Translations under genes and position numbers: made by a program
Shown here: positions 1-64,000 of the stretch, piece by piece
Position numbering within the stretch: the first letter of the stretch is position 1
How the letters are laid out: each line of letters opens with the position of its first letter
The notes under the pieces: generated by a model
What the model saw: the letters and a program-made list of their open reading frames with translations, nothing else
Told to the model about the DNA's origin: nothing
Database searches by the model: none
Assembly: GCA_927443345.1 (NCBI GenBank)
Contig: CAKMKJ010000025.1
Location: 61,845 to 125,844 of the forward strand
Direction of reading: 5' to 3'
Source: an uncultured Anaerolineaceae bacterium
GTDB lineage: Bacteria > Chloroflexota > Anaerolineae > Anaerolineales > Anaerolineaceae
DNA length: 64,000 bases

Positions 1-878
1 GCAATGCCCTGACCGGCAATATCCGGAGCGGAGCCGTGGATCGGTTCGTAGAGACCTGCGCCTTCGTCGCCAAGTGATGCAGAAGGCAGCATGCCCATGG
101 AGCCAGCCAGTACGGAGGCTTCATCGGTGAGGATGTCGCCGAACATGTTCTCGGTGACCATCACATCCGTAGAAGCAGGCGAAGTGATCAGACGCATGGC
201 AGCAGTATCTACGAGCGTATGTTCCAGGGCAATACCTGGGAACTCCGCAGCTACTTCGATGGTGATCTTGCGCCATAAGCGTGAAGATTCCAATACGTTG
301 GCTTTATCCACAGAAGTAACTTTCTTGCGGCGTTTTTCGGCCAGTTTGAAGGCCATGCGTACCACGCGGCGAATCTCGTCGTCTGTATAAACAAGGGTAT
401 CCACAGCGCGTTCATGGCCATCGACGATTTCTCGTCCTTTAGGCTGACCAAAATACAAGCCGCCGGTCAGTTCGCGCACCACGATCATATCCACACCGAC
501 CAGTTTTTCCGGTTTTAGCGGTGAGGCTGCTACAAGAGCAGGATGCACTTTGACAGGGCGCAAATTGGCATAGACGCCAAGCCCTTTACGCAGCCCGAGC
601 AAGCCTTGTTCAGGGCGGACTTTTGAATCGGGGTTATCCCATTTGGGACCGCCGACTGCGCCTAACAGCACCGCATCAGACTTTTGGCAGGCCGCCAGAG
701 TTTCTTCTGTAAGGGCGGTGCCATATTGATCTATCGAACAGCCGCCAATCAGGTGTTCTTCAGTATGAAACACAACCCCTGAGCGGCGTGAGATTTCATC
801 CAGAACCCTGACAGCTTGCGCCACAACTTCAGGGCCGATGCCGTCACCGGGCAATAATGTGATCTTGAATTCTTTCAT
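1..878 (-). CDS. leuB: 3-isopropylmalate dehydrogenase (3' end outside window)
   Basis: Oxidative decarboxylation of 3-isopropylmalate, the third leucine-specific step, in the cytoplasm. The ORF track omits it because it runs off the left edge; I translated it from the sequence. It opens [18 protein letters not shown] with the Gly-rich motif near residues 9-18, followed by [28 protein letters not shown] and DKANVLESS, and near the break [13 protein letters not shown] and [12 protein letters not shown], all family hallmarks. About 292 residues are visible of a usual 350-370. The ATG at 878 follows AAGGAAC and lies 12 nt after the cimA stop, so it is the visible last gene of the ilv-leu operon. 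Related decarboxylating dehydrogenases also take malate-like substrates, but context favours LeuB. Confidence 0.95.
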
Positions 879-890
879 AATGTTCCTTGT

Positions 891-2465
891 CTATTTGCTT
901 TCTTCAATATTGCCGTTTGAGGTCATCAGGCCATATTCGAAGGAATCCGCAAGCGCCATCCAACTGGCTTCAATGATATTGGGGCTGGCGCCTACTGTGC
1001 TCCAGCGGTGGAAGCCGTTTTGGGTGTCAATCAAGACGCGGGTGATGGCTTCAGTGCCTAACGAACCGTCGAGAATTCGGACTTTGTAGTCCATCAAGTG
1101 AAATTCATTGATATAAGGATAAATACCAACCAGTGCCTTGCGCATGGCCATATCCAGTGCGTTGACAGGGCCGACACCCTCGCCTGCCGTGTGGTAGATT
1201 TCGTCACCCACTTTGATCTTGACAGTGGCTTCGGCAAAGGTTTTGCGTCCATGACGTCTTTCGACGTTGACGAAAAAGTCAACCAGTTCAAAAGGTGGTT
1301 TGTAATCAGGGCGTTGGCGTTTGAACAGCAGCATAGCCGAGGCTTCAGCAGCTTCAAATGAAAAGCCTTGAGATTCCAATTCCTTGATATTGTTGAGCGT
1401 GCTGGTGACATGCTCGTTGTTATCCACCTCGAGCCCGTATTCTTCCGCTTTGCTGAGGATGTTTGCCTTTCCTGACAGCTCAGAAACGACCACACTCATG
1501 TGGTTGCCCACTAGTTCGGGATCAATGTGCTGGTACGATTTGGCTGAACGTCGCATGGCAGAAACATGCACACCGCCCTTGTGAGCAAAAGCGGCCTGCC
1601 CAACATAAGCAAGATATTCATCCGGTGAAAGGTTGGCCATCTCCGCTACGAAATGAGAGAGGTCATAAAGTCCGGTCAGTTTGCCTTTTTCGAGGCATTG
1701 ATATCCCAGTTTTAACTCGAGGTTTGACATTACGGAACATAGATTTGCGTTACCACAGCGTTCTCCATACCCATTGATAGTGCCCTGAACATGGGTGCAG
1801 CCTTCTTGTACAGCTGCGAGGCTGTTGGCGACAGCACACTCGCTATCGTTGTGGGCATGAATTCCGAGAGGAATCTCGACTGCTTTACGGATGGTTTTGA
1901 CAATGGCACTTATTTCGTGAGGCAAAGTGCCGCCGTTGGTATCACACATGACGACCCGTTCTGCTCCGCCGCGGATGGCCGCATTGAGGGTTTCGAGGGC
2001 ATAAGCGGGATCATCTTTATAGCCGTCAAAGAAATGTTCGGCGTCGTAGATCACCCGTTTGCCTTTGGAGCGCAGGTATGCCACACTTTGTTCAATTATG
2101 CGCAGATTATCAGGCAGGGTGGTGCGCAGCACTTCGGTAACATGCAGCGTCCAGGTTTTGCCAAAGATGGTGCAGACTGGAGTGTTGGCATCTAACAGGG
2201 CTTTAATGTTGGCGTCATCTTCGGGTCCGCCATTTGCACGGCAGGTGGAACCAAAAGCTGCGATCAAGGCATGCTTCCAGGTCATTTCGGCGGCACGGCT
2301 GAAAAACTCAACATCCTTGGGGTTCGAACCGGGCCAACCGCCTTCAATGAAGGTCACGCCCAGATCATCCAAACGTTGTGCCACACGCAATTTATCGCTG
2401 CAAGAGAGTGATATATCCTTGCGCTGCGTACCGTCTCTCAAGGTGGTATCGTATATTTCTATCAT
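891..2465 (-). CDS. cimA: (R)-citramalate synthase
   Basis: Condenses pyruvate and acetyl-CoA to citramalate, the threonine-independent entry to 2-oxobutyrate and isoleucine. The HMGL-like barrel starts at DTTLRDGTQ (residues 6-14), with GGWPGSNPKD, CDTNGGTLPHE and the metal motif HAHNDSECAVANS; the C-terminal third is a LeuA-type dimerisation/regulatory domain. Length 524 fits the long CimA subfamily, and it is clearly different from the LeuA encoded upstream. It overlaps leuD by 4 nt (ATGA), so translation is probably coupled. Citramalate can be converted by LeuCD and LeuB, which explains its place between leuD and leuB. Distinction from homocitrate synthase rests on family resemblance and context. 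Confidence 0.9.
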   Translation of the reverse strand: MIEIYDTTLRDGTQRKDISLSCSDKLRVAQRLDDLGVTFIEGGWPGSNPKDVEFFSRAAEMTWKHALIAAFGSTCRANGGPEDDANIKALLDANTPVCTIFGKTWTLHVTEVLRTTLPDNLRIIEQSVAYLRSKGKRVIYDAEHFFDGYKDDPAYALETLNAAIRGGAERVVMCDTNGGTLPHEISAIVKTIRKAVEIPLGIHAHNDSECAVANSLAAVQEGCTHVQGTINGYGERCGNANLCSVMSNLELKLGYQCLEKGKLTGLYDLSHFVAEMANLSPDEYLAYVGQAAFAHKGGVHVSAMRRSAKSYQHIDPELVGNHMSVVVSELSGKANILSKAEEYGLEVDNNEHVTSTLNNIKELESQGFSFEAAEASAMLLFKRQRPDYKPPFELVDFFVNVERRHGRKTFAEATVKIKVGDEIYHTAGEGVGPVNALDMAMRKALVGIYPYINEFHLMDYKVRILDGSLGTEAITRVLIDTQNGFHRWSTVGASPNIIEASWMALADSFEYGLMTSNGNIEESK

Positions 2466-3064
2466 GTTGTCACCCCTTTATGGTGTGAAACTTCGTATTC
2501 CTTGACCTGGTCAGCAAATGAAATCAGGTATCCTAATTCGTCACTGCCTTGAACCAGGCAAGTCTTTGAAAAAGCATCAATTTCAAAATGGACGCTTTCG
2601 CCGTCAGGTGTATTGAGCGTTTGTGCTTCAAGATCAATGTTCCATTCAGAGCGCGGAACTTCATCCAGCAGGTCTTTAAGCCTCTGATGTGTGGCTGCAT
2701 CCACCTGAATGGGAAGTAAACCGTTTTTGAGTGAATTATTGCGAAAAATATCACCAAAAGATAAGGCCACTACAGCATTAAAACCAAAACCGGTTAAAGC
2801 CCAGGGGGCATGTTCGCGGGAGGATCCGCAGCCGAAGTTATTGCCTGTAAAAAGGATGTGCGCACCCTGCGCTGCAGATTGGTTAAGCAAAAACTCAGGC
2901 TTGGGCGAGCCATCCGCATTGTAACGCCAATCTGAAAACAGGTTGGCTGCCAGACCAGCTTTGTCGGTCACTTTAAGAAAGCGCGCGGGGATGATCTGAT
3001 CGGTATCAATGTCATCCATGGGAAGGGATATGGCACGGGAGGTAATTGTTTTTATGGGTTCCAT
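2462..3064 (-). CDS. leuD: 3-isopropylmalate dehydratase small subunit
   Basis: Swivel-domain subunit of the LeuCD isomerase. It shows DDIDTDQIIPARFL near residues 17-30 and NFGCGSSREHAPWAL near residues 75-90, the substrate-binding loop of small-subunit aconitase-like proteins. At 200 residues it is the long bacterial form rather than the roughly 165-residue archaeal form. It starts 12 nt after leuC, overlaps cimA by 4 nt, and is preceded by AAAGGGAATC. With LeuC it probably serves both isopropylmalate and citramalate, as no separate citramalate isomerase is present in the window. Confidence 0.95.
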   Translation of the reverse strand: MEPIKTITSRAISLPMDDIDTDQIIPARFLKVTDKAGLAANLFSDWRYNADGSPKPEFLLNQSAAQGAHILFTGNNFGCGSSREHAPWALTGFGFNAVVALSFGDIFRNNSLKNGLLPIQVDAATHQRLKDLLDEVPRSEWNIDLEAQTLNTPDGESVHFEIDAFSKTCLVQGSDELGYLISFADQVKEYEVSHHKGVTT

Positions 3065-3076
3065 GATGATTCCCTT

Positions 3077-4510
3077 TCAGCTTTCTAACATCGTGCGAAC
3101 ATCGGTGACACAACCGGTAACGGCAGCAGCGGCGGCAGTCAATGGACTAGCCAACAAAGTACGTCCACCTTTGCCCTGACGGCCTTCGAAATTGCGGTTG
3201 CTGGTGCTGACCGCGTATTCACCGGGAGCGATCTGGTCGCCATTCATGGCAATGCACATACTACAGCCGGCTTCACGCCATTCGGCGCCAGCATTTTTGA
3301 AAATTATATCGAGACCTTCGGCTTCAGCCTGGCGTTTAACCTGCTGTGAGCCAGGTACGACCAAAGCACGTACACCGTCAGCAACTTTTCGTCCGCGCAT
3401 GATGCTGGCGGCTTCCTGTAAGTCAGAGAGGCGTCCGTTGGTGCAGCTTCCAATGAAAACCACGTTGATGGGATGTCCCAACAAGGAGCTGCCTGCATCC
3501 AAACCCATGTAAGCCAGGGATTTCTCGAGACCGGCTTTCTGGCTTTCATCAGTGAAGGCAGCCGCGGTGGGGATTTTGCCGCTCACGGGAATGCCCATGC
3601 CGGGATTGGTGCCGAAAGTAATCATCGGTTCCAAACTGGATGCATCCAGTGTAACGCTGTGATCATAAGCAGCGCCGTCATCAGTGGGAAGCGTCTTCCA
3701 GTAAGCGAGGGCTTTATCCCATTCAGCGCCTTTGGGGGCATATTCGCGGCCTTTGATATAGTCATAAGTCACTTCATCCGGCGCGATCATACCGGCGCGC
3801 GCACCTGCTTCGATGGACATGTTGCAAATGGTCATGCGCTCTTCCATGCTCAGTGCACGGATGGCAGAGCCACAATACTCGAGCACGTAACCGATTCCGC
3901 CGCTCACGCCAATTTTAGCGATCAGGGCGAGGATGATATCCTTGGCGGTTACCCCTTTTGCAAGTTTGCCTTCGATGCGCACTTCCATGGTTTTAGGTTG
4001 GTGCTGCAGCAGACATTGAGTGGCTAAAACGTGCTCCACTTCGCTGGTGCCTATACCGAAAGCCAGAGCGCCGAAAGCACCGTGGGTAGAGGTGTGACTG
4101 TCACCGCAGACGATGGTCATGCCCGGTTGGGTTAAACCCATTTCAGGGGCAATGACATGCACGATGCCGTTGTTTGTGCTGGAGGGGCCATAGGCACGGA
4201 TACCGAAAGTTTTGGCATTTTCTTCGAGCTGTGCGATTTGTTTGCGGCACAATTCGTCCGCCCATGCAAGACGCCCTTCCACGGTGCCGTCTTTGGAGGG
4301 CAGGGTGGGTACGCCGTGGTCTACAGTAGCTATGGTGCGGTCTGGCCTGCGGACGACCAATCCACGTGCACGAAGGCTGGTGAAAGCCTGGGGAGAAGTC
4401 ACTTCATGAACCAGGTGCAGGTCAATAAACAAGATACCTGGCGCGTCGGGCTGTTGAGTGACTAAATGTTCGTTCCAGACTTTCTGAAACAGGGTTAATG
4501 GGCTTCCCAT
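3077..4510 (-). CDS. leuC: 3-isopropylmalate dehydratase large subunit
   Basis: Aconitase-superfamily large subunit carrying the [4Fe-4S] cluster that isomerises 2- to 3-isopropylmalate. Visible motifs include [42 protein letters not shown], the cluster cysteine in GSCTNGR, and the CxxC pair in GCSMC. Length 477 is normal for the bacterial form. The ATG at 4510 follows GGAAGTG; it lies inside the last codons of the small upstream ORF (16 nt overlap), so the two may be translationally coupled. LeuD follows 12 nt downstream. Confidence 0.95.
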
Positions 4511-4683
4511 TTTTCACTTCCGGTTTCTTCAGTGAGGTTAGAGGTGCTGCTGAGGTCTGAACCGGCTTCTTCGGAAGTGAACATGTTAGACATATCCCAG
4601 GCTTCGGGAATTGTACGCGGTTGGGGAAAGGTTTCCATGGGTTTCTCGGTCTGAGGGATTTGTGAATACTGTGCAGGTTTCAT
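4495..4683 (-). CDS. 62-aa protein of unknown function inside the leu operon
   Basis: I do not recognise this protein. It lies between leuA and leuC, starts 24 nt after the leuA stop, and its ATG is preceded by GGAG at 9-nt spacing. Its stop lies 16 nt inside leuC. The N-terminal half is Pro-rich with a [11 protein letters not shown] segment; the C-terminal half is acidic and Ser/Thr-rich ([25 protein letters not shown] region), probably disordered. There is no signal peptide, TM segment or Cys. Its position, ribosome binding site and overlap favour a real gene. It could be a regulator or assembly partner of LeuA or LeuC, or only a coupling ORF that delivers ribosomes to leuC. Confidence 0.6.
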
Positions 4684-4707
4684 AATATATCTCCATACTT
4701 CAAAAAA

Positions 4708-6330
4708 TTATCGGATGGTCTGGAAGGCAGATGTTTCCACTGCACCGTATTGACCACTGGCAACTAACATTTTATTTAATGCGGATAGATACGCTTTTGC
4801 GCTGGCGACAACGATGTCTGTATCCGCTCCGTAACCGCCAAAGGTTCGCGGCTGGCCGGTTTCGTTTTGTGCATCATGCACGACGGGTAAATCGCAGCTT
4901 TCGATGCGCACGGTGACTTCACCGAGTGCGTCAATACCTTCCGTGATGGCGTGTATAACGAACTCCACCAGCGTGCTGCTGGTGTGGACAATGGCGTCAA
5001 TGGCTTTGAAAGCCGCATCCACAGGACCGGTGCCGATGGAGGCATGCACCTGAGTTTGTCCGTCAGGTCCAACCAGGCGTACGGTGGCAGTGGGCAGCCC
5101 CATGGTGCCGCAAGAGACCATTAGTCCATCCAGACCGAAGATGACCTTATGCTGATAACTCTCGTCAGAGACAAGCGCTTCAATATCTGCATCAGTAATG
5201 GTTTTCTTTTTATCGGCCAGGGTCTTGAAGCGGTCAAAGACTTTATTGAGTGCTGCTTCGTCCAGAGAATAGCCAAGGGTAGCCAATCGTTCTTTGAGAG
5301 CATGGCGGCCGGAGTGTTTGCCCAGCACAAGCCGGGTTTGCAGCACACCGACGGTTTCGGGCAGCATGATTTCGTAGGTCAGGTGGTTTTTAAGCATGCC
5401 ATCCTGATGAATGCCGGCTTCGTGAGCAAATGCATTGGCGCCAACGATGGCCTTGTTAGGCTGCACCGACATGCCGGTGTAATTGCTGACCAGTTTGCTG
5501 GCTCGTGCCAATTGAGTGGTGTCGATGTTTGTATCCAGCCCCAAGATTTGGTGGCGGGTGTGCAGGGTCATGACCACTTCTTCAAGGGCAGTATTGCCGG
5601 CACGTTCGCCGATGCCGTTTATGGTCACTTCTGCCTGCCGTGCACCGTTGCGTATGCCAGCCAGAGTGTTGGCGGTAGCCAAACCTAAATCGTTATGGCA
5701 ATGGACGGAGATGACGCAATTCTCGATGCCAGGCGTATTCTTTTTAATGCCGGCAATCAGAGTTCCAAATTCGTCAGGCATGGTGTAACCGACTGTATCG
5801 GGGATGTTAAGTGTGGTGGCGCCAGCCTTGATGGCAATCTCAAGCACGCGATAGAGGAATTCCGGATCGCTGCGGCCAGCGTCTTCAGGGCTGAATTCGA
5901 TATCGTCGCACAGGCTGTGTGCGTAAGTCACCATTTCGGCGACTTTTGCTTCAACCTGGGAACGTTCCATCTTCAGTTTATATTTCATGTGAATATCTGA
6001 AGTGGCAATAAAGGTGTGGATGCGAGGGTGGGCGGCTTCACGCACCGCCTCCCAACATTTGTCGATGTCGTTTTGGGTGGTGCGAGCCAGCCCGCAAATG
6101 ACAGGAACCTTTGTGACATCGCCTGAAGGTCTTCCGACCTCCAGTGCGATGCGTTTAACAGCTTCCAGATCATCCGGCGAGGCAGCAGGAAAACCCGCCT
6201 CAATGACATCCACGCCCATGCGAGCCAGTGTACGCGCGACTTCCAACTTTTCAGAGGCCGTCATCGTGGCACCGGGAGATTGTTCTCCGTCTCGCAAAGT
6301 GGTGTCAAAAATCTTTACCAGATTATTCAT
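4708..6330 (-). CDS. leuA: 2-isopropylmalate synthase
   Basis: First committed leucine step: acetyl-CoA plus 2-oxoisovalerate gives 2-isopropylmalate. I use the internal ATG at 6330 ([20 protein letters not shown]); the track start at 6402 adds 24 residues unlike the family and buries far more of ilvC. AAGGTC precedes the chosen start. Motifs: [37 protein letters not shown], the metal motif [12 protein letters not shown] and [14 protein letters not shown]. The C-terminal region after about residue 370 is the LeuA allosteric domain, so leucine feedback is likely. Length is 540 residues. It overlaps the ilvC stop by 8 nt. Confidence 0.95.
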
Positions 6331-7387
6331 GTTTGACCTTACCCCAGTTTTCGGGGCGCAACGAGCGAACGGTTGCGCCAGTTTGCCACATTTCTGAATC
6401 ATGAATCTCTTTTAGTTCTGCAGATAATTTAACCTGGTAGTCAGGTTTACTATTAGCTTCAATGGTGATGCGGGTTTCTTCACCGGTTTTGACGCTGTTA
6501 TACAGTTTTTCGAAGACTGGCAAGGTGGCTTTTTTGAACTCAGGACGCCAATCTAAAGCGCCGCGTTGGGCAGTAGTCGAGCAGTTGGCGTACATCCAAT
6601 CCATACCGTTTTCGGCTACCAGACGAATGAGACTTTGGGTGAGTTCTTCGACGGTCTCGTTGAAGGCTTCACTGGGTGAATGTCCGTATTTGCGCAGAGT
6701 GTCGTACTGGGCTTCCATTACGCCCGCAAGTGCGCCCATCAAGACTCCGCGTTCACCAGTCAAATCACTGTAAACTTCTTGTTCAAAAGTGGTTGGGAAT
6801 AAGTAACCGGAACCTACTGCAATGCCGACAGCCATTGTACGTTCCATGGCACGACCGGTGAAATCTTGAAATACAGCCATGCTGCTGTTGATGCCTGAGC
6901 CATCCAGGAAGTTGCGGCGGACACTGGTGCCAGATCCCTTGGGGGCAACCAGGATGACATCCACGTTTTCGGGAGCGATTACACCGGTTTGATCAGCATA
7001 AACGATACTGAAACCGTGTGAGAAATAGATGGCATCACCTTCATTGATGAAGGGTTTGACGATTGGCCAGATCATTTTCTGGGCAGCATCCGAGACCAAA
7101 AATTGGATGATGGTACCGCGTTTCGTAGCTTCTTCGAGTGAAAAGAGGGTTTTTCCGGGAACCCAACCATCTTTGATTGCTTTATCCCATTCGGGCAGGT
7201 TTTCTTTTTGTCCAATGATGACGTTGATACCGTTGTCGCGCATATTGAGTGACTGGGCTGGGCCTTGTACGCCATAACCTAAAACAGCCACGACTTCATT
7301 TTTCAAGACTTCTTGCGCACGTGAAAGGGGGAACTCTTCACGGGTAACCACATCTTCAATAACACCACCAAAATTGATTTTTGCCAT
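6323..7387 (-). CDS. ilvC: Ketol-acid reductoisomerase
   Basis: NAD(P)H-dependent, Mg-dependent isomerisation and reduction of acetolactate or acetohydroxybutyrate. The Rossmann signature [21 protein letters not shown] lies near residues 33-53; the all-helical C-terminal domain carries [41 protein letters not shown] with the metal-binding acidic residues. At 354 residues it is longer than typical class I (about 330) and shorter than the enterobacterial class II (about 490). Its N terminus ([21 protein letters not shown]) recalls the Bacteroidetes-type enzymes. A strong AAGGAGA precedes the ATG. It lies 38 nt downstream of ilvN. Confidence 0.95.
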
Positions 7388-7425
7388 TTTTATTTCTCCT
7401 TGTTTATGTAATGTAGGATAATTTC

Positions 7426-7968
7426 TTAAGCCATCTTGAATTCGATGGGAAGTTCATAATTTTGACTCTCACCCATATTATTTATCAGGGTCGAGGTGCC
7501 GCGTTCCATGGCGATAATGCCGGTACGCACCATTTCGATGATGCCATATGGGCGAAGCACATCCACAAAACCGTCAATTTTTTCTTCATCACCGGTGATT
7601 TCAATAATCAACGAATTGTTGGTCACATCCACCACACGGGCACGGAAGACTTCAGCCAATTGCATGATGGCAGCGCGGTTTTCAGGTGTGGCCGTGATTT
7701 TGACCATAGCCAGATCACGGTTAACATGAGGCTGATAGGTGAGGTCTTCGACCTGTAAAACGTTGATCAGTTTGTACATATAAGGCATGATACGTACGAC
7801 GTCTGTTTTGTCGCTATCCACCACAATTGTGATGCGTGAAATGCCTTCCTGGTGGGTACGCCCGACTGTCAGGGATTCAATGTTGAAAGTTCGACGTCTG
7901 AAAACAGAGACCACTCTGTTCAGAACACCCGTTTTATCTTCTACTAAAGCTACAAATGTATGTCGCAT
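7426..7968 (-). CDS. ilvN: Acetolactate synthase small (regulatory) subunit
   Basis: ACT-domain regulatory subunit that activates IlvB and confers valine feedback. The N-terminal ACT domain is clear in FVALVEDKTGVLNRVVSVFRRRTFNIESLTVGRT (residues 5-38), with the C-terminal small-subunit domain in DLAMVKITATPENRAAIMQLAEVFRARVVDV and GDEEKIDGFVDVLRPYGI. Its 180 residues match the long IlvN/IlvH form. GGAGGAATC sits directly before the ATG. It lies 31 nt downstream of ilvB, the usual order. Confidence 0.96.
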   Translation of the reverse strand: MRHTFVALVEDKTGVLNRVVSVFRRRTFNIESLTVGRTHQEGISRITIVVDSDKTDVVRIMPYMYKLINVLQVEDLTYQPHVNRDLAMVKITATPENRAAIMQLAEVFRARVVDVTNNSLIIEITGDEEKIDGFVDVLRPYGIIEMVRTGIIAMERGTSTLINNMGESQNYELPIEFKMA

Positions 7969-7999
7969 GATTCCTCCAAATCTTGATAATCAATAAAAA

Positions 8000-9706
8000 T
8001 TAGGATTCCTGAATCACGGACTCAGGCAATGGGCGTCGAATCATGGCATCAATGGCTGCGCCAGTGGGTACCATGGGGTAAACACTATCTTCTTTTTCAA
8101 CCTTGAAATCAATCAGAACTGTTCCAGGGTTCTTACGAGCGGCTTCAATGGCATCAATCACCTGGTCGCGGCTGTCGACATGCAAGCCAGTCAAATCATG
8201 AGCATCGGCGATCTTGACGAAATCGGGGCCTTTCATAGGGGTGGCGGAATAACGTTTGTCATAGAAGAACTCTTGCCACTGCCGCACCATGCCAAGGTAG
8301 CCATTATTCAAAATAGCGATGTTTACTTTGATGCCTTCTTGAGCAATGGTGGAGAGTTCAGCCTGTGTCATTTGGATACCGCCGTCGCCAGCGATGACCC
8401 AAACTTCCTTGTCGGGCATGGCAAATTTAGCACCAATGCCGCCAGGCAGCCCAAAACCCATGGTGCCCAAGCCACCTGAGGTGATGGAGGTGTTGGGTTG
8501 ATCATGGCGATAGTATTGAGCGGTCCACATTTGATTTTGACCAACATCAGAGACGATGATGGCTTCACCCTTGGTGACCTGCCACAAGGCGTTAATAACA
8601 TGTGCGGCGTATAAATGCCCATTATCGGGTAAATTCTTGATATCTCTGACGGCGCTATGGCCCTTCATCGTGTTGATTTCCTCCAACCATTCAGTGTGAT
8701 CAACGGTCTTGATGGAGGGCAATAATTTTTGCAGGGTTTCTTTCAAATCGCCGACCAGTGCGATATCGACCTGAACGTTTTTGTTGATTTCAGAGGGATC
8801 AATCTCAATATGAATCTTCTTTGCTTTTGGAGCATAGTGACTGATCTTGCCAGTTACTCGGTCGTCAAAGCGCATGCCAAAAGCCAATAATAGATCCGCT
8901 TCTTGAATGGCTTTGTTGACCCAGGCTTCACCGTGCATTCCCATCATGCCTAAAGAGAGTGAGTGAGAGCCGGGGAAGGCGCCTAAACCTAATAACGTAT
9001 CGGCAACAGGGGTTTGGGTGCGTTCAGCAAATTCCAATACTTCTTCCATAGCGCCGCTAATGAGAATGCCATGACCGGCCAGGATCAGCGGTTTTTTGGC
9101 ATTGTGAATCATCTCGACCGCACGTTCGAATTCCGTGTTGGCAGGGCGGAAATCTGGTCGATAACCCGGCAGATGTGCTGGTTTATCGTCATATTCCCAA
9201 TCAATGGTGGCTTGTTGGGCATCTTTGGTGATGTCAATCAAGACTGGACCAGGTCTGCCCGATTTTGCCAGGAAGAATGCTTCACGGATAGTAGGGGCGA
9301 TGTCTTTGGCATCAGTGATCAGGTAATTGTGCTTGGTGATGGGGAGGGTGATGCCGGTGACATCCGTCTCTTGAAAAGCATCGTATCCGATCAAAGGGCT
9401 GGATACTTGACCGGTGATGAAGACCACAGGGGAAGAATCCATCAAAGCGGTGGCGATGCCTGTGATCAGGTTGGTTGCGCCTGGGCCGGATGTAGCCAAA
9501 GCAACGCCAACACGGCCAGATGCCCGTGCGTATCCATCAGCCATATGCGAAGCGCCCTGTTCATGGCGCACGAGGACATGATGAATCTTGCTGGTAACCA
9601 GCGCATCATAGATGGGCAGCGTTGCCCCACCGGGATATCCAAAGATTACATCAACACCTTCACGTTCCAAACATTCCCAAAAAATTTGTGCACCTGTCTT
9701 GTTCAT
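8000..9706 (-). CDS. ilvB: Acetolactate synthase large (catalytic) subunit
   Basis: ThDP- and FAD-dependent enzyme condensing pyruvate with pyruvate or 2-oxobutyrate. The N-terminal PYR domain contains FGYPGGATLPIYDAL and the catalytic-Glu region VRHEQGASHMADGYARASGRVGVA; the FAD domain follows; the C-terminal ThDP/Mg motif is GDGGIQMTQAELSTIAQEG...NNGYLGMVRQWQ. Length 568 is typical of biosynthetic AHAS. The start is preceded by GGAGGAACG. It lies 30 nt after ilvD and is followed by ilvN. A catabolic acetolactate synthase is unlikely because of the adjacent small subunit. Confidence 0.96.
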   Translation of the reverse strand: MNKTGAQIFWECLEREGVDVIFGYPGGATLPIYDALVTSKIHHVLVRHEQGASHMADGYARASGRVGVALATSGPGATNLITGIATALMDSSPVVFITGQVSSPLIGYDAFQETDVTGITLPITKHNYLITDAKDIAPTIREAFFLAKSGRPGPVLIDITKDAQQATIDWEYDDKPAHLPGYRPDFRPANTEFERAVEMIHNAKKPLILAGHGILISGAMEEVLEFAERTQTPVADTLLGLGAFPGSHSLSLGMMGMHGEAWVNKAIQEADLLLAFGMRFDDRVTGKISHYAPKAKKIHIEIDPSEINKNVQVDIALVGDLKETLQKLLPSIKTVDHTEWLEEINTMKGHSAVRDIKNLPDNGHLYAAHVINALWQVTKGEAIIVSDVGQNQMWTAQYYRHDQPNTSITSGGLGTMGFGLPGGIGAKFAMPDKEVWVIAGDGGIQMTQAELSTIAQEGIKVNIAILNNGYLGMVRQWQEFFYDKRYSATPMKGPDFVKIADAHDLTGLHVDSRDQVIDAIEAARKNPGTVLIDFKVEKEDSVYPMVPTGAAIDAMIRRPLPESVIQES

Positions 9707-9736
9707 CGTTCCTCCAAATAATTCCTAATAAATGGC

Positions 9737-11404
9737 TTAATAGCGCAGCACTGCACCAGTATCAGCGCTGGTGACCATGCTCGAATAACGTCTTAACCAG
9801 CGACTTTGAATTGTGGTTTCAAATTCAGGCAGCGCTGCCAGACGGGTTTTTATAGTGGCTTCATCAAGTTTGACATTCAGTGTTCTGGCTTCGATATCCA
9901 GTTCGACAATATCACCAGCCTGTATTGCAGCAATGGGACCGCGAGCCGCAGCTTCAGGAGAAACATGACCGATGCATGCGCCGCGGGTGCCGCCAGAGAA
10001 GCGGCCATCGGTGATCAGGGCAACTTTGTCACCCAGCCCCATGCCCATCAGGGCGCTGGTGGGAGAGAGCATTTCTTGCATGCCGGGTCCGCCTTTAGGG
10101 CCTTCATAGCGGATGACGACTACTTCACCGGCCTTAACTTCACCTGCCATGATGCCGGCGAGGGCAGAATCTTGCGAGTCAAAGATACGGGCAGGACCAC
10201 TGAATTTCTTCATGTTCTCGCTCACGCCACCGGTTTTGACCACTGATCCATTAGGGGCCAGGTTGCCGAATAAAACAGCCAAACCACCGCGAGCGGAGTA
10301 AGCCTGGTCAAAGGGGTGGATAACTTCGGGATCGAGTATTTTTGCATTGGCAAAGCTCTTGCCGAAGGATTCACCGGTTACAGTGATGCGGTCGGTGTGC
10401 AGACAGTTGGCGTTGTTATGTAATTCAGCCAGGATGGCAGGGATACCGCCCGCGCGGTGAACGTCTTCCATGTGCCATTTGCCGGCTGGGCTGACTTTGC
10501 ACAAGTATGGGATGCGATCAGCGACTTGACTGATGCGTTCTAGCGAATAATCCACACCACCTTCGTTGGCAATGGCCAGTGCATGCAAAACAGTGTTTGA
10601 AGATCCGCCCATGGCCATATCCAGGGCAAAAGCATCATCGAAAGCTTCAGCGGTGACGATCTGGCGGGGGGTAATGTTCTTTTCAACCAGGTCCAGAATT
10701 AATGTTGCAGCTTTTTGTGCCAATGCGTTGCGTTCGGGGGTAAGGGCTAGCGCCGAACCATTGTAAGGCAGGGCTAAACCCAGAGCTTCCATCAGACAGT
10801 TCATGCTGTTTGCAGTGAACATACCTGAACACGATCCACATGCAGGACAGGCGAGGTCTTCAAGCATCTTCAATCGCTTCAAATCGATTTTGCCGGATTG
10901 GTAAGCACCAACCCCTTCGAAGACTGAAATCAGATCCACGGCTTCTCCATCTGGTGTGCGGCCTGCAGGCATGGGGCCTCCCGAAACAAAAATTGCGGGG
11001 ATGTTGACGCGCATCGCAGCCATTAACATCCCCGGAACAATTTTGTCACAGTTTGGAATGCACACCATGCCGTCGAACTGGTGCGCTTCGATCATGGTTT
11101 CAACACAATCGGCGATCAGTTCACGAGAGGGCAGTGAATATTTCATGCCCTGGTGACCCATGGCAATGCCGTCATCCACGGCGATGGTGTTGAATTCAAA
11201 AGGTACACCTCCAGCAGCGCGGACAGCATCTTTGACAATTTTGCCAAAAGCCTGCAAATGAACATGTCCGGGGACAACATCCACATAGGAATTAACGATG
11301 GCTATGAAAGGTTTGTGCATATCTGCGTCGGTAACACCGGTGGCTTTAAGCAAAGCTCGGTGGGGAGAACGTTCGAATCCTAGTTTGATCTTGTCTGAGC
11401 GCAC
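9737..11404 (-). CDS. ilvD: Dihydroxy-acid dehydratase (GTG start)
   Basis: Fe-S dehydratase forming the 2-oxo acid precursors of valine and isoleucine. The ORF track starts at 11476, but that reading crosses the terminator hairpin; I use GTG at 11404, which follows CGGAGG with 7-nt spacing and gives [23 protein letters not shown], the usual N terminus (555 aa). Cluster cysteines lie in [15 protein letters not shown] and [43 protein letters not shown] lies near the C terminus. It is the first structural gene of the operon, directly behind the attenuator, so expression should depend on terminator readthrough. Confidence 0.95.
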
Positions 11405-11432
11405 GATGGAGCCTCCGTATTTTGAAAAGAAT

Positions 11433-11467
11433 AAAAAAAAACCACCCGATTCGATTGGGTGGTTTTG
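11433..11467 (-). terminator. Attenuator terminator ahead of ilvD
   Basis: On the minus strand, AAAACCACCC and GGGTGGTTTT form a perfect 10-bp stem with a 9-nt loop, followed directly by a run of T residues: a canonical intrinsic terminator. It ends about 28 nt before the ilvD GTG and lies downstream of the leader-peptide stop, so it can only act as a conditional terminator for the operon. Confidence 0.9.
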
Positions 11468-11524
11468 GTTTTTCATGCTGCTTGGTGTTTTATGCTCTTA
11501 CACCTTCCCTCTTCCATCCAACCG
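11452..11524 (-). promoter_or_regulatory. Predicted antiterminator pairing in the ilv leader
   Basis: CGGTTGGATGG at 11524-11514 (leader codons 24-27) can pair with CCACCCAATCG at 11462-11452, which contains most of the terminator 5' arm plus its loop. Ten of eleven positions pair, one of them G-U, with a single A-C mismatch. The two structures are mutually exclusive. A weaker alternative is TTTTGGTT (codons 13-15) with AACCAAAA just before the stem. The pairing is read from sequence; its use in vivo and exact ribosome geometry are inference. Confidence 0.65.
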
Positions 11525-11594
11525 TAATTTGGCTCTCAATAAGGACGAGAACCAAAATAATGCTAATAAGGACGAGGGAGGTAATGAAGTTCAT
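11490..11594 (-). CDS. ilv operon leader peptide (34 aa), attenuation control
   Basis: A short ORF beginning ATG AAC TTC ATT ACC and ending GCA TAA, too short for the ORF track. Sixteen of its 34 residues are Ile, Leu or Val; the core [13 protein letters not shown] (residues 7-19) has 12 of 13. It lies between a strong promoter and a terminator in front of ilvD, the classic layout of ribosome-mediated attenuation: scarcity of charged Ile, Leu or Val tRNA should stall the ribosome in the core. CTCGTCCTTATT occurs twice, 27 nt apart and in frame, encoding LVLI twice, which suggests an internal duplication. The ribosome binding site is weak (CGGA about 9 nt upstream). Function is inferred from layout and composition. 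Confidence 0.88.
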
Positions 11595-11657
11595 CTGTAT
11601 TATTCCGAAAATGTCCGAAATGTTCCTTTATAGAAGTTCAATAAAATTAATTACTTG

Positions 11658-11686
11658 TTTATACAATCCAATAAAGAATATGTCAA
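11658..11686 (-). promoter_or_regulatory. Sigma-70-type promoter of the ilv-leu operon
   Basis: On the minus strand, a consensus TTGACA (11686-11681), a 17-nt spacer and TATAAA (11663-11658). Predicted start is near 11651, giving a roughly 250-nt leader. An inverted repeat GTCAAG-CA-CTTGAC (11682-11695) overlaps the -35 element and could be an operator or only a coincidental palindrome. Confidence 0.85.
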
Positions 11687-11717
11687 GCACTTGACGCATA
11701 TTTTAAGATAATTTTGA

Positions 11718-12920
11718 TTAAATATTGATATTTTGTGGCGGCATCTCAACTTTTCTTACCAAAAGAGTCTGATCAAGACCGTAAATGTTGTTGTAATTTG
11801 CCAGTCTCAGTTTGATAATGTCTGTTACCAGCGTGCCGCTACCGATCAAAAGGCGGCCTTTTTTATCAAATACGTTACCCATGATGACCATACCGTTTTT
11901 TACATCATCAATTGAGACCTCGGCGAGGGCAGAGTCTTTCTTGGATCCTATATTTTGTTTGCCATCATTTTCGGTATCGATTAAATCACTAAAAGATTTT
12001 AGCAGATCAGGATCATATTCATTCGCTTGAGTCATTAACCTTTTTAGCGCAGCTTTAGGTTTTGGTTCAATGGTGAGAAATCGATCATAATCAATAACGA
12101 TTTTTAAAATTCGTCCGATTAAGGGGATATCGGTGCCTTTTGGTGTATTCGTGGATTTCTGTCCAACCGGTTGGAACGGGGTTGCCTGATGGAGAATGCC
12201 TTCAGCTATTTTTTCGAGGCGGGGGATGTTTCGCAAAAGATGGTGACCAATTTTTCCCACTGAATCAACCATCTGCCGTTGGTTATCATCCAGAATTCGC
12301 CCTTTCATCCAGGCTTCCAAAACTTCGGGTGGAATGGTTACACATCCAATACGACAAAGAACACCTGCCAGTTCCAATTCCCAGGCGTTGGTTAATCCCA
12401 GTTCAGTGGAAAATTTACGAGTCAAGACACTTATGCGAGTGGATTGAGAAAAAGACTCGGGGTTAATAGCTGCCAGCAGATCAGTAAGAATCTTGATACT
12501 GCCTTTTAATGTGTTTTGCAGTAAATCACGTTCGCTGGTCACGAGTTCGTATTGGCGAATGCCTGCTTTCACCGAGGCAATGAAGTTATCGGGAGCGCAA
12601 GGTTTAAGCAGCAGCCGAAATATTTGTCCAAGGTTAATGGCATTGGTAGCCATTTCAAGATCTGCCACGCCAGACAGGATTATTCGTGTGGCGTCAGGGC
12701 AAATTTCTTGGGCTTCCAAAAGGAATGAGATGCCATCCAGGTTTGGCATACGGTAATCTGAAATTATCAGAGCTACATTTGAGGTTGTTTTTAAAAGTTC
12801 AATTGCCTCAACCCCGTCATTAGCTGTGACAATATCGTAATATTCAGATGAATTCAGTGCACGTGTTAATGAAGATAGAACATTGGGTTCATCATCAACA
12901 AGAAAGATAACCTCTTTCAT
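11718..12920 (-). CDS. Response regulator with degenerate HD-GYP-like output domain
   Basis: The N-terminal REC domain has the acidic pair D9-D10, phosphoacceptor D55 in IISDYRMPNLDG, SG (84-85 region) and K in LLLKPC. A helical linker leads to an HD-GYP-like region around residues 150-290, but the diagnostic HD is replaced: AGVLCRIGCVTIPPEVLE where active members have a HD-[IV]GK pattern, and the HHE/GYP positions read ILHQATPFQPVG. It should therefore lack cyclic-di-GMP phosphodiesterase activity. A C-terminal segment (VKNGMVIMGNVFDKKGRLLIGSG) follows. GAGGAGGGAA precedes the ATG. It is the last gene of a three-gene REC cluster, ahead of the ilv promoter. Confidence 0.8.
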   Translation of the reverse strand: MKEVIFLVDDEPNVLSSLTRALNSSEYYDIVTANDGVEAIELLKTTSNVALIISDYRMPNLDGISFLLEAQEICPDATRIILSGVADLEMATNAINLGQIFRLLLKPCAPDNFIASVKAGIRQYELVTSERDLLQNTLKGSIKILTDLLAAINPESFSQSTRISVLTRKFSTELGLTNAWELELAGVLCRIGCVTIPPEVLEAWMKGRILDDNQRQMVDSVGKIGHHLLRNIPRLEKIAEGILHQATPFQPVGQKSTNTPKGTDIPLIGRILKIVIDYDRFLTIEPKPKAALKRLMTQANEYDPDLLKSFSDLIDTENDGKQNIGSKKDSALAEVSIDDVKNGMVIMGNVFDKKGRLLIGSGTLVTDIIKLRLANYNNIYGLDQTLLVRKVEMPPQNINI

Positions 12921-12947
12921 TATTTTCCCTCCTCGCGAATACAGCCT

Positions 12948-14162
12948 TCAATCAGGTTTTTCACCGGCAAAAATGCGTTGGGCCATATAACGCCATTCCT
13001 CCACCATATGGGAAGCCTTGATTTGTTCCAATAATTGCATATCCATTGGCGGAAGTGTTAAATCGCTTTTATTGTTTGGTCTCTCATCGTAATACAAGTG
13101 GTTCGCAATATAAACACAAAAAATCGAATCCATTTTAAAAGCTGTTTCAGCAATCGGTTTGTGATGAAACGCAACTGCTTTGATTACAGTGCTGGGCAAC
13201 CCCCACAAGCTAAGCATGTATGCACCGATTTCTGCATGAGATGTGCCTAGATAATGATACTCCATTTGAATTTCAGGAATTTTGGTGTTCATAGAAAGAA
13301 GACGATAAAAACCGGGGATATCAGTTTGGATCAACTTGCCGACATCGTGCAAAATTCCTGCCATTTGGGCTTCGTCTTGTTCAGCGCGGCTGAGGTTGGC
13401 AGATACAGCGATCGCGCGTGAAAGATTGCCCACAAAGATGCTGTGCTGCCAAAGTTCTTCAATTGAAAAAGCGCTAAAGGACCTGTTTTGATATTCTGAA
13501 AATACACCTACACTCAAAACGAGCGATTTAATTGTGTTTAGACCCAGAATAGAGAGCGCCTGGTTTAAGTTCGAAACTTTATAAGGGATGCTAAAGAATG
13601 CTGAGTTGACCAATTGCAGAATCTTGGCGGTCATGGCAATATCCATGCTAATGATTTCGCCAACTTTTGCCAGAGTAGGTTGTTCGCGTTCAAACTCTTT
13701 TATTAGCCTGACGTATAAAGTAGGTACACTAGGTAGACTTTTTAAACCGGTGATAATTTTGACAAGTCTTTTGTCAGAGAGTTTATCTCGAAGATGGCAG
13801 GTTTCTTCAACAGCCCCAAAAATGGTTTGAATTTCACAAGGTTTTGCCATTAATTGGTGTGCCAGGCTGGCTGCCCGATAAGCCGATGGTTCTTCAATGC
13901 TGCCAGACATGATCATGCGAATGACTGATGGATAATGTTGAATGACCTGTTCCAATAAATCAATCCCGGTCATGCCGGGCATGCGCATATCTGTAATTAT
14001 TCCATCAATAGGCTGACGACCTAAAATGGTGAGTGCCTCGGGTCCGGTAGTGCAAAAATAAACGTCCCAGGCATAAGCAAATGGTTCAAGCGCGCGTTGG
14101 TAGCCTTTTAAAACATAAACATCGTCGTCAACAAATATGATTTGTCTTTTTTTATTAATCAC
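12948..14162 (-). CDS. REC-HDOD response regulator (GTG start)
   Basis: An N-terminal receiver domain (FVDDD; phosphoacceptor in GIITDMRMPGMTG; K in LMAKPCE) is followed by an HDOD domain with LKSLPSVPTLYVRLIKEFE, ISMDIAMTAKILQLVNSAFF, SNLNQALSILGLNTIKSLVLSV and GILHDVGKLI. HDOD proteins are non-enzymatic HD relatives in bacterial signalling. I prefer GTG at 14162, preceded by GAGGAAACCC, over the track's TTG at 14174; it overlaps the kinase stop by 8 nt. The neighbouring kinase is the obvious phosphodonor. Its target is unknown. Confidence 0.85.
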   Translation of the reverse strand: MINKKRQIIFVDDDVYVLKGYQRALEPFAYAWDVYFCTTGPEALTILGRQPIDGIITDMRMPGMTGIDLLEQVIQHYPSVIRMIMSGSIEEPSAYRAASLAHQLMAKPCEIQTIFGAVEETCHLRDKLSDKRLVKIITGLKSLPSVPTLYVRLIKEFEREQPTLAKVGEIISMDIAMTAKILQLVNSAFFSIPYKVSNLNQALSILGLNTIKSLVLSVGVFSEYQNRSFSAFSIEELWQHSIFVGNLSRAIAVSANLSRAEQDEAQMAGILHDVGKLIQTDIPGFYRLLSMNTKIPEIQMEYHYLGTSHAEIGAYMLSLWGLPSTVIKAVAFHHKPIAETAFKMDSIFCVYIANHLYYDERPNNKSDLTLPPMDMQLLEQIKASHMVEEWRYMAQRIFAGEKPD

Positions 14163-15801
14163 GGGTTTCCTCAATTTCTGAATTCGCGATGGGTAATTCT
14201 ATTGTAAAAGTAGTACCAATATTTTCTTCAGTTGAAACATGAATAGCGCCGTGATGGTGATTAACAATTATATTATAAGCTAAAGAAAGGCCTTGCCCGG
14301 TTCCTTTGCCAACATCTTTGGTGGTAAAAAAGGGATCGAAAATCCGGTTAACAATCGAATCTGGTATTCCGCAGCCTGTATCTGTTATGGCTATTAACAC
14401 TTTGTCTCTTTCAAGACTTGTCTTAATGCGTATCTTGCCTGTTTCTTTATCGGTTTCTTTTTGTTTTTCTTGAATTGCATGGGTGGCATTAACGATCATA
14501 TTTAACAAGACCTGATTGAGTTCATCAATTCTGCATAATACCATTGGCAGGTTTGGGTCTAATTCTGTTTCCAAATCAGCGCAGTATTTCCATTCATTTC
14601 GCGAGATGGTGACAGTGGTTTGAACACTTTTATTGATATCAGAATAAGCCTTCCCTTTTTGGGAGGGATGTGAGAACTCTCTAATCGCTAATACTATTTT
14701 CCGAACACGGTCAAGACCTTCATAAGATTCTGCAATAGCTGCAGGGATCTCATTGTTGAGATTATCTATTCGTTGGCTGTTTCTGAAATCTAATACTTCT
14801 TTTGCTTTCTGGTTAGTGGATGCAATTGATTTAAGAAATTGGGTTTGTCTCTGGTCAACTTCAATGTAGGTTTCAAGTGCGTGTTGAACATAATGGAGAT
14901 TGTCCCCCAAATATTGAATAGGTGTATTGATCTCATGTGCAATACCGGCAGCTAATTGACCGATGGATTCCATTTTTGATGACAACATGGATTGTGCTGC
15001 AAGACGTTCTTTCTCAGTAACATCATCAAAAACCAATACATAGCCTGCATGGGTTTGCTGGTCAACCCGAATTGGTGTGATTTTTCCGGATATCAAAAGT
15101 TTTTTATTGGTTTTGGTGAGCAATACCGGCCGATGATGTACTGTTTTAATATCAAAATTTTTGTCAATTTCTAATAGATGTGAGATTGGATCTTCGAGAA
15201 TCTGATTCGTTTTCTCGTCCAGAATTCTTAGTATTTTTTTTGCGGGTTTTCCGACCGCTTCGAGTTTGGAATACTCGGTGATTTGCTGAGCGGCATTATT
15301 AAATAAAACAATTTCTCCAGAAAGGCTTATGGTTACAATTGCCTCTCCAATACTTGCCAGCGAAATGGATAAGATTTCTCTCTCTCGAGCAAGTTGCTCT
15401 TCAACCAGTCTTTTTTCTTGCCGCGCTTGCTGATATTTTTGTGCTTCCTGAACAATCATCAGAATGCTTGAAATCTGGTCTTTATTAATAATATTAGAGA
15501 CACCTGCTTTGATACATTCAATCGCTTCAAATTCAGAAATTGTCTCAGTAAGGATAAAAAAGAGGGTATCAGGAAAAGTTTTTTTTGTTTCGGTAATGGC
15601 AGTAATGCCATCAAAATTTTTATGAAGAAAATCAGTAATCACAAGATCAGGTTTAAATTCCGTTATCGATCTTATGAAGGCATCAATTGAGTCGACGTAC
15701 ACTGATAAAAACCGAAAATTCTCATTATCGAGTTCGGCTGCAATTATCGATTCTTCGTTTTCAAAACCAAGGATATTTAATACACGATAGAGTTGGGTCA
15801 T
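14155..15801 (-). CDS. Cytoplasmic REC-PAS sensor histidine kinase
   Basis: No TM segments are evident. Residues 1-125 form a receiver-like domain with [16 protein letters not shown] coiled linker ([22 protein letters not shown]) leads to a PAS domain (about 145-265, [18 protein letters not shown]). The dimerisation/phosphoacceptor box is [24 protein letters not shown], and the ATPase domain has [15 protein letters not shown] (N box), [12 protein letters not shown] and [15 protein letters not shown]. As the REC domain is N-terminal, the kinase is probably gated by phosphorylation or by an upstream partner. Stop overlaps the HDOD regulator. The signal is unknown. Confidence 0.88.
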
Positions 15802-16172
15802 TGGCTATGGCGCTCTATTCATCAGTAATCAGTACTTGCTTGTAGTTCTCATTGTGTTTTGAAAACTTTCAAATATAACTTGTTTGGATTTGTAACTATT
15901 TACACCAAGATGATAACATGCTTGTTTGTCTTTTTGTTCAGTAAAAAAATATAATATCAACCGGAATTGCCCAAATCGATTCATTTCTATGAGTATCAAA
16001 CACAGGATCATGTACTAATTCTCTTGAATTGACAAGAAGCTGTTCATCGCCCCTTAACCATCACTTTACAATTCAATTGTGTCCCCGGTTTTAGACTCAG
16101 GCATGGCCAGCATCGTCGAATCTGTATTCACGTTCTTCTCTAGAAACATTATTTGAAGAATATAATAAATAA
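15802..16172. other. 371-nt intergenic region without a supported gene
   Basis: AT-rich sequence between the kinase and the THUMP methyltransferase, both on the minus strand. The kinase promoter must lie here but I find no convincing -35/-10 pair. The minus strand carries ACCGGGGACACAATTGAATTGT near 16074-16095, which resembles fragments seen beside REP-associated transposase elements in other bacteria; this is a weak impression. The 60-aa ORF at 15829-16011 has no ribosome binding site or family features. Confidence 0.4.
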
Positions 16173-17357
16173 TTATCCGTTTTGCTCTTTTTGAGGAGTG
16201 TAAATTAACTGTTTGACAGAGATGCCACCGTTAACCAAACGGATGGTTCTTTCCGGTTTTGGCAGTGCCATATTGGCAATTAATTGATCGTCATTGCATA
16301 GAACAGAGGTATGCCAGGTCGTAAAGTTTTGTTTGAGAATTGATCCAAAGCGTGCATATAAATCGCGCAGGTCTTTATTTTCGCTGACTCTTATGCCGTA
16401 GGGCGGATTGGTGACAATCCAACCAGTTGAAGCAGGTGATTCAAGGAGCGAGACCGCCTGGCACACAAATTGGATGTGGTCTTTTTGCCCAGCCCTGGCC
16501 GCATTGGATTTTGACATTTCAATGGCACCAGCATCGCGGTCGTAACCAAACAAAAGAGGAGATTCTTTCAGAATTTGTTTCTTTGCCTGATCCAAAATAT
16601 CGGTCCATAACGCTTTGGCATAAATCGGCCAATTGGTAAACCTGAAAGAACGATTGATGCCAGGGGCAATATGTTGCGCCATCATGGCTGCTTCAATTGG
16701 AATGGTGCCTGAACCACAAAAGGGATCAATCAACGGAGACATACCATCCCAGCCTGATGCCATGATCATACCAGCAGCCAGGTTTTCGCGCAGCGGAGCT
16801 TTGGCTACAGCCTGACGGTAACCTCGTTTATAGAGCAGTTCGCCAGATGAATCAAGGCTGATTGTGCAGTTATCGTTGACCAGTCTTACAAGAATGATCT
16901 GACCTTCTGAGGATAGCACTGTTTTCTTGCCTGAAGCAGAGAAATGGTCGTCAATTGACCCTAAAATCCGCTCAGCCACTGCATCTGAATGGTAAAGTCT
17001 TGATTTATGGCAGGTTACCTGGATGGAGACATTTTGACCAGGGACAAGATATTTCGCCCATTCAAACTTGGATGCTTTCTTGCGCAATTCAGCAAAAGTG
17101 ATGGCTTTGAACTCACCAAGTCGCACAGTGACTCGGCTGGCTGTGCGCAAGTGCAGATTGGCCTTGTAGACATGTTCAATCGGACCTTCAAATTCCATGC
17201 CTCCGGTGTCTTCGCCAATAGTGTGAATAACCTGGTTATCTTCATCTTTTTTGAGTTTTACTCTAACAAGTCCGAGTTGTTTGTATTCCGCGGCCAGCAT
17301 GGGTTCCAATCCAGGAGGGCAGGAAACGTAAAAGTGTAGTTTTTCAGAATTAGTCAT
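16173..17357 (-). CDS. THUMP-domain 23S rRNA guanine-N2 methyltransferase-like protein (RlmL/YpsC family)
   Basis: Probably an rRNA m2G methyltransferase. Residues 1-160 are the ferredoxin-like/THUMP RNA-binding region (FYVSCPPGLEPMLAAEYKQLG, ASRVTVRLGEF, HKSRLYHSDAVAERILGSI). The Rossmann MTase part has LLYKRGYR, PLRENLAAGMI, LIDPFCGSGTIPIEAAMMA (SAM motif I) and the catalytic VTNPPYGIRV (motif IV NPPY). At 394 residues it matches the single-domain YpsC type, not the fused RlmKL. The start is preceded by GGAG and overlaps the ygiQ stop by 4 nt. The exact target nucleotide cannot be read from sequence. Confidence 0.88.
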   Translation of the reverse strand: MTNSEKLHFYVSCPPGLEPMLAAEYKQLGLVRVKLKKDEDNQVIHTIGEDTGGMEFEGPIEHVYKANLHLRTASRVTVRLGEFKAITFAELRKKASKFEWAKYLVPGQNVSIQVTCHKSRLYHSDAVAERILGSIDDHFSASGKKTVLSSEGQIILVRLVNDNCTISLDSSGELLYKRGYRQAVAKAPLRENLAAGMIMASGWDGMSPLIDPFCGSGTIPIEAAMMAQHIAPGINRSFRFTNWPIYAKALWTDILDQAKKQILKESPLLFGYDRDAGAIEMSKSNAARAGQKDHIQFVCQAVSLLESPASTGWIVTNPPYGIRVSENKDLRDLYARFGSILKQNFTTWHTSVLCNDDQLIANMALPKPERTIRLVNGGISVKQLIYTPQKEQNG

Positions 17358-19132
17358 CGTGGTCTCCTCTGAGGCCTGGATTTATTCGCGTAGCCATTTT
17401 CGGGTTTGGGGGTTCTCAAAGATTCAGTTTTACTTGTACCGGTCGCAGCAGGTTTCGCTATCAATTCTTTTTGAGATACTTTGCGGGCGGTGTTCTTTTC
17501 AACAAAAATCGTTTCACCAGTGAAAGGATCTTTTTCGGTATAGTACATCACGCTGGCATAAGTGGAGGGGGTTGGGGTGAAGACTTGAACCTGTTCAGGC
17601 GTCAAATGGAGTTTGGTGGTGACAAATTCTTTGAGCTGCTTCATTTCTCGATCACTACTACCTGGGTAAGCTGCGATCAAATAATAGGTGAGATATTGAT
17701 CTTTGCCTGCTTCATAGGTTAGTTTTTCAAACATCTTTTTAAATTTTAGCAGCGATCCGACAGTGGGTTTACCCATCATTTTTAAGACATAAGGGTCGGC
17801 ATGTTCAGGTGCAACTTTAAGCTGCCCTGAAGTATGGTGAGCAACGATTTCTTTTAGGTAGGTTAATCCATTTTGTTTGTCTGCCAGCACCATATCATAA
17901 CGGATGCCCGAACCAACAAAGACTTTTTTGATACCGGGTATCTGTCGAACTTTGGTCAATAAATCCACTTGTGGGTTGTGGTCAATTTTCAAAACGGGGC
18001 AAATATCGGGGAATAAGCAGCGTTTATCAGAGCATGCACCATTATGTAATTTTTTGGAACATTCTATGGCATACATATTGGCAGTTGGCCCACCCAGATC
18101 ATTGATGATGCCTTTAAATTTAGGGTGTTTGGTGAAAGCTTCTGCCTCTGCCAGGATGGAGGCTTCACTGCGAGACGCAACCGTGCGGCCTTCGTGGACG
18201 GCGATGGCGCAAAAGTTACATTCGCCATAGCAACCTCGGTGGGTTGAGATGGAGAAGCGGATGGTTTCAAGCGTTTTAACAGACCCCTGTTTTTCATAAT
18301 AAGGGTGCTGGTCACGTTCGTAAGTGAGTGAATAAATTTTGTCCAACTGGGGCTGAGTGAGGGTCAAAGCAGGCGGGTTCTGAACAAAATAGCGATCTCC
18401 CTTTTGTTGGGCTAACCCTTTGGCAGAGATGGGATCGTTATTTTGATAAAAAAGGTGATACATTTTAGTAAAAGCGCTGTGATCAGTTACACATTCTTCA
18501 TAAGAGGGCAGCGCAATGTAACCCTCTGGTGCTGACTTTGCCAAATAGCACAATCCGCGGATGGATAATGGAGATTTCTTCTCTTTGAATGACCTGGCAA
18601 GTTCAACCGTGCTGGTCTCTGCCATTCCGTAGAGTATATAATCCGCTTTGGAGTCAAAAAGCACCGGGGCGCGCAGTTTGTCGGTCCAATAATCATAATG
18701 GGTGACGCGCCGCAGGCTGGCTTCAATTCCGCCCAGAACGATAGGGCGGGAGTTCTTGAAAAAACGCTTGATTAGGTTGGTATAAGCAATCACTGCCCTG
18801 TCAGGCCGGCGGTTATTTTCTCCACCAGGCGTGAAATCGTCAGAACGTCGTTTTCGTAGCGTCGCGGTGTAATTCGCAACCATTGAATCAACGGTGCCGC
18901 CAGTGACACCCCAGAAAAGGGTGGGTTCTCCCAGGCGAGAAATATCAACATCGGATGTGATATCCGGTTGGGCAATGATGCCCACGCGAAAGCCTGCTTT
19001 TTGCAGTACCTTGCCAATTACTGTGACACCGGAATATGGGCTGTCTATATATGAATCGCCGCTGATCAAGATGACATCCAGTTCGTGCCATCCCAGTGCG
19101 GTCATTTCCTCTTTAGTGGTCGGTAAAAACAA
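17354..19132 (-). CDS. YgiQ family radical SAM protein (TTG start)
   Basis: Large radical SAM protein of the UPF0313/YgiQ family, function not established. The N terminus MFLPTTKEEMTALGWHELDVILISGDSYIDSPYSG is diagnostic. The [4Fe-4S]-SAM motif is CYGECNFC (CxxxCxxC) in STHRGCYGECNFCAIAVHEGR. VLGGIEASLRR, NDLGGPTANMYAIEC and KVAPEHADPYVLKMMGKP are also typical. The C terminus ends in a basic, Pro-rich tail. The TTG at 19132 follows AAGGAAA and gives the expected N terminus. It is the first gene of a two-gene operon with the THUMP methyltransferase. Confidence 0.92.
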   Translation of the reverse strand: MFLPTTKEEMTALGWHELDVILISGDSYIDSPYSGVTVIGKVLQKAGFRVGIIAQPDITSDVDISRLGEPTLFWGVTGGTVDSMVANYTATLRKRRSDDFTPGGENNRRPDRAVIAYTNLIKRFFKNSRPIVLGGIEASLRRVTHYDYWTDKLRAPVLFDSKADYILYGMAETSTVELARSFKEKKSPLSIRGLCYLAKSAPEGYIALPSYEECVTDHSAFTKMYHLFYQNNDPISAKGLAQQKGDRYFVQNPPALTLTQPQLDKIYSLTYERDQHPYYEKQGSVKTLETIRFSISTHRGCYGECNFCAIAVHEGRTVASRSEASILAEAEAFTKHPKFKGIINDLGGPTANMYAIECSKKLHNGACSDKRCLFPDICPVLKIDHNPQVDLLTKVRQIPGIKKVFVGSGIRYDMVLADKQNGLTYLKEIVAHHTSGQLKVAPEHADPYVLKMMGKPTVGSLLKFKKMFEKLTYEAGKDQYLTYYLIAAYPGSSDREMKQLKEFVTTKLHLTPEQVQVFTPTPSTYASVMYYTEKDPFTGETIFVEKNTARKVSQKELIAKPAATGTSKTESLRTPKPENGYANKSRPQRRPR

Positions 19133-19162
19133 TGCAGTTTCCTTGATTAATTGGACTATCAG

Positions 19163-19171
19163 TATATCACG
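19163..19171 (-). promoter_or_regulatory. Possible extended -10 promoter for ygiQ
   Basis: Minus-strand TGATATACT lies about 31-39 nt before the TTG start, just after the upstream terminator. It fits the TGN extended -10 form; no good -35 is visible. Confidence 0.35.
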
Positions 19172-19176
19172 GCCAA

Positions 19177-19209
19177 AAAAACGAAACGTCCGGCAAGCGC
19201 CGGACGTTG
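19177..19209 (-). terminator. Intrinsic terminator after the DUF1475-like gene
   Basis: On the minus strand ACGTCCGGC-GCTT-GCCGGACGT forms a perfect 9-bp GC-rich stem followed by TTCGTTTTTTT. It separates the DegV/DUF1295/DUF1475 group from ygiQ. Confidence 0.88.
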
Positions 19210-19216
19210 TCAGAAT

Positions 19217-19552
19217 TTATTTGTTTTTAAGTCGCTTGCCATGCCAGAATTGCTGCCAACTGCCTCCGCTTTTCTGCAATGCTATGAAGGTGTAAAGGCT
19301 GCCGGTAAAAAATCCCAATGTGAGCATCAAGAATACCCAGATGATCGATGGAAGTACTGATTTTTCGCGATAGACGATCCACATTGAGAAGAGAATAAAT
19401 CCCACATAGAGATCCACCATGGATACAATCCCCCAGGGCATGGCTAATAATTTTGCTCCTTCTGAAGCAAAATCACCATTGATGAATGCCCATGAAATCA
19501 CACCGGTCATTGCCAGAATGCCGAGGAACGAAATAATTTTGGCCAGTTTCAT
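19217..19552 (-). CDS. Small membrane protein, DUF1475-like
   Basis: A 111-residue integral membrane protein with three or four hydrophobic segments (IISFLGILAMTGVISWAF; MPWGIVSMVDLYVGFILFSMWIV; SIIWVFLMLTLGFFTGSLYTFIAL). The block FINGDFASEGAKLLAMPWGIVSMVDLYVG resembles the DUF1475 family; function unknown. Its ATG overlaps the TGA of the DUF1295 gene once that gene's frameshift is corrected (ATGA), indicating translational coupling and possibly a shared membrane role. A strong terminator follows. Confidence 0.75.
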   Translation of the reverse strand: MKLAKIISFLGILAMTGVISWAFINGDFASEGAKLLAMPWGIVSMVDLYVGFILFSMWIVYREKSVLPSIIWVFLMLTLGFFTGSLYTFIALQKSGGSWQQFWHGKRLKNK

Positions 19553-20351
19553 TTAACCTCACTTTGTATGGATTTTCTGGGGAACCAGGGGATAAAAGCG
19601 CTGGTAGTCTTGATGTATTCGCTATAGCCTGGTTTGGTATCTTTCAAGGTTTTTTCAAGCAAGGCTACTCCTGAAACTTTAATCAAGAAGAGGGTCATGA
19701 TGATTGGGCTGAAAATGCTCCACCATCCGCTTGCTGCAAGGGCAAATAAGTAGAAACCCCACCATTGGCCAGAATCACCAAATAATTAGGATGACGGGTC
19801 AAACGCCAGACTCCGGTATTGAGGATGCGTCCCTTGTTGGCTGGATTGCTTTTAAAGGTTCTTAATAGTTGACCGCCAGCGGTTTCAAAGTAAAAGCCTA
19901 TGAACCAAAGAATAACACCTGCATAATCCAGCAGGGTAAGTTTTGCCGGTAGGGTTGAATACTGGCCTGCTAATAACGGCACTGAGATAAGCCACATTAA
20001 GAAACCTTGCAGGATAAACACCTGAAACAAGCTTCTAATCCACCAAATCTTTCCATGTTCACCGCGCCACTTCTGGTAGCGAAAATCCTCTGGTTTGCCC
20101 CAGTTTCTGGTCAATATGTGAATAGTTAAACGCAGTCCCCATATTGTGGAAAGCCCAACAATTATTAACTTTCTTGCTAAGAAACCATCAGGTGTCAGAA
20201 AAAAATAAACCCAGGCTGAGATTACAAAGCCGAATCCCCAAAAAATATCAACAATGCTGGCGTTTTTGACTAGAAGACTGAAAATCCATAAGGTAAACAT
20301 CAATCCAAAAATGACCGCACCGGCGGTTAAGAAAATCATGATCATGCTCAT
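19549..20351 (-). pseudogene. DUF1295 family membrane protein (steroid 5-alpha-reductase-like), frameshifted
   Basis: The track ORF (19695-20351, 218 aa) ends abnormally after RHPNYLVILANGG. Shifting frame at the TATTTGG run near 19778-19785 restores FGDSGQWWGFYLFALAASGWWSIFSP, then VSGVALLEKTLKD and the tail SAFIPWFP, the usual C terminus of DUF1295 proteins. The repaired gene would be about 267 aa, and its TGA then overlaps the next gene's ATG. The cause looks like one missing T in a homopolymer: a sequencing error, a real mutation, or programmed slippage. The family has several TM helices and resembles isoprenylcysteine methyltransferases and 5-alpha-reductases; substrate unknown. Confidence 0.85.
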
Positions 20352-20369
20352 GACGTCTCTTTTCTTTGC

Positions 20370-21209
20370 TTAAGAAGCTTTTATTGCCACGAAGCCGACG
20401 GCACCAGGTCCAATATGTGAACCAATGACGGGGGTGACCTCCATCGAATAAGCATCTGCTATCTGCGCGCACATTTGTTTCGCCTGGGTCCGTAATAGTT
20501 CTGCTCTTTCACCGGCGTTTGTGTGCACCAGTGCGATGGATTCGATAGGGCCGAGTGATTGCAATGTGTTAAGTAAATGACGAATAGCGCCATTGCTGGT
20601 CCGTGCGGCTTCCATGGCAACTTGCCCTGCGTTCATTTTCAAAACCGGTTTGATTTGCAAAAGACTGCCAAAGCCCGCTTTTAAGCGTGAAATACGTCCG
20701 CTTCTTTGCAAGAATTTTAGTGTATCCAAAGCAGCAAAGGTATACGTCCGTTGAGCCAAATCTTTTAACTTTGAAAGAATTTCTTCAAGACTTTTGCCTG
20801 CTTCCGCCATTTTTGCAGCAGCTTCAACAATCAAACCAGTACCGAGACTGAGATTACCCGGATCGAATGTTTTGACCACGATGTTTTCCATGGCTTCTGC
20901 AGACAACACCGCCACATTATAGATTCCACTCAACGTGGATGAGATATGAATTGATATTATTTTGGTAGCCCCTTCATCCATCAATTTCTTATAGGCGCGC
21001 GCAAATGTGCCGATGGCAGGGGCTGAAGTTGTAGGAGGCGTTTCATAATTTGGTAGTTTTTCGTAAAACTCTTTACGGCTGATCTCGATACCGTCTAAAA
21101 AACTGCCATCTGTAAAGTTAATATAAGCCGGTATAACGGTGATGCCATATTTCTCAATGATTTCGCTAGGCAGATCACAGGTACTGTCAGTAACAATTTT
21201 AATAGTCAT
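20370..21209 (-). CDS. DegV family fatty-acid-binding protein
   Basis: DegV proteins bind a fatty acid, and in Firmicutes the related FakB hands it to a kinase. I use ATG at 21209 (MTIKIVTDSTCDLPSEIIEKYGI), preceded by GAGGGAAAA; the track start at 21263 adds 18 atypical residues. Motifs: VTDSTCDLP at the N terminus, TSAPAIGTFARAY, ISIHISSTLSGIYN, FDPGNLSLGTGLIV, LDTLKFLQRSGRIS and IGSHIGPGAVGFVAIK. Length 279 is standard. No fatty-acid kinase FakA lies in the window. It is probably the first gene of the group running into DUF1295 and DUF1475 (18-nt gap). Confidence 0.9.
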   Translation of the reverse strand: MTIKIVTDSTCDLPSEIIEKYGITVIPAYINFTDGSFLDGIEISRKEFYEKLPNYETPPTTSAPAIGTFARAYKKLMDEGATKIISIHISSTLSGIYNVAVLSAEAMENIVVKTFDPGNLSLGTGLIVEAAAKMAEAGKSLEEILSKLKDLAQRTYTFAALDTLKFLQRSGRISRLKAGFGSLLQIKPVLKMNAGQVAMEAARTSNGAIRHLLNTLQSLGPIESIALVHTNAGERAELLRTQAKQMCAQIADAYSMEVTPVIGSHIGPGAVGFVAIKAS

Positions 21210-21255
21210 TTTTCCCTCAATCCTCATTAATAACTCATCAGTTAATGTATGTATA

Positions 21256-21294
21256 TTATACAATTACCTCCAAATACTTGTATAATTTGTATAA
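21256..21294. promoter_or_regulatory. Divergent promoter region with repeated TTGTATAA boxes
   Basis: Between degV and the metallo-hydrolase gene, TTATACAA (21256-21263) faces TTGTATAA (21278-21285), with a second direct TTGTATAA at 21287-21294. Each arm includes a -10-like TATAA(T) in its own orientation, TATAAT at 21281-21286 for the plus strand and its mirror for the minus strand. This may be an operator, or two back-to-back promoters sharing a similar core. Confidence 0.45.
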
Positions 21295-21332
21295 GGTTTG
21301 TAACAATATATCTCTGATTGAGGATGAAAAAT

Positions 21333-22118
21333 ATGGAACTAAAGTACCTGGGACAATCCGGCCTTCAACTTATTGACCATTCAATTTGCATCATGATTGA
21401 TCCTTATTTGAGCAATTATGTGGTTACCAGCGGTATAGGTGATGCAGAAAAATTTAACCGGTCATTTCCAGCGCCGATTGATCCTCAATTGGTTCGCGGA
21501 ATTGATGCGGTTTTTGTGACTCACGACCATGCTGATCATACTGATCCTGATACGCTGCTGCCAATTTTGATTAACAATCCGCAATGTGTGGTCATAGGTC
21601 CGCAGCCCTCGCTGGACCATTTGAAGGCAGTGGGTGTGGGTGAAAATCAGCTTCGCCTGGCACATGCTTTTCAAAGGGAATCCTTTGCTGATTTTCATTT
21701 TACTGCTCTGCCATCTGCTCATTATGAAGTAGAGCAAGATAAAGAAACAGGTGAATATACTTACCTGGGATTTGTGATTGAAATCCATGACAAAGTGCTT
21801 TATCATGCAGGAGATACGATTTTATACGAAGGGTTGGTTGAAAACCTAAAAAAGGTTTCAGATCATTTCGATATTTGCTGTCTACCGGTAAATGGCAGAG
21901 ACGCTGAACGCGAAGCCATGGGTATGATTGGCAACCTGCATCCAGAAGAAAGTCTTGAACTGGCTCAACAAATAAACACAGGTGTGCTTATCCCCATGCA
22001 CAATGATATGTTTAAGATAAACAGTCTCAATCCCGAGCGCCTCAACGTACACGCGGAAGAATCCTATCCCACTCAAAAAGTGAAATGGATGAAACCTGGG
22101 GAAATTCTTGAGCTATAA
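21333..22118 (+). CDS. MBL-fold metallo-hydrolase (UlaG-like)
   Basis: Metallo-beta-lactamase fold with the zinc motif THDHADHTD near residue 65, preceded by MIDPYLSNYV; later ligands lie in SAHYEV, LYHAGDTILY and IPMHNDMF. It resembles the UlaG/RNase-Z-like branch that includes L-ascorbate-6-phosphate lactonase; the substrate cannot be deduced. I prefer ATG at 21333 (MELKYLGQSGLQL, 261 aa), behind GAGG, to the track's TTG at 21318. It stands alone, divergent from degV and followed by a shared terminator. Confidence 0.85.
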   Translation: MELKYLGQSGLQLIDHSICIMIDPYLSNYVVTSGIGDAEKFNRSFPAPIDPQLVRGIDAVFVTHDHADHTDPDTLLPILINNPQCVVIGPQPSLDHLKAVGVGENQLRLAHAFQRESFADFHFTALPSAHYEVEQDKETGEYTYLGFVIEIHDKVLYHAGDTILYEGLVENLKKVSDHFDICCLPVNGRDAEREAMGMIGNLHPEESLELAQQINTGVLIPMHNDMFKINSLNPERLNVHAEESYPTQKVKWMKPGEILEL

Positions 22119-22120
22119 AT

Positions 22121-22150
22121 AAAAAAATCACCCGTGAGGGTGATTTTTCT
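22121..22150. terminator. Bidirectional terminator
   Basis: AAAAATCACCC-GTGA-GGGTGATTTTT between convergent genes, with A-rich and T-rich flanks so it can act for both strands. Confidence 0.85.
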
Positions 22151-22157
22151 TTCAAAC

Positions 22158-22706
22158 TTAGTGGTTACCGCAGTCGCACTCGCCATTGCTGCAAGTGCAA
22201 TCTTCACCGCACTCACAATCATCGAAATGAACATGACCGTGTTCAAGTTCTTCGGCAGTGGCTTCGCGGATGGCAACAATTTTGACTTTGAAGGTCAAGT
22301 CTTTTCCTGCTAGCGGGTGGTTGAAATTCAAAGTAATTGTGTCAACACTGACTTCTTCGATAAAGGCTGTCATTTCTTCGCCGTCATCATTGGTGACACT
22401 AATCTCAATACCGACTTCCATTGGGATGTCTTCAGGGAGTTCGGCTTTTGGAACTTCTACGAATCCGTCGGCATCATACTCGCCATAGGCTTCGGCAGCT
22501 TTGACTAATACTTCTTTGGAATCGCCAATAGACATACCTTCAACAGCTTTTTCGAGGCCTGCAATAATATTTTCGTATCCCTGGATAAAATCAATAGGAT
22601 CACCGGCTTCAGTGGCATCAAGGACTTCACCATCGACGGTTAATTCATATTCCATGCTGACAACAAGGTCTTTGGCTACTTTATTTAATTCGGTTTTAGC
22701 GCTCAA
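22158..22706 (-). CDS. SlyD-like FKBP-type peptidyl-prolyl isomerase (TTG start)
   Basis: Cytoplasmic proline isomerase/chaperone. The FKBP domain with inserted flap reads VVSMEYELTVDGEVLDAT, PIDFIQGYENIIAGLEKAVEGMSIGDSKEV, PEAYGEY-like AAEAYGEYD and NHPLAGKDLTFKVKIVAIREAT. The C-terminal tail is rich in Cys, His, Asp and Glu (HGHVHFDDCECGEDCTCSNGECDCGNH), a metal-binding tail like that of SlyD nickel chaperones. The TTG at 22706 is needed to keep the usual N-terminal beta strand. It may feed metal to a partner; none is obvious nearby. Confidence 0.9.
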   Translation of the reverse strand: MSAKTELNKVAKDLVVSMEYELTVDGEVLDATEAGDPIDFIQGYENIIAGLEKAVEGMSIGDSKEVLVKAAEAYGEYDADGFVEVPKAELPEDIPMEVGIEISVTNDDGEEMTAFIEEVSVDTITLNFNHPLAGKDLTFKVKIVAIREATAEELEHGHVHFDDCECGEDCTCSNGECDCGNH

Positions 22707-22745
22707 GTAAACTCTCTTTCTGGAAATAGTAAAAAATAGACCCGG

Positions 22746-22754
22746 ATTATAACA
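22746..22754 (-). promoter_or_regulatory. Extended -10 promoter for the SlyD-like gene
   Basis: Minus-strand TGTTATAAT, a consensus extended -10, about 40 nt before the TTG start codon. The -35 is poor, as usual for extended -10 promoters. Confidence 0.55.
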
Positions 22755-22805
22755 CGGTCGTGGTCAATATTCGGTAACTTCGATAAACCAGGGGTTGTAA
22801 ATAGA

Positions 22806-24338
22806 TTACAGTGTGTAAACTCGGATGGCAGAATCACCCTGAACCGGGCATTTGTTCTCACAAATGCCACAGCCAATACAGCGTTCACGATCCACAACCG
22901 GAAGCAAGACTTCTATAAGGCTGCCATCAGAAAGAGTAAATTGACCTGTTTCTAAAGTAATGGCTTTTTGTGGAATCGGACACATTTCTTCACAGACGAT
23001 GCAGTTAATGTGATCTGACCATGCCAGACAGCGGTTGTGATCGATATAGGCATGCCCGACTTTGGATTGTCGTTTATCCTCTAGAGACAGAGGCGGAATA
23101 GCTTGCACCGGACAGTTCTGGCCGCAGGCATTACAGCCAAAATCGCAAAATCCATTGCGTGGAACCAGGATAGGCGTAAAAGCCCCTTCAAGCCCGGATT
23201 CACTGAAATCTGGTTGTAATGCCTGAGTGGGGCAAACTTTAAAGCACACCCCGCAGCGAATGCATGTTGACAGGAATTCATTCTCATTTACAACTCCAGG
23301 CGGGCGCAGTAGAAAATTCTTCGCTTTTCGTTTGATCCAGTCTGTACTTAATAGCGCTACAGAGGCGATGGAAATTCCTACTGATGAGAGGAATTGCCTT
23401 CTATTCAGGTCATATGCCTGATGAGGAGCGGGTTGCCATTTTGGTGAGAAGGAAAGCGAGTCTTTTTGACAGCTTCGAAGACAGTTCATACACAATGTGC
23501 ATTCAGCAGGATCGCTTTGATAATTGTTTTGCGAGTTGATAGTATCAGTAGGGCAGTCATTTTCGCACAAGCCACACGTGGAACATGATGCCTTGATGCG
23601 TCTCTGAAAAATTGCCAGTCTGGAAGGCAGCCCTAACAACGCTCCTAACGGACAGAGATAACGGCACCAGAATCGTTCGGCGATCAGGTTTAAGAGGATG
23701 ATGGCGACAAAAAATAATCCGACAAGGAACGCGTATTGATAAGCAGGAGCGGTGCTTGGCAAAAAGGTTGGGCGAAGCCTGGCGTCAAATGCGAAAACGG
23801 GTTCGGCGAGCAAAGGAATTTTGATGAGAAGTTTTTCGATCGCATATATAATACGGTCCAAAGCGGGCAGGATGGTGAGGGTGGTAGAACGGACGAAAAT
23901 AGTAAGTGGATCGAAGAGAAGCAGGGTTAAATTGCCAAAAATTGCAGAAAGCAATATGACAATAAGTAAGCCATACTTCAAATTACGGAGACTCTCGGGG
24001 GGTTGTTTAGCGATTTTCCTTTTTGGAAAATTAAAGAGATCCAATATCGTGCCCAATGGACACAACCATCCGCACCAGGCACGGCCAAAAAACAAACTGG
24101 AAACAAGGAGGATTAGCGAAAGTGTGGAACCAGCCAAAAAAGTCTTGCTGCTAAGCAATTGTGAGAGCATCGCTAATGGGCTTAAGCGAATGGTGAAATC
24201 CGCCAGATCCGCGGGCAAACCATTTTGGCGGCTGAAAACCACTGCCATAAAAAGGATCACAAATGCAATGGCTTGTGTAATTTTTCTGGCAATCACCCAA
24301 CCATCTGTCCTTTTTTGCCGGGTGTTCGTTTTAGGCAT
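22806..24338 (-). CDS. Membrane polyferredoxin, NapH-like domain fused to NapG-like ferredoxin domain
   Basis: About 510 residues. The N-terminal half has several TM segments with NapH/NosR-type CGWLCPLG and CRYLCPLGALLG motifs, then ferredoxin clusters CSTCGLCENDC and CTLCMNCLRSC. The middle has RRQFLSSVGISIASVALLST, a twin-Arg-like hydrophobic stretch as in NapG. The C-terminal half carries more clusters: CIRCGVCFKVC, CNACGQNCP, CIVCEEMCP and CIGCGICENKC. It looks like membrane electron transfer with quinol at one end. I use ATG at 24338; it overlaps the DUF362 stop by 8 nt. The electron partner is unknown; no nitrate, nitrous oxide or CO genes are nearby. Confidence 0.85.
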   Translation of the reverse strand: MPKTNTRQKRTDGWVIARKITQAIAFVILFMAVVFSRQNGLPADLADFTIRLSPLAMLSQLLSSKTFLAGSTLSLILLVSSLFFGRAWCGWLCPLGTILDLFNFPKRKIAKQPPESLRNLKYGLLIVILLSAIFGNLTLLLFDPLTIFVRSTTLTILPALDRIIYAIEKLLIKIPLLAEPVFAFDARLRPTFLPSTAPAYQYAFLVGLFFVAIILLNLIAERFWCRYLCPLGALLGLPSRLAIFQRRIKASCSTCGLCENDCPTDTINSQNNYQSDPAECTLCMNCLRSCQKDSLSFSPKWQPAPHQAYDLNRRQFLSSVGISIASVALLSTDWIKRKAKNFLLRPPGVVNENEFLSTCIRCGVCFKVCPTQALQPDFSESGLEGAFTPILVPRNGFCDFGCNACGQNCPVQAIPPLSLEDKRQSKVGHAYIDHNRCLAWSDHINCIVCEEMCPIPQKAITLETGQFTLSDGSLIEVLLPVVDRERCIGCGICENKCPVQGDSAIRVYTL

Positions 24339-25338
24339 CAAGGAATATCTCTTTAATGTTCAAACCGGTTAAGTCGGCTTTGCCCAATCCGCGTTCGGCT
24401 GCTTTTATGACATATGGAAGGTATTCAGGTGTTTTACCAAATAAACGAGTGGCATAGCTGTCTGCCGCCACGATATCATGAGAGAAAATTAATGTGTTTT
24501 GAATTTTCACATCATCAAGGTTGCCGCCAGTAGGACCGTTTGCCATTAGGGTTCGAATGCCGTCAATGATAGTAAGCTGGGGTCGAACAATAGTGGCAAG
24601 GTCCACCAGGTTTTTCTCAAATGAGGGATGAATGCTTTCTCGATTTAACATGGTGCCCATTAAATTCTTTAATCCCAGGGTTAATTTGGCCATGCCGTGA
24701 TTTTTCGCGATGGGCACATTTATTAATAAATCGGTGGTTAATACATCTTGATAAATAGAAGCCCTTTTTAACCGCACAGCATCCGGAATATCCATCTCAA
24801 CGAATTTTAGTGACGACATGACTTCCATTTCGCCACCAGCAGCGGTGACAAGATCGGCGATACCACTGATTTTGTAGCATTGTTCGCCTGTGCCGCCAAA
24901 GGGGTAATCCATCACACGTACGCGCTTTGCACCAGATTCAAGGCACATCTTCACTAATGCAGCTACAACCCATGGATTGGTGGTTGCCGCGTATTCAAAT
25001 GAGTAATATCCGACGCAAATATTGGGTTTGATGATCACATCCGCACCAGATTTCATGAAGCGTTCCATACCGCCAAGAGCTTGCATTCCCTGTCTGACCA
25101 TTTGCTCAGCGTCGCTTCCGCGAGTCACCACAAGGTAGGGATATTGGTTTTGAGTTTCTGTCGCGGCTTCAGTAGCAGTCTCGGTTGAGGCGAGTTCAGT
25201 AGCAGCCAATGTTACGGTCGGTACCTGAGTCTCTGGTACGGGTTTAACGCCGCAAGATGCCAATATAGGTTGTGCGGCCAAAGTTGTAGCACCCAACATT
25301 AAATTGCGCAAAAATTCACGTCGTGATTGATCTTTCAT
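24331..25338 (-). CDS. DUF362 protein, Tat-exported lipoprotein
   Basis: The N terminus has a Tat motif SRREFLRNL, a hydrophobic stretch and a lipobox ending LASC-G near residue 29, followed by a Thr/Glu/Ala-rich spacer, so it is probably anchored outside the membrane after folding. The body is DUF362-like: DVIIKPNICVGYYSFEYAATTNPWVVAALVKMC, AKRVRVMDYPFGG, INVPIAKNHGMAKLTLGLKNLMG, PQLTIIDGIRTLMANGPTGG and ADSYATRLFG. Family function is not established; DUF362 proteins often sit with ferredoxins. Tat export implies a cofactor or partner. It is co-transcribed with the polyferredoxin. GGGAG precedes the ATG. Confidence 0.88.
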   Translation of the reverse strand: MKDQSRREFLRNLMLGATTLAAQPILASCGVKPVPETQVPTVTLAATELASTETATEAATETQNQYPYLVVTRGSDAEQMVRQGMQALGGMERFMKSGADVIIKPNICVGYYSFEYAATTNPWVVAALVKMCLESGAKRVRVMDYPFGGTGEQCYKISGIADLVTAAGGEMEVMSSLKFVEMDIPDAVRLKRASIYQDVLTTDLLINVPIAKNHGMAKLTLGLKNLMGTMLNRESIHPSFEKNLVDLATIVRPQLTIIDGIRTLMANGPTGGNLDDVKIQNTLIFSHDIVAADSYATRLFGKTPEYLPYVIKAAERGLGKADLTGLNIKEIFLDA

Positions 25339-25365
25339 GAGGTTACTCCCGGGAATAATGAGGAA

Positions 25366-26073
25366 TTATTCGTTTGAAAGCACTTCGCATTGCACCTGGC
25401 CAGCAGCACGGACGATTCGATCTGCAAGCAAGGTGAGACTTTCAAAATCAAGATCGGTTGAGAAATGATCTGGCAGTAAAAGTGTCCAATTGATGGCAGA
25501 AAAATACGAGTTAGCGCTGCCAGTATTGACAAGCTGGCAGAATTGCTGCCACGAATTTTGTCCGTTCAACAGGATGGCATGTTTATCTGAATCTGTTACG
25601 GCTGCCATGGATGTAACCGAAGACTCTGTTCCGGTGAGCCATTGATTTGAGTAACTTACCCCCGTGTCGTCTGTGAGTATGTAACCATCTATTTTGAAAT
25701 CAAAAGAAGACTGAAGTTGAATCATAAAGCGTTGATTAACTTTATTTTCTGAATTCAAACCAAATTTATGGATAATACGGTCATGAACCTCAGCATTATA
25801 AGTTGGAAAAATTGGCAGAAGCATGAATTGAGAAGGGGAAGATTGATTTATAAATCCAACCCACACCGAAACAAGTTCAGGTTTTTCAAGTGTTAGGTCA
25901 TTAACATGGATAAAAATGTAGTTTGATTGTGTCACGAGTGGAATTTCGGCTGACGTTGTGGTTTGAATGTCAGCAGATTGTCTGGTGGATTTCATATTTG
26001 AAGCAACCTTAAAACCAATAAAGGCAAACACTCCAAAAACCACTATTATGACCGGTATGACGATCTTTTTCAT
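25366..26073 (-). CDS. Membrane-anchored protein of unknown function
   Basis: I do not recognise this protein with confidence. An N-terminal TM anchor (KIVIPVIIVVFGVFAFIGFKV) precedes an extracytoplasmic domain of about 210 residues. The stretch SNYIFIHVNDLTLEKPELVSVWVGFINQSS...FMLLPIFPTYN and SSFDFKIDGYILTDDTGV faintly recalls LytR-CpsA-Psr domains, but the conserved Arg/Asp residues of that family are not evident. Either ATG (26094 or 26073) is possible; neither has a clear ribosome binding site. It lies 27 nt upstream of the DUF362 gene, so it may belong to the same operon. Confidence 0.6.
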   Translation of the reverse strand: MKKIVIPVIIVVFGVFAFIGFKVASNMKSTRQSADIQTTTSAEIPLVTQSNYIFIHVNDLTLEKPELVSVWVGFINQSSPSQFMLLPIFPTYNAEVHDRIIHKFGLNSENKVNQRFMIQLQSSFDFKIDGYILTDDTGVSYSNQWLTGTESSVTSMAAVTDSDKHAILLNGQNSWQQFCQLVNTGSANSYFSAINWTLLLPDHFSTDLDFESLTLLADRIVRAAGQVQCEVLSNE

Positions 26074-26148
26074 AGTTAGGTTTGTCCAGACCATTTAATG
26101 AGTATTGCTTAATTATTTTACCATCATGAAGAAATCAAGGGTAATGAA

Positions 26149-26168
26149 AACGGCGCTTTCGCGCCGTT
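26149..26168 (-). terminator. Terminator after the ftsZ group
   Basis: Minus-strand AACGGCGC-GAAA-GCGCCGTT stem with a tetraloop followed by TTC; the T-run is short. It lies just beyond the last 72-aa gene. Confidence 0.6.
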
Positions 26169-26174
26169 GATGTT

Positions 26175-26393
26175 CTATGAAAAAAAGGTGCTGAGTGAAA
26201 AAAGTAAAAATCCACTGGCAAAACCCACAAAGGCGATCACCACACCAATGGCGATGTGTCGAACGATTTGCTCATCATGGTATAGGTCTGATAGAGATTT
26301 TGCAGCAGTTCTCAGCCACGCTGAATTGGACAACATTGGAATGACGGTATCCCAAAACTTGAGTTCGATTTTCTTGGAGAGTTGAGAGATCAT
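26175..26393 (-). CDS. 72-aa single-TM protein downstream of ftsZ
   Basis: Not recognised. The first 45 residues are soluble and amphipathic (MISQLSKKIELKFWDTVIPMLSNSAWLRTAAKSLSDLYHDEQIVRH); the C terminus is a single TM segment (IAIGVVIAFVGFASGFLLFSLSTFF), i.e. a tail-anchored layout. GGTAAGG precedes the ATG, and it begins 8 nt after the previous 72-aa gene. Its position suggests a role at the membrane linked to division, but that is inference only. Confidence 0.65.
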   Translation of the reverse strand: MISQLSKKIELKFWDTVIPMLSNSAWLRTAAKSLSDLYHDEQIVRHIAIGVVIAFVGFASGFLLFSLSTFFS

Positions 26394-26401
26394 AATTTAC
26401 C

Positions 26402-26620
26402 TTACCTTGAAGTCGTCATTTTTAAAATTCTGCCGTCTGCAGCAACAGAAACTCGAACAGTACGATCCATTGATTTTCCATCAGCGGTTTTTACTTTTCC
26501 ATGAAAGATCAATTGAAATTTGTCGCCAGGCAAAGTCGTGATGGTTGGACTTGAACCGCGTACTTCAGGGAACTGGCTGTAAACAGAACTGCAAACGTGA
26601 TTTTTCGCACTGGCATCCAT
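26402..26620 (-). CDS. 72-aa protein of unknown function downstream of ftsZ
   Basis: Not recognised. Soluble, with one Cys. FQLIFHGKVKTADGKSMDRTVRVSVAADGRILKMTTSR looks like a short beta-rich fold. AGGAGAAATT precedes the ATG, and it begins 8 nt after the ftsZ stop, so it is probably translated from the ftsZ mRNA. Confidence 0.65.
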   Translation of the reverse strand: MDASAKNHVCSSVYSQFPEVRGSSPTITTLPGDKFQLIFHGKVKTADGKSMDRTVRVSVAADGRILKMTTSR

Positions 26621-26628
26621 AATTTCTC

Positions 26629-27816
26629 CTAATTCATCCGACGCCGCAGAAATGCCGGAACATCCAGATTGGGTTGATTGATCACCATATCCACCTGGGG
26701 GACGGGAGTAGGAGCAAACGCATTGACCTGAATAGGTTCACCCCCCATGTTGAGATCCATTGGTATGGACTGAATTTTTGATTGTTCAGGATGAACTTTT
26801 GGTTGTTCATTTTGAACTTTCTGAGTATCAATTGAAGTCGCACCGATGCCGGTTAACACTAAAATAACTTGGACGCGGTCTTCCATCAGCTCATCGCAAA
26901 TTACACCCGGAATGATCTCCACACCGGTGCCGGTTCTGGCTTGCAGATAGCTAAGTGCGTCAGTAACTTCAGAGAAGGACAGATTTGTTCCGCCGGTAAA
27001 GTTTGCAATGATGCCGCCCACATCTGATAAATTAATGGTTTCAAGCATGGGATGGTGTAGTGCATGTTCCAAAGCATCAATGGCCTTGTTTTCACCCTCA
27101 CCAGTACCGATGGCCAGCAGCGAACCGCCGCCATTTTTCATCAGGTTGCGAATATGAGAGAAGTCAACGTTAATCAAGCCAGGTTGTGTTATCAACTCAG
27201 AAATACCTTGAATACCCTGTCGCAAAATATCATCCGCCATGCGGAAAGCCATCTCAAGCGGAAGGTCGCGCGGGGCAGCAGAGAGTAAGCGGTCATTGGG
27301 AACTGTGATCAACGTGTCTGTAAACGGCTGTAATTTGGCTAACCCTTCGCGAGCGTTCTTTTGACGTTTTCCCATTTCAAATGAAAAAGGCAAGCTCACC
27401 ACGGCCACAACCACAGCGCCAAGACTTTTTGCAGCGCGAGCTGCAACACTGATGGCTCCTGTGCCTGTGCCGCCGCCCATTCCTGCGGTAAGAAAGACCA
27501 TATCAGCACCAGCCAAAACTTCATTAAGATCTTTATAACTTTCTTCAGCCGCAGCTTCACCTACTTCCGGGTTGCCTCCGGCGCCAAGTCCGCGGGTGAG
27601 CTTTGGACCAAGTTGAATCTTGACAGAGGCCAGGCTGGATTTCAGCACCTGGGCATCTGAATTCGCTGCAATAAACTCAACCCCAGAAAGGCCGAGTTCT
27701 ATCATACGATCCACTGCGTTTTGACCACCGCCGCCCAGACCAACCACTTTTAATACAGGCTTTCTGGCTTCGATGGGAGTGTATTCCATTGGGGTTTTTG
27801 ACTCAGTGATTATCAT
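26629..27816 (-). CDS. ftsZ: Cell division protein FtsZ
   Basis: Tubulin-like GTPase that forms the division ring. I use ATG at 27816 ([14 protein letters not shown]), directly behind GGAGAGGTGAAAAC; the track start at 27861 would run into the upstream gene. Motifs: [35 protein letters not shown], the tubulin signature [29 protein letters not shown] and VPNDRLLSA. The linker is Pro/Gln-rich, and the tail [10 protein letters not shown] is a short C-terminal peptide of FtsA/ZipA-binding type. Length 395. It is not in a dcw cluster here: no ftsA, ftsQ or mur genes adjoin. Confidence 0.95.
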
Positions 27817-27820
27817 GTTT

Positions 27821-29146
27821 TCACCTCTCCAAGAGTTGTGTTGCAATACTTGTACCATCACCTGTAATTTGATCTACCAGGCAGCCCAGATCGCGCAGTT
27901 TACTGATCTCTTGGGCATCAAAATCTTTGTCCCCGCCGATGATGGTGACTTTGCGTGCTAGAGCAGCTTCTGCGAGTGAAAAGCCAACCGTTGGTTTATA
28001 TTTGCGGATAAAGGGACGGGTGACATCCAGATGCCAATCGGCCAAACCCCATTCGTAGATGGGCAAGAGCAGATAATGTTCAATTGGAAATGAATCCGTG
28101 GGATCTGTGGTCTCATATGTTTTTGAGAGCTGAGGGTCAGATTGAACAGGGGATGGAAAAGGAGCAGCAGTCTTTTTCGAGGCCGGGGCCAGCACGCGAA
28201 CCACTGGCAAGGTGTTACCCTCAGATTTAACCCAGCTTTGGGGGTATTCTTCAGAATCTGCATCTGCTGCCAACAGCCAAAAATTGCAGGCCATGATGTC
28301 GTGTGCAGCTTCAAGTTCTTCGACATCGTTTATCAAAGACAGCATGGCTTCGACCATTTCGGCATGAACTTCTGGTGAATAGTACGAACCGGGTTGTTTG
28401 ATGCCTGCGCCAAACTGGATGATTGGCATATGATTAATTCCCGCAGCCGCGGCAAGTGATCCAATCCATTCATAATTGTTGAATCCACGCTGATCTTCTG
28501 ATCCAGTCGGGGTCATATAGGGTCTGGAATGGACCCATTTTTCGGGTCCGCCCATGCCCCAGGATAGTTCATGCCCATACGTATAGGCATAAACACCGGC
28601 TGCCATGGTATTCAACAAGTGCTGCTGTCCGCGACGAGACAATGATTGCAGAGAGGTTTTGAAAAATGAAGTATCCCAATAGCTGCCACCTGGCAACAGC
28701 GGAGGAAAGACCGGGGTTAACCCATTGCGTTGGGCTTCAAGCGCGAGGGGCAAAAAGCGATCAATAAAGCGTTCCACCAGGTCTTGATGAGACCAGCCAG
28801 CCGCTGACCAGCTTGAAGAATCATTGGGTTTGTCAAAGAAAACCACTTGTTTGACACCCCAGCGAGCATAGGCAGACAGGATTGGTTTCAGATCAGCAGC
28901 TGAAGGTGAATCTGGAAGTTGAAGCTTAAAGTGCACGATCGGTTGAACGCCAGCGTCGACCAGACCGGTGATGAAATTTTCAGGAATGGCACGGTTGGAA
29001 TCAGAAAGCAACACAACCCATGAGGCATTCAGTCTGGTTAATTCAGGCAGCCAAATTGATAAATCCTGGGCGGAATAGTGTAAAGAGTCTTGGAAATAAT
29101 GAAGTCCAAGACGATTGCTTTCAGAATTTGTATTTGAGTTCATCAT
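27821..29146 (-). CDS. Protein of unknown function, barrel-hydrolase-like
   Basis: Not recognised. About 440 residues, soluble, rich in Trp and Tyr. The N-terminal part (LGLHYFQDSLHYSAQDLSIWLPELTRLNASWVVLL, then GVQPIVHFKL and WGVKQVVFFDKPN) alternates strands and helices like a (beta/alpha)8 glycosidase or sugar-binding barrel, and a C-terminal alpha/beta segment (VTIIGGDKDFDAQEISKLRDLGCLVDQI) follows. No catalytic pair can be assigned. The start is the ATG pair at 29146/29143, consistent with the candidate promoter; the track start at 29188 is upstream of it. It ends 4 nt before the ftsZ ATG, so it probably shares its transcript. Confidence 0.7.
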   Translation of the reverse strand: MMNSNTNSESNRLGLHYFQDSLHYSAQDLSIWLPELTRLNASWVVLLSDSNRAIPENFITGLVDAGVQPIVHFKLQLPDSPSAADLKPILSAYARWGVKQVVFFDKPNDSSSWSAAGWSHQDLVERFIDRFLPLALEAQRNGLTPVFPPLLPGGSYWDTSFFKTSLQSLSRRGQQHLLNTMAAGVYAYTYGHELSWGMGGPEKWVHSRPYMTPTGSEDQRGFNNYEWIGSLAAAAGINHMPIIQFGAGIKQPGSYYSPEVHAEMVEAMLSLINDVEELEAAHDIMACNFWLLAADADSEEYPQSWVKSEGNTLPVVRVLAPASKKTAAPFPSPVQSDPQLSKTYETTDPTDSFPIEHYLLLPIYEWGLADWHLDVTRPFIRKYKPTVGFSLAEAALARKVTIIGGDKDFDAQEISKLRDLGCLVDQITGDGTSIATQLLER

Positions 29147-29166
29147 ATTGCATCCAACCTGGTACT

Positions 29167-29196
29167 GATATAGTTGACTCAAATGCAATGTAGCAA
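29167..29196 (-). promoter_or_regulatory. Possible promoter of the ftsZ group
   Basis: Minus-strand TTGCTA, 18-nt spacer, TATATC, in the short divergent gap. The predicted start near 29160 fits the ATG at 29146. Confidence 0.4.
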
Positions 29197-29237
29197 GTAC
29201 TGTGCCATTTTGGTTAATTTAGGATTAATTCGTCTGC

Positions 29238-29243
29238 TATAAT
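29238..29243 (+). promoter_or_regulatory. TATAAT -10 box almost touching the epimerase start
   Basis: A perfect TATAAT ends 7 nt before ATG 29251, so transcription would begin at or next to the start codon: a leaderless mRNA. The -35 is weak. This also disfavours the track's ATG at 29242, which lies inside the -10 box. Confidence 0.5.
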
Positions 29244-29250
29244 GGCATTC

Positions 29251-30156
29251 ATGATATTGGTGACAGGCGGAACAGGTTTTATTGGCAGAAATCTCATCAA
29301 GGCTCTGGTTGAATCAGGCCACAAGGTGCGAATTCTGTTAAAACCGTCCACGACCTCCCCAAATTTTCCCAAGGGAATTCCAGTGGAAGTAGCTGTGAGC
29401 AGCCTGTCAGATCAACGCGGTGTCAGGGCAGCACTCAAAGATGTGAATCAAATTTTTCACCTGGCTGGTGCGGAACGTAAAGGCAGCAGAGGTGACCTCA
29501 ACCTCGTTGATGTGGAAGGTACATCCACGTTAATGAAAGCAGCTAAAGAAGCCAAAATTGAACGAGTTTATTTTCTGAGTCATCATGGTGCCGCACGTGC
29601 TTCTGCCTATCCGGTGCTCAAAGCCAAGGCGATTGCCGAGCACTGGATTATAAACAGCGGTATCCCCTATACAATTGTGCGTACTGGTTCTATATACGGC
29701 CCTGGCGATCAGTTCACCGTTCCTTTAACCAAATTGATAAAAATGTCACCATTTTTTTTGATGCCAGCTAAAGGGCATGTTCTGCTTCAGCCTTTATGGA
29801 TTGATGACCTGATCAATGTTTTACTGTTAATCATGGAGGATCCAAAAGCAGTCAATCGTATCTATTCCATTGGCGGAATGGAACCCCTGCCATATCGCGA
29901 TATTGTGCGTTTGATCATGAACAAAACTGGAATTAAGCGTATCGTCATTCCAGTTTCGCCGGCAGCGCTCCATACCATTACATTATGGATTGACCAGATT
30001 TTCCCCTCTTTTCCGGTTTCGATTTTTTGGCTCGATCATTTGGCAGAAGACCGGACTGCGAATCTTGACAGCCTTCCGCGCGAATTTGGAATCATGCCGG
30101 CCAGGTTTCACCAGCACCTTGATTATCTCAACGCAGAAATTCAAAAAAGGAAGTAA
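29251..30156 (+). CDS. NAD(P)-dependent epimerase/SDR family protein
   Basis: Atypical short-chain dehydrogenase with the N-terminal Rossmann signature LVTGGTGFIGRNLIKALVESGH. The usual YxxxK becomes YPVLKAKAIAEHWI, with an upstream HHGAA serine-region variant, and IVRTGSIYGPGDQFT follows. The later LLQPLWIDDLINVLLLIMEDPKAVNRIYSIGG resembles NDUFA9/complex-I-type atypical SDRs. Substrate unknown. Start chosen at ATG 29251 (MILVTGG) because of the promoter position. The next gene, GH57, starts 8 nt downstream, so the two are probably co-transcribed. Confidence 0.85.
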   Translation: MILVTGGTGFIGRNLIKALVESGHKVRILLKPSTTSPNFPKGIPVEVAVSSLSDQRGVRAALKDVNQIFHLAGAERKGSRGDLNLVDVEGTSTLMKAAKEAKIERVYFLSHHGAARASAYPVLKAKAIAEHWIINSGIPYTIVRTGSIYGPGDQFTVPLTKLIKMSPFFLMPAKGHVLLQPLWIDDLINVLLLIMEDPKAVNRIYSIGGMEPLPYRDIVRLIMNKTGIKRIVIPVSPAALHTITLWIDQIFPSFPVSIFWLDHLAEDRTANLDSLPREFGIMPARFHQHLDYLNAEIQKRK

Positions 30157-30164
30157 CCTCCTGT

Positions 30165-31589
30165 ATGCCGAATAGACACTCATTATGCGTTCATGCACAT
30201 TTTTATCAACCCACCCGCGAAGATCCACTTACTGGAATTATCCCCGTTGAGCAGGGGGCACATCCATATGCCAACTGGAATGAACGGATTTATGAGACTT
30301 GCTACAAGCCCAATGCTGCCCTGGGCAATTTTGCAAGGATAAGTTTTAATATTGGTCCGACATTATCCAAATGGCTGCGTCAATACCATCCAAAGGTGCT
30401 CGATCAGATTGTCGCTTCAGACCGACAAAATTTAGACCATTATGGGGTCGGTAATGCCATCGCCCAACCTTTTCACCACACCATTTTACCCCTTGGAAAA
30501 AGACGTGATAAGCAAACCCAAATCCGTTGGGGAATTTATGAGTTTGAGCGCACCTTTAAGCATAAACCACAGGGAATGTGGCTGCCTGAAACAGCAGTGG
30601 ATCAAGAAACACTTGAAGTTCTGGTTGAAAACGGAATTGAATTTACGATTCTTGCGCCCTGGCAGGCTGATATCATAGAGGTGAATCAGGGTAAAGCTTA
30701 CCAGGTGATCTTGCCAGGCCACAAATCAATCAAAGTTTTTTTCTATCACAGCGGGTTAAGTGCGCGGGTCAGTTTTGATCCACAGGCCACTGTAAACGCA
30801 GATGTTTTTGCACGTAATTTTGTGAAGCCAGAATTCGCTGCTGGTGGTCAAAACCAGTGGCTGATGATCGCCACCGATGGTGAACTTTATGGTCATCATC
30901 AAATATTTCGGGATAAATTTCTCTCTTATTTATTGGATGGATCCATCTCGGCTCAGCATATTGAAACCGTTTATCCGGGGCTGCAATTGACCCAGCAAAA
31001 AGTGTTTCCAGTGGTTAAGGTTCGGGATAATACTTCATGGAGCTGCCATCACGGAGTGCAGCGGTGGAGAGGTGATTGTGCATGCACCCCTAACGGTGAA
31101 TGGAAGAAACCGCTGCGTGAGGCCTTGGAACGCATCTCGGATGAAGTGGACAAGGTCTTTATTGATTCATGCCAGGGAATTGTTGAAAATGTCTGGGAAG
31201 CCCGCGACCGTTATATCGAAGTCTTCAGCGGGGAGCGGAAATTTAGTGATTGGCTGCAAGACATAGCAGGTTCAGTGTTGCCGGATGGTAAGTTTGAACA
31301 GCTCGAAAAATTGTTTCAAGCCGAACTGGAATGCCAGCGCATGTTCACATCGTGTGGATGGTTTTTCAACGATCTTGATAGAATTGAACCACGGAATGCC
31401 GTGATTTACGGGGCGCATGCAGTTTGGCTGGTCAGGCAAGCTACCGGCTTTGATATTTCACCTGAGGCTGCTTTGTTGCTTGAAAAGAGTACAAGTTTGC
31501 AGAATCATCTCTCTGCATTGGATTTCTATAAAGACGCCATGCGCCGTTTCAAACAAACCCAACCCTTAAGTTACATCTTTGCTTGCTAA
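30165..31589 (+). CDS. Glycoside hydrolase family 57 protein
   Basis: GH57-type alpha-glucan enzyme. It starts with the hallmark HAHFYQPTRED (HxH..QP, residues 10-20), has GMWLPETAVDQETLE with the expected Glu, and MIATDGELYGHH with the Asp/Glu region. The insert NTSWSCHHGVQRWRGDCACTP is typical of the DUF3536-containing members. At 474 residues it is shorter than two-domain members of that group. It may be a branching enzyme or amylopullulanase-type hydrolase; the activity cannot be fixed from sequence. Its last 24 nt overlap the 3' end of the GH13 gene on the other strand. Confidence 0.85.
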   Translation: MPNRHSLCVHAHFYQPTREDPLTGIIPVEQGAHPYANWNERIYETCYKPNAALGNFARISFNIGPTLSKWLRQYHPKVLDQIVASDRQNLDHYGVGNAIAQPFHHTILPLGKRRDKQTQIRWGIYEFERTFKHKPQGMWLPETAVDQETLEVLVENGIEFTILAPWQADIIEVNQGKAYQVILPGHKSIKVFFYHSGLSARVSFDPQATVNADVFARNFVKPEFAAGGQNQWLMIATDGELYGHHQIFRDKFLSYLLDGSISAQHIETVYPGLQLTQQKVFPVVKVRDNTSWSCHHGVQRWRGDCACTPNGEWKKPLREALERISDEVDKVFIDSCQGIVENVWEARDRYIEVFSGERKFSDWLQDIAGSVLPDGKFEQLEKLFQAELECQRMFTSCGWFFNDLDRIEPRNAVIYGAHAVWLVRQATGFDISPEAALLLEKSTSLQNHLSALDFYKDAMRRFKQTQPLSYIFAC

Positions 31590-34500
31590 CAACAAATCAA
31601 CTTTACAGTAAGATTTCTGATGGCGGGTTTGAATTTTCTTAAAAATATCTTTTAAGGAAATCACAGTCTCAGCGGCAGTTACCCTATTTGACTCTTGATC
31701 CGAAAACGCCTTCATGATTGGTATGATTTCCATCCACCACATCAAATCCATGAAAGATTCCTGGTGGTACCACAAAGTTTCTTCATAATAATTGACTTTA
31801 AGTGATTCACGAATATCAGGGGTAATTAACCAACCTTTGAGAATTTGTGAAAAATTCATGGTACCGCCTTCGATAAACCAATCTTGATATTTGATAGCCA
31901 ACTTTAGGAAGGCGGTCTTGTGCTCGGCAGCATCTTCTGAAATTCCTGATGTGGATAAGGCTATTTTTATCGATTGATCCAAATTCCAACTATTTATCCA
32001 ATCAATTCCATCAGAGGGCGAACTTAAGGTCGATACGTGTTTATGGAATTGACTGACCAAAACCCAGACGGTTAGCGATAACATGCGTGAATAATTTTCA
32101 TTCAGGTCAGTACTGATCTTTTTGAGGTGCGTTGACACATTTTTTGTACCGGGTACATTCAGTGATTTGGCAAGTTTGGGAATTTGGAGCAGCGTGGTTA
32201 ACATCTGCATAATCTCAGCTTGTAACTGCGATAAATCACCTTGAATATTTGAAATTTCTTTTACGTTTTCCAAATAGGCATTGACAGCATTTGCAAGATG
32301 CTGCAAATTGTCAGGTTTATCGCTGCTGCGTGATTGTTGCACACATTCTATTACACGAACCACAAGATCAGCATTTGTTCTGACGGGATCGCTTCGCTTT
32401 CCGTAAATTTGATTAAGCGCTTGTTGTAAATTGGGAATCGGGTTTTGACCGTAAATCTCATACAGTTGCCTTAAGGTCTCATCATTTAATTGATCACTAG
32501 ATTGCACCTTGGTAAAAACATGATATTCATACCCGTTCAAGTGTGTTTCAAATCCATGTTCCACGATCTGGTTAGAAAGGCGAATCTGATAACAATCGGT
32601 TGAGAGGTCATGCAGACACAAATAGCGATGGTTTTCAGTAAACAGCCCAAATGCTGCTGCGATATTTAGCGAATACTTGCCTGTGTGTCTGTCAGCGGCG
32701 TCTGTATGAGGGAAGGAATTGACGACCTTGCCATCGGTTTCTTGATAGCTGTTATTAAACAAGACAAAAACACGATGCTTTCCGTATTGATTCGTAAACG
32801 CATAAACATTTTCGTTGATGTTTCCATCTGACTGCTGAAAATCAAACAACCTGAAATGGTCAGCGCTGGCAAACAACTCGCGGTTTTGCAACAGCGGACT
32901 AATTTTGTTGAAATGTTGTTTGTCAAACTCATAAACACCGGTTTCATCTATTTTGGGTTTGCGGTATTCCATACCATATTTTTCAGTCAGCCCTTCAATT
33001 TGGCCGTGTCCAAACATGGGCAGCCCCGGCAGGGTGACCATTAGGGTGCAGACACCAAAATACTTATCGCCGCTGCCAAATTGATCAATGGCAGTGCGTT
33101 CATCAGGGTTATTCATGAAATTGACAAAGCGTTTTAAAATCTCAGGGTCAAACTCAAGCGTGTTTTTGATCAATTTGCGATAGCCGGCATTATCTTCATC
33201 GCGCAGCATGTGCATGAAAGCACTGTTGTAAACGCGGTGCATGCCGAGAGTGCGGACGAAATAACCTTCCATGAGCCAAAAGGCTTCGGCGAGCAGTAGT
33301 GTGCCTGGAACTTCTTTTTCGACCCTTTCGACCACTTCGCGCCAGAACTCTTTGGGCAAAGCCTGGTCAAAATTGTACTGTGTGATTGAATGATTTGATC
33401 GTGAGGGGATGGCGCCACCTGAACCCGGCTCTGGATACCACAATCGTTGGATATGTTTTTTTGCCAGGGTCATGGCTGCATCAAATCGGATGATCGGGAA
33501 TTTTCGGGCAATCTCAATAATGGTTTGAATGACGATTTCACGCACAGCCGGATCGATGTAATTTAATTGGGCAGTGTCATTCCAGGGCATGGCGGTGCCA
33601 TCGTTACCGTGATAGAAAAATTTGCTTACACCTGTGCGTTTATCAGTGCGACGAAACACCACAGCTGCATCAGAACGGTCATAATAATGATCTTCAATTT
33701 GAATTAGTATATTTTCATCAGAAGAGAGATCTGTTCCATTGAAGCTGTACGAAGGGAATGGACTTTCATTAACTGATAGGAACCATTCTGGATGCTGGAT
33801 CACCCATTCAGAATCAATGCCCATGTGATTGGGAACCATATCTGATGCGAGGCGGATGCCGAATTTTTCGGCTTTCTGTTTCAAAATTTCATAAGCGGCA
33901 TCGCCGCCTAATTCTTCTGCAATGCGATAAGAGTATAGCGAATAGGCAGAGGATACAGCCTCCGGGTTTCCGGTGAGTTGTTTGATTCGTGCCGAAGCTG
34001 GGCTGCGCTGCCACAAACCGATTAGCCATAATCCATTGATGCCGTGGGCTTGCAAATTCATCAATTCGTCATCGGGTATTTGTTCCAGGGTGGTGATGGA
34101 CAGGTTATATTTTTTTGAGAGTTGTTCCAGCCAGACAAAAATATTCTTGGCGATCAGAACCAAACCTGGCATCCAATCGCAGTCTAGGCTAAAAGCCTTT
34201 GCCTCACGATCAAATCCTGATGAAGAAAACGATGATGACATGGTTTTTGAGTCGTAAACCAGCACTTCTGCTGGTCCGGGACCAGTAAAACCAGGTTTTT
34301 CTTCTTCTTTTATTAGATCAAAATTGTTTAACAATTGGAAATTGAGCAAATCTCCCAGCAGAAATCCCCAATGAATACGTATGTATTCCAACTGGCCGGG
34401 AATGGAATCAGGCACTTTTTCGGAGGGTGACTTGAGCATATCCAACAAGGACTGTTTCTCTGGCCCAAAACCCGGTAATTCTGAAAACGACCATTCGATA

Positions 34501-35042
34501 TACTTCAAGACTGGATTGAACAAAGGGTGAATCAATACATCCGGTTCCCATATCAGGCTGGCAAAGGGGATCAACGCCTGGTTTTGGGTGGATACCCATA
34601 AGAGGATGAGATCAATCAGAGCATTTTCTTGATTGGAACCTGTAACACCTTGTCTGGCAAGGTATTGTTGGGTTGTTAGGCGTTCCTCATACACATCCTG
34701 GGGGGGATAATGTTTTACAAACAAGTTGAGGAGGATATCCATGTTGGATGGTGCGAAAGTAACTTGTAATGAAGAAAAAAGTCGGTTTATGATGGTGGGA
34801 TTTTCTTGCAGATAAAGGTTAAACACATGCCGGAATATTTCGTCCAACAATCCCATGCCGTGTATTTCACTGGCTTTCAATGTTTTGCCAGGATGATCGT
34901 GTAAATTGATAGTTTGATTAATATGAAAAACAAAGGAGTGCAGCGTTTTGACATCTGGCAGAAAGACTTTCCCATCTGCAGCAAAAAGGGAGGTTTGAAA
35001 CCGGTATTTTGCACGTGCCCGTTTGGTAATTGGAAATCGCAT
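31566..35042 (-). CDS. Very large GH13 (alpha-amylase family) protein
   Basis: 1158 residues, far above the usual 450-700. Residues 1-300 are unrecognised. The GH13 barrel spans about 320-750 with SDMVPNHMGID (region I), IIRFDAAM (region II nucleophile Asp), LLAEAF (region III acid Glu) and FMNNPDE at region IV, where most enzymes have a His-Asp. Then come a beta-rich segment (YAFTNQYGKHRVFVLFNNSYQE) and a roughly 300-residue helical C terminus. There is no signal peptide, so it is probably cytoplasmic and works on glycogen or oligosaccharides with GH57 and MalQ. GGGAGAG precedes the ATG. The variant region IV makes hydrolysis less certain. Confidence 0.85.
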   Translation of the reverse strand: MRFPITKRARAKYRFQTSLFAADGKVFLPDVKTLHSFVFHINQTINLHDHPGKTLKASEIHGMGLLDEIFRHVFNLYLQENPTIINRLFSSLQVTFAPSNMDILLNLFVKHYPPQDVYEERLTTQQYLARQGVTGSNQENALIDLILLWVSTQNQALIPFASLIWEPDVLIHPLFNPVLKYIEWSFSELPGFGPEKQSLLDMLKSPSEKVPDSIPGQLEYIRIHWGFLLGDLLNFQLLNNFDLIKEEEKPGFTGPGPAEVLVYDSKTMSSSFSSSGFDREAKAFSLDCDWMPGLVLIAKNIFVWLEQLSKKYNLSITTLEQIPDDELMNLQAHGINGLWLIGLWQRSPASARIKQLTGNPEAVSSAYSLYSYRIAEELGGDAAYEILKQKAEKFGIRLASDMVPNHMGIDSEWVIQHPEWFLSVNESPFPSYSFNGTDLSSDENILIQIEDHYYDRSDAAVVFRRTDKRTGVSKFFYHGNDGTAMPWNDTAQLNYIDPAVREIVIQTIIEIARKFPIIRFDAAMTLAKKHIQRLWYPEPGSGGAIPSRSNHSITQYNFDQALPKEFWREVVERVEKEVPGTLLLAEAFWLMEGYFVRTLGMHRVYNSAFMHMLRDEDNAGYRKLIKNTLEFDPEILKRFVNFMNNPDERTAIDQFGSGDKYFGVCTLMVTLPGLPMFGHGQIEGLTEKYGMEYRKPKIDETGVYEFDKQHFNKISPLLQNRELFASADHFRLFDFQQSDGNINENVYAFTNQYGKHRVFVLFNNSYQETDGKVVNSFPHTDAADRHTGKYSLNIAAAFGLFTENHRYLCLHDLSTDCYQIRLSNQIVEHGFETHLNGYEYHVFTKVQSSDQLNDETLRQLYEIYGQNPIPNLQQALNQIYGKRSDPVRTNADLVVRVIECVQQSRSSDKPDNLQHLANAVNAYLENVKEISNIQGDLSQLQAEIMQMLTTLLQIPKLAKSLNVPGTKNVSTHLKKISTDLNENYSRMLSLTVWVLVSQFHKHVSTLSSPSDGIDWINSWNLDQSIKIALSTSGISEDAAEHKTAFLKLAIKYQDWFIEGGTMNFSQILKGWLITPDIRESLKVNYYEETLWYHQESFMDLMWWMEIIPIMKAFSDQESNRVTAAETVISLKDIFKKIQTRHQKSYCKVDLLLASKDVT

Positions 35043-35200
35043 TTATACTCTCCCGATTAACCCATTTTGCCAGTTTATTAATTATATCCTTTCGTGCAAA
35101 AGTGGGAATCAATTTATGACAGTAATTGCCAGAAATGAACAAAAAATTGACTTTTCGTGTAAATTGGATTTGATTTTGCAAGAATGGGGTTGAAAAGTAT

Positions 35201-36073
35201 CTAATAATTGCTCAAAAATGAAGTTAAGCAAACCATGTTTACTGGTTCATCTGTGATCTTGATGTCGTTGGTCAAGAACCCTTTTTCGATCAATCTGTAA
35301 ATTGATTTTTGAGCTTCTGGCTGTGTCCATCCAAACAATGTTTGCACCTGTTTTTCACTGGCAGCGCCGACTGACTTGAAATAGCAGGTAACCAGGTGGT
35401 CTCGTGCCTGATTCTCAGAGATGAAGCGGCTTTGTTCAAGCAGTTCAGGATGGTAGCGGTGCGTTAAATCGTAGACAAAGGCATATTTCCAGGTGCCCAC
35501 TTCGGCAATGGCGGTGGGCATCACTTTAAAATCCCGCTGAAGAATATCTAGCGCGCGATTAAATGGTGAGTTACTTTTTGGTCCGGTTAAGCGGGCTTCA
35601 CGCCTTAATGCGATGGAATCGAGTGGCCCTTTTTCAAGCAGGGCTTCAAAAATGAGTTTGACCTCAAGTGGAATCTGACCGGCATGATACTGGTCGCTAA
35701 TCTCAAGCTCGGGCTCACCAAAGTTGGGAGACAATGCATAAAAATAAGGAACAGTTTGCAGTGAAATGATGGTGTTGCGTTTGCGCAAAATGCGTCCGTA
35801 ATACCAAACGCGTTTATCCAGCATCTGGTCTTTCCATCCCCAACTGGTGTGACCCGGATCATCGTGCGCATCAGCGACTGGTCGATCGCCAGCCACGCCG
35901 CACCAAAGACTCGGCATGTTCACACCCTTAACTGGCCAGAAAAAGATAAAACCACGTTCATTGACAAAATCCACGGCTTGTTGAGGGGTTTTTAACCTTG
36001 TTGAAGCAGTCGTGCGAAAGGTTTTTTCTCGATATTGATTAAGAAGCTCAATTGAAAGCGTTGTTATCGACAC
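35201..36073 (-). CDS. AlkZ/YcaQ-related winged-helix protein
   Basis: Resembles the winged-helix (HTH_42) proteins related to the DNA crosslink glycosylase AlkZ/YcaQ. Segments include TRLKTPQQAVDFVNERGFIFFWP, KRVWYYGRILRKRNTIISL, DSIALRREARLTGPKSNSPFNRALDILQRDFKVMPTAIAEVGTWKYAFVYDLTHRYHPELL and ARDHLVTCYFKSVGAASEKQVQTLFGWTQPEAQKSIYRLIEKG. At 290 residues it is shorter than true AlkZ (about 370-410), and I do not see the QxQ catalytic motif, so glycosylase activity is doubtful. Start is GTG at 36073. It stands alone. Confidence 0.7.
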   Translation of the reverse strand: MSITTLSIELLNQYREKTFRTTASTRLKTPQQAVDFVNERGFIFFWPVKGVNMPSLWCGVAGDRPVADAHDDPGHTSWGWKDQMLDKRVWYYGRILRKRNTIISLQTVPYFYALSPNFGEPELEISDQYHAGQIPLEVKLIFEALLEKGPLDSIALRREARLTGPKSNSPFNRALDILQRDFKVMPTAIAEVGTWKYAFVYDLTHRYHPELLEQSRFISENQARDHLVTCYFKSVGAASEKQVQTLFGWTQPEAQKSIYRLIEKGFLTNDIKITDEPVNMVCLTSFLSNY

Positions 36074-36114
36074 AATTAATTACCAAAATACTTTCACGTT
36101 ATTTTTTTGGGTAA

Positions 36115-37269
36115 TTATACCGTTTGTAAAATGTGTGTGATGATATTGGAGCCGCTTCCGCCAATGTTTTGAGCCATACCGATGCGAGCGCCCTCCACCT
36201 GCGAACCGACTGCTTCACCGCGCAATTGTTGAATTACTTCCACAATTTGGTACATGCCGGTGGCTCCTACGGGATGTCCGCGGGCTTTGAGACCGCCGCG
36301 GGTGGCAATGGGAATTTTCCCCGTAGGGGTGATTTCTCCATCAAGTGCTAATTGTGGGCCTTTACCGCGTTCTGCAAACCCGTTAGCTTCAAGCGAAAGG
36401 GTGGCCATGATCGAAAAGGCATCATGTAATTCAAAGAGATCAATAACCGCAGGGGTGATGCCTGCCTGTGAGTAGGCTTGCTTTGATGACTCGTATGCTG
36501 CCTTGAGCCATAGCGGATCTTTGCGATGGTCAATAGCAATGGTGTCAGTAGCAGCAGCAGACCCGATCACGCGGATTAATCGCCTGCCAGCGGATTTAAC
36601 CAGCTCAAGCGGAACAACCACGACCGCTGCAGCGCCGTCGCCTATAGCAGAGGCATCCATCAAATTAATGGGGTCAGCAATCATGCCAGCTTTAAGATAT
36701 TTTTCAATACTGGTGGGCTCATTAAATCGTGCATAAGGGTTATGCACGGCATTTGCATGCGCATTGACAGCAAAAGGTGCAAAAGCTTCTTTTTCCCAGC
36801 CGAATTCATGCATGTAGCGGCGCATGATTAAGGCATTCAGCGCTACAAACGATAAACCCTGGTCCGCTTCCCAATCGGCGTCTGCGGCAGTGGCCAGTTG
36901 CGCAGTGATTTCGTCACCGGGGCTGTCTGTCATTTTTTCAACACCGATGGCCAAAGCGGTTTGCACTTGACCAGAGGCAACTGCCATGACAGCGGTACGA
37001 AAACTGGCTGCACCTGAACTACAGGCGGCTTCCAGGCGTATGGCTTCTGCGTGGCGCATGCCGATCCAGTCAGCGATGTAAGCACCTAGATGCTGCTGAT
37101 GGTTGGCAGAACCAGACATCATGTTGCCTACATAGACTGCATCCACGGTTTGCAAACCTGAATCCAACAGGGCAGAAAGGCCAGCATCCCCGGCTAACTC
37201 GCGTAGGGATTTTTCCCAATTCTCTTCTACTTTAACTTGCCCGATTCCAATGACCGCGACTTCTCGCAT
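36115..37269 (-). CDS. SCP2-type thiolase family protein
   Basis: Condensing/thiolytic enzyme of the sterol-carrier-protein-x type. The nucleophile Cys lies in LEAACSSGAASFRTAVMAVASG (near residue 83); ELHDAFSIMATLSLEANG and TRGGLKARGHPVGATGMYQIVEV carry the active-site His region; AQNIGGSGSNIITHIL ends it. Length 384. In archaea and some Chloroflexota such thiolases pair with a DUF35 zinc-ribbon protein and HMG-CoA synthase; neither is adjacent here, so the substrate is open. AAGGACACC precedes the ATG. Confidence 0.85.
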   Translation of the reverse strand: MREVAVIGIGQVKVEENWEKSLRELAGDAGLSALLDSGLQTVDAVYVGNMMSGSANHQQHLGAYIADWIGMRHAEAIRLEAACSSGAASFRTAVMAVASGQVQTALAIGVEKMTDSPGDEITAQLATAADADWEADQGLSFVALNALIMRRYMHEFGWEKEAFAPFAVNAHANAVHNPYARFNEPTSIEKYLKAGMIADPINLMDASAIGDGAAAVVVVPLELVKSAGRRLIRVIGSAAATDTIAIDHRKDPLWLKAAYESSKQAYSQAGITPAVIDLFELHDAFSIMATLSLEANGFAERGKGPQLALDGEITPTGKIPIATRGGLKARGHPVGATGMYQIVEVIQQLRGEAVGSQVEGARIGMAQNIGGSGSNIITHILQTV

Positions 37270-37344
37270 AAGGTGTCCTTTTAATTAAGTATCTTATAGG
37301 ATTATATCGGTGAACCCTATCAGGAACTATCAAATATTGTCAGT

Positions 37345-37374
37345 TTGGAAGTTGTCGTCAGGGTAGCGTATAAT
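37345..37374 (+). promoter_or_regulatory. Promoter of the CapA-cyclase-aminotransferase-TrxB group
   Basis: TTGGAA, 18-nt spacer, TATAAT, 38 nt before the capA-like ATG, in the divergent gap with the thiolase gene. Confidence 0.6.
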
Positions 37375-37412
37375 TTGGCATATCTACCAACAAGAAAGAA
37401 CGAATCTCGTCT

Positions 37413-39098
37413 ATGCAAAAAATTGTTAGCTTTTTTGGTGTTTTATTTTTCACACTCTGCCTGTCTTCTTGTTCAACATTAAATAACGGGCAAGTGCATT
37501 CAATGGAAGTGATTTCCTCCGCTCAAACTGAGGCAACTCCGATTCTTGCTTCAGGTGATATCACTGCAACCGCAACACCTTTCCAACCAGACCCCAAACC
37601 TGAAGGCGTCTATTTTGGTTTTTCTGTTCCTCACGAATGGATCCAGGATGTTGGCACTCTAAAAGTTACTGGCGATGCGAATGCGGCCGATTTGATTCTG
37701 GATTTGCCCGGACGGCCTAATGTGTATTCGTTCGCGCAATTCAGACGAATTTACGCAGTCGGAGCGCCTTTTGATACTGTGCTAGATAATATTGCACTGA
37801 CTGAATTGCAATCGTTATGGTCCAGCGGTATACCAACTTCGACGGGATATCAACAGTTGTTTGTGACTGAGGCCACGAATACTTTTCTCACTCATTATTG
37901 GGGATTCCCATTTGATTCATCCTTCAAAGTAATGGACCCGCAGACTCTTGTTTCAGAATTGTGGTCTGTTTCTGACGCTCTGGCCATACTTCCGTTTGAA
38001 GACATTGAACCTCGGCTCAAAATTCTAAAAGTGGACGGCATCAGCCCGCTTGATCGTCCGATGGATGTTGAAAATTATGGCTTAACAATAACTTATTTTC
38101 TCTCAGGGTCACAAGATGCAGAACAACGGCTTGAACCTGAAATTGAACAGATAAAATCTCTTATACCCGCAACCAACCGCGATGAATCAAAAATGACCGT
38201 AGTGATAATGACAGGCACGACTGCATTGGCCAGAGTGACTCTTAAAAAAATTGAACTGAACGGATATGAGTATCCAGTTGAAATGATAAAAGACTGGTTT
38301 TTAAGCGCTGACCTGCGGCATGTGAGTAATGAAGTTTCGTTTATGGAAGGCTGCAAGTATGTAGATGCCTATACCCTGCAGTTTTGTTCCAAGCCGGATC
38401 AGATCGAGGTGCTTGAAAACATCGGTGTCAATGTGGTCGAATCCACAGGGAATCATATGAATGATTATGGTTGGGAACCCTTTGCCTCCACATTACAAAT
38501 GTATAAAGATCGAGGCTGGTTAAGTTTTGGCGGCGGTATCAATGCAGAAGAAGCAAAACAGCCAGCGGTTACAGAAGTCAATGGTAACAAAATTGCATTT
38601 ATTGGCTGCAATCCGGTTGGGTTTGAAACTGCCTGGGCAACCGATACCCGGGCAGGCTCTGCTAAATGCGAATATGAATGGATGAATCAGAAGATCGCTG
38701 AACTCAAAGCAGAGGGTTACGTGGTGATCACCACTTTCCAGGCTTGGGAAATTGACAGGCTTATGTATGACGAGGTTTACCGAAAGATATTTAAGGATGC
38801 TGCCAATGCCGGCGCGGATATCATCCAGGGGTCTCAAGCACATTCGCCTATGGGATTGGAATTTGTCAACAACAGCCTGATTCATTACGGATTGGGGAAT
38901 TTCCTGTTTGATCAAATGGAACCGCATAATATTCGCGAGTTCTATGATCGCCATATCATATACAATGGTAAATATATCAACACTGAACTGCTCACGGCCA
39001 CCTTAATGGATTGGTCCAGACCGGTGCCGATGACCGAGCAAGATCGTCAAGCGCTATTAGATGAGATATTTACTGCTAGTAAGATGAGGAAAAAATGA
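37413..39098 (+). CDS. CapA family lipoprotein (poly-gamma-glutamate-type metallophosphatase fold)
   Basis: Signal peptide with lipobox LCLSSC-S near residue 20, then a spacer. The N-terminal half (about 40-270) is a PBP-like region of unknown role. The C-terminal half is CapA/PgsA-type: VVIMTGTTALARV, LRHVSNEVSFMEGC, VNVVESTGNHMNDYGWEPFASTL, KIAFIGCNPVGFE, VVITTFQAWE, ADIIQGSQAHSPMGLEF and LIHYGLGNFLFDQ. Canonical CapA has an H[DE] motif where TTFQAWE is seen here, so the metal site differs. Polyglutamate synthesis is not implied; no pgsB or pgsC is nearby. Overlaps the cyclase gene by 4 nt. Confidence 0.85.
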   Translation: MQKIVSFFGVLFFTLCLSSCSTLNNGQVHSMEVISSAQTEATPILASGDITATATPFQPDPKPEGVYFGFSVPHEWIQDVGTLKVTGDANAADLILDLPGRPNVYSFAQFRRIYAVGAPFDTVLDNIALTELQSLWSSGIPTSTGYQQLFVTEATNTFLTHYWGFPFDSSFKVMDPQTLVSELWSVSDALAILPFEDIEPRLKILKVDGISPLDRPMDVENYGLTITYFLSGSQDAEQRLEPEIEQIKSLIPATNRDESKMTVVIMTGTTALARVTLKKIELNGYEYPVEMIKDWFLSADLRHVSNEVSFMEGCKYVDAYTLQFCSKPDQIEVLENIGVNVVESTGNHMNDYGWEPFASTLQMYKDRGWLSFGGGINAEEAKQPAVTEVNGNKIAFIGCNPVGFETAWATDTRAGSAKCEYEWMNQKIAELKAEGYVVITTFQAWEIDRLMYDEVYRKIFKDAANAGADIIQGSQAHSPMGLEFVNNSLIHYGLGNFLFDQMEPHNIREFYDRHIIYNGKYINTELLTATLMDWSRPVPMTEQDRQALLDEIFTASKMRKK

Positions 39099-39730
39099 AG
39101 ATAATTGATGTTAGCTTAACCATCCGTGAAGGAATGGCTGTTTGGCCTGGTGAAAATCCCGTTGTTTTGAACAGGCGGACCAAGATTGAAGAAGGTGCGC
39201 ATGCCAACGTATCCTTTTTAAGTCTCGGCGCCCATACCGGCACACATGTTGATGCTCCGTTTCACTTTATTGCTGATGGCTCCAAAGTGGATGAAATGCC
39301 GCTGGAAGTGTTGATCGGACCTGCCCAGGTGGTAGAAGTGCCTGACTCTGTGAAAGTGATTAATGCTGAAGTACTTGGCGGTTTAAAGATTGCCGATGAG
39401 CCTAAACGCATCCTTTTTAAGACCAGCAACTCGCATTATTGGGATTTGGATACCGACGAATTCCAAATCGGATTTGTTGGTATTGACCTCAGTGCCTCAG
39501 AGGAATTGGTCAAACGCGGCATGATCCTTGTTGGCATTGACTATCTTTCAGCTTCACCCTATAAGATTAGCAAACCCACTCATGACGAATTATTGGGTGC
39601 TCAGATGATCATTATTGAAGGGCTTGATTTGCGGAAGGTACAAGCTGGGTTCTACACTCTCTATTGCCTGCCGCTTAAACTCCACGGTGCGGATGGTGCT
39701 CCCGCCAGAGTGATTTTGATACAGGAATAA
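39095..39730 (+). CDS. Cyclase family protein (kynurenine-formamidase-like)
   Basis: Metal-dependent amide hydrolase of the cyclase family (PF04199). The signature HTGTHVDAPFHF, residues 49-60, supplies the metal-binding His and Asp residues; earlier VSLTIREGMAVWPGE and later GIDYLSASPY are typical. At 211 residues it matches bacterial KynB-like proteins, but no tryptophan-catabolic gene is present, so the substrate is unknown. The ATG overlaps the preceding stop. Confidence 0.88.
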   Translation: MKIIDVSLTIREGMAVWPGENPVVLNRRTKIEEGAHANVSFLSLGAHTGTHVDAPFHFIADGSKVDEMPLEVLIGPAQVVEVPDSVKVINAEVLGGLKIADEPKRILFKTSNSHYWDLDTDEFQIGFVGIDLSASEELVKRGMILVGIDYLSASPYKISKPTHDELLGAQMIIIEGLDLRKVQAGFYTLYCLPLKLHGADGAPARVILIQE

Positions 39731-39768
39731 TTTTTCGCGTTAAAAATTTTAATCCTTTATGAGGCAAA

Positions 39769-41124
39769 ATGATCGATCTTCCAGATGATGAAATTCTGCC
39801 GCTTTCGATGGAACATAATTTTTGGACCTGGTCGGCACAATCCAAGGTAAACCCCATTGCGATCAAACGCGCCAAGGGTGTCTATTTTTGGGATGTGCAA
39901 GACAAACGTTATCTTGATCTAAACTCAATGACCATGTGTGTTAATATCGGCCACGGTGATGAGCGCGTGATCAACGCCATGGTGGATCAAGTGCGTGAAC
40001 TTCCATACGCCGGGCCTGGGATGGCCACCAAACCCAGGGCCATTCTTGGCAAACTGCTGAGCGAAATCTGCCCGCCCGGTTTGACCAAATTCCTCTATAC
40101 TTTAGGCGGCGCGGATGCCAACGAGAACGCCATAAAATTAGCCAGAGCTTACACTGGCAAGCACAAGATTCTTGCCCGGTACCGCTCATATCACGGCGCG
40201 TCTTACGGCGCCATTGCGGTCACGGGCGATCCACGCAGGGTGGCCTGGGAACCCACGGTGATGCCTGGGGTTGTGCACTTTTTAGACCCTTATCGCTATC
40301 GGTCCACTTTTCACCGCACAAACCCCAATCTCAGTGAAGAGGATTTTGCACAAGATTATCTGAATCATCTGGATGAGATCATCCAGTATGAAGGACCAGA
40401 CACCATTGCTGCTGTGATGCTGGAATCGGTCACTGGTACCAATGGCATTTTTGTTCCGCCATCGAGTTACATGCAAGGCGTACGAGCGTTGTGTGACAAG
40501 TATCACATTGTGATGATCGCCGACGAAGTTATGAGCGGTTTTGGCCGCACAGGCGAGTGGTTCGCTGTGGATCATTGGAAGGTAGTACCTGACATTATGA
40601 CCATGGCGAAAGGGTTGACTTCTGCTTACGCGCCGCTGGGGGCCGTGGCGATGAAACCCGAAATCGCTGCAACCTTCAATGACCGCGTTTTTCAGGGTGG
40701 TTTGACCTATAATGCTCACCCGGTATCCATGGCGGCTGCAATTGCCAACATTCAGGTCATGCTGCAAGATCATCTTGTCGAAAAATCCAGGCAGACTGGT
40801 TTGGTGATGGCTGAGATGCTGGCTGAACTGGTTGAGAGGCATCCGTCTGTGGGTGAGGTTCGCTCTATTGGATTATTTGGCGCAATTGAGTTGGTTAAGG
40901 ACAAAGCTACACGTGAACCGACTGCGGCTTACGGCATGAGCAGCCCTGAGATGACTGCAATAAAACAGTATTTGCTTGATCATGGGGTGTATCTTTATAC
41001 GCATTGGAACATCATATTATTGATCCCTCCGCTCATAATCACTGAAGGTGAACTGGCTGAGGGATTTGATGTAATTGAAAAAGCAATAAACATCACAGAC
41101 AAAATTGCGAAGAAACAGGAGTAA
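39769..41124 (+). CDS. Class III PLP-dependent aminotransferase
   Basis: Omega-type aminotransferase fold. The N terminus FWTWSAQSKVNPIAIKRAKGVYFWDVQDKRYLDL, then LGGADANENAIKLARAYTG and YRSYHGASYGA; the PLP-binding Asp is in IADEVMSGFGRTGEWF and the Schiff-base Lys in TMAKGLTSAYAPLGA. Length 451. The best match is to taurine- or beta-alanine-type pyruvate aminotransferases; the amino donor is not determined. GAGGCAAA precedes the start. It is probably co-transcribed with the cyclase upstream and trxB 3 nt downstream. Confidence 0.9.
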   Translation: MIDLPDDEILPLSMEHNFWTWSAQSKVNPIAIKRAKGVYFWDVQDKRYLDLNSMTMCVNIGHGDERVINAMVDQVRELPYAGPGMATKPRAILGKLLSEICPPGLTKFLYTLGGADANENAIKLARAYTGKHKILARYRSYHGASYGAIAVTGDPRRVAWEPTVMPGVVHFLDPYRYRSTFHRTNPNLSEEDFAQDYLNHLDEIIQYEGPDTIAAVMLESVTGTNGIFVPPSSYMQGVRALCDKYHIVMIADEVMSGFGRTGEWFAVDHWKVVPDIMTMAKGLTSAYAPLGAVAMKPEIAATFNDRVFQGGLTYNAHPVSMAAAIANIQVMLQDHLVEKSRQTGLVMAEMLAELVERHPSVGEVRSIGLFGAIELVKDKATREPTAAYGMSSPEMTAIKQYLLDHGVYLYTHWNIILLIPPLIITEGELAEGFDVIEKAINITDKIAKKQE

Positions 41125-41127
41125 GAG

Positions 41128-42045
41128 ATGGAAGCAATAGAAAAAGTAGTCGTTCTTGGTGCTGGCCCGGCTGGATATTCTGCTGCGCTTTATGCGGCTC
41201 GCGCTGAGTTAAATCCACTTGTGCTGACCGGATTGCAGCCTGGCGGCCAGGCTGCGCTGACACATACCATTGAGAATTATCCGGGCTTTCCAGATGGTGT
41301 GGGCGGATCTGAATTGGGCGACCTCTTTCAGAAACAAGCCGAACGCTTTGGTGCAAGGATGGAATACGATTCAGTAACTAGCGTGGATTTCAGCAAAAGG
41401 CCTTTTAAGATCAATACGTATGCCAAAGAAATCCTGGCAGAAGCAGTCATCATTGCCACAGGCGCAAGCCCGGTTAAATTGAATATTCCTGGTGAAGATA
41501 CCTTGGTAGGCAAAGGCGTTTCTTATTGCGCCACCTGCGATGGTTGGTTCTTCAAAGAAAAAAGAGTGGCCGTGGTGGGCGGCGGAGACAGTGCACTTGA
41601 AGAAGCGTTGTTTCTGACACGATATGCCACTGAGGTGACCATCATCCACAGACGGGATGCCTTCCGTGCTGGTGCGCTACTGCAAAAACGTATGCACGAA
41701 AACCCAAAGATTAAATTGATGCTGGATTCAGTGGTCAAAGAGATCAGAGGTAGCGGAAAAGTTGAAACCCTGTTGGTCAGCAATGTGAAAACCGGTGAAG
41801 AATCCACTTTTGAAACAGACGGCATCTTTATTTTCATAGGGCATACACCTAACAATGACTTGTATAAAGGTCAGCTTGAAATGGATGACCGCAATTTCAT
41901 CAAAGTGGACTCCAAAATGCATACCAGTGTGCCAGGTGTGTTTGCCTCAGGTGAAGCCGCGGATGCAGATTTCAAACAAGTTGTCACTTCAGCGGGCATG
42001 GGGGCTGCTGCTGCCATAGAAGCCGGGCGATTCTTGTCAGAATAA
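41128..42045 (+). CDS. trxB: Thioredoxin reductase (FAD/NAD(P)-dependent)
   Basis: Flavoprotein reducing thioredoxin or a related dithiol protein. The FAD motif GAGPAGYSAALYAARAEL lies at residues 11-28, the redox Cys pair in YCATCDGWFF (CATC), the NAD(P) motif in VAVVGGGDSALEEALFL, and the final FAD contact in GVFASGEAADADFKQVVTSAGMGAAAAIEA. Here GEAADADF replaces the usual GD, a mild variant. Length 305 is standard. GGAGTAAGAG precedes the ATG. Confidence 0.9.
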   Translation: MEAIEKVVVLGAGPAGYSAALYAARAELNPLVLTGLQPGGQAALTHTIENYPGFPDGVGGSELGDLFQKQAERFGARMEYDSVTSVDFSKRPFKINTYAKEILAEAVIIATGASPVKLNIPGEDTLVGKGVSYCATCDGWFFKEKRVAVVGGGDSALEEALFLTRYATEVTIIHRRDAFRAGALLQKRMHENPKIKLMLDSVVKEIRGSGKVETLLVSNVKTGEESTFETDGIFIFIGHTPNNDLYKGQLEMDDRNFIKVDSKMHTSVPGVFASGEAADADFKQVVTSAGMGAAAAIEAGRFLSE

Positions 42046-42056
42046 ATGCCACATAC

Positions 42057-42090
42057 AAAAAACTCCCGAATTCTCGGGAGTTTCCTTTTA
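42057..42090. terminator. Bidirectional terminator
   Basis: ACTCCCGA-ATTC-TCGGGAGT stem flanked by A-rich and T-rich runs between convergent trxB and the LysM gene. Confidence 0.85.
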
Positions 42091-42106
42091 ATCTGGTGTG
42101 ATTATT

Positions 42107-43267
42107 TTATGGTGTTGATGTGGGTGACGCATTGGAACCAGTGCCCGTGCCTGACCAGCCAAAGACGCGGTAAAGACTGACTGTGCCGAAATTGACAAAG
42201 ATAGGTTCGCCATCTGAGGTCGAACCGTTTTGTCTGACGACAACCACTGACCATCTGAAGATGTGGTTGGTGTTATCGAGCGGACGCATACTGGCCGGGA
42301 CGATGAACTTGGTCTCGGTGACGTATTGCGTCATTTTCTTTTCACCGCCAGAACTGACGTCTTCAACGGTGATAGCATAGCGGTCATTTTCGCGCAAGGT
42401 GCCGACGGATGCCCATTGCAGGGTGATGGTGTCGTTAAGGTTGGTGTAGACTGTGCCATCCGCGGGAAGCAAAAGACTTGGCTGGGAATAAGGCGGAGGC
42501 AGGGTCGGGGTCGGGGTCGGACCGGCGGTGGGTTTTCTTTCGCATAGCGGCAACGATAAACGCATTCCAACAAACACCACATCATTGGTCATGTTGTTGA
42601 AGGTCTTGATCGAATCCACGCTGATGTTGTAATTCAAAGAAATGCCCATCAAAGTGTCATTTTCAACCACAGTGTATGGAAAGGTGCCGCAGGCGTTTTC
42701 AGTGGCTTCTTGTGCGCTTAATGTGGCTGTGGGCATAGGAGAACTGGTTGGTGTCGGCACAGGCACCAGAATTGTTTGTCCCTCGGTGAGGGTCAAACAA
42801 TCAGCATCCAAATTGTTGAGCTGAATAATACTATTAACTGATACACCATATATTAAGGCGATTCTACTGCACGAATCTTCCAACTTAACAACATAACTAA
42901 CAGGCGGTAGATTCGTGGGGGTCGGCGCCAGCGTGGATTCAGTGGTTGGTGCGGGAGTGTTAGTGCTGGTAGGTGTTAGCGTAATGGTTGGCGTTACGGT
43001 GGGTGTGGCAATGTTACCTGTGCTATTCAAAATTACATAGATCAGTGCAGCCCCAAGACCCAGAACCAGCACCACCAGGCCAAGCGCGGCTGGCAGGCTT
43101 AATTTAAGTTCCGGTAATTTTGGAGATTGCACCGGGCTGGGTGCAGCGGCTTTGGTGGATGTGGTGAAATTTCTTCCACATACCAGACAGCGGCTGGCAT
43201 TTTCGCTCAGGCGGGTGCCACAGGTAGGACAAACTTTATTCGATGAAGTGTTGGTTTCAGGACTCAT
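42107..43267 (-). CDS. Zinc-ribbon, single-TM, double-LysM protein
   Basis: Domain order: N-terminal zinc ribbon CPTCGTRLSENASRCLVC (residues 13-30), one TM helix (LPAALGLVVLVLGLGAALIYVIL), a Thr/Pro-rich spacer, LysM 1 (YVVKLEDSCSRIALIYGVSVNSIIQLNNLD), another TP spacer, LysM 2 (YTVVENDTLMGISLNYNISVDSIKTFNNM), a third TP spacer, and an Ig-like domain (LLLPADGTVYTNLNDTITLQW). The LysM repeats should bind peptidoglycan outside, with the ribbon inside: a cytoplasm-to-wall link. Function unknown. It diverges from hemW. Confidence 0.85.
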   Translation of the reverse strand: MSPETNTSSNKVCPTCGTRLSENASRCLVCGRNFTTSTKAAAPSPVQSPKLPELKLSLPAALGLVVLVLGLGAALIYVILNSTGNIATPTVTPTITLTPTSTNTPAPTTESTLAPTPTNLPPVSYVVKLEDSCSRIALIYGVSVNSIIQLNNLDADCLTLTEGQTILVPVPTPTSSPMPTATLSAQEATENACGTFPYTVVENDTLMGISLNYNISVDSIKTFNNMTNDVVFVGMRLSLPLCERKPTAGPTPTPTLPPPYSQPSLLLPADGTVYTNLNDTITLQWASVGTLRENDRYAITVEDVSSGGEKKMTQYVTETKFIVPASMRPLDNTNHIFRWSVVVVRQNGSTSDGEPIFVNFGTVSLYRVFGWSGTGTGSNASPTSTP

Positions 43268-43330
43268 ATATTATTCTTTCAAGAGGGTCAAAAGGGAAAT
43301 TATAACATCACTAAAGACCACTGGTTTCCT

Positions 43331-43358
43331 TTGCAAGGGTATGAGTGTGTGATATTCT
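43331..43358 (+). promoter_or_regulatory. Promoter of hemW, probably leaderless
   Basis: TTGCAA, 16-nt spacer, TATTCT ending 8 nt before the ATG, so the transcript would start within a nucleotide or two of the start codon. No ribosome binding site lies before the ATG. Confidence 0.45.
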
Positions 43359-43366
43359 AGAAATCA

Positions 43367-44569
43367 ATGAATACCACCAGCCTCTATTTTCACATTCCAT
43401 TTTGCAATCGCAGATGCGGTTATTGTGATTTTAACACATTTGCGAGCATGAAACCCTTTATACCGCAATATGTTGAAGCTGTGTGTCAAGAGATGAAAAT
43501 TGTATCAGAAGCTGCAGGTGAACGAATATGTGTTAAAACCCTCTTTTTTGGCGGCGGCACACCTTCGCTGGTGTCGGTTTCACAATATCAAAAAATCCTT
43601 GAAACCTGTAGAGCCAACTTTGATTTATCCGCGACAACAGAAATAACCATCGAGGCAAACCCGGGGACAGTCACCCGGGAGTATTTACAAGGCATCCGCG
43701 AGGCTGGCGTCAACCGCATCAGTTTTGGCATGCAATCGGCGCACCCAGAAGATCTGCACATTCTGGATCGGCAACACCAGCATGAAGATGTAATCAACGC
43801 TGTGGCGTGCAGCAAGCAGGCGGGTTTTGAACACATCAACCTGGATTTGATCTTTGGCATCCCCGGTCAGAGTCTTGAGCGCTGGAACCAAACACTTGAC
43901 CTGGCGTTGGCTGAAAACATTGACCATTTCTCACTCTATTCGCTGATTGTTGAAGAAGGCACGCCAATGCACCATTGGGTGGCACGCGGATTGCTGCAAG
44001 CGCCTGATGATGACCTGGCCGCGGATATGTATGAAACCGCCATGGACCTGTTGAATCAAACTGGTTACCTACAGTATGAAATTTCCAACTGGGCCAAACA
44101 AAATGATGTTGACAACCGCTGCCAGCATAATCTGCAGTACTGGCGCTTTTTGCCGTATCTCGGTTTTGGCGCCGGTGCACACGGGTTTGTCGACGGCATC
44201 CGTTCTGAAAATGTTGGGGGAATAACGGAGTACATTCAAAAGATTAAACAGAATATACCAATGGCTTTTCCAACTGGAACTGCATGTGAGCCAATTACCA
44301 TACTTTCAAAATGGGATTTAATGCAGGAATTCATGATGGTAGGTTTTCGCCTTACTGATGAAGGTGTTTCAAAACTGGATTTTCAAGCCATGTTCGGTCT
44401 AAGTATGGAAAGTGCTTTTAACAAGCAAATTGAGCATTTACGTAAAAATGAATTGATTGAGCAGCATCCGCAAGAAGAGTCTCGCCTTCGACTCACCAGA
44501 CGCGGAAGGTTGTTCGGCAACCAGGTATTTTCACAATTTGTGGGGAATCCGCCATCCGAAACAGCATAA
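43367..44569 (+). CDS. hemW: HemW, radical SAM heme chaperone
   Basis: Heme chaperone of the coproporphyrinogen-III-oxidase-like family. The motif CNRRCGYCDF (residues 13-22) has the CxxxCxxC plus following Phe that marks HemW rather than HemN. Further hallmarks are LFFGGGTPSLVS, TIEANPGT, NRISFGMQSAHPEDLHILDRQH, NLDLIFGIPGQSLERW, YEISNWAK, and the C-terminal HemN-C domain (MMVGFRLTDEGVS). Length 400. Heme trafficking suggests the organism uses heme proteins; no heme synthesis gene is in the window. Confidence 0.92.
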   Translation: MNTTSLYFHIPFCNRRCGYCDFNTFASMKPFIPQYVEAVCQEMKIVSEAAGERICVKTLFFGGGTPSLVSVSQYQKILETCRANFDLSATTEITIEANPGTVTREYLQGIREAGVNRISFGMQSAHPEDLHILDRQHQHEDVINAVACSKQAGFEHINLDLIFGIPGQSLERWNQTLDLALAENIDHFSLYSLIVEEGTPMHHWVARGLLQAPDDDLAADMYETAMDLLNQTGYLQYEISNWAKQNDVDNRCQHNLQYWRFLPYLGFGAGAHGFVDGIRSENVGGITEYIQKIKQNIPMAFPTGTACEPITILSKWDLMQEFMMVGFRLTDEGVSKLDFQAMFGLSMESAFNKQIEHLRKNELIEQHPQEESRLRLTRRGRLFGNQVFSQFVGNPPSETA

Positions 44570-44579
44570 TCTGAAAAAA

Positions 44580-45641
44580 TTAGAAAACGTGCACCCTTGT
44601 TCCGTATCCATTGGTTTCCATGAGTTGAGGGTCAGCTTCTGGGGTTGCCCAACGGTAAAGCCACCGTGCTTCACTCGTCACCATGTTAATGCATCCGTGG
44701 CTTTTGCGAACACCAAAATCCTGATGCCAATGTGTGCCGTGAAAGGCCACACCGTTGGTCATTTCAAAGAAAGAAGTCCACGAGACGCCGGGCAGCACAT
44801 AGGCGCCGTCTGCGTAATTATTATAAGGTTCTGGATTTCCCATGTGTTTTGAAAGCATCTTCGACTGAATATGAAAATAACCGGTCGGAGTCTTCCAGGT
44901 GGTTTCGCCAGGCGGGGTGTAATTCAAACCAGAAGAAATTTTGGTATTAAGCACAATTTTTCCGTCTTCATATGCAGTAAGTTCCTGATTTTCAAGAGAG
45001 ACTTCGATAAATTTTTTGTCAGGCGGCACATCCGTGGCGAGGGGCGACATTTCTGAAGGTGGGACGATGCGGGCATGCTTGGCCGGGATGTAGTAATCCA
45101 TGTTTTCGGAGTATTTCAACATCTCGTCTCGCAGGCGATACCAGGTTTCTCCGTCTGGACCTTCCGCAATACCTACGGCCCAATGGACGGTGTCGTAATA
45201 GAGGCGATAGCTATCAGTCCATACGCCGGGAGTGTGTTGGAACATGCTTTGCGTAAATGGTACCGTAATTTCAATGGCTGTAAGCCCCTCCGGCAGGTAG
45301 GATGGCACTTGATTGAGCTTAACGGCCACAGGCTGCACTGAAGAGCAGTGGATGAATCCACCCCATACGCGGTACCATTTTGGATTGTATAATGGTTTCT
45401 TATCTGAGATCACTTCGTAGTAAACAGGCAAAATTTCATCGCGCTGACGCTGAAATTTGATCGTACTTTCTTCATCGGGCCGACTGTAAACACTTAACGT
45501 TTGAGATGAATCCGCAGCGATGCGGATCAACGGTCCGCTGTCTTGTAATTCGGCAAAGTTGAAGGCAGAGGTAACGGCCAGGCTTGAAAGAGTCAATCCT
45601 GTTAGTTTGAGAAAATTGCGGCGAGAGTATTGTAGACTCAT
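44580..45641 (-). CDS. L,D-transpeptidase with Tat signal
   Basis: YkuD-domain peptidoglycan cross-linking or protein-anchoring enzyme. N-terminal Tat motif SRRNFLKLTG with a hydrophobic stretch, then an SH3-like region (TLSVYSRPDE...WYRVWGGFIHCSSV). The catalytic domain is at the C terminus: VSLENQELTAYEDGKIVLNTKISSG and HGTHWHQDFGVRKSHGCINMVTSEARWLYRW, with the SHGC nucleophile and upstream His. Tat export of an L,D-transpeptidase is unusual; Sec is the common route. It converges on hemW with a 10-nt gap and lies 30 nt after recJ, possibly in the same transcript. Confidence 0.9.
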   Translation of the reverse strand: MSLQYSRRNFLKLTGLTLSSLAVTSAFNFAELQDSGPLIRIAADSSQTLSVYSRPDEESTIKFQRQRDEILPVYYEVISDKKPLYNPKWYRVWGGFIHCSSVQPVAVKLNQVPSYLPEGLTAIEITVPFTQSMFQHTPGVWTDSYRLYYDTVHWAVGIAEGPDGETWYRLRDEMLKYSENMDYYIPAKHARIVPPSEMSPLATDVPPDKKFIEVSLENQELTAYEDGKIVLNTKISSGLNYTPPGETTWKTPTGYFHIQSKMLSKHMGNPEPYNNYADGAYVLPGVSWTSFFEMTNGVAFHGTHWHQDFGVRKSHGCINMVTSEARWLYRWATPEADPQLMETNGYGTRVHVF

Positions 45642-45671
45642 ATTGTCTGAATTATACCAGCAGATTCTATG

Positions 45672-48008
45672 TCAAGAGTGTTCAACCATATCTGAGAGAT
45701 CGCTGCGTAATGCGTAGCGTCTGAAAGCCTGGGTCTCGGCCATGGATTTTTGAATTTTCTTTTTGATAATTTCCTGTTGAGAAGGGTTAGCAATTCCACC
45801 CTGAGATAGAGATAAGGATTTTGCGTTAACTTCCTGGATGGCGATAAGACCACGGGCTGACAACCATTGTATGGAGAGTCTCACAATTTCTTGTGTGGTG
45901 GCTAACTCAGCTGCGATTTCTTCAAGGATGAATTTAAATTGGTTTTGTGCAAAACCTTGTTTGATTTTTTGTGCTGTAGTTTTCAAAATCATTTCTGTTT
46001 CGTTTTCAAGTTGCTGGCTGCCAAACCAGAAGATTCGCTGAGGCTGTACTTTTAGCATGATTTCATCCAGAATAGATTGCGAGGGCGGCAGGGTGAGAAT
46101 GATCAAAGACTCACAAGGGGAGAGTTCGAGACGGTTTTTTCCTCCTATAGTTGAAGTTTCCAGACCTTCACCAAAAACTTCAGGTTGATATTTGGAGATA
46201 ATCTCTGTTAAGACCCTAATTGAAACAGAACTTTTGCGGTAATCGAAATGCTCAATATTATTCCGTTTTTTCGAACTAAAGGTCAGGCTATCAGTTTCAA
46301 TAGCACGGAAATCGAGCCATTCTAGCTGCAATTGTGCTTGCCCCTTATAGGTTGAAGCGCGAGCGGTAAAGGCCAGATCAAAGAGCCCTTCAGGTTGGGG
46401 CAAACCGGCAGACTGCCACCATAAGAATTTGAAAGCTTGACCCTGAGCATCCTCAATAAGAAGCTGCATATGTTCTTTGGTTTTGCCGATCGGGGTGGCG
46501 TTAACCAGCTTCATATTTTTGGCTGCCATGACGATAGGTGGATTGCCCGCTCCAAAAGGCGCCAGTTGATCAATGGATTGAAGGAGGGAGAGATCAATTT
46601 GCGCCGGCTGCTGCCAGACATCAATTTGCAGTTCATTCACCACTGGATGGTGTTCACTTTGCTGTTCGATGGTTTTATCTAATTCTCGCTGAAAGGATTT
46701 GAAATTCTGTGGGTCTAGTGCCAGCCCGGCAGCCATGGGATGACCGCCGAAGGAAGCTAGAAAGCTTGAATTTTGTCGGATGGCAGCGGTAATGTCAATT
46801 CCTTCGATGGATCTGGCTGATCCGCGCATCAATCCGCCCGGGGGAGCGACCATCAAGATTACCGGCCGGTGATAGAGTGAAATCAGACGGCTGGCCACAA
46901 TGCCCACCACACCTGCTGGCCATTCAGGATGTGAGAGAATCAAGACAGGATGGTCAAGCAAAGAGGGGTTACGTTCAATTTGAGCCAGCGCGCCTTGAAA
47001 AACCTGGTCGCATAATAGTTTTCGCTGCGCATTCAGGCCTTCCAATTGGTTGACGGTGACCGATATGACTGCTGGATTATCAGAGAGTAGAAATTCAACC
47101 ATAGGGTTGGCATCTGCAAGCCTGCCAACGGCGTTCATGCGCGGTGCCAGCGCAAACGAGATGGATTCCTCGGAGAATTGCGAAGCCTCAATTTCAGCAG
47201 CTTGCAACATGGCACGGAGGCTCGGCCGAGCGGATTGACGAATGACGTCAATGCCGGATTGTGCCAAATAACGCGAGTCAGCGTGCAGGTCAGCGATATC
47301 CGCGATTATGCCCAGTGCAGCCAGATCGTGTAGCGACCGAGCTTCCTCGGCCTGATTGAATCGACCAAGTAACGCTTCAGCGAACTTGCAGGCCACCCCA
47401 ACCCCCGGCAGTGGCCGCAGCGGATGGTCAGCCGCAAGCCTCTGCGGGTTGATCACGGCATAAGCCTGAGGCAGCGCTTCGGGCAGGGTGTGGTGGTCTG
47501 TGATGATCACGTCTATGCCTTGGGTATGGGCCCAGGCCACTTGATCAACTTCTGAAATACCCGTATCACAGGTGATTAGCAAGGTGATGCCCTGCTTGAC
47601 AAATGTTTGCAGTACGTCCAGTTTGATACCGTGGCTTTCGGGTCCGCGCACGGGCACATGGTAAACCACTTTTGCGCTTACCTTGCGCAGCGCGGAGACA
47701 AGGGTCGCGGTGGCGGTCTGGCCGTCTACATCGAAATCACCCCAGACGCCGATCAATTCACCGCCCATAATCGCCCGTAATGTGCGCTCGATCCCCTTGT
47801 CCATATCGTCCAATTCGTAGGGTGAAGCAGGGGTATAGGCGTGATAATCCATGAAGGCACGCGCCTCCGCGGAGGAATGCATGCCCTGACGCTGTAGAAT
47901 GCGCAGCACCAATTCGGGCAGATTCATCATGGTGGTTAGTTCGCCCGGCAGTGGACTTTCAGGAGGATCTACCCAGCGTATAGCAGAAGATGGCAAGACG
48001 GGTTTCAT
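45672..48008 (-). CDS. recJ: Single-stranded-DNA-specific exonuclease RecJ
   Basis: 5'-3' ssDNA exonuclease of the DHH family. Motifs: GDFDVDGQTATATLV (motif I), LLITCDTGISE (motif II), VIITDHHTLPEALPQAYAVINP (DHH motif III), LAALGIIADIADL (motif IV), and in DHHA1 LASFGGHPMAAGLAL. An OB-fold region follows (QPAQIDLSLLQSIDQLAPFGAGNPPIVM), then a C-terminal extension of about 220 residues with helix-turn-helix-like character near the end. Length 778 is at the long end for RecJ. It begins 3 nt after the Fe-S nuclease gene, so it is part of the repair operon. Confidence 0.92.
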   Translation of the reverse strand: MKPVLPSSAIRWVDPPESPLPGELTTMMNLPELVLRILQRQGMHSSAEARAFMDYHAYTPASPYELDDMDKGIERTLRAIMGGELIGVWGDFDVDGQTATATLVSALRKVSAKVVYHVPVRGPESHGIKLDVLQTFVKQGITLLITCDTGISEVDQVAWAHTQGIDVIITDHHTLPEALPQAYAVINPQRLAADHPLRPLPGVGVACKFAEALLGRFNQAEEARSLHDLAALGIIADIADLHADSRYLAQSGIDVIRQSARPSLRAMLQAAEIEASQFSEESISFALAPRMNAVGRLADANPMVEFLLSDNPAVISVTVNQLEGLNAQRKLLCDQVFQGALAQIERNPSLLDHPVLILSHPEWPAGVVGIVASRLISLYHRPVILMVAPPGGLMRGSARSIEGIDITAAIRQNSSFLASFGGHPMAAGLALDPQNFKSFQRELDKTIEQQSEHHPVVNELQIDVWQQPAQIDLSLLQSIDQLAPFGAGNPPIVMAAKNMKLVNATPIGKTKEHMQLLIEDAQGQAFKFLWWQSAGLPQPEGLFDLAFTARASTYKGQAQLQLEWLDFRAIETDSLTFSSKKRNNIEHFDYRKSSVSIRVLTEIISKYQPEVFGEGLETSTIGGKNRLELSPCESLIILTLPPSQSILDEIMLKVQPQRIFWFGSQQLENETEMILKTTAQKIKQGFAQNQFKFILEEIAAELATTQEIVRLSIQWLSARGLIAIQEVNAKSLSLSQGGIANPSQQEIIKKKIQKSMAETQAFRRYALRSDLSDMVEHS

Positions 48009-48011
48009 AAT

Positions 48012-48806
48012 CTAAATCGCATCAAAATCAAAATTGAAAGCATCGTCAGAATCAACTTGTTCGTCTGCCATATCGCTCGTACCGGCTTCTTTACCGCGAT
48101 CGCAGAGAGATCGGAATCGGCAGAAGTTGCAGGCTTTCAAATTATCCGTTTTTCTGAATGCCTCTTTTTCTTTGGACGCGATTTCGTTTATAAGCAGTTC
48201 AATTTCTGTCTGATCCGCTTCTTTTTGGGCGCTAGAATAGGCGAAGCTGACCGGAGATTTTGGAAAAGCCGGATACCAGTAGACCATTTCAACGGATTCA
48301 GGCAATATATTCTGGTTGGCTGACAAGGCTGATATCACATACGGATATACCTTGCTTTGCATGCGAGACAGCAAGGTCTGGCGTTTGGGCTGGTGTTGCG
48401 AGGTTTTCCAATCGTAGAGGGTAAGTTTTCCGTCAGACTTGAGCAGTAAATCAATTTTGGCCGCCAGGCGGTAGCCAGCAAAGGGGATGGAATTCAGTTT
48501 CTCAACCGAAAAATTGCCAGGCGCAGGGTGAAGATCAAGTTTAAGAAAATTCTGCCACCATTCGATTAATTCAGGTTGGGTAATTTGGGCGGATAACACA
48601 TCCGCGGGGATGCCTGAAAAATATTGCTGGCAGAGCAGATGAAAGCGAGTGCCCAGAAGCATCAGCACTTCTTGTTCGCGGATGGGTTCACTTTCGACCG
48701 CAGGCCAATCGAGTTTCAAGATTTCTTTGAGATAGAATCGATAGGCGCAGTCTTTGTAATCCTGCAGGTTTTGTTGTGTAAAGACGAAGGAATCAGGCAG
48801 CAGCAT
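48012..48806 (-). CDS. Stand-alone Fe-S RecB-like (PD-(D/E)XK) nuclease
   Basis: 264 residues. The N-terminal Cys in YKDCAYRFYL (near residue 19) and a C-terminal CNFCRFRSLC (CxxCxxxxxC) match the four-Cys [4Fe-4S] layout of the AddB and Cas4-type nuclease domains. The catalytic residues lie in RLAAKIDLLLKSDGKLTLYDWKTSQ (G-x-x-D-like and DxK), with QSKVYPYVIS as the downstream QxxxY motif. A short acidic tail follows. In classical AddB this domain is fused to the C terminus; here it is a separate protein, translated behind the helicase with a 14-nt overlap and GGAGGAAAAG. Cas4 is the alternative, but no CRISPR genes are nearby. Confidence 0.88.
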   Translation of the reverse strand: MLLPDSFVFTQQNLQDYKDCAYRFYLKEILKLDWPAVESEPIREQEVLMLLGTRFHLLCQQYFSGIPADVLSAQITQPELIEWWQNFLKLDLHPAPGNFSVEKLNSIPFAGYRLAAKIDLLLKSDGKLTLYDWKTSQHQPKRQTLLSRMQSKVYPYVISALSANQNILPESVEMVYWYPAFPKSPVSFAYSSAQKEADQTEIELLINEIASKEKEAFRKTDNLKACNFCRFRSLCDRGKEAGTSDMADEQVDSDDAFNFDFDAI

Positions 48807-51030
48807 TCTTTTCCTCCAAAATAGCGTGCAAGGCTTCGAGCGGCAGAGCCATGCGTGCTTCTTTGCGCCGTCCGGTGTTCCAGGTGATGATCAGAGATTC
48901 ACGCGCGCGAGTAATGCCTACGTACAACAAGCGCAGGCGCTCTGACGAATACTCAAGCCTGGCGAGGCGGGTGGCATATCCGGCTTCCATAAACATACCG
49001 GGGATGTCGTCTTTTACAATAGCTTTCAACTTGGAGAGAAGTTCAGCTTCAAGGTTAAGGTGATGGGCGATAAACCATTTTTCACCCTTGTAATTGTCAA
49101 ACGCCTGGGCGGAAGGGAAATCATAATTATTGACCGAAAGCAAATAGACCCTATCCCACTCAAGGCCCTTGGCTTTGTGGAAGGTGCTGACCAGTACCTT
49201 GCCCTTGTGTGCTTCGGGGGTAAAGCCGGTATCATCTTCACTGAAACCGGCGAATTTCCGTTCATTGGAAGCGATTTCTGCCAGGTCAATGGCGAACTGG
49301 GGCAGTTGATATTCAGGATGGTTGCGAGCGCTGAATTCAAGCAGTAAAGCCAGTTTATGCGTCAGCGCCAAATCTTGCGGAGAGGTGAAGAGGTCGCGCC
49401 CGATGGTCAGCAGAAGTTGATCCACTGGCAGGGGGGCGGCGTTTTGCCAGCGCACCATATCAACCAGGAATTTGCTGAATTTTTGATCCAATGCCGGTGG
49501 CAGGGCATCAAGCTGAAGTATTTTGTGCCAATCATCTTGGTTGTCTGCGTATAGCAGAACCTCTAATTCGCGCACTTTTTTCAATTGGTTGAGCAGATTT
49601 GAGAGTTCTGTTTTGTTTTGTTCAAGATCAGGGTCATCTTGCATCAACAGTTGAAAAACGGCAGACAGTTTATTTACCGCTGAGGGATCTGATAAACAGA
49701 CGAGCACTTTTTCAAGAATACGAGTAACACGGCGGGTAGATTGTGTGCTCTTGAGCATTTCGACTATTTCGATGTCTGCAAATTGCAGCGCTTCAACCAC
49801 TTTTTCAGCATGGAAGCCGATCGGGCAGAGCACCGCCACGGTTTTATCCTGGTGGGTGGGCAGCCAGTTCTTAATGGATTCAACCACCTTCTTGATTTCT
49901 TCTTCTGAATCAACCGCGTTTTTCATGATGTAAACGGATTGTGGATGATCGGGCGGGTTGGGCTGCGGATCGCCAGGCGGGGCAGGGATGATGGAAGGCA
50001 GCGACAGCGAACTACGTAGTTCTTCCACGGGGTGTGCGTCGCGTGTCCATTTGTTTAAATCGTTTGCCAGGCGGATGATACTTTTATTGGAACGGCCAGA
50101 GTTTGCCAGATCTTTGGCATCCACACCGGGTTCACGCAAAAAGTCGCGCAAAAAGGTGGGGCTGGCGGTGGTGAAGGTTTCATAAATAGCCTGGTTGGTG
50201 TCGCCCACACGCACCCAATTGCCGTCAGGTCCAACCAACAGTCTGAGGATGCGTTCTTGCACCATCGACGAATCCTGAGCTTCATCTTCAAGGATATATG
50301 GCCAACGGTAGCGTAATCTTTCAAGGAATTCCTTATCAGATATAAGTACCCGGTGAGCCAGCCTGACAAGATCAGAGAAATCCACTGAGCCGCGATAGCG
50401 TAATCCTCTTTGATATTCGTAATAGACCTGAACGGCCATATCAAGCAGGGGGTCGGAGAGGTGGTTTTTTTCCATTTTCTCGCGCAGTTCGGCGGGTTCA
50501 ATTTGGAGGTCTTTCGCCTGACTAATGAAATTTGCACAAATGCTGGTGACCGTTTCATTCCAATTTTTGTGTGTTTTGGGTTCTTTTTGCAGGTCAATGG
50601 TGGGGTCGACATACTGTTCAGCCAGTTCAGGGTGCTCGCGCAAATAAGCAGCCACTGCGCCTTCAATCATGCGCGAAGCTTCATTATCATCCAGGATGGA
50701 AAACTGTTCAGAAAGCCCTGCTAAATCGGGTCTTTCACGCACGATGTCATGCGCCAGTCCGTGCAGGGTGCGAACACGGTAGCCCATGCTCTCAAGCAGA
50801 CCAGCATCGCGAACGAAAGAAGCAATGCGGGTCGAGAAGTTATCCACAGCAGAATTGACCAGGGTGACGATCAAAATTTCTTGATCGTCGTAGATGGAGC
50901 CTTCAGTTATTAGTTGGGCTGCCAGGGCAGAAAGGGTGGCGGTCTTACCGCTGCCCGGCACCGCAGCCACGCCCATTTTGCCACTCTGATATTTGAGAAT
51001 TTCTGCCTGCATCGGACGAGGTTTAAACAT
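48793..51030 (-). CDS. UvrD/PcrA-type SF1 helicase (AddA-like, no nuclease domain)
   Basis: 745 residues with all SF1A motifs: Walker A VAAVPGSGKTATLSALAAQ, motif II ILEDEAQDSSMVQ, motif III VRVGDTNQAIYETFTTASPTFL, motif V STFHKAKGLEWDRVYLL and motif VI LLYVGITRARESLII. It lacks the C-terminal nuclease of AddA and RecB. The start overlaps the AddB-like gene by 8 nt and is preceded by GGGGGTGAAGC. With the next gene's nuclease and the AddB-like protein upstream it can reconstitute an AddAB-type helicase-nuclease. On its own it would be called UvrD. Confidence 0.9.
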   Translation of the reverse strand: MFKPRPMQAEILKYQSGKMGVAAVPGSGKTATLSALAAQLITEGSIYDDQEILIVTLVNSAVDNFSTRIASFVRDAGLLESMGYRVRTLHGLAHDIVRERPDLAGLSEQFSILDDNEASRMIEGAVAAYLREHPELAEQYVDPTIDLQKEPKTHKNWNETVTSICANFISQAKDLQIEPAELREKMEKNHLSDPLLDMAVQVYYEYQRGLRYRGSVDFSDLVRLAHRVLISDKEFLERLRYRWPYILEDEAQDSSMVQERILRLLVGPDGNWVRVGDTNQAIYETFTTASPTFLRDFLREPGVDAKDLANSGRSNKSIIRLANDLNKWTRDAHPVEELRSSLSLPSIIPAPPGDPQPNPPDHPQSVYIMKNAVDSEEEIKKVVESIKNWLPTHQDKTVAVLCPIGFHAEKVVEALQFADIEIVEMLKSTQSTRRVTRILEKVLVCLSDPSAVNKLSAVFQLLMQDDPDLEQNKTELSNLLNQLKKVRELEVLLYADNQDDWHKILQLDALPPALDQKFSKFLVDMVRWQNAAPLPVDQLLLTIGRDLFTSPQDLALTHKLALLLEFSARNHPEYQLPQFAIDLAEIASNERKFAGFSEDDTGFTPEAHKGKVLVSTFHKAKGLEWDRVYLLSVNNYDFPSAQAFDNYKGEKWFIAHHLNLEAELLSKLKAIVKDDIPGMFMEAGYATRLARLEYSSERLRLLYVGITRARESLIITWNTGRRKEARMALPLEALHAILEEKNAAA

Positions 51031-53143
51031 GCTTCACCCCCGTTGTGCCTTGCAATTTTCTAAGGATGGTTTGAACGGCCTTGATTAATGCACCGCGCTC
51101 TTCATTGCCTTGTTCGTTGACCCCCAGTGTGCACATGTATATATGCTCACTGCAGCGACGGATCAGTCCATCCATGATGCGGATAATCGATTGCTGGTTG
51201 GCAGCGTTTTCGTGCATATCGGTCCATAATTTTTCGTTTTGCCAGTTTCGGTTGAGCACATAAGGATGGGTGAGCGGCTGATCGAGGCGCGTCCACCAAC
51301 CTTGTGAACCAATATCCAGCCAGAATTGAAAGCGCACAGGGCGATTGTTCATCAAATACGAAAAGGCAGGTGAAACCAGCACAGCACCTGACCAGGTTTT
51401 TGTTGTCCAATCTGCCAAATATTGAGCTGATAGGATGCCTGTTTCAACCAGACGAATATATTCCTTGTTAAGGTCGTGGGTTTTTACAGAGGCTTCAACC
51501 GTCATCACCTGCCTGAACTTGCGGGCAGATTCCACCAGACGGCTGACGGCGGCGGCAGAATCGAAATTTTGATGGAATTTATAGCCAGGTTGAGAGAGCA
51601 GTTCTCCGAATAAGCGGCTGATGAAAAAATCCAGTTCAAGCGCATCATCTTTGCTGTTTTCTTCAAGCCAGATGCGCAACCTTTCAAAACGTTCGCCGAC
51701 CAGATAAGTGATACGCTGCTGCATCTCCTTCTTGATTGGGTCGAACGTACGCAAGCTGCCGGTGGATGCCGCGAAAAGCACCTGGGTAATCAAATCCGCG
51801 CGGATATAGTCGCAGCCTTCAATCAGCAGCAGGATGGCATTACGCACCTCGTCTTTGACCGGTTTCATATTCAATGTTGGAAATGCCAGTTTGACCAGTG
51901 TGAGCACCGCTTTGATGGCAGGCTCGTCGCGAAGTCCTCTAGATGGACGGAAGGTGCTGAGATTAAGACCTGCATCCGCGAAACGTGTGTTGATCGAGTA
52001 GCGCAGTGAATCACTCAAAAATGGCGTAAGCACCACGATCTCTTCAGGCGGCACACTCTGATTTTCAATCAGGTCTTTCACCTGTGTGGTGATCCAATCC
52101 AATCCCTGGGGATAGAAGCGGAAGGGGTGAATTGAGAAGGCATTATGGATATCCGTGGGGACATCTCCCTCAATCTTGTGATAGGTCAGGCTGGTGGTTA
52201 ATGCCGTTTCGAGGTGTTCCAACTCAGGTGATTTCACCATGGATTCGGTGAACTCTATAAAATTTTCGCAGCTTATAGCGAAACGGCTTGCCGAAACAGG
52301 ATCAGCACCCATAAAAGAGCGGAAACCGCCCTGCTCATCTTTGATGATCAGCGCAGACTCAAAATCAGGCAGCCAAGACTCAATGATGTCGTGCGCCACC
52401 GGGTAATCTTCTTCGGCATTGTCGTAGATCAGGTGCCGATAGGTTGAGGTGAGGTATTGTCTGCACAGCAGCGAAGGCCACAAATAATTGGCAAAAACGG
52501 CCAATTGCAGTGAAAAATCCAGTAGATTTTGCTGAAGACACAACCGCCTGAATCTCAGAGCGCATTCCTGAGCTTGGTCGTAGATGATGGCTTGAGAGGG
52601 TTTGCCCGCCCAAGCCTGGATCAAGCGTGTAGAAATCTCTTCAGGCGAGAAACCCACCACAGCCGATTTGTTGAGGTTGTCGAGAATCTGGCTGTAGAGG
52701 CGGTTGGGATCGATTGTAACGCTCTCAAAATAGCCAAGCTGCAGCAGAGGCTCCACCAGGTTCGCCAGGTAGTATTGGGCGGTTTCAAGGGTTAGAAAGC
52801 GGGGCGGTGTTTGAGGTGCAGCAAAACCGGCTTCTTTGGCCACCAAAGGCCAAAAAAGCGCCAACATACGCTGCGCAAGACCGCCGATGGTGAGGATGGA
52901 CGGTTCGCCGCCAGAGGTAAACTGCGGGGTTCGAATGACGTTTTTATAGGGTTCAGCCAAACTGCGTTGGGGGACGAGAATTAATATAGTGTCTGACGGA
53001 ACACCAGCCTCAATCAACGTTTGCATGCGCTGCACAGCAGCGGTGGTTTTGCCACTGCCGGCAGGTCCGTGCAAAAATACCCGTGATTGAACGGGTAATT
53101 CTGCGATTTGCTGCTGATTTTTGGTTAGTTTCAGATCCGTCAA
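51023..53143 (-). CDS. AddB-like SF1 ATPase, partly degenerate (TTG start)
   Basis: 706 residues. Walker A is RVFLHGPAGSGKTTAAVQRMQTLIEAG (near residue 30). The motif II-like stretch is LIYDNAEEDYPVAHDII, the motif III-like stretch DEQGGFRSFMGADPVSASRF, and motif IV-like VVLTPFLSDSLRYSINTRFADAGL; clear motifs V and VI are not evident. AddB-type subunits have this pattern of inactive helicase motifs, but here the C-terminal Fe-S nuclease is missing and encoded separately. It overlaps the helicase by 8 nt. The TTG start follows AAGGA. A divergent UvrD paralogue is the alternative. Confidence 0.78.
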   Translation of the reverse strand: MTDLKLTKNQQQIAELPVQSRVFLHGPAGSGKTTAAVQRMQTLIEAGVPSDTILILVPQRSLAEPYKNVIRTPQFTSGGEPSILTIGGLAQRMLALFWPLVAKEAGFAAPQTPPRFLTLETAQYYLANLVEPLLQLGYFESVTIDPNRLYSQILDNLNKSAVVGFSPEEISTRLIQAWAGKPSQAIIYDQAQECALRFRRLCLQQNLLDFSLQLAVFANYLWPSLLCRQYLTSTYRHLIYDNAEEDYPVAHDIIESWLPDFESALIIKDEQGGFRSFMGADPVSASRFAISCENFIEFTESMVKSPELEHLETALTTSLTYHKIEGDVPTDIHNAFSIHPFRFYPQGLDWITTQVKDLIENQSVPPEEIVVLTPFLSDSLRYSINTRFADAGLNLSTFRPSRGLRDEPAIKAVLTLVKLAFPTLNMKPVKDEVRNAILLLIEGCDYIRADLITQVLFAASTGSLRTFDPIKKEMQQRITYLVGERFERLRIWLEENSKDDALELDFFISRLFGELLSQPGYKFHQNFDSAAAVSRLVESARKFRQVMTVEASVKTHDLNKEYIRLVETGILSAQYLADWTTKTWSGAVLVSPAFSYLMNNRPVRFQFWLDIGSQGWWTRLDQPLTHPYVLNRNWQNEKLWTDMHENAANQQSIIRIMDGLIRRCSEHIYMCTLGVNEQGNEERGALIKAVQTILRKLQGTTGVKHV

Positions 53144-53162
53144 AAGGAATATCCTTCAGGTA

Positions 53163-53744
53163 CTAATAAGGTTGACCTGCCATGGCGTGCAGCACAGCCC
53201 GCGTCAGCAAAGAATCCGCGGTGGAGCGGTGTGCATTGGGCAGTGCGATTTGAAAGGATGCACCGGCTTCTTCAAGTTTGAAATATTTCATTGATCCCCT
53301 GGCCGGATTCCACACACCGCGGAAATCAGAATAGAGGGGCAGCACATCCACAACCTTGAAATTCTCGCGCCACGGAAACTTATAAGCGGCATGCGATTGC
53401 TGCATCATGCGCAGATCAAATGGTGCGTTGTAGGCAGCGATGGTGCGTCCATATAAGTAATTGCGAATGGTAGGCCATTGAACCAGCCAGTTCTGTGAAG
53501 AGGCCACCATTTCATTGGTGATACCGTGAATCCGCGAGGTTTCGGCCGGGATAGTTTTGAAGGGTTTCACCAAAGCTGAGTACAAAAGGCTGCCGTCGAA
53601 ATCCACGATCGAGATTTCGACAATTTCATCTGTTTTATCAAGACCGGTAGTTTCGGTATCAATGTAAACGGGTTTTTCAGCGATCCAGCGGGCTGCTGTC
53701 TGGATGGCGTTTTGCTTTAAAGGTTCGGTGGAGGGGATTGTCAT
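53163..53744 (-). CDS. DnaQ-like 3'-5' exonuclease
   Basis: DEDD-type exonuclease: motif I PVYIDTETTGLDKTDEIVEISIVDFDG, TSRIHGITNEMV, motif II IAAYNAPFDLRMM, motif III NAHRSTADSLLTRAVLHAM (HxxxxD, DEDDh type). I start at ATG 53744 (MTIPSTEPLK, 193 aa) to avoid overlapping the lipoprotein gene; the track start is 53768 and neither has a strong ribosome binding site. It lies 19 nt before the AddB-like TTG, so it is the first gene of the repair operon. It could be a free proofreading-type exonuclease or a partner of the helicase-nuclease. Confidence 0.88.
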   Translation of the reverse strand: MTIPSTEPLKQNAIQTAARWIAEKPVYIDTETTGLDKTDEIVEISIVDFDGSLLYSALVKPFKTIPAETSRIHGITNEMVASSQNWLVQWPTIRNYLYGRTIAAYNAPFDLRMMQQSHAAYKFPWRENFKVVDVLPLYSDFRGVWNPARGSMKYFKLEEAGASFQIALPNAHRSTADSLLTRAVLHAMAGQPY

Positions 53745-53755
53745 GGTTATTTTGC

Positions 53756-54604
53756 CTATTGATCCCATTCCAGCAGTTCTTGCAGTTCAACGGTGAAATT
53801 GGGATTTCCGCGGGCAGAAATGTATGCGCCGCCGTGGCCGGGTGTGGTGATGGTGCCATCGGTAAATTCGGTTACTTTAACGCCGTTGATGTAAATCTTA
53901 AAGGAATCGTTGACAAGCATTACGCCCAGCCGGTTAACTTGACCGCTGCCGGTTTTGATATTTGTATCTGCCGTCCACTTGACCAGATTAAAGCCATTGC
54001 CAGCGGCATCGATGCGATCAACGATATAACTGCCATCACAAGAAAGACCGACGAAGTATCCGAGGGTGCTAGTGTAAGTTGGAACCCGCATCGCCAGACC
54101 GTAATTGTCGCGGTCTGAGCAGGTGATGACATTAAACGTTCCTTCCAGGTAGAAGTTGGTGGGTGAGGGTGCAGTCAGCCGCCAGCGTTTGCCGCCGTTG
54201 ATGTTTTTGCTGGTGAAATTGAGACCGCCAACCTGATGAGAAATGCGGATGGATTCATCCTCGTAGGGATTGCCTGCCAACCCAAAGGGATTGCCGCTGG
54301 AGGCTGAATTGAAGGAAAAGTCAGGTGAACCAAGTGTGAGTTTGGGGTCGCTGGGGTTTACCGTGGCTGTTGGGGTGATTGTTGATGTGGCGGTTGCAGT
54401 CGGCTCGGGTGTTGCTGTTTCGAGCGCTAAAGTCGGTAGGGCTTCAGTGGGTTGAACCAATGCCGATTCAGTTTGTGAGGCAGCCAGCGTGCCAGCTACG
54501 CGCGTGGCAATAACATCCACTTCAGGGGTGGTGTTTGATTTGGGTAAATTGCAAGAGGCCAATAGCATGACCAAAATAAGTGTAATAAACAGGATTTTTT
54601 TCAT
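53756..54604 (-). CDS. Lipoprotein with a beta-sandwich (LamG-like) domain
   Basis: Start moved to ATG 54604 (MKKILFITLILVMLLASC), behind GAGAGGAAAA; lipobox LLASC-N near residue 18. A Thr/Pro/Ala-rich spacer (TATPEPTATATSTITPTATV) resembles other surface proteins of this genome. The C-terminal domain (about 100-280) looks like a concanavalin/LamG fold: FYLEGTFNVITCSDRDNYGLAMRV, YFVGLSCDGSYIVDRI, VNRLGVMLVNDSFKIYINGVKVTEFTDGTI and GHGGAYISARGNPNFTVELQELLEWD. It probably binds a surface polymer. It lies just upstream of the exonuclease gene, but a functional link is not evident. Confidence 0.8.
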   Translation of the reverse strand: MKKILFITLILVMLLASCNLPKSNTTPEVDVIATRVAGTLAASQTESALVQPTEALPTLALETATPEPTATATSTITPTATVNPSDPKLTLGSPDFSFNSASSGNPFGLAGNPYEDESIRISHQVGGLNFTSKNINGGKRWRLTAPSPTNFYLEGTFNVITCSDRDNYGLAMRVPTYTSTLGYFVGLSCDGSYIVDRIDAAGNGFNLVKWTADTNIKTGSGQVNRLGVMLVNDSFKIYINGVKVTEFTDGTITTPGHGGAYISARGNPNFTVELQELLEWDQ

Positions 54605-54709
54605 TTTTCCTCTCATTTCTATTTTTATTATAGCTTTTCACGAGAATCTTCACAAATAATTTAGGGTATTTCTGGCGGCCATATTTTTTCATCAAAAAAC
54701 TGCTTCAGG

Positions 54710-54715
54710 TATAAT
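54710..54715 (+). promoter_or_regulatory. TATAAT -10 box close to the start of the baseplate-J-like gene
   Basis: TATAAT lies 12 nt before the ATG at 54728, predicting a 5'UTR of at most a few nucleotides. No ribosome binding site is visible. The -35 is weak. Confidence 0.45.
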
Positions 54716-54727
54716 TATTAGATTGAT

Positions 54728-56233
54728 ATGAAAACCAATGTTATCCAACTTGAAGTGCATGACGATGTCATCTCAATAAAAGACAAGATGGCCTGGCAAT
54801 CGTGTCAGCGCATGATTTTGGTTTGGCCAAAACACGGAAAGATACTGCACAACGAATTGGAAATGGTGTTGCTCAATCGTGAAGCAAAATCGCTGGGGGC
54901 AGAACTGGCCCTGGTGACACACCATCCCGTGGTGCGAGAATGGGCGCTGGATTCCAAAATGCCGCTGTTTGCCTCAATTTCGGCTGCCGAAAAGGGTGCG
55001 TGGAAAATCGACGCACAGGGCCGCCTCGCCAACAAAATGCCTAAAGGTGTGGATGCCATCAGGTCAATTCGAGCAAAACTTCCGCACGTAGCTTCGATTA
55101 AACCAGCAAATCCACTCATAAACGGGTTAGCAGTTTTACTCAGTTTGATGGCAGTCATTGCTTTACTGGTGTTTCTTCTTCCTCAAGCTGAAGTTATTTA
55201 CACCCCCGCAACCACACAACAAGCGGTTGAAATTCGAATCAAAGCATCAGAAGTTTTTTCAGGTATCAATCCATCAGGCAACATTCCCGCAAAAGCAGTG
55301 TTTATTGAGGTCAGTGGTGAAAAAGCCAAGCCCAGCACGGGCAAGGTTTCCATCCCAACCACCAAAGCAGTGGGAGAAGTAGTATTCACCAATCTGACAT
55401 CTGCTGACGTTACGCTGTCACCGGGTTCTCTTTTTATAGCGGGTGATCAAAATCTCGTAAGTTTTAGTCTAACTGAGGCAGTGGTGGTGCCTGCCAGAGT
55501 GAATGATTCTGTAACAGGCAAGGTGGAAGCGTTGATCGCAGGCGTTGAGGGTAATCTGGCAGCCGACTCCACCTGGGTCTTACCTGGCGGCATGGACGGC
55601 ATGGTGAGTGTCAGCAACCCTGATGAGTTTAGCGGCGGTGGTGGCGTGGAAACGCCTTCGCCAAATGAAGAAGATTATGCTTTGATTGAAAGACTATTAT
55701 TGGCTGACTTGATGAACCAGGGATTGGCCAGCTTTAAAGCGGAACAGGCTGAGGGAGTAGAATTAATTGAGCCCAGTTTGATTCTTGATAAAATTTTGTT
55801 GAGTGAACAGGTTAACATAATTGGCGAGCCTGCTGATGAAGCGGTGATGCGTTTGAATGTCAGATTAAAGTTATTTACCTATCAACAAAGCGACATTATG
55901 GCGATTGCTGACTTGGCGCTGACTGCCAACCAAACGGATGGATATGTTTCAGTGAATGACAGCCTCTCATTAAACAGAGTGGGCGATTTTCGAGTGGATG
56001 ATTTTGGCCAGGCGACATGGACGCTAAATGCCTCGCGCACGCTTGTGCCAGAGTGGAATGTTGAACAAACAGCTGCAGAATTATCCGGCATGAAAGTCGC
56101 CGAAGCTGGCTCTTATATCTCAGGTCTTTTTGCACAGAGTTCGCCAGTTGTGATCAAGATGTGGTTGGCTAAATGGCCCTGGATGCCGTTTCTTTCGACC
56201 AATATTGATTTTGTTTCCGGAGCTGTGCAATGA
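54728..56233 (+). CDS. Membrane protein with baseplate-J/gp47-like domain
   Basis: About 501 residues. The N-terminal cytoplasmic part (about 1-130) contains VWPKHGKILHNELEMVLLNREAKSLGAELALVTHHPVVREWA, a nucleotide-fold-like segment. A TM helix follows (LINGLAVLLSLMAVIALLVFLLP), then an extracytoplasmic part with TGKVSIPTTKAVGEVVFTNLTSADVTLSPGSLFIAG and GKVEALIAGVEGNLAADSTWVLPGG, resembling the phage baseplate J domain found in Chloroflexota and cyanobacterial membrane proteins. No other phage-tail gene is present, so this is not a contractile system. It overlaps ruvX by 4 nt and is likely co-expressed with mltG. Function unknown. Confidence 0.75.
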   Translation: MKTNVIQLEVHDDVISIKDKMAWQSCQRMILVWPKHGKILHNELEMVLLNREAKSLGAELALVTHHPVVREWALDSKMPLFASISAAEKGAWKIDAQGRLANKMPKGVDAIRSIRAKLPHVASIKPANPLINGLAVLLSLMAVIALLVFLLPQAEVIYTPATTQQAVEIRIKASEVFSGINPSGNIPAKAVFIEVSGEKAKPSTGKVSIPTTKAVGEVVFTNLTSADVTLSPGSLFIAGDQNLVSFSLTEAVVVPARVNDSVTGKVEALIAGVEGNLAADSTWVLPGGMDGMVSVSNPDEFSGGGGVETPSPNEEDYALIERLLLADLMNQGLASFKAEQAEGVELIEPSLILDKILLSEQVNIIGEPADEAVMRLNVRLKLFTYQQSDIMAIADLALTANQTDGYVSVNDSLSLNRVGDFRVDDFGQATWTLNASRTLVPEWNVEQTAAELSGMKVAEAGSYISGLFAQSSPVVIKMWLAKWPWMPFLSTNIDFVSGAVQ

Positions 56234-56667
56234 CTGGCAGAATAATGGCAGTGGACCCTGGCGAGAAACGTATCGGGCTGGCTATCAGCGATGAAACGGC
56301 TACCCTGGCCCGCGGATTATGTATGATCAAACATGTATCGCTTAAACAAGACTGTCTGGACATTGCGAAATTGGCTCAAAGTAATGCTGTATCGAAAATC
56401 ATCGTTGGCAGTCCGATGGGCGACAATGATGAAGCACGACCCCAAACGCGGCATGCTCAAAAAGTTGCTGAACTGCTGGCTGAATGTTCGGGGCTGCCTG
56501 TGGAATTGTGGGATGAGAGCGGCAGCACTGTCAGAGCCAGAGAAATCCGCTTGGAAAGTGGCGCAAATCGCATAAAACGAGGCGGACACCTTGACGAAGT
56601 TGCTGCTGCGGTAATATTACAATCATGGCTGGAAGAACATCAAGAGGACGGAAAAGACCATGCGTAA
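56230..56667 (+). CDS. ruvX: RuvX (YqgF) family pre-16S rRNA nuclease
   Basis: RNase H-like fold nuclease, implicated in 16S rRNA 5'-end maturation. IMAVDPGEKRIGLAISDETATLARG is at the N terminus with the first catalytic Asp; IIVGSPMGDNDEARP and LWDESGSTVRAREIRLESGA supply the rest; the late DEVAAAVILQSWL contains the final acidic residue. Length 145 is normal. The ATG overlaps the preceding stop by 4 nt, and mltG overlaps its end by 8 nt. The ruvX-mltG pairing is common in bacteria. Confidence 0.9.
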   Translation: MTGRIMAVDPGEKRIGLAISDETATLARGLCMIKHVSLKQDCLDIAKLAQSNAVSKIIVGSPMGDNDEARPQTRHAQKVAELLAECSGLPVELWDESGSTVRAREIRLESGANRIKRGGHLDEVAAAVILQSWLEEHQEDGKDHA

Positions 56668-57787
56668 ATCATCACTTAGTTTATTTATTACAATCGTATT
56701 GATCCTCTTATTATTGGTAATAGGGCTGGCAATTTTTTGGCTCGGCGTGCCAACGCTGGCCGAAGGCAGTTTTGGCAGTGCGGCCAGCAACCTTACCCCC
56801 ATGCAGCGCTGGACTTACAGCCTGCAAGTATTGGTTAATGAAAACAAATTGACCATGCCCAAATCACTGGTTGCGTCACAAACCATCTTTACCATCCCGT
56901 CAGGGGCGAGCGTCACCTCCGTGGCGATGGCGCTGGAACAAAACGGGTATATCTCTAGTTGGGAAGCATTTCGATATTATGTGATCTATAAAGGGATGGA
57001 TACTCAGATTAAGGCAGGTGATTTCAAATTATCACCCTCCATGACGGCCATTGAAATCTCGGAGTCGATTCAATCTGCTTATTCTGCTGATGTGCCCTTT
57101 TATATTTATCCGGGCTGGCGGGCTGAAGAAATTGCCGCAGCGCTGCCTTCCTCGGGCATTGAGGTGACGCCAGAAGCGTTTTTGGCGTTGATCAAAAACC
57201 CGGTTAGTCTGAATTTGCCAGGCAACCTGCACGGATTATTATCACTTGAGGGTTATTTGTTCCCTGGTGAGTATGTGATCAATCGAAAAATCAGTGCCGA
57301 AAACCTGGTGATGACCTTTGTGCAGCGCTTTGAAGATTCTGTTAGTGCCGAGGTTCAGGCTCAACTGCAAGATAACGGGCTTTCATTACGCCAATCAATG
57401 GTTTTGGCATCCATAATTCAGCGAGAGACTTTTGTTGACAGCGAACGCGCTTTGATGGCTTCTGTCTTTTATAACCGTTTGGCGACCGGGATGAAGCTCG
57501 AAACTGACCCAACAGTTCAATATGCCTTGGGGTATAGTGATTCATGGGGAGGATGGTGGAAAAGCCCTTTGGCGATAAGCGACCTTTCGGTACAATCGCC
57601 TTTCAATACCTATATTATTCCCGCCTTGCCTGATCATCCGATTGCCAACCCGGATTTACCATCCATTATGGCGGTTGCTCAACCTGAGAGCAGCTTCTAT
57701 TACTACTTCCGCGCCAATTGCGACGGATCAGGATCACATGTTTTTTCGCAAACTTTTGAAGAACATCTTTCGAATGCGTGTCAGTAA
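56660..57787 (+). CDS. mltG: Endolytic transglycosylase MltG
   Basis: Membrane-bound lytic transglycosylase that cleaves nascent glycan strands. N-terminal TM helix (LFITIVLILLLLVIGLAIFWLG), a LysM-like segment (FTIPSGASVTSVAMALEQNGYISSWEAFRYYVI), and the YceG domain with LEGYLFPGEYVI, ASIIQRETFVDSERALMASVFYNRL (catalytic Glu in RET) and KLETDPTVQYALGY, SPFNTYIIPALPDHPIANP. Length 375. GGACGGAAAAG precedes the ATG. Confidence 0.94.
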   Translation: MRKSSLSLFITIVLILLLLVIGLAIFWLGVPTLAEGSFGSAASNLTPMQRWTYSLQVLVNENKLTMPKSLVASQTIFTIPSGASVTSVAMALEQNGYISSWEAFRYYVIYKGMDTQIKAGDFKLSPSMTAIEISESIQSAYSADVPFYIYPGWRAEEIAAALPSSGIEVTPEAFLALIKNPVSLNLPGNLHGLLSLEGYLFPGEYVINRKISAENLVMTFVQRFEDSVSAEVQAQLQDNGLSLRQSMVLASIIQRETFVDSERALMASVFYNRLATGMKLETDPTVQYALGYSDSWGGWWKSPLAISDLSVQSPFNTYIIPALPDHPIANPDLPSIMAVAQPESSFYYYFRANCDGSGSHVFSQTFEEHLSNACQ

Positions 57788-57795
57788 AATAAAAA

Positions 57796-57825
57796 TGTAG
57801 GGGAGGTTCATGAACCTCCCCTACA
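57796..57825. repeat. Perfect 30-bp palindrome, possible dispersed repeat and terminator
   Basis: TGTAGGGGAGGTTCA is followed directly by its exact reverse complement between convergent mltG and ferredoxin genes. It may act as a bidirectional terminator, though T-runs are poor. Similar TAGGGG palindromes are, to my knowledge, dispersed in Chloroflexota genomes; only one copy was noticed in this window. Confidence 0.75.
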
Positions 57826-57846
57826 AGTCTAAATACTCGGGAAAAA

Positions 57847-58254
57847 TTATTTGGCGTTGTAGCCGGGGCCGCTCTTGAAGAAATCATTATTTGCCTGGAT
57901 GGCGGGGGTAAGATCAACAACTTCGCCAGCAGTCAGAACCTTGGTGGCTTCGAGATGAACTGCTTCGCCATCATGATTCTTGCCTTCGTATACCGTGGTG
58001 AATCCGGCAGTACCGACAGGCATGGATTGGGTTTCGCCGCCCTTGGCCTTAAAGGCAGAGGGGACTTCATCCTCGGGGAAAATGGCGCCAACAGGGCATT
58101 CTGATTCGCAGGCACCACAATCGATGCATGTATCTGCATCAATGTAATACCACGGATATTTGTCTTCGGGCTTTCCGGCGACGATACATTCAACAGGACA
58201 AACAGTGGCGCAAGCGCCTTCACGCACACATAAACTTGTAATAACTCTAGTCAT
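57847..58254 (-). CDS. Ferredoxin with two Fe-S clusters (Thermus 7Fe type resemblance)
   Basis: Electron carrier. First cluster Cys in CVREGACATVCPVECIVAG (C-x5-C-x3-C-x3-C); second CIDCGACESECPVGAIFPED. The C-terminal extension to 135 residues ends FFKSGPGYNAK, which recalls longer Thermus- and actinobacterial-type ferredoxins, but a further 40-residue insert (KGGETQSMPVGTAGFTTVYEGKNHDGEAVHLEATKV) is unusual. GGAGGATTGA precedes the ATG. It lies 33 nt after the SOD gene on the same strand; the two may be co-transcribed. Confidence 0.88.
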   Translation of the reverse strand: MTRVITSLCVREGACATVCPVECIVAGKPEDKYPWYYIDADTCIDCGACESECPVGAIFPEDEVPSAFKAKGGETQSMPVGTAGFTTVYEGKNHDGEAVHLEATKVLTAGEVVDLTPAIQANNDFFKSGPGYNAK

Positions 58255-58287
58255 TCAATCCTCCGATATCTAAGATAGTATTTGATT

Positions 58288-58890
58288 TCAGGCAAACCGA
58301 TTTTCGGCTTCCTGCCAGTTGACCAGGTTCCACCAATTAGTAATATAATCGGCACGTCGATTCTGATATTTCAAATAATAGGCATGTTCCCAGACATCAA
58401 TCACCAACAGTGGCTCAAGACCTTCCTGCATGGGGGCATCCTGGTTTGCGGTGGAATGGATCACCAATTCACCGTTTTTATCTTTACTTAACCAGCACCA
58501 ACCACTGCCAAATCGGCCAAGTGATGCTTTCTCAAATTCAGCTTTGAAGGCTTCAAAACTGCCCCATTTTTTTGTTATAGCCTGTCCAAGCTTGCCAAGG
58601 GGTTCTCCCCCCTGACCAGGAGCCAGACAGGTCCAGTAGACATTGTGATTGTAAACGCCACCACCCATGTTCTTGACGGTCAAGCGGATGTCTTCAGGCA
58701 CTTTGTTGAGATCGGTTAACACATCTTTTAAGGGTAATGAAAATAATTCAGGGTGTTTTTCAATGGCGGTGTTCAGGTTTTTTAAATAGGTGGCGTGGTG
58801 CTTGCCATAATGAATTTCTACAGTTTGGGCATCAATAAATGGTTCCAATGCATCAACAGCAAATCTTAATGGCGGTAACTCGTAAGGCAT
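58288..58890 (-). CDS. Fe/Mn superoxide dismutase
   Basis: Removes superoxide. The four metal ligands are recognisable: HYGKHHATYLKNLN (first His), NHNVYW (second His), and DVWEHAYYLKYQNRR (Asp and His). GSGWCWL is typical. Length 200 is standard. Metal specificity (Fe or Mn) is not assigned. GGAGGAAAA precedes the ATG; a near-consensus promoter is upstream. SOD in a largely fermentative Fe-S-rich genome suggests exposure to oxygen. Confidence 0.95.
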   Translation of the reverse strand: MPYELPPLRFAVDALEPFIDAQTVEIHYGKHHATYLKNLNTAIEKHPELFSLPLKDVLTDLNKVPEDIRLTVKNMGGGVYNHNVYWTCLAPGQGGEPLGKLGQAITKKWGSFEAFKAEFEKASLGRFGSGWCWLSKDKNGELVIHSTANQDAPMQEGLEPLLVIDVWEHAYYLKYQNRRADYITNWWNLVNWQEAENRFA

Positions 58891-58954
58891 TTTTCCTCCT
58901 CCAGACCAATTTGTTTAGTGGCGATTAACGTAACTGTATCTCAAGTACAATTAG

Positions 58955-58983
58955 ATTCTAGTCAAGGAAAATAGCTTTGTCAA
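58955..58983 (-). promoter_or_regulatory. Promoter of the SOD gene
   Basis: Minus-strand TTGACA, 17-nt spacer, TAGAAT; predicted start near 58948, 58 nt before the SOD ATG. Confidence 0.8.
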
Positions 58984-59035
58984 GTGAAGTAGAGTATCTT
59001 GATAAATAAAACCAAATTAACAATGGATTAGGTCA

Positions 59036-59992
59036 TTGAAAAAAGCGATAGAAGTTTCACCTATTTTAGGATTATGTTTCGGTATTTTGGCTGTTTCTAC
59101 AGCCTCTATTTTTATCCGCTTTGCGCAAGGGCAAGCACCTTCGCTGGTGATTGCAGCCGGGCGGTTGAGTATTGCCACGCTGCTGATTGCCCCCTTTGTT
59201 CTCATCCGGTCATGGGGAGAGATAAAATCCATCCCCAGGCGTACATTCGGCTTGTTAATCATCGCCGGTCTTTTTTTGGGGCTGCATTTTGCAACCTGGA
59301 TCACTTCATTGGAATTCACCAGTGTGGCCAGCTCTGTCGTTCTGGTGGCAACTGCGCCTTTGTGGGTGGCTTTGTTATCGCCAGTTTTTCTCAAAGAGAA
59401 AATCAACAAAATCGTCTTTCTAGGCCTGCTTATCTCACTAGTAGGCAGCGTGATTGTGGGATTAAACAGCGCTTGTGACTTTACAGCTGGAACGATGGCT
59501 TGTAAATCTTTTGAAAGTCTGTTTGGCGGTAGATCATTTATTGGTAATTTGTTGGCATTGGCAGGCGCATTATTCTCAGGTGGATATTTGATCATTGGAA
59601 GGAAAGTGAGAAGCAATCTCTCACTGCCAGTTTATACCTTTTTGGTCTACGGGTTTGCGGCTTTGGTATTAATCATTCTGATGTTTCTTTCTGGTACATC
59701 TTTTACGGGTTATTCACCCTCCACCTGGATATGGATCGTTCTTTTAGCTATTGTGCCGCAGCTCCTCGGCCATTCGACTTTCAACTATTTTCTGAAATCA
59801 CTTTCAGCGGCTTTTGTCTCCATTGCGCTGCTTGGTGAACCCATAGGAACAGTCATTCTTGCCTTCCTGATTTTGAAAGAAAGTCCATCCATGTTGGAAA
59901 TAGGTGGAGGGTTATTGATTTTGTTTGGTATTTTTGTGGCATCCAGAGCAAATTATAAAAAACAACCCGAACAGGAAAGTTTGCCTGTTTGA
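59036..59992 (+). CDS. EamA/DMT-superfamily transporter (TTG start)
   Basis: About ten TM helices in two EamA repeats: GLCFGILAVSTASIFIRFAQGQAPSLVIAAGRL begins repeat 1, and GNLLALAGALFSGGYLIIGRKVRS begins repeat 2; ALLGEPIGTVILAFLILKESPSMLEIGGGLLILFGIF closes it. Length 318 fits. The TTG start gives a short charged N terminus before the first helix; an ATG 13 nt upstream is out of frame and followed by TAG. Substrates of this family (amino acids, purines, metabolites) cannot be read from sequence. Divergent from the SOD gene. Confidence 0.88.
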   Translation: MKKAIEVSPILGLCFGILAVSTASIFIRFAQGQAPSLVIAAGRLSIATLLIAPFVLIRSWGEIKSIPRRTFGLLIIAGLFLGLHFATWITSLEFTSVASSVVLVATAPLWVALLSPVFLKEKINKIVFLGLLISLVGSVIVGLNSACDFTAGTMACKSFESLFGGRSFIGNLLALAGALFSGGYLIIGRKVRSNLSLPVYTFLVYGFAALVLIILMFLSGTSFTGYSPSTWIWIVLLAIVPQLLGHSTFNYFLKSLSAAFVSIALLGEPIGTVILAFLILKESPSMLEIGGGLLILFGIFVASRANYKKQPEQESLPV

Positions 59993-60027
59993 GTTGTTTA
60001 TCAAGTTATAGATATGATTTGATTCTT

Positions 60028-61518
60028 TTACGTGCGCCCGTAGAGGACGTTTTGCTCTCGAAGTCTGTTTGACATAGGTTCTGATAAGTGGCTTGAGAGG
60101 TACCGCCATCCCCAGTTTCCAGAGGGCTTACCGGGGTAATTCATGCGAGCTTCTGTGCCTAAATTAAGCAAATCTTGGAGTGGGGCGATGGCGTAATTTG
60201 CCTTCGAACTCCAGGCTGCGCGGATTAAATCCCAAGCAATATCATCCCCCGAGCGGGCCAGGTAGCGGCGGTAAAAATCACGTTCTTTTTCGGGTGCTTG
60301 TCTGTACCATCCCACCGAAGTGTCATTATCATGGGTGCCAGTATACACCACGCAATTGGAGGGGTAATTGTGCGGCAGAAATGGATCAGAAGCATCTGAA
60401 GCGAATGCAAATTGGAGCACCTTCATCCCGGGCAGGTTCAATGCATCTCGCAAGGCATAAACACCGGGGTCCATTTCGCCAAGATCTTCTGCAATTATTG
60501 GCAGGGCATGCAGTTCTTTTTCAATGGCTTCAAAAACTGTTTTTCCAGGACCTTTTTTCCATTTGCCTGTCACAGCGGTTGGTGAGCCGTAAGGAATTTC
60601 CCAATAATTGTAAAATCCTCTGAAATGGTCGAGACGGATAATATCCACGACTTTCAGGGTTGCACGTAAACGGTTAATCCACCAGGCATAATCTTGTGTT
60701 TTGTGCACATCCCAGCGGTAAAGCGGATTGCCCCACAGTTGGCCGGTGGGAGAGAAATAATCTGGCGGAACGCCCGCCACACAAGTGGGCAGCCCTTTGA
60801 CGTCAAGATGGAACAATTCAGGGTGCGACCAGGCATCCGCACTGTCGTAGGAGACAAAGATGGGAATATCCCCAATGATCTGGATATCTTTCTTATGGGC
60901 ATATTCGTGAACTTGATCCCATTGTTGGAAGAACAGGAATTGCCGGAATTTTTGTTTTTCAATGACGTCATCATGTTCGCGTTCAAAGAGCGCCAGCGTC
61001 TCTGGATTGCGCTTGCGGTACTCATCTGTCCAATGATCCCAAGAAACACCGCCAAAAGCCTCTTTAATGCCCATAAACAGGGCGAAATCATGCAGCCATC
61101 CGTTCTCTTTTGAACAAAATTCTGCGTAAGCTTTCTTAATTGCCACCGGTTTGTTTTTGATGAAATGTGCATATGCACGATCGAGCAAGGTAATTTTCCA
61201 GGTGATTACCGGGCCAAAATCTACAGCATGGTTAGGAAAAATCGGACGATCACTGAGATCAGTTGGCAGCAGTAAACCCTGCTCAAGCAGTAATAAAGGG
61301 CTGACAAGATAAGGGTTGCCTGCAAAGGCTGAAAAACATTGGTAAGGAGAATCGCCGAAGCCGGTTGGCCCTAATGGTAAAATCTGCCATAAACGGCAGC
61401 CGCATTGATCAAGAAAATCAATCCAGCGATAGATTTCAGGTCCCAGATCGCCAATGCCGTCAGGCCCTGGCAGGCTGGTAGGGTGTAACAGGATTCCTGA
61501 TTTGCGCTGCAAAACCAT
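60028..61518 (-). CDS. malQ: 4-alpha-glucanotransferase
   Basis: GH77 amylomaltase transferring maltooligosaccharide segments. N terminus RKSGILLHPTSLPGPDGIGDLGPE, then WQILPLGPTGFGDSPYQ, QIIGDIPIFVSYDSADAW, VDIIRLDHFRGFYNYWEIP (nucleophile Asp), PIIAEDLGEMDPGV (acid/base Glu) and VVYTGTHDNDTSVGW (third Asp). Length 496 is the short single-domain form. AAAGGGTAAG precedes the ATG. With the GH57 and GH13 enzymes it supports glycogen/maltodextrin turnover. It lies 100 nt after the amidohydrolase fusion gene. Confidence 0.94.
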   Translation of the reverse strand: MVLQRKSGILLHPTSLPGPDGIGDLGPEIYRWIDFLDQCGCRLWQILPLGPTGFGDSPYQCFSAFAGNPYLVSPLLLLEQGLLLPTDLSDRPIFPNHAVDFGPVITWKITLLDRAYAHFIKNKPVAIKKAYAEFCSKENGWLHDFALFMGIKEAFGGVSWDHWTDEYRKRNPETLALFEREHDDVIEKQKFRQFLFFQQWDQVHEYAHKKDIQIIGDIPIFVSYDSADAWSHPELFHLDVKGLPTCVAGVPPDYFSPTGQLWGNPLYRWDVHKTQDYAWWINRLRATLKVVDIIRLDHFRGFYNYWEIPYGSPTAVTGKWKKGPGKTVFEAIEKELHALPIIAEDLGEMDPGVYALRDALNLPGMKVLQFAFASDASDPFLPHNYPSNCVVYTGTHDNDTSVGWYRQAPEKERDFYRRYLARSGDDIAWDLIRAAWSSKANYAIAPLQDLLNLGTEARMNYPGKPSGNWGWRYLSSHLSEPMSNRLREQNVLYGRT

Positions 61519-61618
61519 GGTCTTACCCTTTCAAGCTGCTCAATTAGAATCAATAAATTAAATTTCCGAAAGTCATTTAACGCAGATTCTAATCTTAACC
61601 AATGTAAGAAGCAACTTC

Positions 61619-63589
61619 TTATTTCACCATTTCAATATAATCATCTGAAGTGGTTTCATTTAGGTCGCCGCCCAGAAATTCGATCAACTTCGTTACCAGG
61701 GTGGATTTTAGTTCCGCATCCTGGCGGCTCCAGGTGCGGCTTTTCACTTCAAGGAAGAACCCTAAATGAGGTTTTGTGATCTCATCGATATTGATAAAGA
61801 ACTCGAACCCCTCATACTTTATCAAGAAGCGGATGCGGTCTTTTTCAATTACTTTTTCAATTTGCGGCTTAAAGTATTCACGATAGAAACGAGGACTTTG
61901 AGTCGCAGCGGCCATGTAGCGGCTGCGTGAGAGCAGCACCTCCTGCGGGAAACGGCCTTCAATGGTTTGCCCAATCAAAGTTAACCGTGAACGGACCTGT
62001 TCAATATTGTTTTCGGGTCCGAGGAATTCATCTTCGCGATACCTGAGGATGCCCTGTTCGGGGTCTTTAAAGAAGAAATAGATATCAAATTCGCGATAAT
62101 GACGCTTGCGCAAGATTTCGATCTTCTCGCTTTGCAATGCCTCATAAATCGGTTTGGTATCTTTAATGCGCACTTTGATTTGAATTTCAAAGCTTTCTTC
62201 TTCTGCTGCGCCGCCAATCGCGACCAGTTTTGAAAGCACGGAGGATTCGCGTTGGATAAGGAAGGTATCTATCTTGCGGGCATATTCCTGACTGTTTCTG
62301 CGAATTTCATCCTCGTCGATGTTGAGTAGTTCGTTTTTTTGCATCAACCATTTTCCATTTACCATCACATCAGTCACATCTGAAGCTTTGGCGGCATAGA
62401 CGATCTGGGCGTAAGTTCCTTGCGGATTGTGTTTAAACTGCGGGCTGTTATGCAACGGAGAGATATCCACGAGGATTAAGTCAGCGCGTTTGCCTGCTTC
62501 AAGTGAGCCGGTGAGGTGGCCGATATGCATGGCCTGTGCGCCAAGACGGGTGCCCATTAAGAGAGCCTGCCGCGCTGGCAAGGTGGTGGGGTCACCGCTA
62601 AAGCCTTTTTGCAAGAACGAAGTCAGGCGAATTTCTTCAAACATATCCAGGTCATTGTTAGAAGCCGCGCCATCCGTGCCGATGCCTACGTTCAATCCAA
62701 GTTCAAGCATGCGACTGATTGGAGCAACCCCAGATGCCAACTTGAGATTAGAAGAGGGATTGTGCGCTACACCCACATTGAAATGCTGCATGGTGCGGAT
62801 CTCGCCGTCATCCACGTGCACGCAATGTGCAGCCAGCACTTTGGCATCGAAAAGGTTCTGTTTTTTGACATAAGGAATAACCGGCATGCCGTTTTCTTTA
62901 CGCATGTTTTCAACTTCAAATGCAGTTTCTGAAAGGTGGGTATGCAGTGGGACATCAAATTCCACTGCCAGAGCAGCCGCCGCTTTTAGAATCTCTGGCG
63001 GGCAGGTGTATGGCGCGTGAGGCGCAACAGATGGGATGATCAGTTCGTGTCCCTTCCATCTGCTAATGAAATCGCGCGACATTTCAAGGCTTTGTTCAAA
63101 AAATTGAGCATCAGGCGTGGGGTACTTCATCACTGACTGTGAGCATAAAGCGCGCATACCTATATCTGCCGCGGCTTTCGCAATATCTTCTTCAAAGTAA
63201 TACATGTCTGCAAAGGTGGTAACGCCTGATCGGATCATTTCTGCACAGGCTAATTGGGTGCCAAGTGTGACAAAGTCTTTAGAGACAAATTCGCGTTCCA
63301 CTGGCATCATATAGCCCATCAGCCAGACATCCAGTCTCAGGTCGTCTGCAAGGCCGCGCAGCAGGTTCATTGGCACATGTGTGTGAGCATTGACCAAGCC
63401 TGGCATTAGAACTTTACCATTGCAATCAATTATTTTTTCTGCAGTATATTTTGCCAGTATTTCTTTTTCATTACCGACCGCTACAATGGAATTTCCTTGA
63501 ATGGCAATGGCACCAGGATCATACTGTGAATAATCAAGATCCATGGTTAAAATGATGGCGTTCTTAAGGATTAGATCAGCTTGGGTCAT
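61619..63589 (-). CDS. Amidohydrolase (MTA/SAH deaminase-like) fused to a CYTH-like domain
   Basis: 656 residues. Residues 1-440 are a metal-dependent deaminase: VNAHTHVPMNLLRGLADDLRLDVWLMGYMMPVE, HAPYTCPPE, LHTHLSETAFEVENM, AHCVHVDD, GTDGAASNNDLDMFEEIR and a typical C-terminal beta-sandwich ending ADLILVDI. Best match is 5'-methylthioadenosine/S-adenosylhomocysteine deaminase-like. Residues about 460-650 form a CYTH-like domain: EESFEIQIKVRIKDTKPIYEALQSE, YREFDIYFFFKDPEQGILRYRED, RIRFLIKYEGFEFFINIDEI and LGFFLEVKSRTWSRQDAE. CYTH proteins bind triphosphates or adenylate-derived ligands. The start follows AGAGGAG. It overlaps the upstream gene by 14 nt. The coupling of the two activities is unknown. 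Confidence 0.85.
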   Translation of the reverse strand: MTQADLILKNAIILTMDLDYSQYDPGAIAIQGNSIVAVGNEKEILAKYTAEKIIDCNGKVLMPGLVNAHTHVPMNLLRGLADDLRLDVWLMGYMMPVEREFVSKDFVTLGTQLACAEMIRSGVTTFADMYYFEEDIAKAAADIGMRALCSQSVMKYPTPDAQFFEQSLEMSRDFISRWKGHELIIPSVAPHAPYTCPPEILKAAAALAVEFDVPLHTHLSETAFEVENMRKENGMPVIPYVKKQNLFDAKVLAAHCVHVDDGEIRTMQHFNVGVAHNPSSNLKLASGVAPISRMLELGLNVGIGTDGAASNNDLDMFEEIRLTSFLQKGFSGDPTTLPARQALLMGTRLGAQAMHIGHLTGSLEAGKRADLILVDISPLHNSPQFKHNPQGTYAQIVYAAKASDVTDVMVNGKWLMQKNELLNIDEDEIRRNSQEYARKIDTFLIQRESSVLSKLVAIGGAAEEESFEIQIKVRIKDTKPIYEALQSEKIEILRKRHYREFDIYFFFKDPEQGILRYREDEFLGPENNIEQVRSRLTLIGQTIEGRFPQEVLLSRSRYMAAATQSPRFYREYFKPQIEKVIEKDRIRFLIKYEGFEFFINIDEITKPHLGFFLEVKSRTWSRQDAELKSTLVTKLIEFLGGDLNETTSDDYIEMVK

Positions 63590-64000
63590 TTTTCTCCTCT
63601 GGGTAGACCTTTGAGATAAGTTGATGACGAATGAAGCTCAAACAGAAATTAACCGCCCATTCCTCGCGCAGCCCCGGAGCACCCATATATTCTCTGGTCA
63701 TGGTATCTGTCAAATCTGGGTATGAAAAATTGAGTTCGATTCGAGAAAGCTCCGGAGTGGGGGTGTATAGGCAGGTAAACATAGGGGATGTTAAACGAAC
63801 GGCTGGATTTCTAAATTGTGTAAAGTTTTGTGGTTCCACGCGCTCAACCAATAAATTCTTGCCTTCAAGCCCTTTGAAAGTATCCGGTGAAAAGCCGCCA
63901 AGGATCACTTTAATTGGATGTGGCCCATTTTCTATTATTTTTTGGATGACCTGGGGCAGTGTTTCATCGTCTACGCCGTAAATATCCGTGCCAAGTCTTT
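63576..64000 (-). CDS. Unrecognised protein, 5' end beyond the window
   Basis: The reading frame is open from the right edge (RLGTDIYGVDDETLPQV at its start in this window); the track's GTG at 63908 is internal. I do not recognise it. The visible 141 or so residues include HPIKVILGGFSPDTFKGLEGKNLLVERVEPQNF, a Pro/Thr loop, and an acidic-to-hydrophobic C terminus (EEWAVNFCLSFIRHQLISKVY). No signal peptide can be judged without the start. It ends 14 nt inside the amidohydrolase-CYTH gene, so it is likely the operon's upstream partner. Confidence 0.6.
   Translation of the reverse strand, partial: RLGTDIYGVDDETLPQVIQKIIENGPHPIKVILGGFSPDTFKGLEGKNLLVERVEPQNFTQFRNPAVRLTSPMFTCLYTPTPELSRIELNFSYPDLTDTMTREYMGAPGLREEWAVNFCLSFIRHQLISKVYPEEKNDPS

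Follow-up and report, generated by a model that had tools for sequence, protein, structure and literature searches.

A deaminase-type amidohydrolase is joined to a C-terminal CYTH/TTM-like barrel in one 656-aa protein encoded on the minus strand of the Anaerolineaceae DNA analysed here (a stretch of 64,000 nucleotides, referred to below as the window), and this fusion is real and conserved, old and stable. In our reading, to which we give an even chance, a metal-dependent deaminase of 5'-modified adenosine-type nucleosides has a catalytically reduced CYTH domain permanently attached at its C-terminus. A preliminary description of the sequence had already proposed the joining of a deaminase-type amidohydrolase to a CYTH-type barrel, and this, together with the open reading frame, its strand and its length of 656 aa, was confirmed. 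The gene and its two domains are located in the window as follows:

61619..63589, minus strand: fusion gene, amidohydrolase (deaminase) with a C-terminal CYTH/TTM-like domain, 656 aa (open reading frame and conserved architecture).
62270..63589, minus strand: deaminase domain, residues 1 to about 440 (also taken as 1-442) (PF01979, match to 4f0r, TM0936 catalytic residues).
61622..62212, minus strand: CYTH/TTM-like domain, residues about 460-656 (AlphaFold model, PDB fold search, Pfam CYTH scores of orthologues, hhalign).

Residues 60-415 matched Amidohydro_1 (PF01979) with an E of 1e-69 and 235.6 bits against a curated cut-off of 25, and the closest PDB relative of the deaminase half was the MTA/SAH deaminase 4f0r (E 3e-92), the best solved relatives being deaminases. 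Alignment with TM0936 revealed that the catalytic residues of this enzyme are kept in the fusion (H69, H71, E98, H191, H218, E221, H255, D306 and S310), including the HxH, His, Glu, His, Asp catalytic set (H69, H71, H218, E221, H255 and D306), and judged from the sequence the deaminase site is complete. CV1032 (PDB 4f0r/4f0s), annotated as an MTA/SAH deaminase, has the same catalytic residues but lacks the CYTH domain. The SAH/MTA deaminase TM0936 (PDB 1p1m/2plm) is likewise without a CYTH domain and shares with the fusion the metal and catalytic residues as well as an equivalent of Glu84, which we take to be a ribose contact. In contrast, Arg136 and Arg148 of TM0936, presumably the holders of the SAH (homocysteine) carboxylate, correspond to Q151 and F163 in the fusion. 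Since CV1032 is also without Arg at these positions, their replacement may still leave room for some SAH activity.

All NCBIfam equivalogs for SAH/MTA deaminases (PRK15493, PRK06038 and others) scored below their cut-offs (449.7 of 540 and 436 of 609 are examples). AhcY (SAH hydrolase), MTAP (MTA phosphorylase) and two MtnA-family genes are encoded elsewhere in the same genome, which leaves room for a role on 5'-deoxyadenosine or adenosine. Because the SAH arginines are absent, no equivalog was reached and SAH hydrolase, MTAP and MtnA functions are encoded elsewhere, we infer that 5'-deoxyadenosine, MTA or adenosine is favoured over SAH as the substrate. 5'-deoxyadenosine arises as a by-product of radical SAM enzymes and is inhibitory (PMC6079011). 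The label 'MTA/SAH-deaminase-like' used in the preliminary description fits the complete deaminase site but, with the two arginines for the SAH carboxylate missing, holds only at the level of the family.

Independent assemblies contain the same arrangement at 92-94% identity, which rules out an artefact of assembly. The fusion is encoded in one frame, in Anaerolineae genomes as well as in families of the phylum that are more distant. The C-terminal domain was detected in 182 of the 298 Anaerolineae genomes and a close deaminase orthologue also in 182 of the 298, the two lists matching by eye except for about four genomes. Across the Chloroflexota the domain occurred in 89 of 400 genomes, which belong to the Anaerolineae and to a second group, probably the Chloroflexia. 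The search for further proteins of this architecture called for at the outset has shown it to be widespread in the phylum rather than peculiar to this genome. Shortened copies that were checked (G131 apart) end at or near contig ends (G250:C268, for instance, stops at base 3024 of 3024), and two of them are split over two contigs; copies that look unfused thus stop where their contigs do. The fused deaminases formed one clade in the tree (support 98/90), with CV1032 adjoining among the proteins sampled. Two Candidatus Ozemobacter MAGs (L056 and L060) carry the fusion as well, at an identity of about 58% over the CYTH part; in the tree they fall within the Anaerolineales, which suggests either transfer or MAG contamination.

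Upstream, the gene overlaps the end of another reading frame:

63576..64000, minus strand: 3' end of a CinA-like gene, which shares 14 nt (63576-63589) with the fusion gene and is cut by the contig end at window base 64000 (full-length homologue L037:2528-3682).

The overlap of 14 nt had been described correctly, but the partner, then considered unrecognised, is recognisable as CinA-like, since its full-length relative (L037:2528-3682) contains MoCF_biosynth and CinA_KH domains according to Pfam. In Pfam this relative has no hit to the C-terminal deamidase domain of CinA, nor do its last 130 residues match any family there. Only close relatives showed the gene order cinA, fusion, glgA or malQ, while other genes follow the fusion in the distant genomes sampled, in several of them presumably dephospho-CoA kinase. 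As the gene order is confined to close relatives, a functional link between the fusion and the CinA-like neighbour or glgA/malQ was dropped; the overlap points to coupled translation within this lineage but not to a shared function, and the gene neighbours gave no functional hint.

The C-terminal 213 aa alone had no significant match in Pfam, NCBIfam or PDB sequences in single-sequence searches, nor did PDB sequences yield anything when searched with a profile of the C-terminal domain. Its tie to CYTH came solely from comparing folds and from broader profiles. An AlphaFold model of the domain (28 relatives; pLDDT 86.9, pTM 0.82) exhibited the strand order expected for a CYTH barrel. Foldseek comparison of the domain with the PDB yielded 56 matches at E <= 0.001, with ranks 1-16 all occupied by CYTH/TTM proteins, the top match being SaTTM 7ns9 (E 1e-8, TM 0.58/0.67); matches included the Yersinia AC-IV, ThTPase, plant 7z67 and Med18/Med20. 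The fusion protein itself stays below the gathering score of PF01928 (CYTH), whereas orthologues from the same order and from a more distant class (G027, G289, G323 and L097) exceed it. A comparison by hhalign of the fused domains with ordinary CYTH domains of related genomes and four PDB sequences gave a probability of 94.6% when 49 fused sequences were used for the profile, while an earlier one with 28 close relatives had been weak (probability 12%). Domain profiles and the predicted structure agree with the CYTH assignment suggested originally: the C-terminal part is CYTH by its modelled fold, and sequence comparison only just detects it as such. Apart from the fusion, the same genome encodes an ordinary CYTH protein in which ExExK and ExE are intact (G000:C55:42866-43273).

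Both hallmark motifs of the tunnel are altered in the fused domain:

62174..62188, minus strand: altered hallmark motif E468-x-Q470-x-K472, which replaces ExExK (49 of 49 fused sequences; aligned to EVEIK of ordinary CYTH).
61742..61750, minus strand: altered beta8 motif E614-x-K616, which replaces ExE (49 of 49 fused sequences; ordinary CYTH proteins of relatives have ExE).

Features kept and invariant in the tunnel include the first Glu and the Lys of ExExK, DxY (D502, Y504), RxR (R516, R518) and the metal-1 Glu, all of which are common to the fusion and the CYTH/TTM phosphatases (SaTTM 7ns9, AtTTM3, YgiF) along with the barrel fold. The fusion differs from these phosphatases in that the second Glu of ExExK is replaced by Gln, the second Glu of ExE by Lys, and the beta5 acid is missing; in the 49 fused sequences strand beta5 contained no conserved acid in any register, the beta4-beta5 tunnel register being uncertain. 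In AtTTM3, metal 1 is held by Glu169, the first Glu of the C-terminal ExE, and the water-activating metal 2 by an acidic patch of Glu2, Glu4, Glu90 and Glu171 (PMC4641920; PMC8233210). Glu2 and Glu169 correspond to the invariant E468 and E614, while Glu4 is replaced by Q470, Glu171 by K616 and Glu90 by a non-acidic residue. Going by these alignments, the metal-2 ligands are gone, the basic face and the metal-1 Glu are retained, and the tunnel is not that of a standard triphosphatase or cyclase. A triphosphate- or polyphosphate-binding tunnel, as the preliminary description had envisaged, is supported by the basic residues, DxY and metal-1 Glu, but not by the metal-2 acids, which have given way to Gln, Lys and a beta5 strand devoid of acid.

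Invariant positions of the domain comprise E468, Q470, K472, D502, Y504, R516, R518, D520, T537, R557, K583, R585, R587, D602, E614 and K616. Strand positions facing the tunnel varied less than those facing outward, with a mean entropy of 0.90 against 1.26 bits (one-sided p 0.017), a modest difference for which inward and outward parity was set from known motifs and not from coordinates; this higher conservation speaks for a ligand. With tunnel residues invariant and the catalytic metal-2 site absent, a ligand-binding, non-catalytic tunnel is the simplest reading, and in our judgement the chances of such a non-hydrolytic role, which is predicted from alignment and model, are about evenly balanced.

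The same invariant DxY, RxR, first-motif Lys and metal-1 Glu would also be compatible with a CYTH domain that still works, by means of unusual metal ligands, as a phosphohydrolase (tripolyphosphatase or pyrophosphatase), which would make the protein truly bifunctional and could, for example, remove both tripolyphosphate and 5'-deoxyadenosine after adenosyl-transfer reactions. The plant AtTTM1/2 proteins, which are without ExExK and ExE, are nevertheless reported to be active on pyrophosphate (PMC8233210), and some hydrolysis by the fused CYTH domain is therefore possible. They resemble the fusion in having a likewise degenerate CYTH tunnel with DxY (PDB 7z67) fused to another catalytic domain, but this partner is a phosphoribulokinase/uridine-kinase-like domain and the lineage is a different one. 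We consider a working phosphohydrolase unlikely because the metal-2 ligands are replaced in every fused sequence and mutation of Glu2, Glu4 or Glu169 in AtTTM3 strongly reduces hydrolysis (PMC4641920).

Two further motifs, RFYxEYF (61871-61891, residues 567-573) and TWSxxDA (61715-61735, residues 619-625), are nearly invariant and lie outside the predicted tunnel strands; they are candidate domain or dimer interfaces and could reflect a structural role. That the barrel is a structural or oligomerisation domain without a ligand, in the manner of Med18/Med20, the CYTH-like subunits of Mediator that were among the fold matches, would be in line with interfaces at these conserved patches beyond the tunnel (R567-F573, T619-A625). 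However, the predicted tunnel charges are invariant at about 43-95% protein identity, and so many buried charges would be needless in a purely structural barrel, which leaves this explanation with a small share of the probability.

A different use of the tunnel, a VTC-like phosphotransferase or polyphosphate-handling site in which the metal-1 Glu is kept while basic or neutral residues take the place of the acidic patch, is quite improbable. Vtc4p is basic at the positions of AtTTM3 Glu2, Glu4, Glu90 and Glu171 (PMC4641920), and the VTC domain (PF09359) has in common with the fusion the metal-1 Glu, the ExK of the C-terminal strand and a basic tunnel. On the other hand, its first motif is R-x-E/D-x-K as opposed to E-x-Q-x-K in the fusion family, and there is no profile similarity (hhalign probability 1.4%), so that homology to VTC is not supported even though the ExK motif is found in both. 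The genome that contains the window yielded no protein with a VTC domain, although several relatives (L117-L126) have such proteins.

The general CYTH fold and the fold matches to Yersinia AC-IV and ThTPase could also be taken to indicate a class IV adenylate cyclase or a thiamine triphosphatase joined to the deaminase. These enzymes are marked by HF before ExExK (HFxxxxExExK) and by W/YxRxR, respectively (PMC8233210). Neither mark was present in the fused sequences, in which no HF precedes the first motif and R, I or M predominate at position 514, and we regard this assignment as very improbable indeed.

Under the reading we prefer, a deaminase with a ligand-binding CYTH module, the substrate would be an adenosine-type nucleoside with a 5' modification (5'-deoxyadenosine, 5'-methylthioadenosine) or adenosine itself. 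The tunnel would bind an anion of the triphosphate or polyphosphate-like type, perhaps complexed with Mg, and would not hydrolyse it efficiently; binding may tune the deaminase or its assembly, a regulatory step that we guess from the architecture. The enzyme would then clear 5'-deoxyadenosine or MTA, which SAM chemistry leaves behind as by-products, and would do so at a rate that depends on phosphate or nucleotide status. In its most specific form, a CYTH/TTM barrel turned into an allosteric triphosphate/polyphosphate sensor and wired to a SAM by-product deaminase in two classes of the Chloroflexota, this proposal is tentative.

CYTH domains have been described in fusions with HD, exopolyphosphatase, nucleotidyl-kinase and CHAD domains, a nucleoside deaminase not being among them (PMC8233210). 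Literature searches for CYTH together with amidohydrolase returned no relevant paper, in keeping with the preliminary view that the pairing is undescribed. The protein combines known families in a new way and represents a distinct, catalytically reduced CYTH subfamily, which serves as a warning that neither adenylate cyclase nor thiamine triphosphatase is a safe annotation for its C-terminal domain. To our knowledge, no CYTH domain has so far been shown to act as a regulatory module, and if the sensor reading is true this would be the first; with a single protein and simple assays its role is testable. The fusion has been kept in much of the Chloroflexota with its tunnel residues invariant but without the metal-2 site, which points to a function of the CYTH fold different from the cleavage of phosphate.
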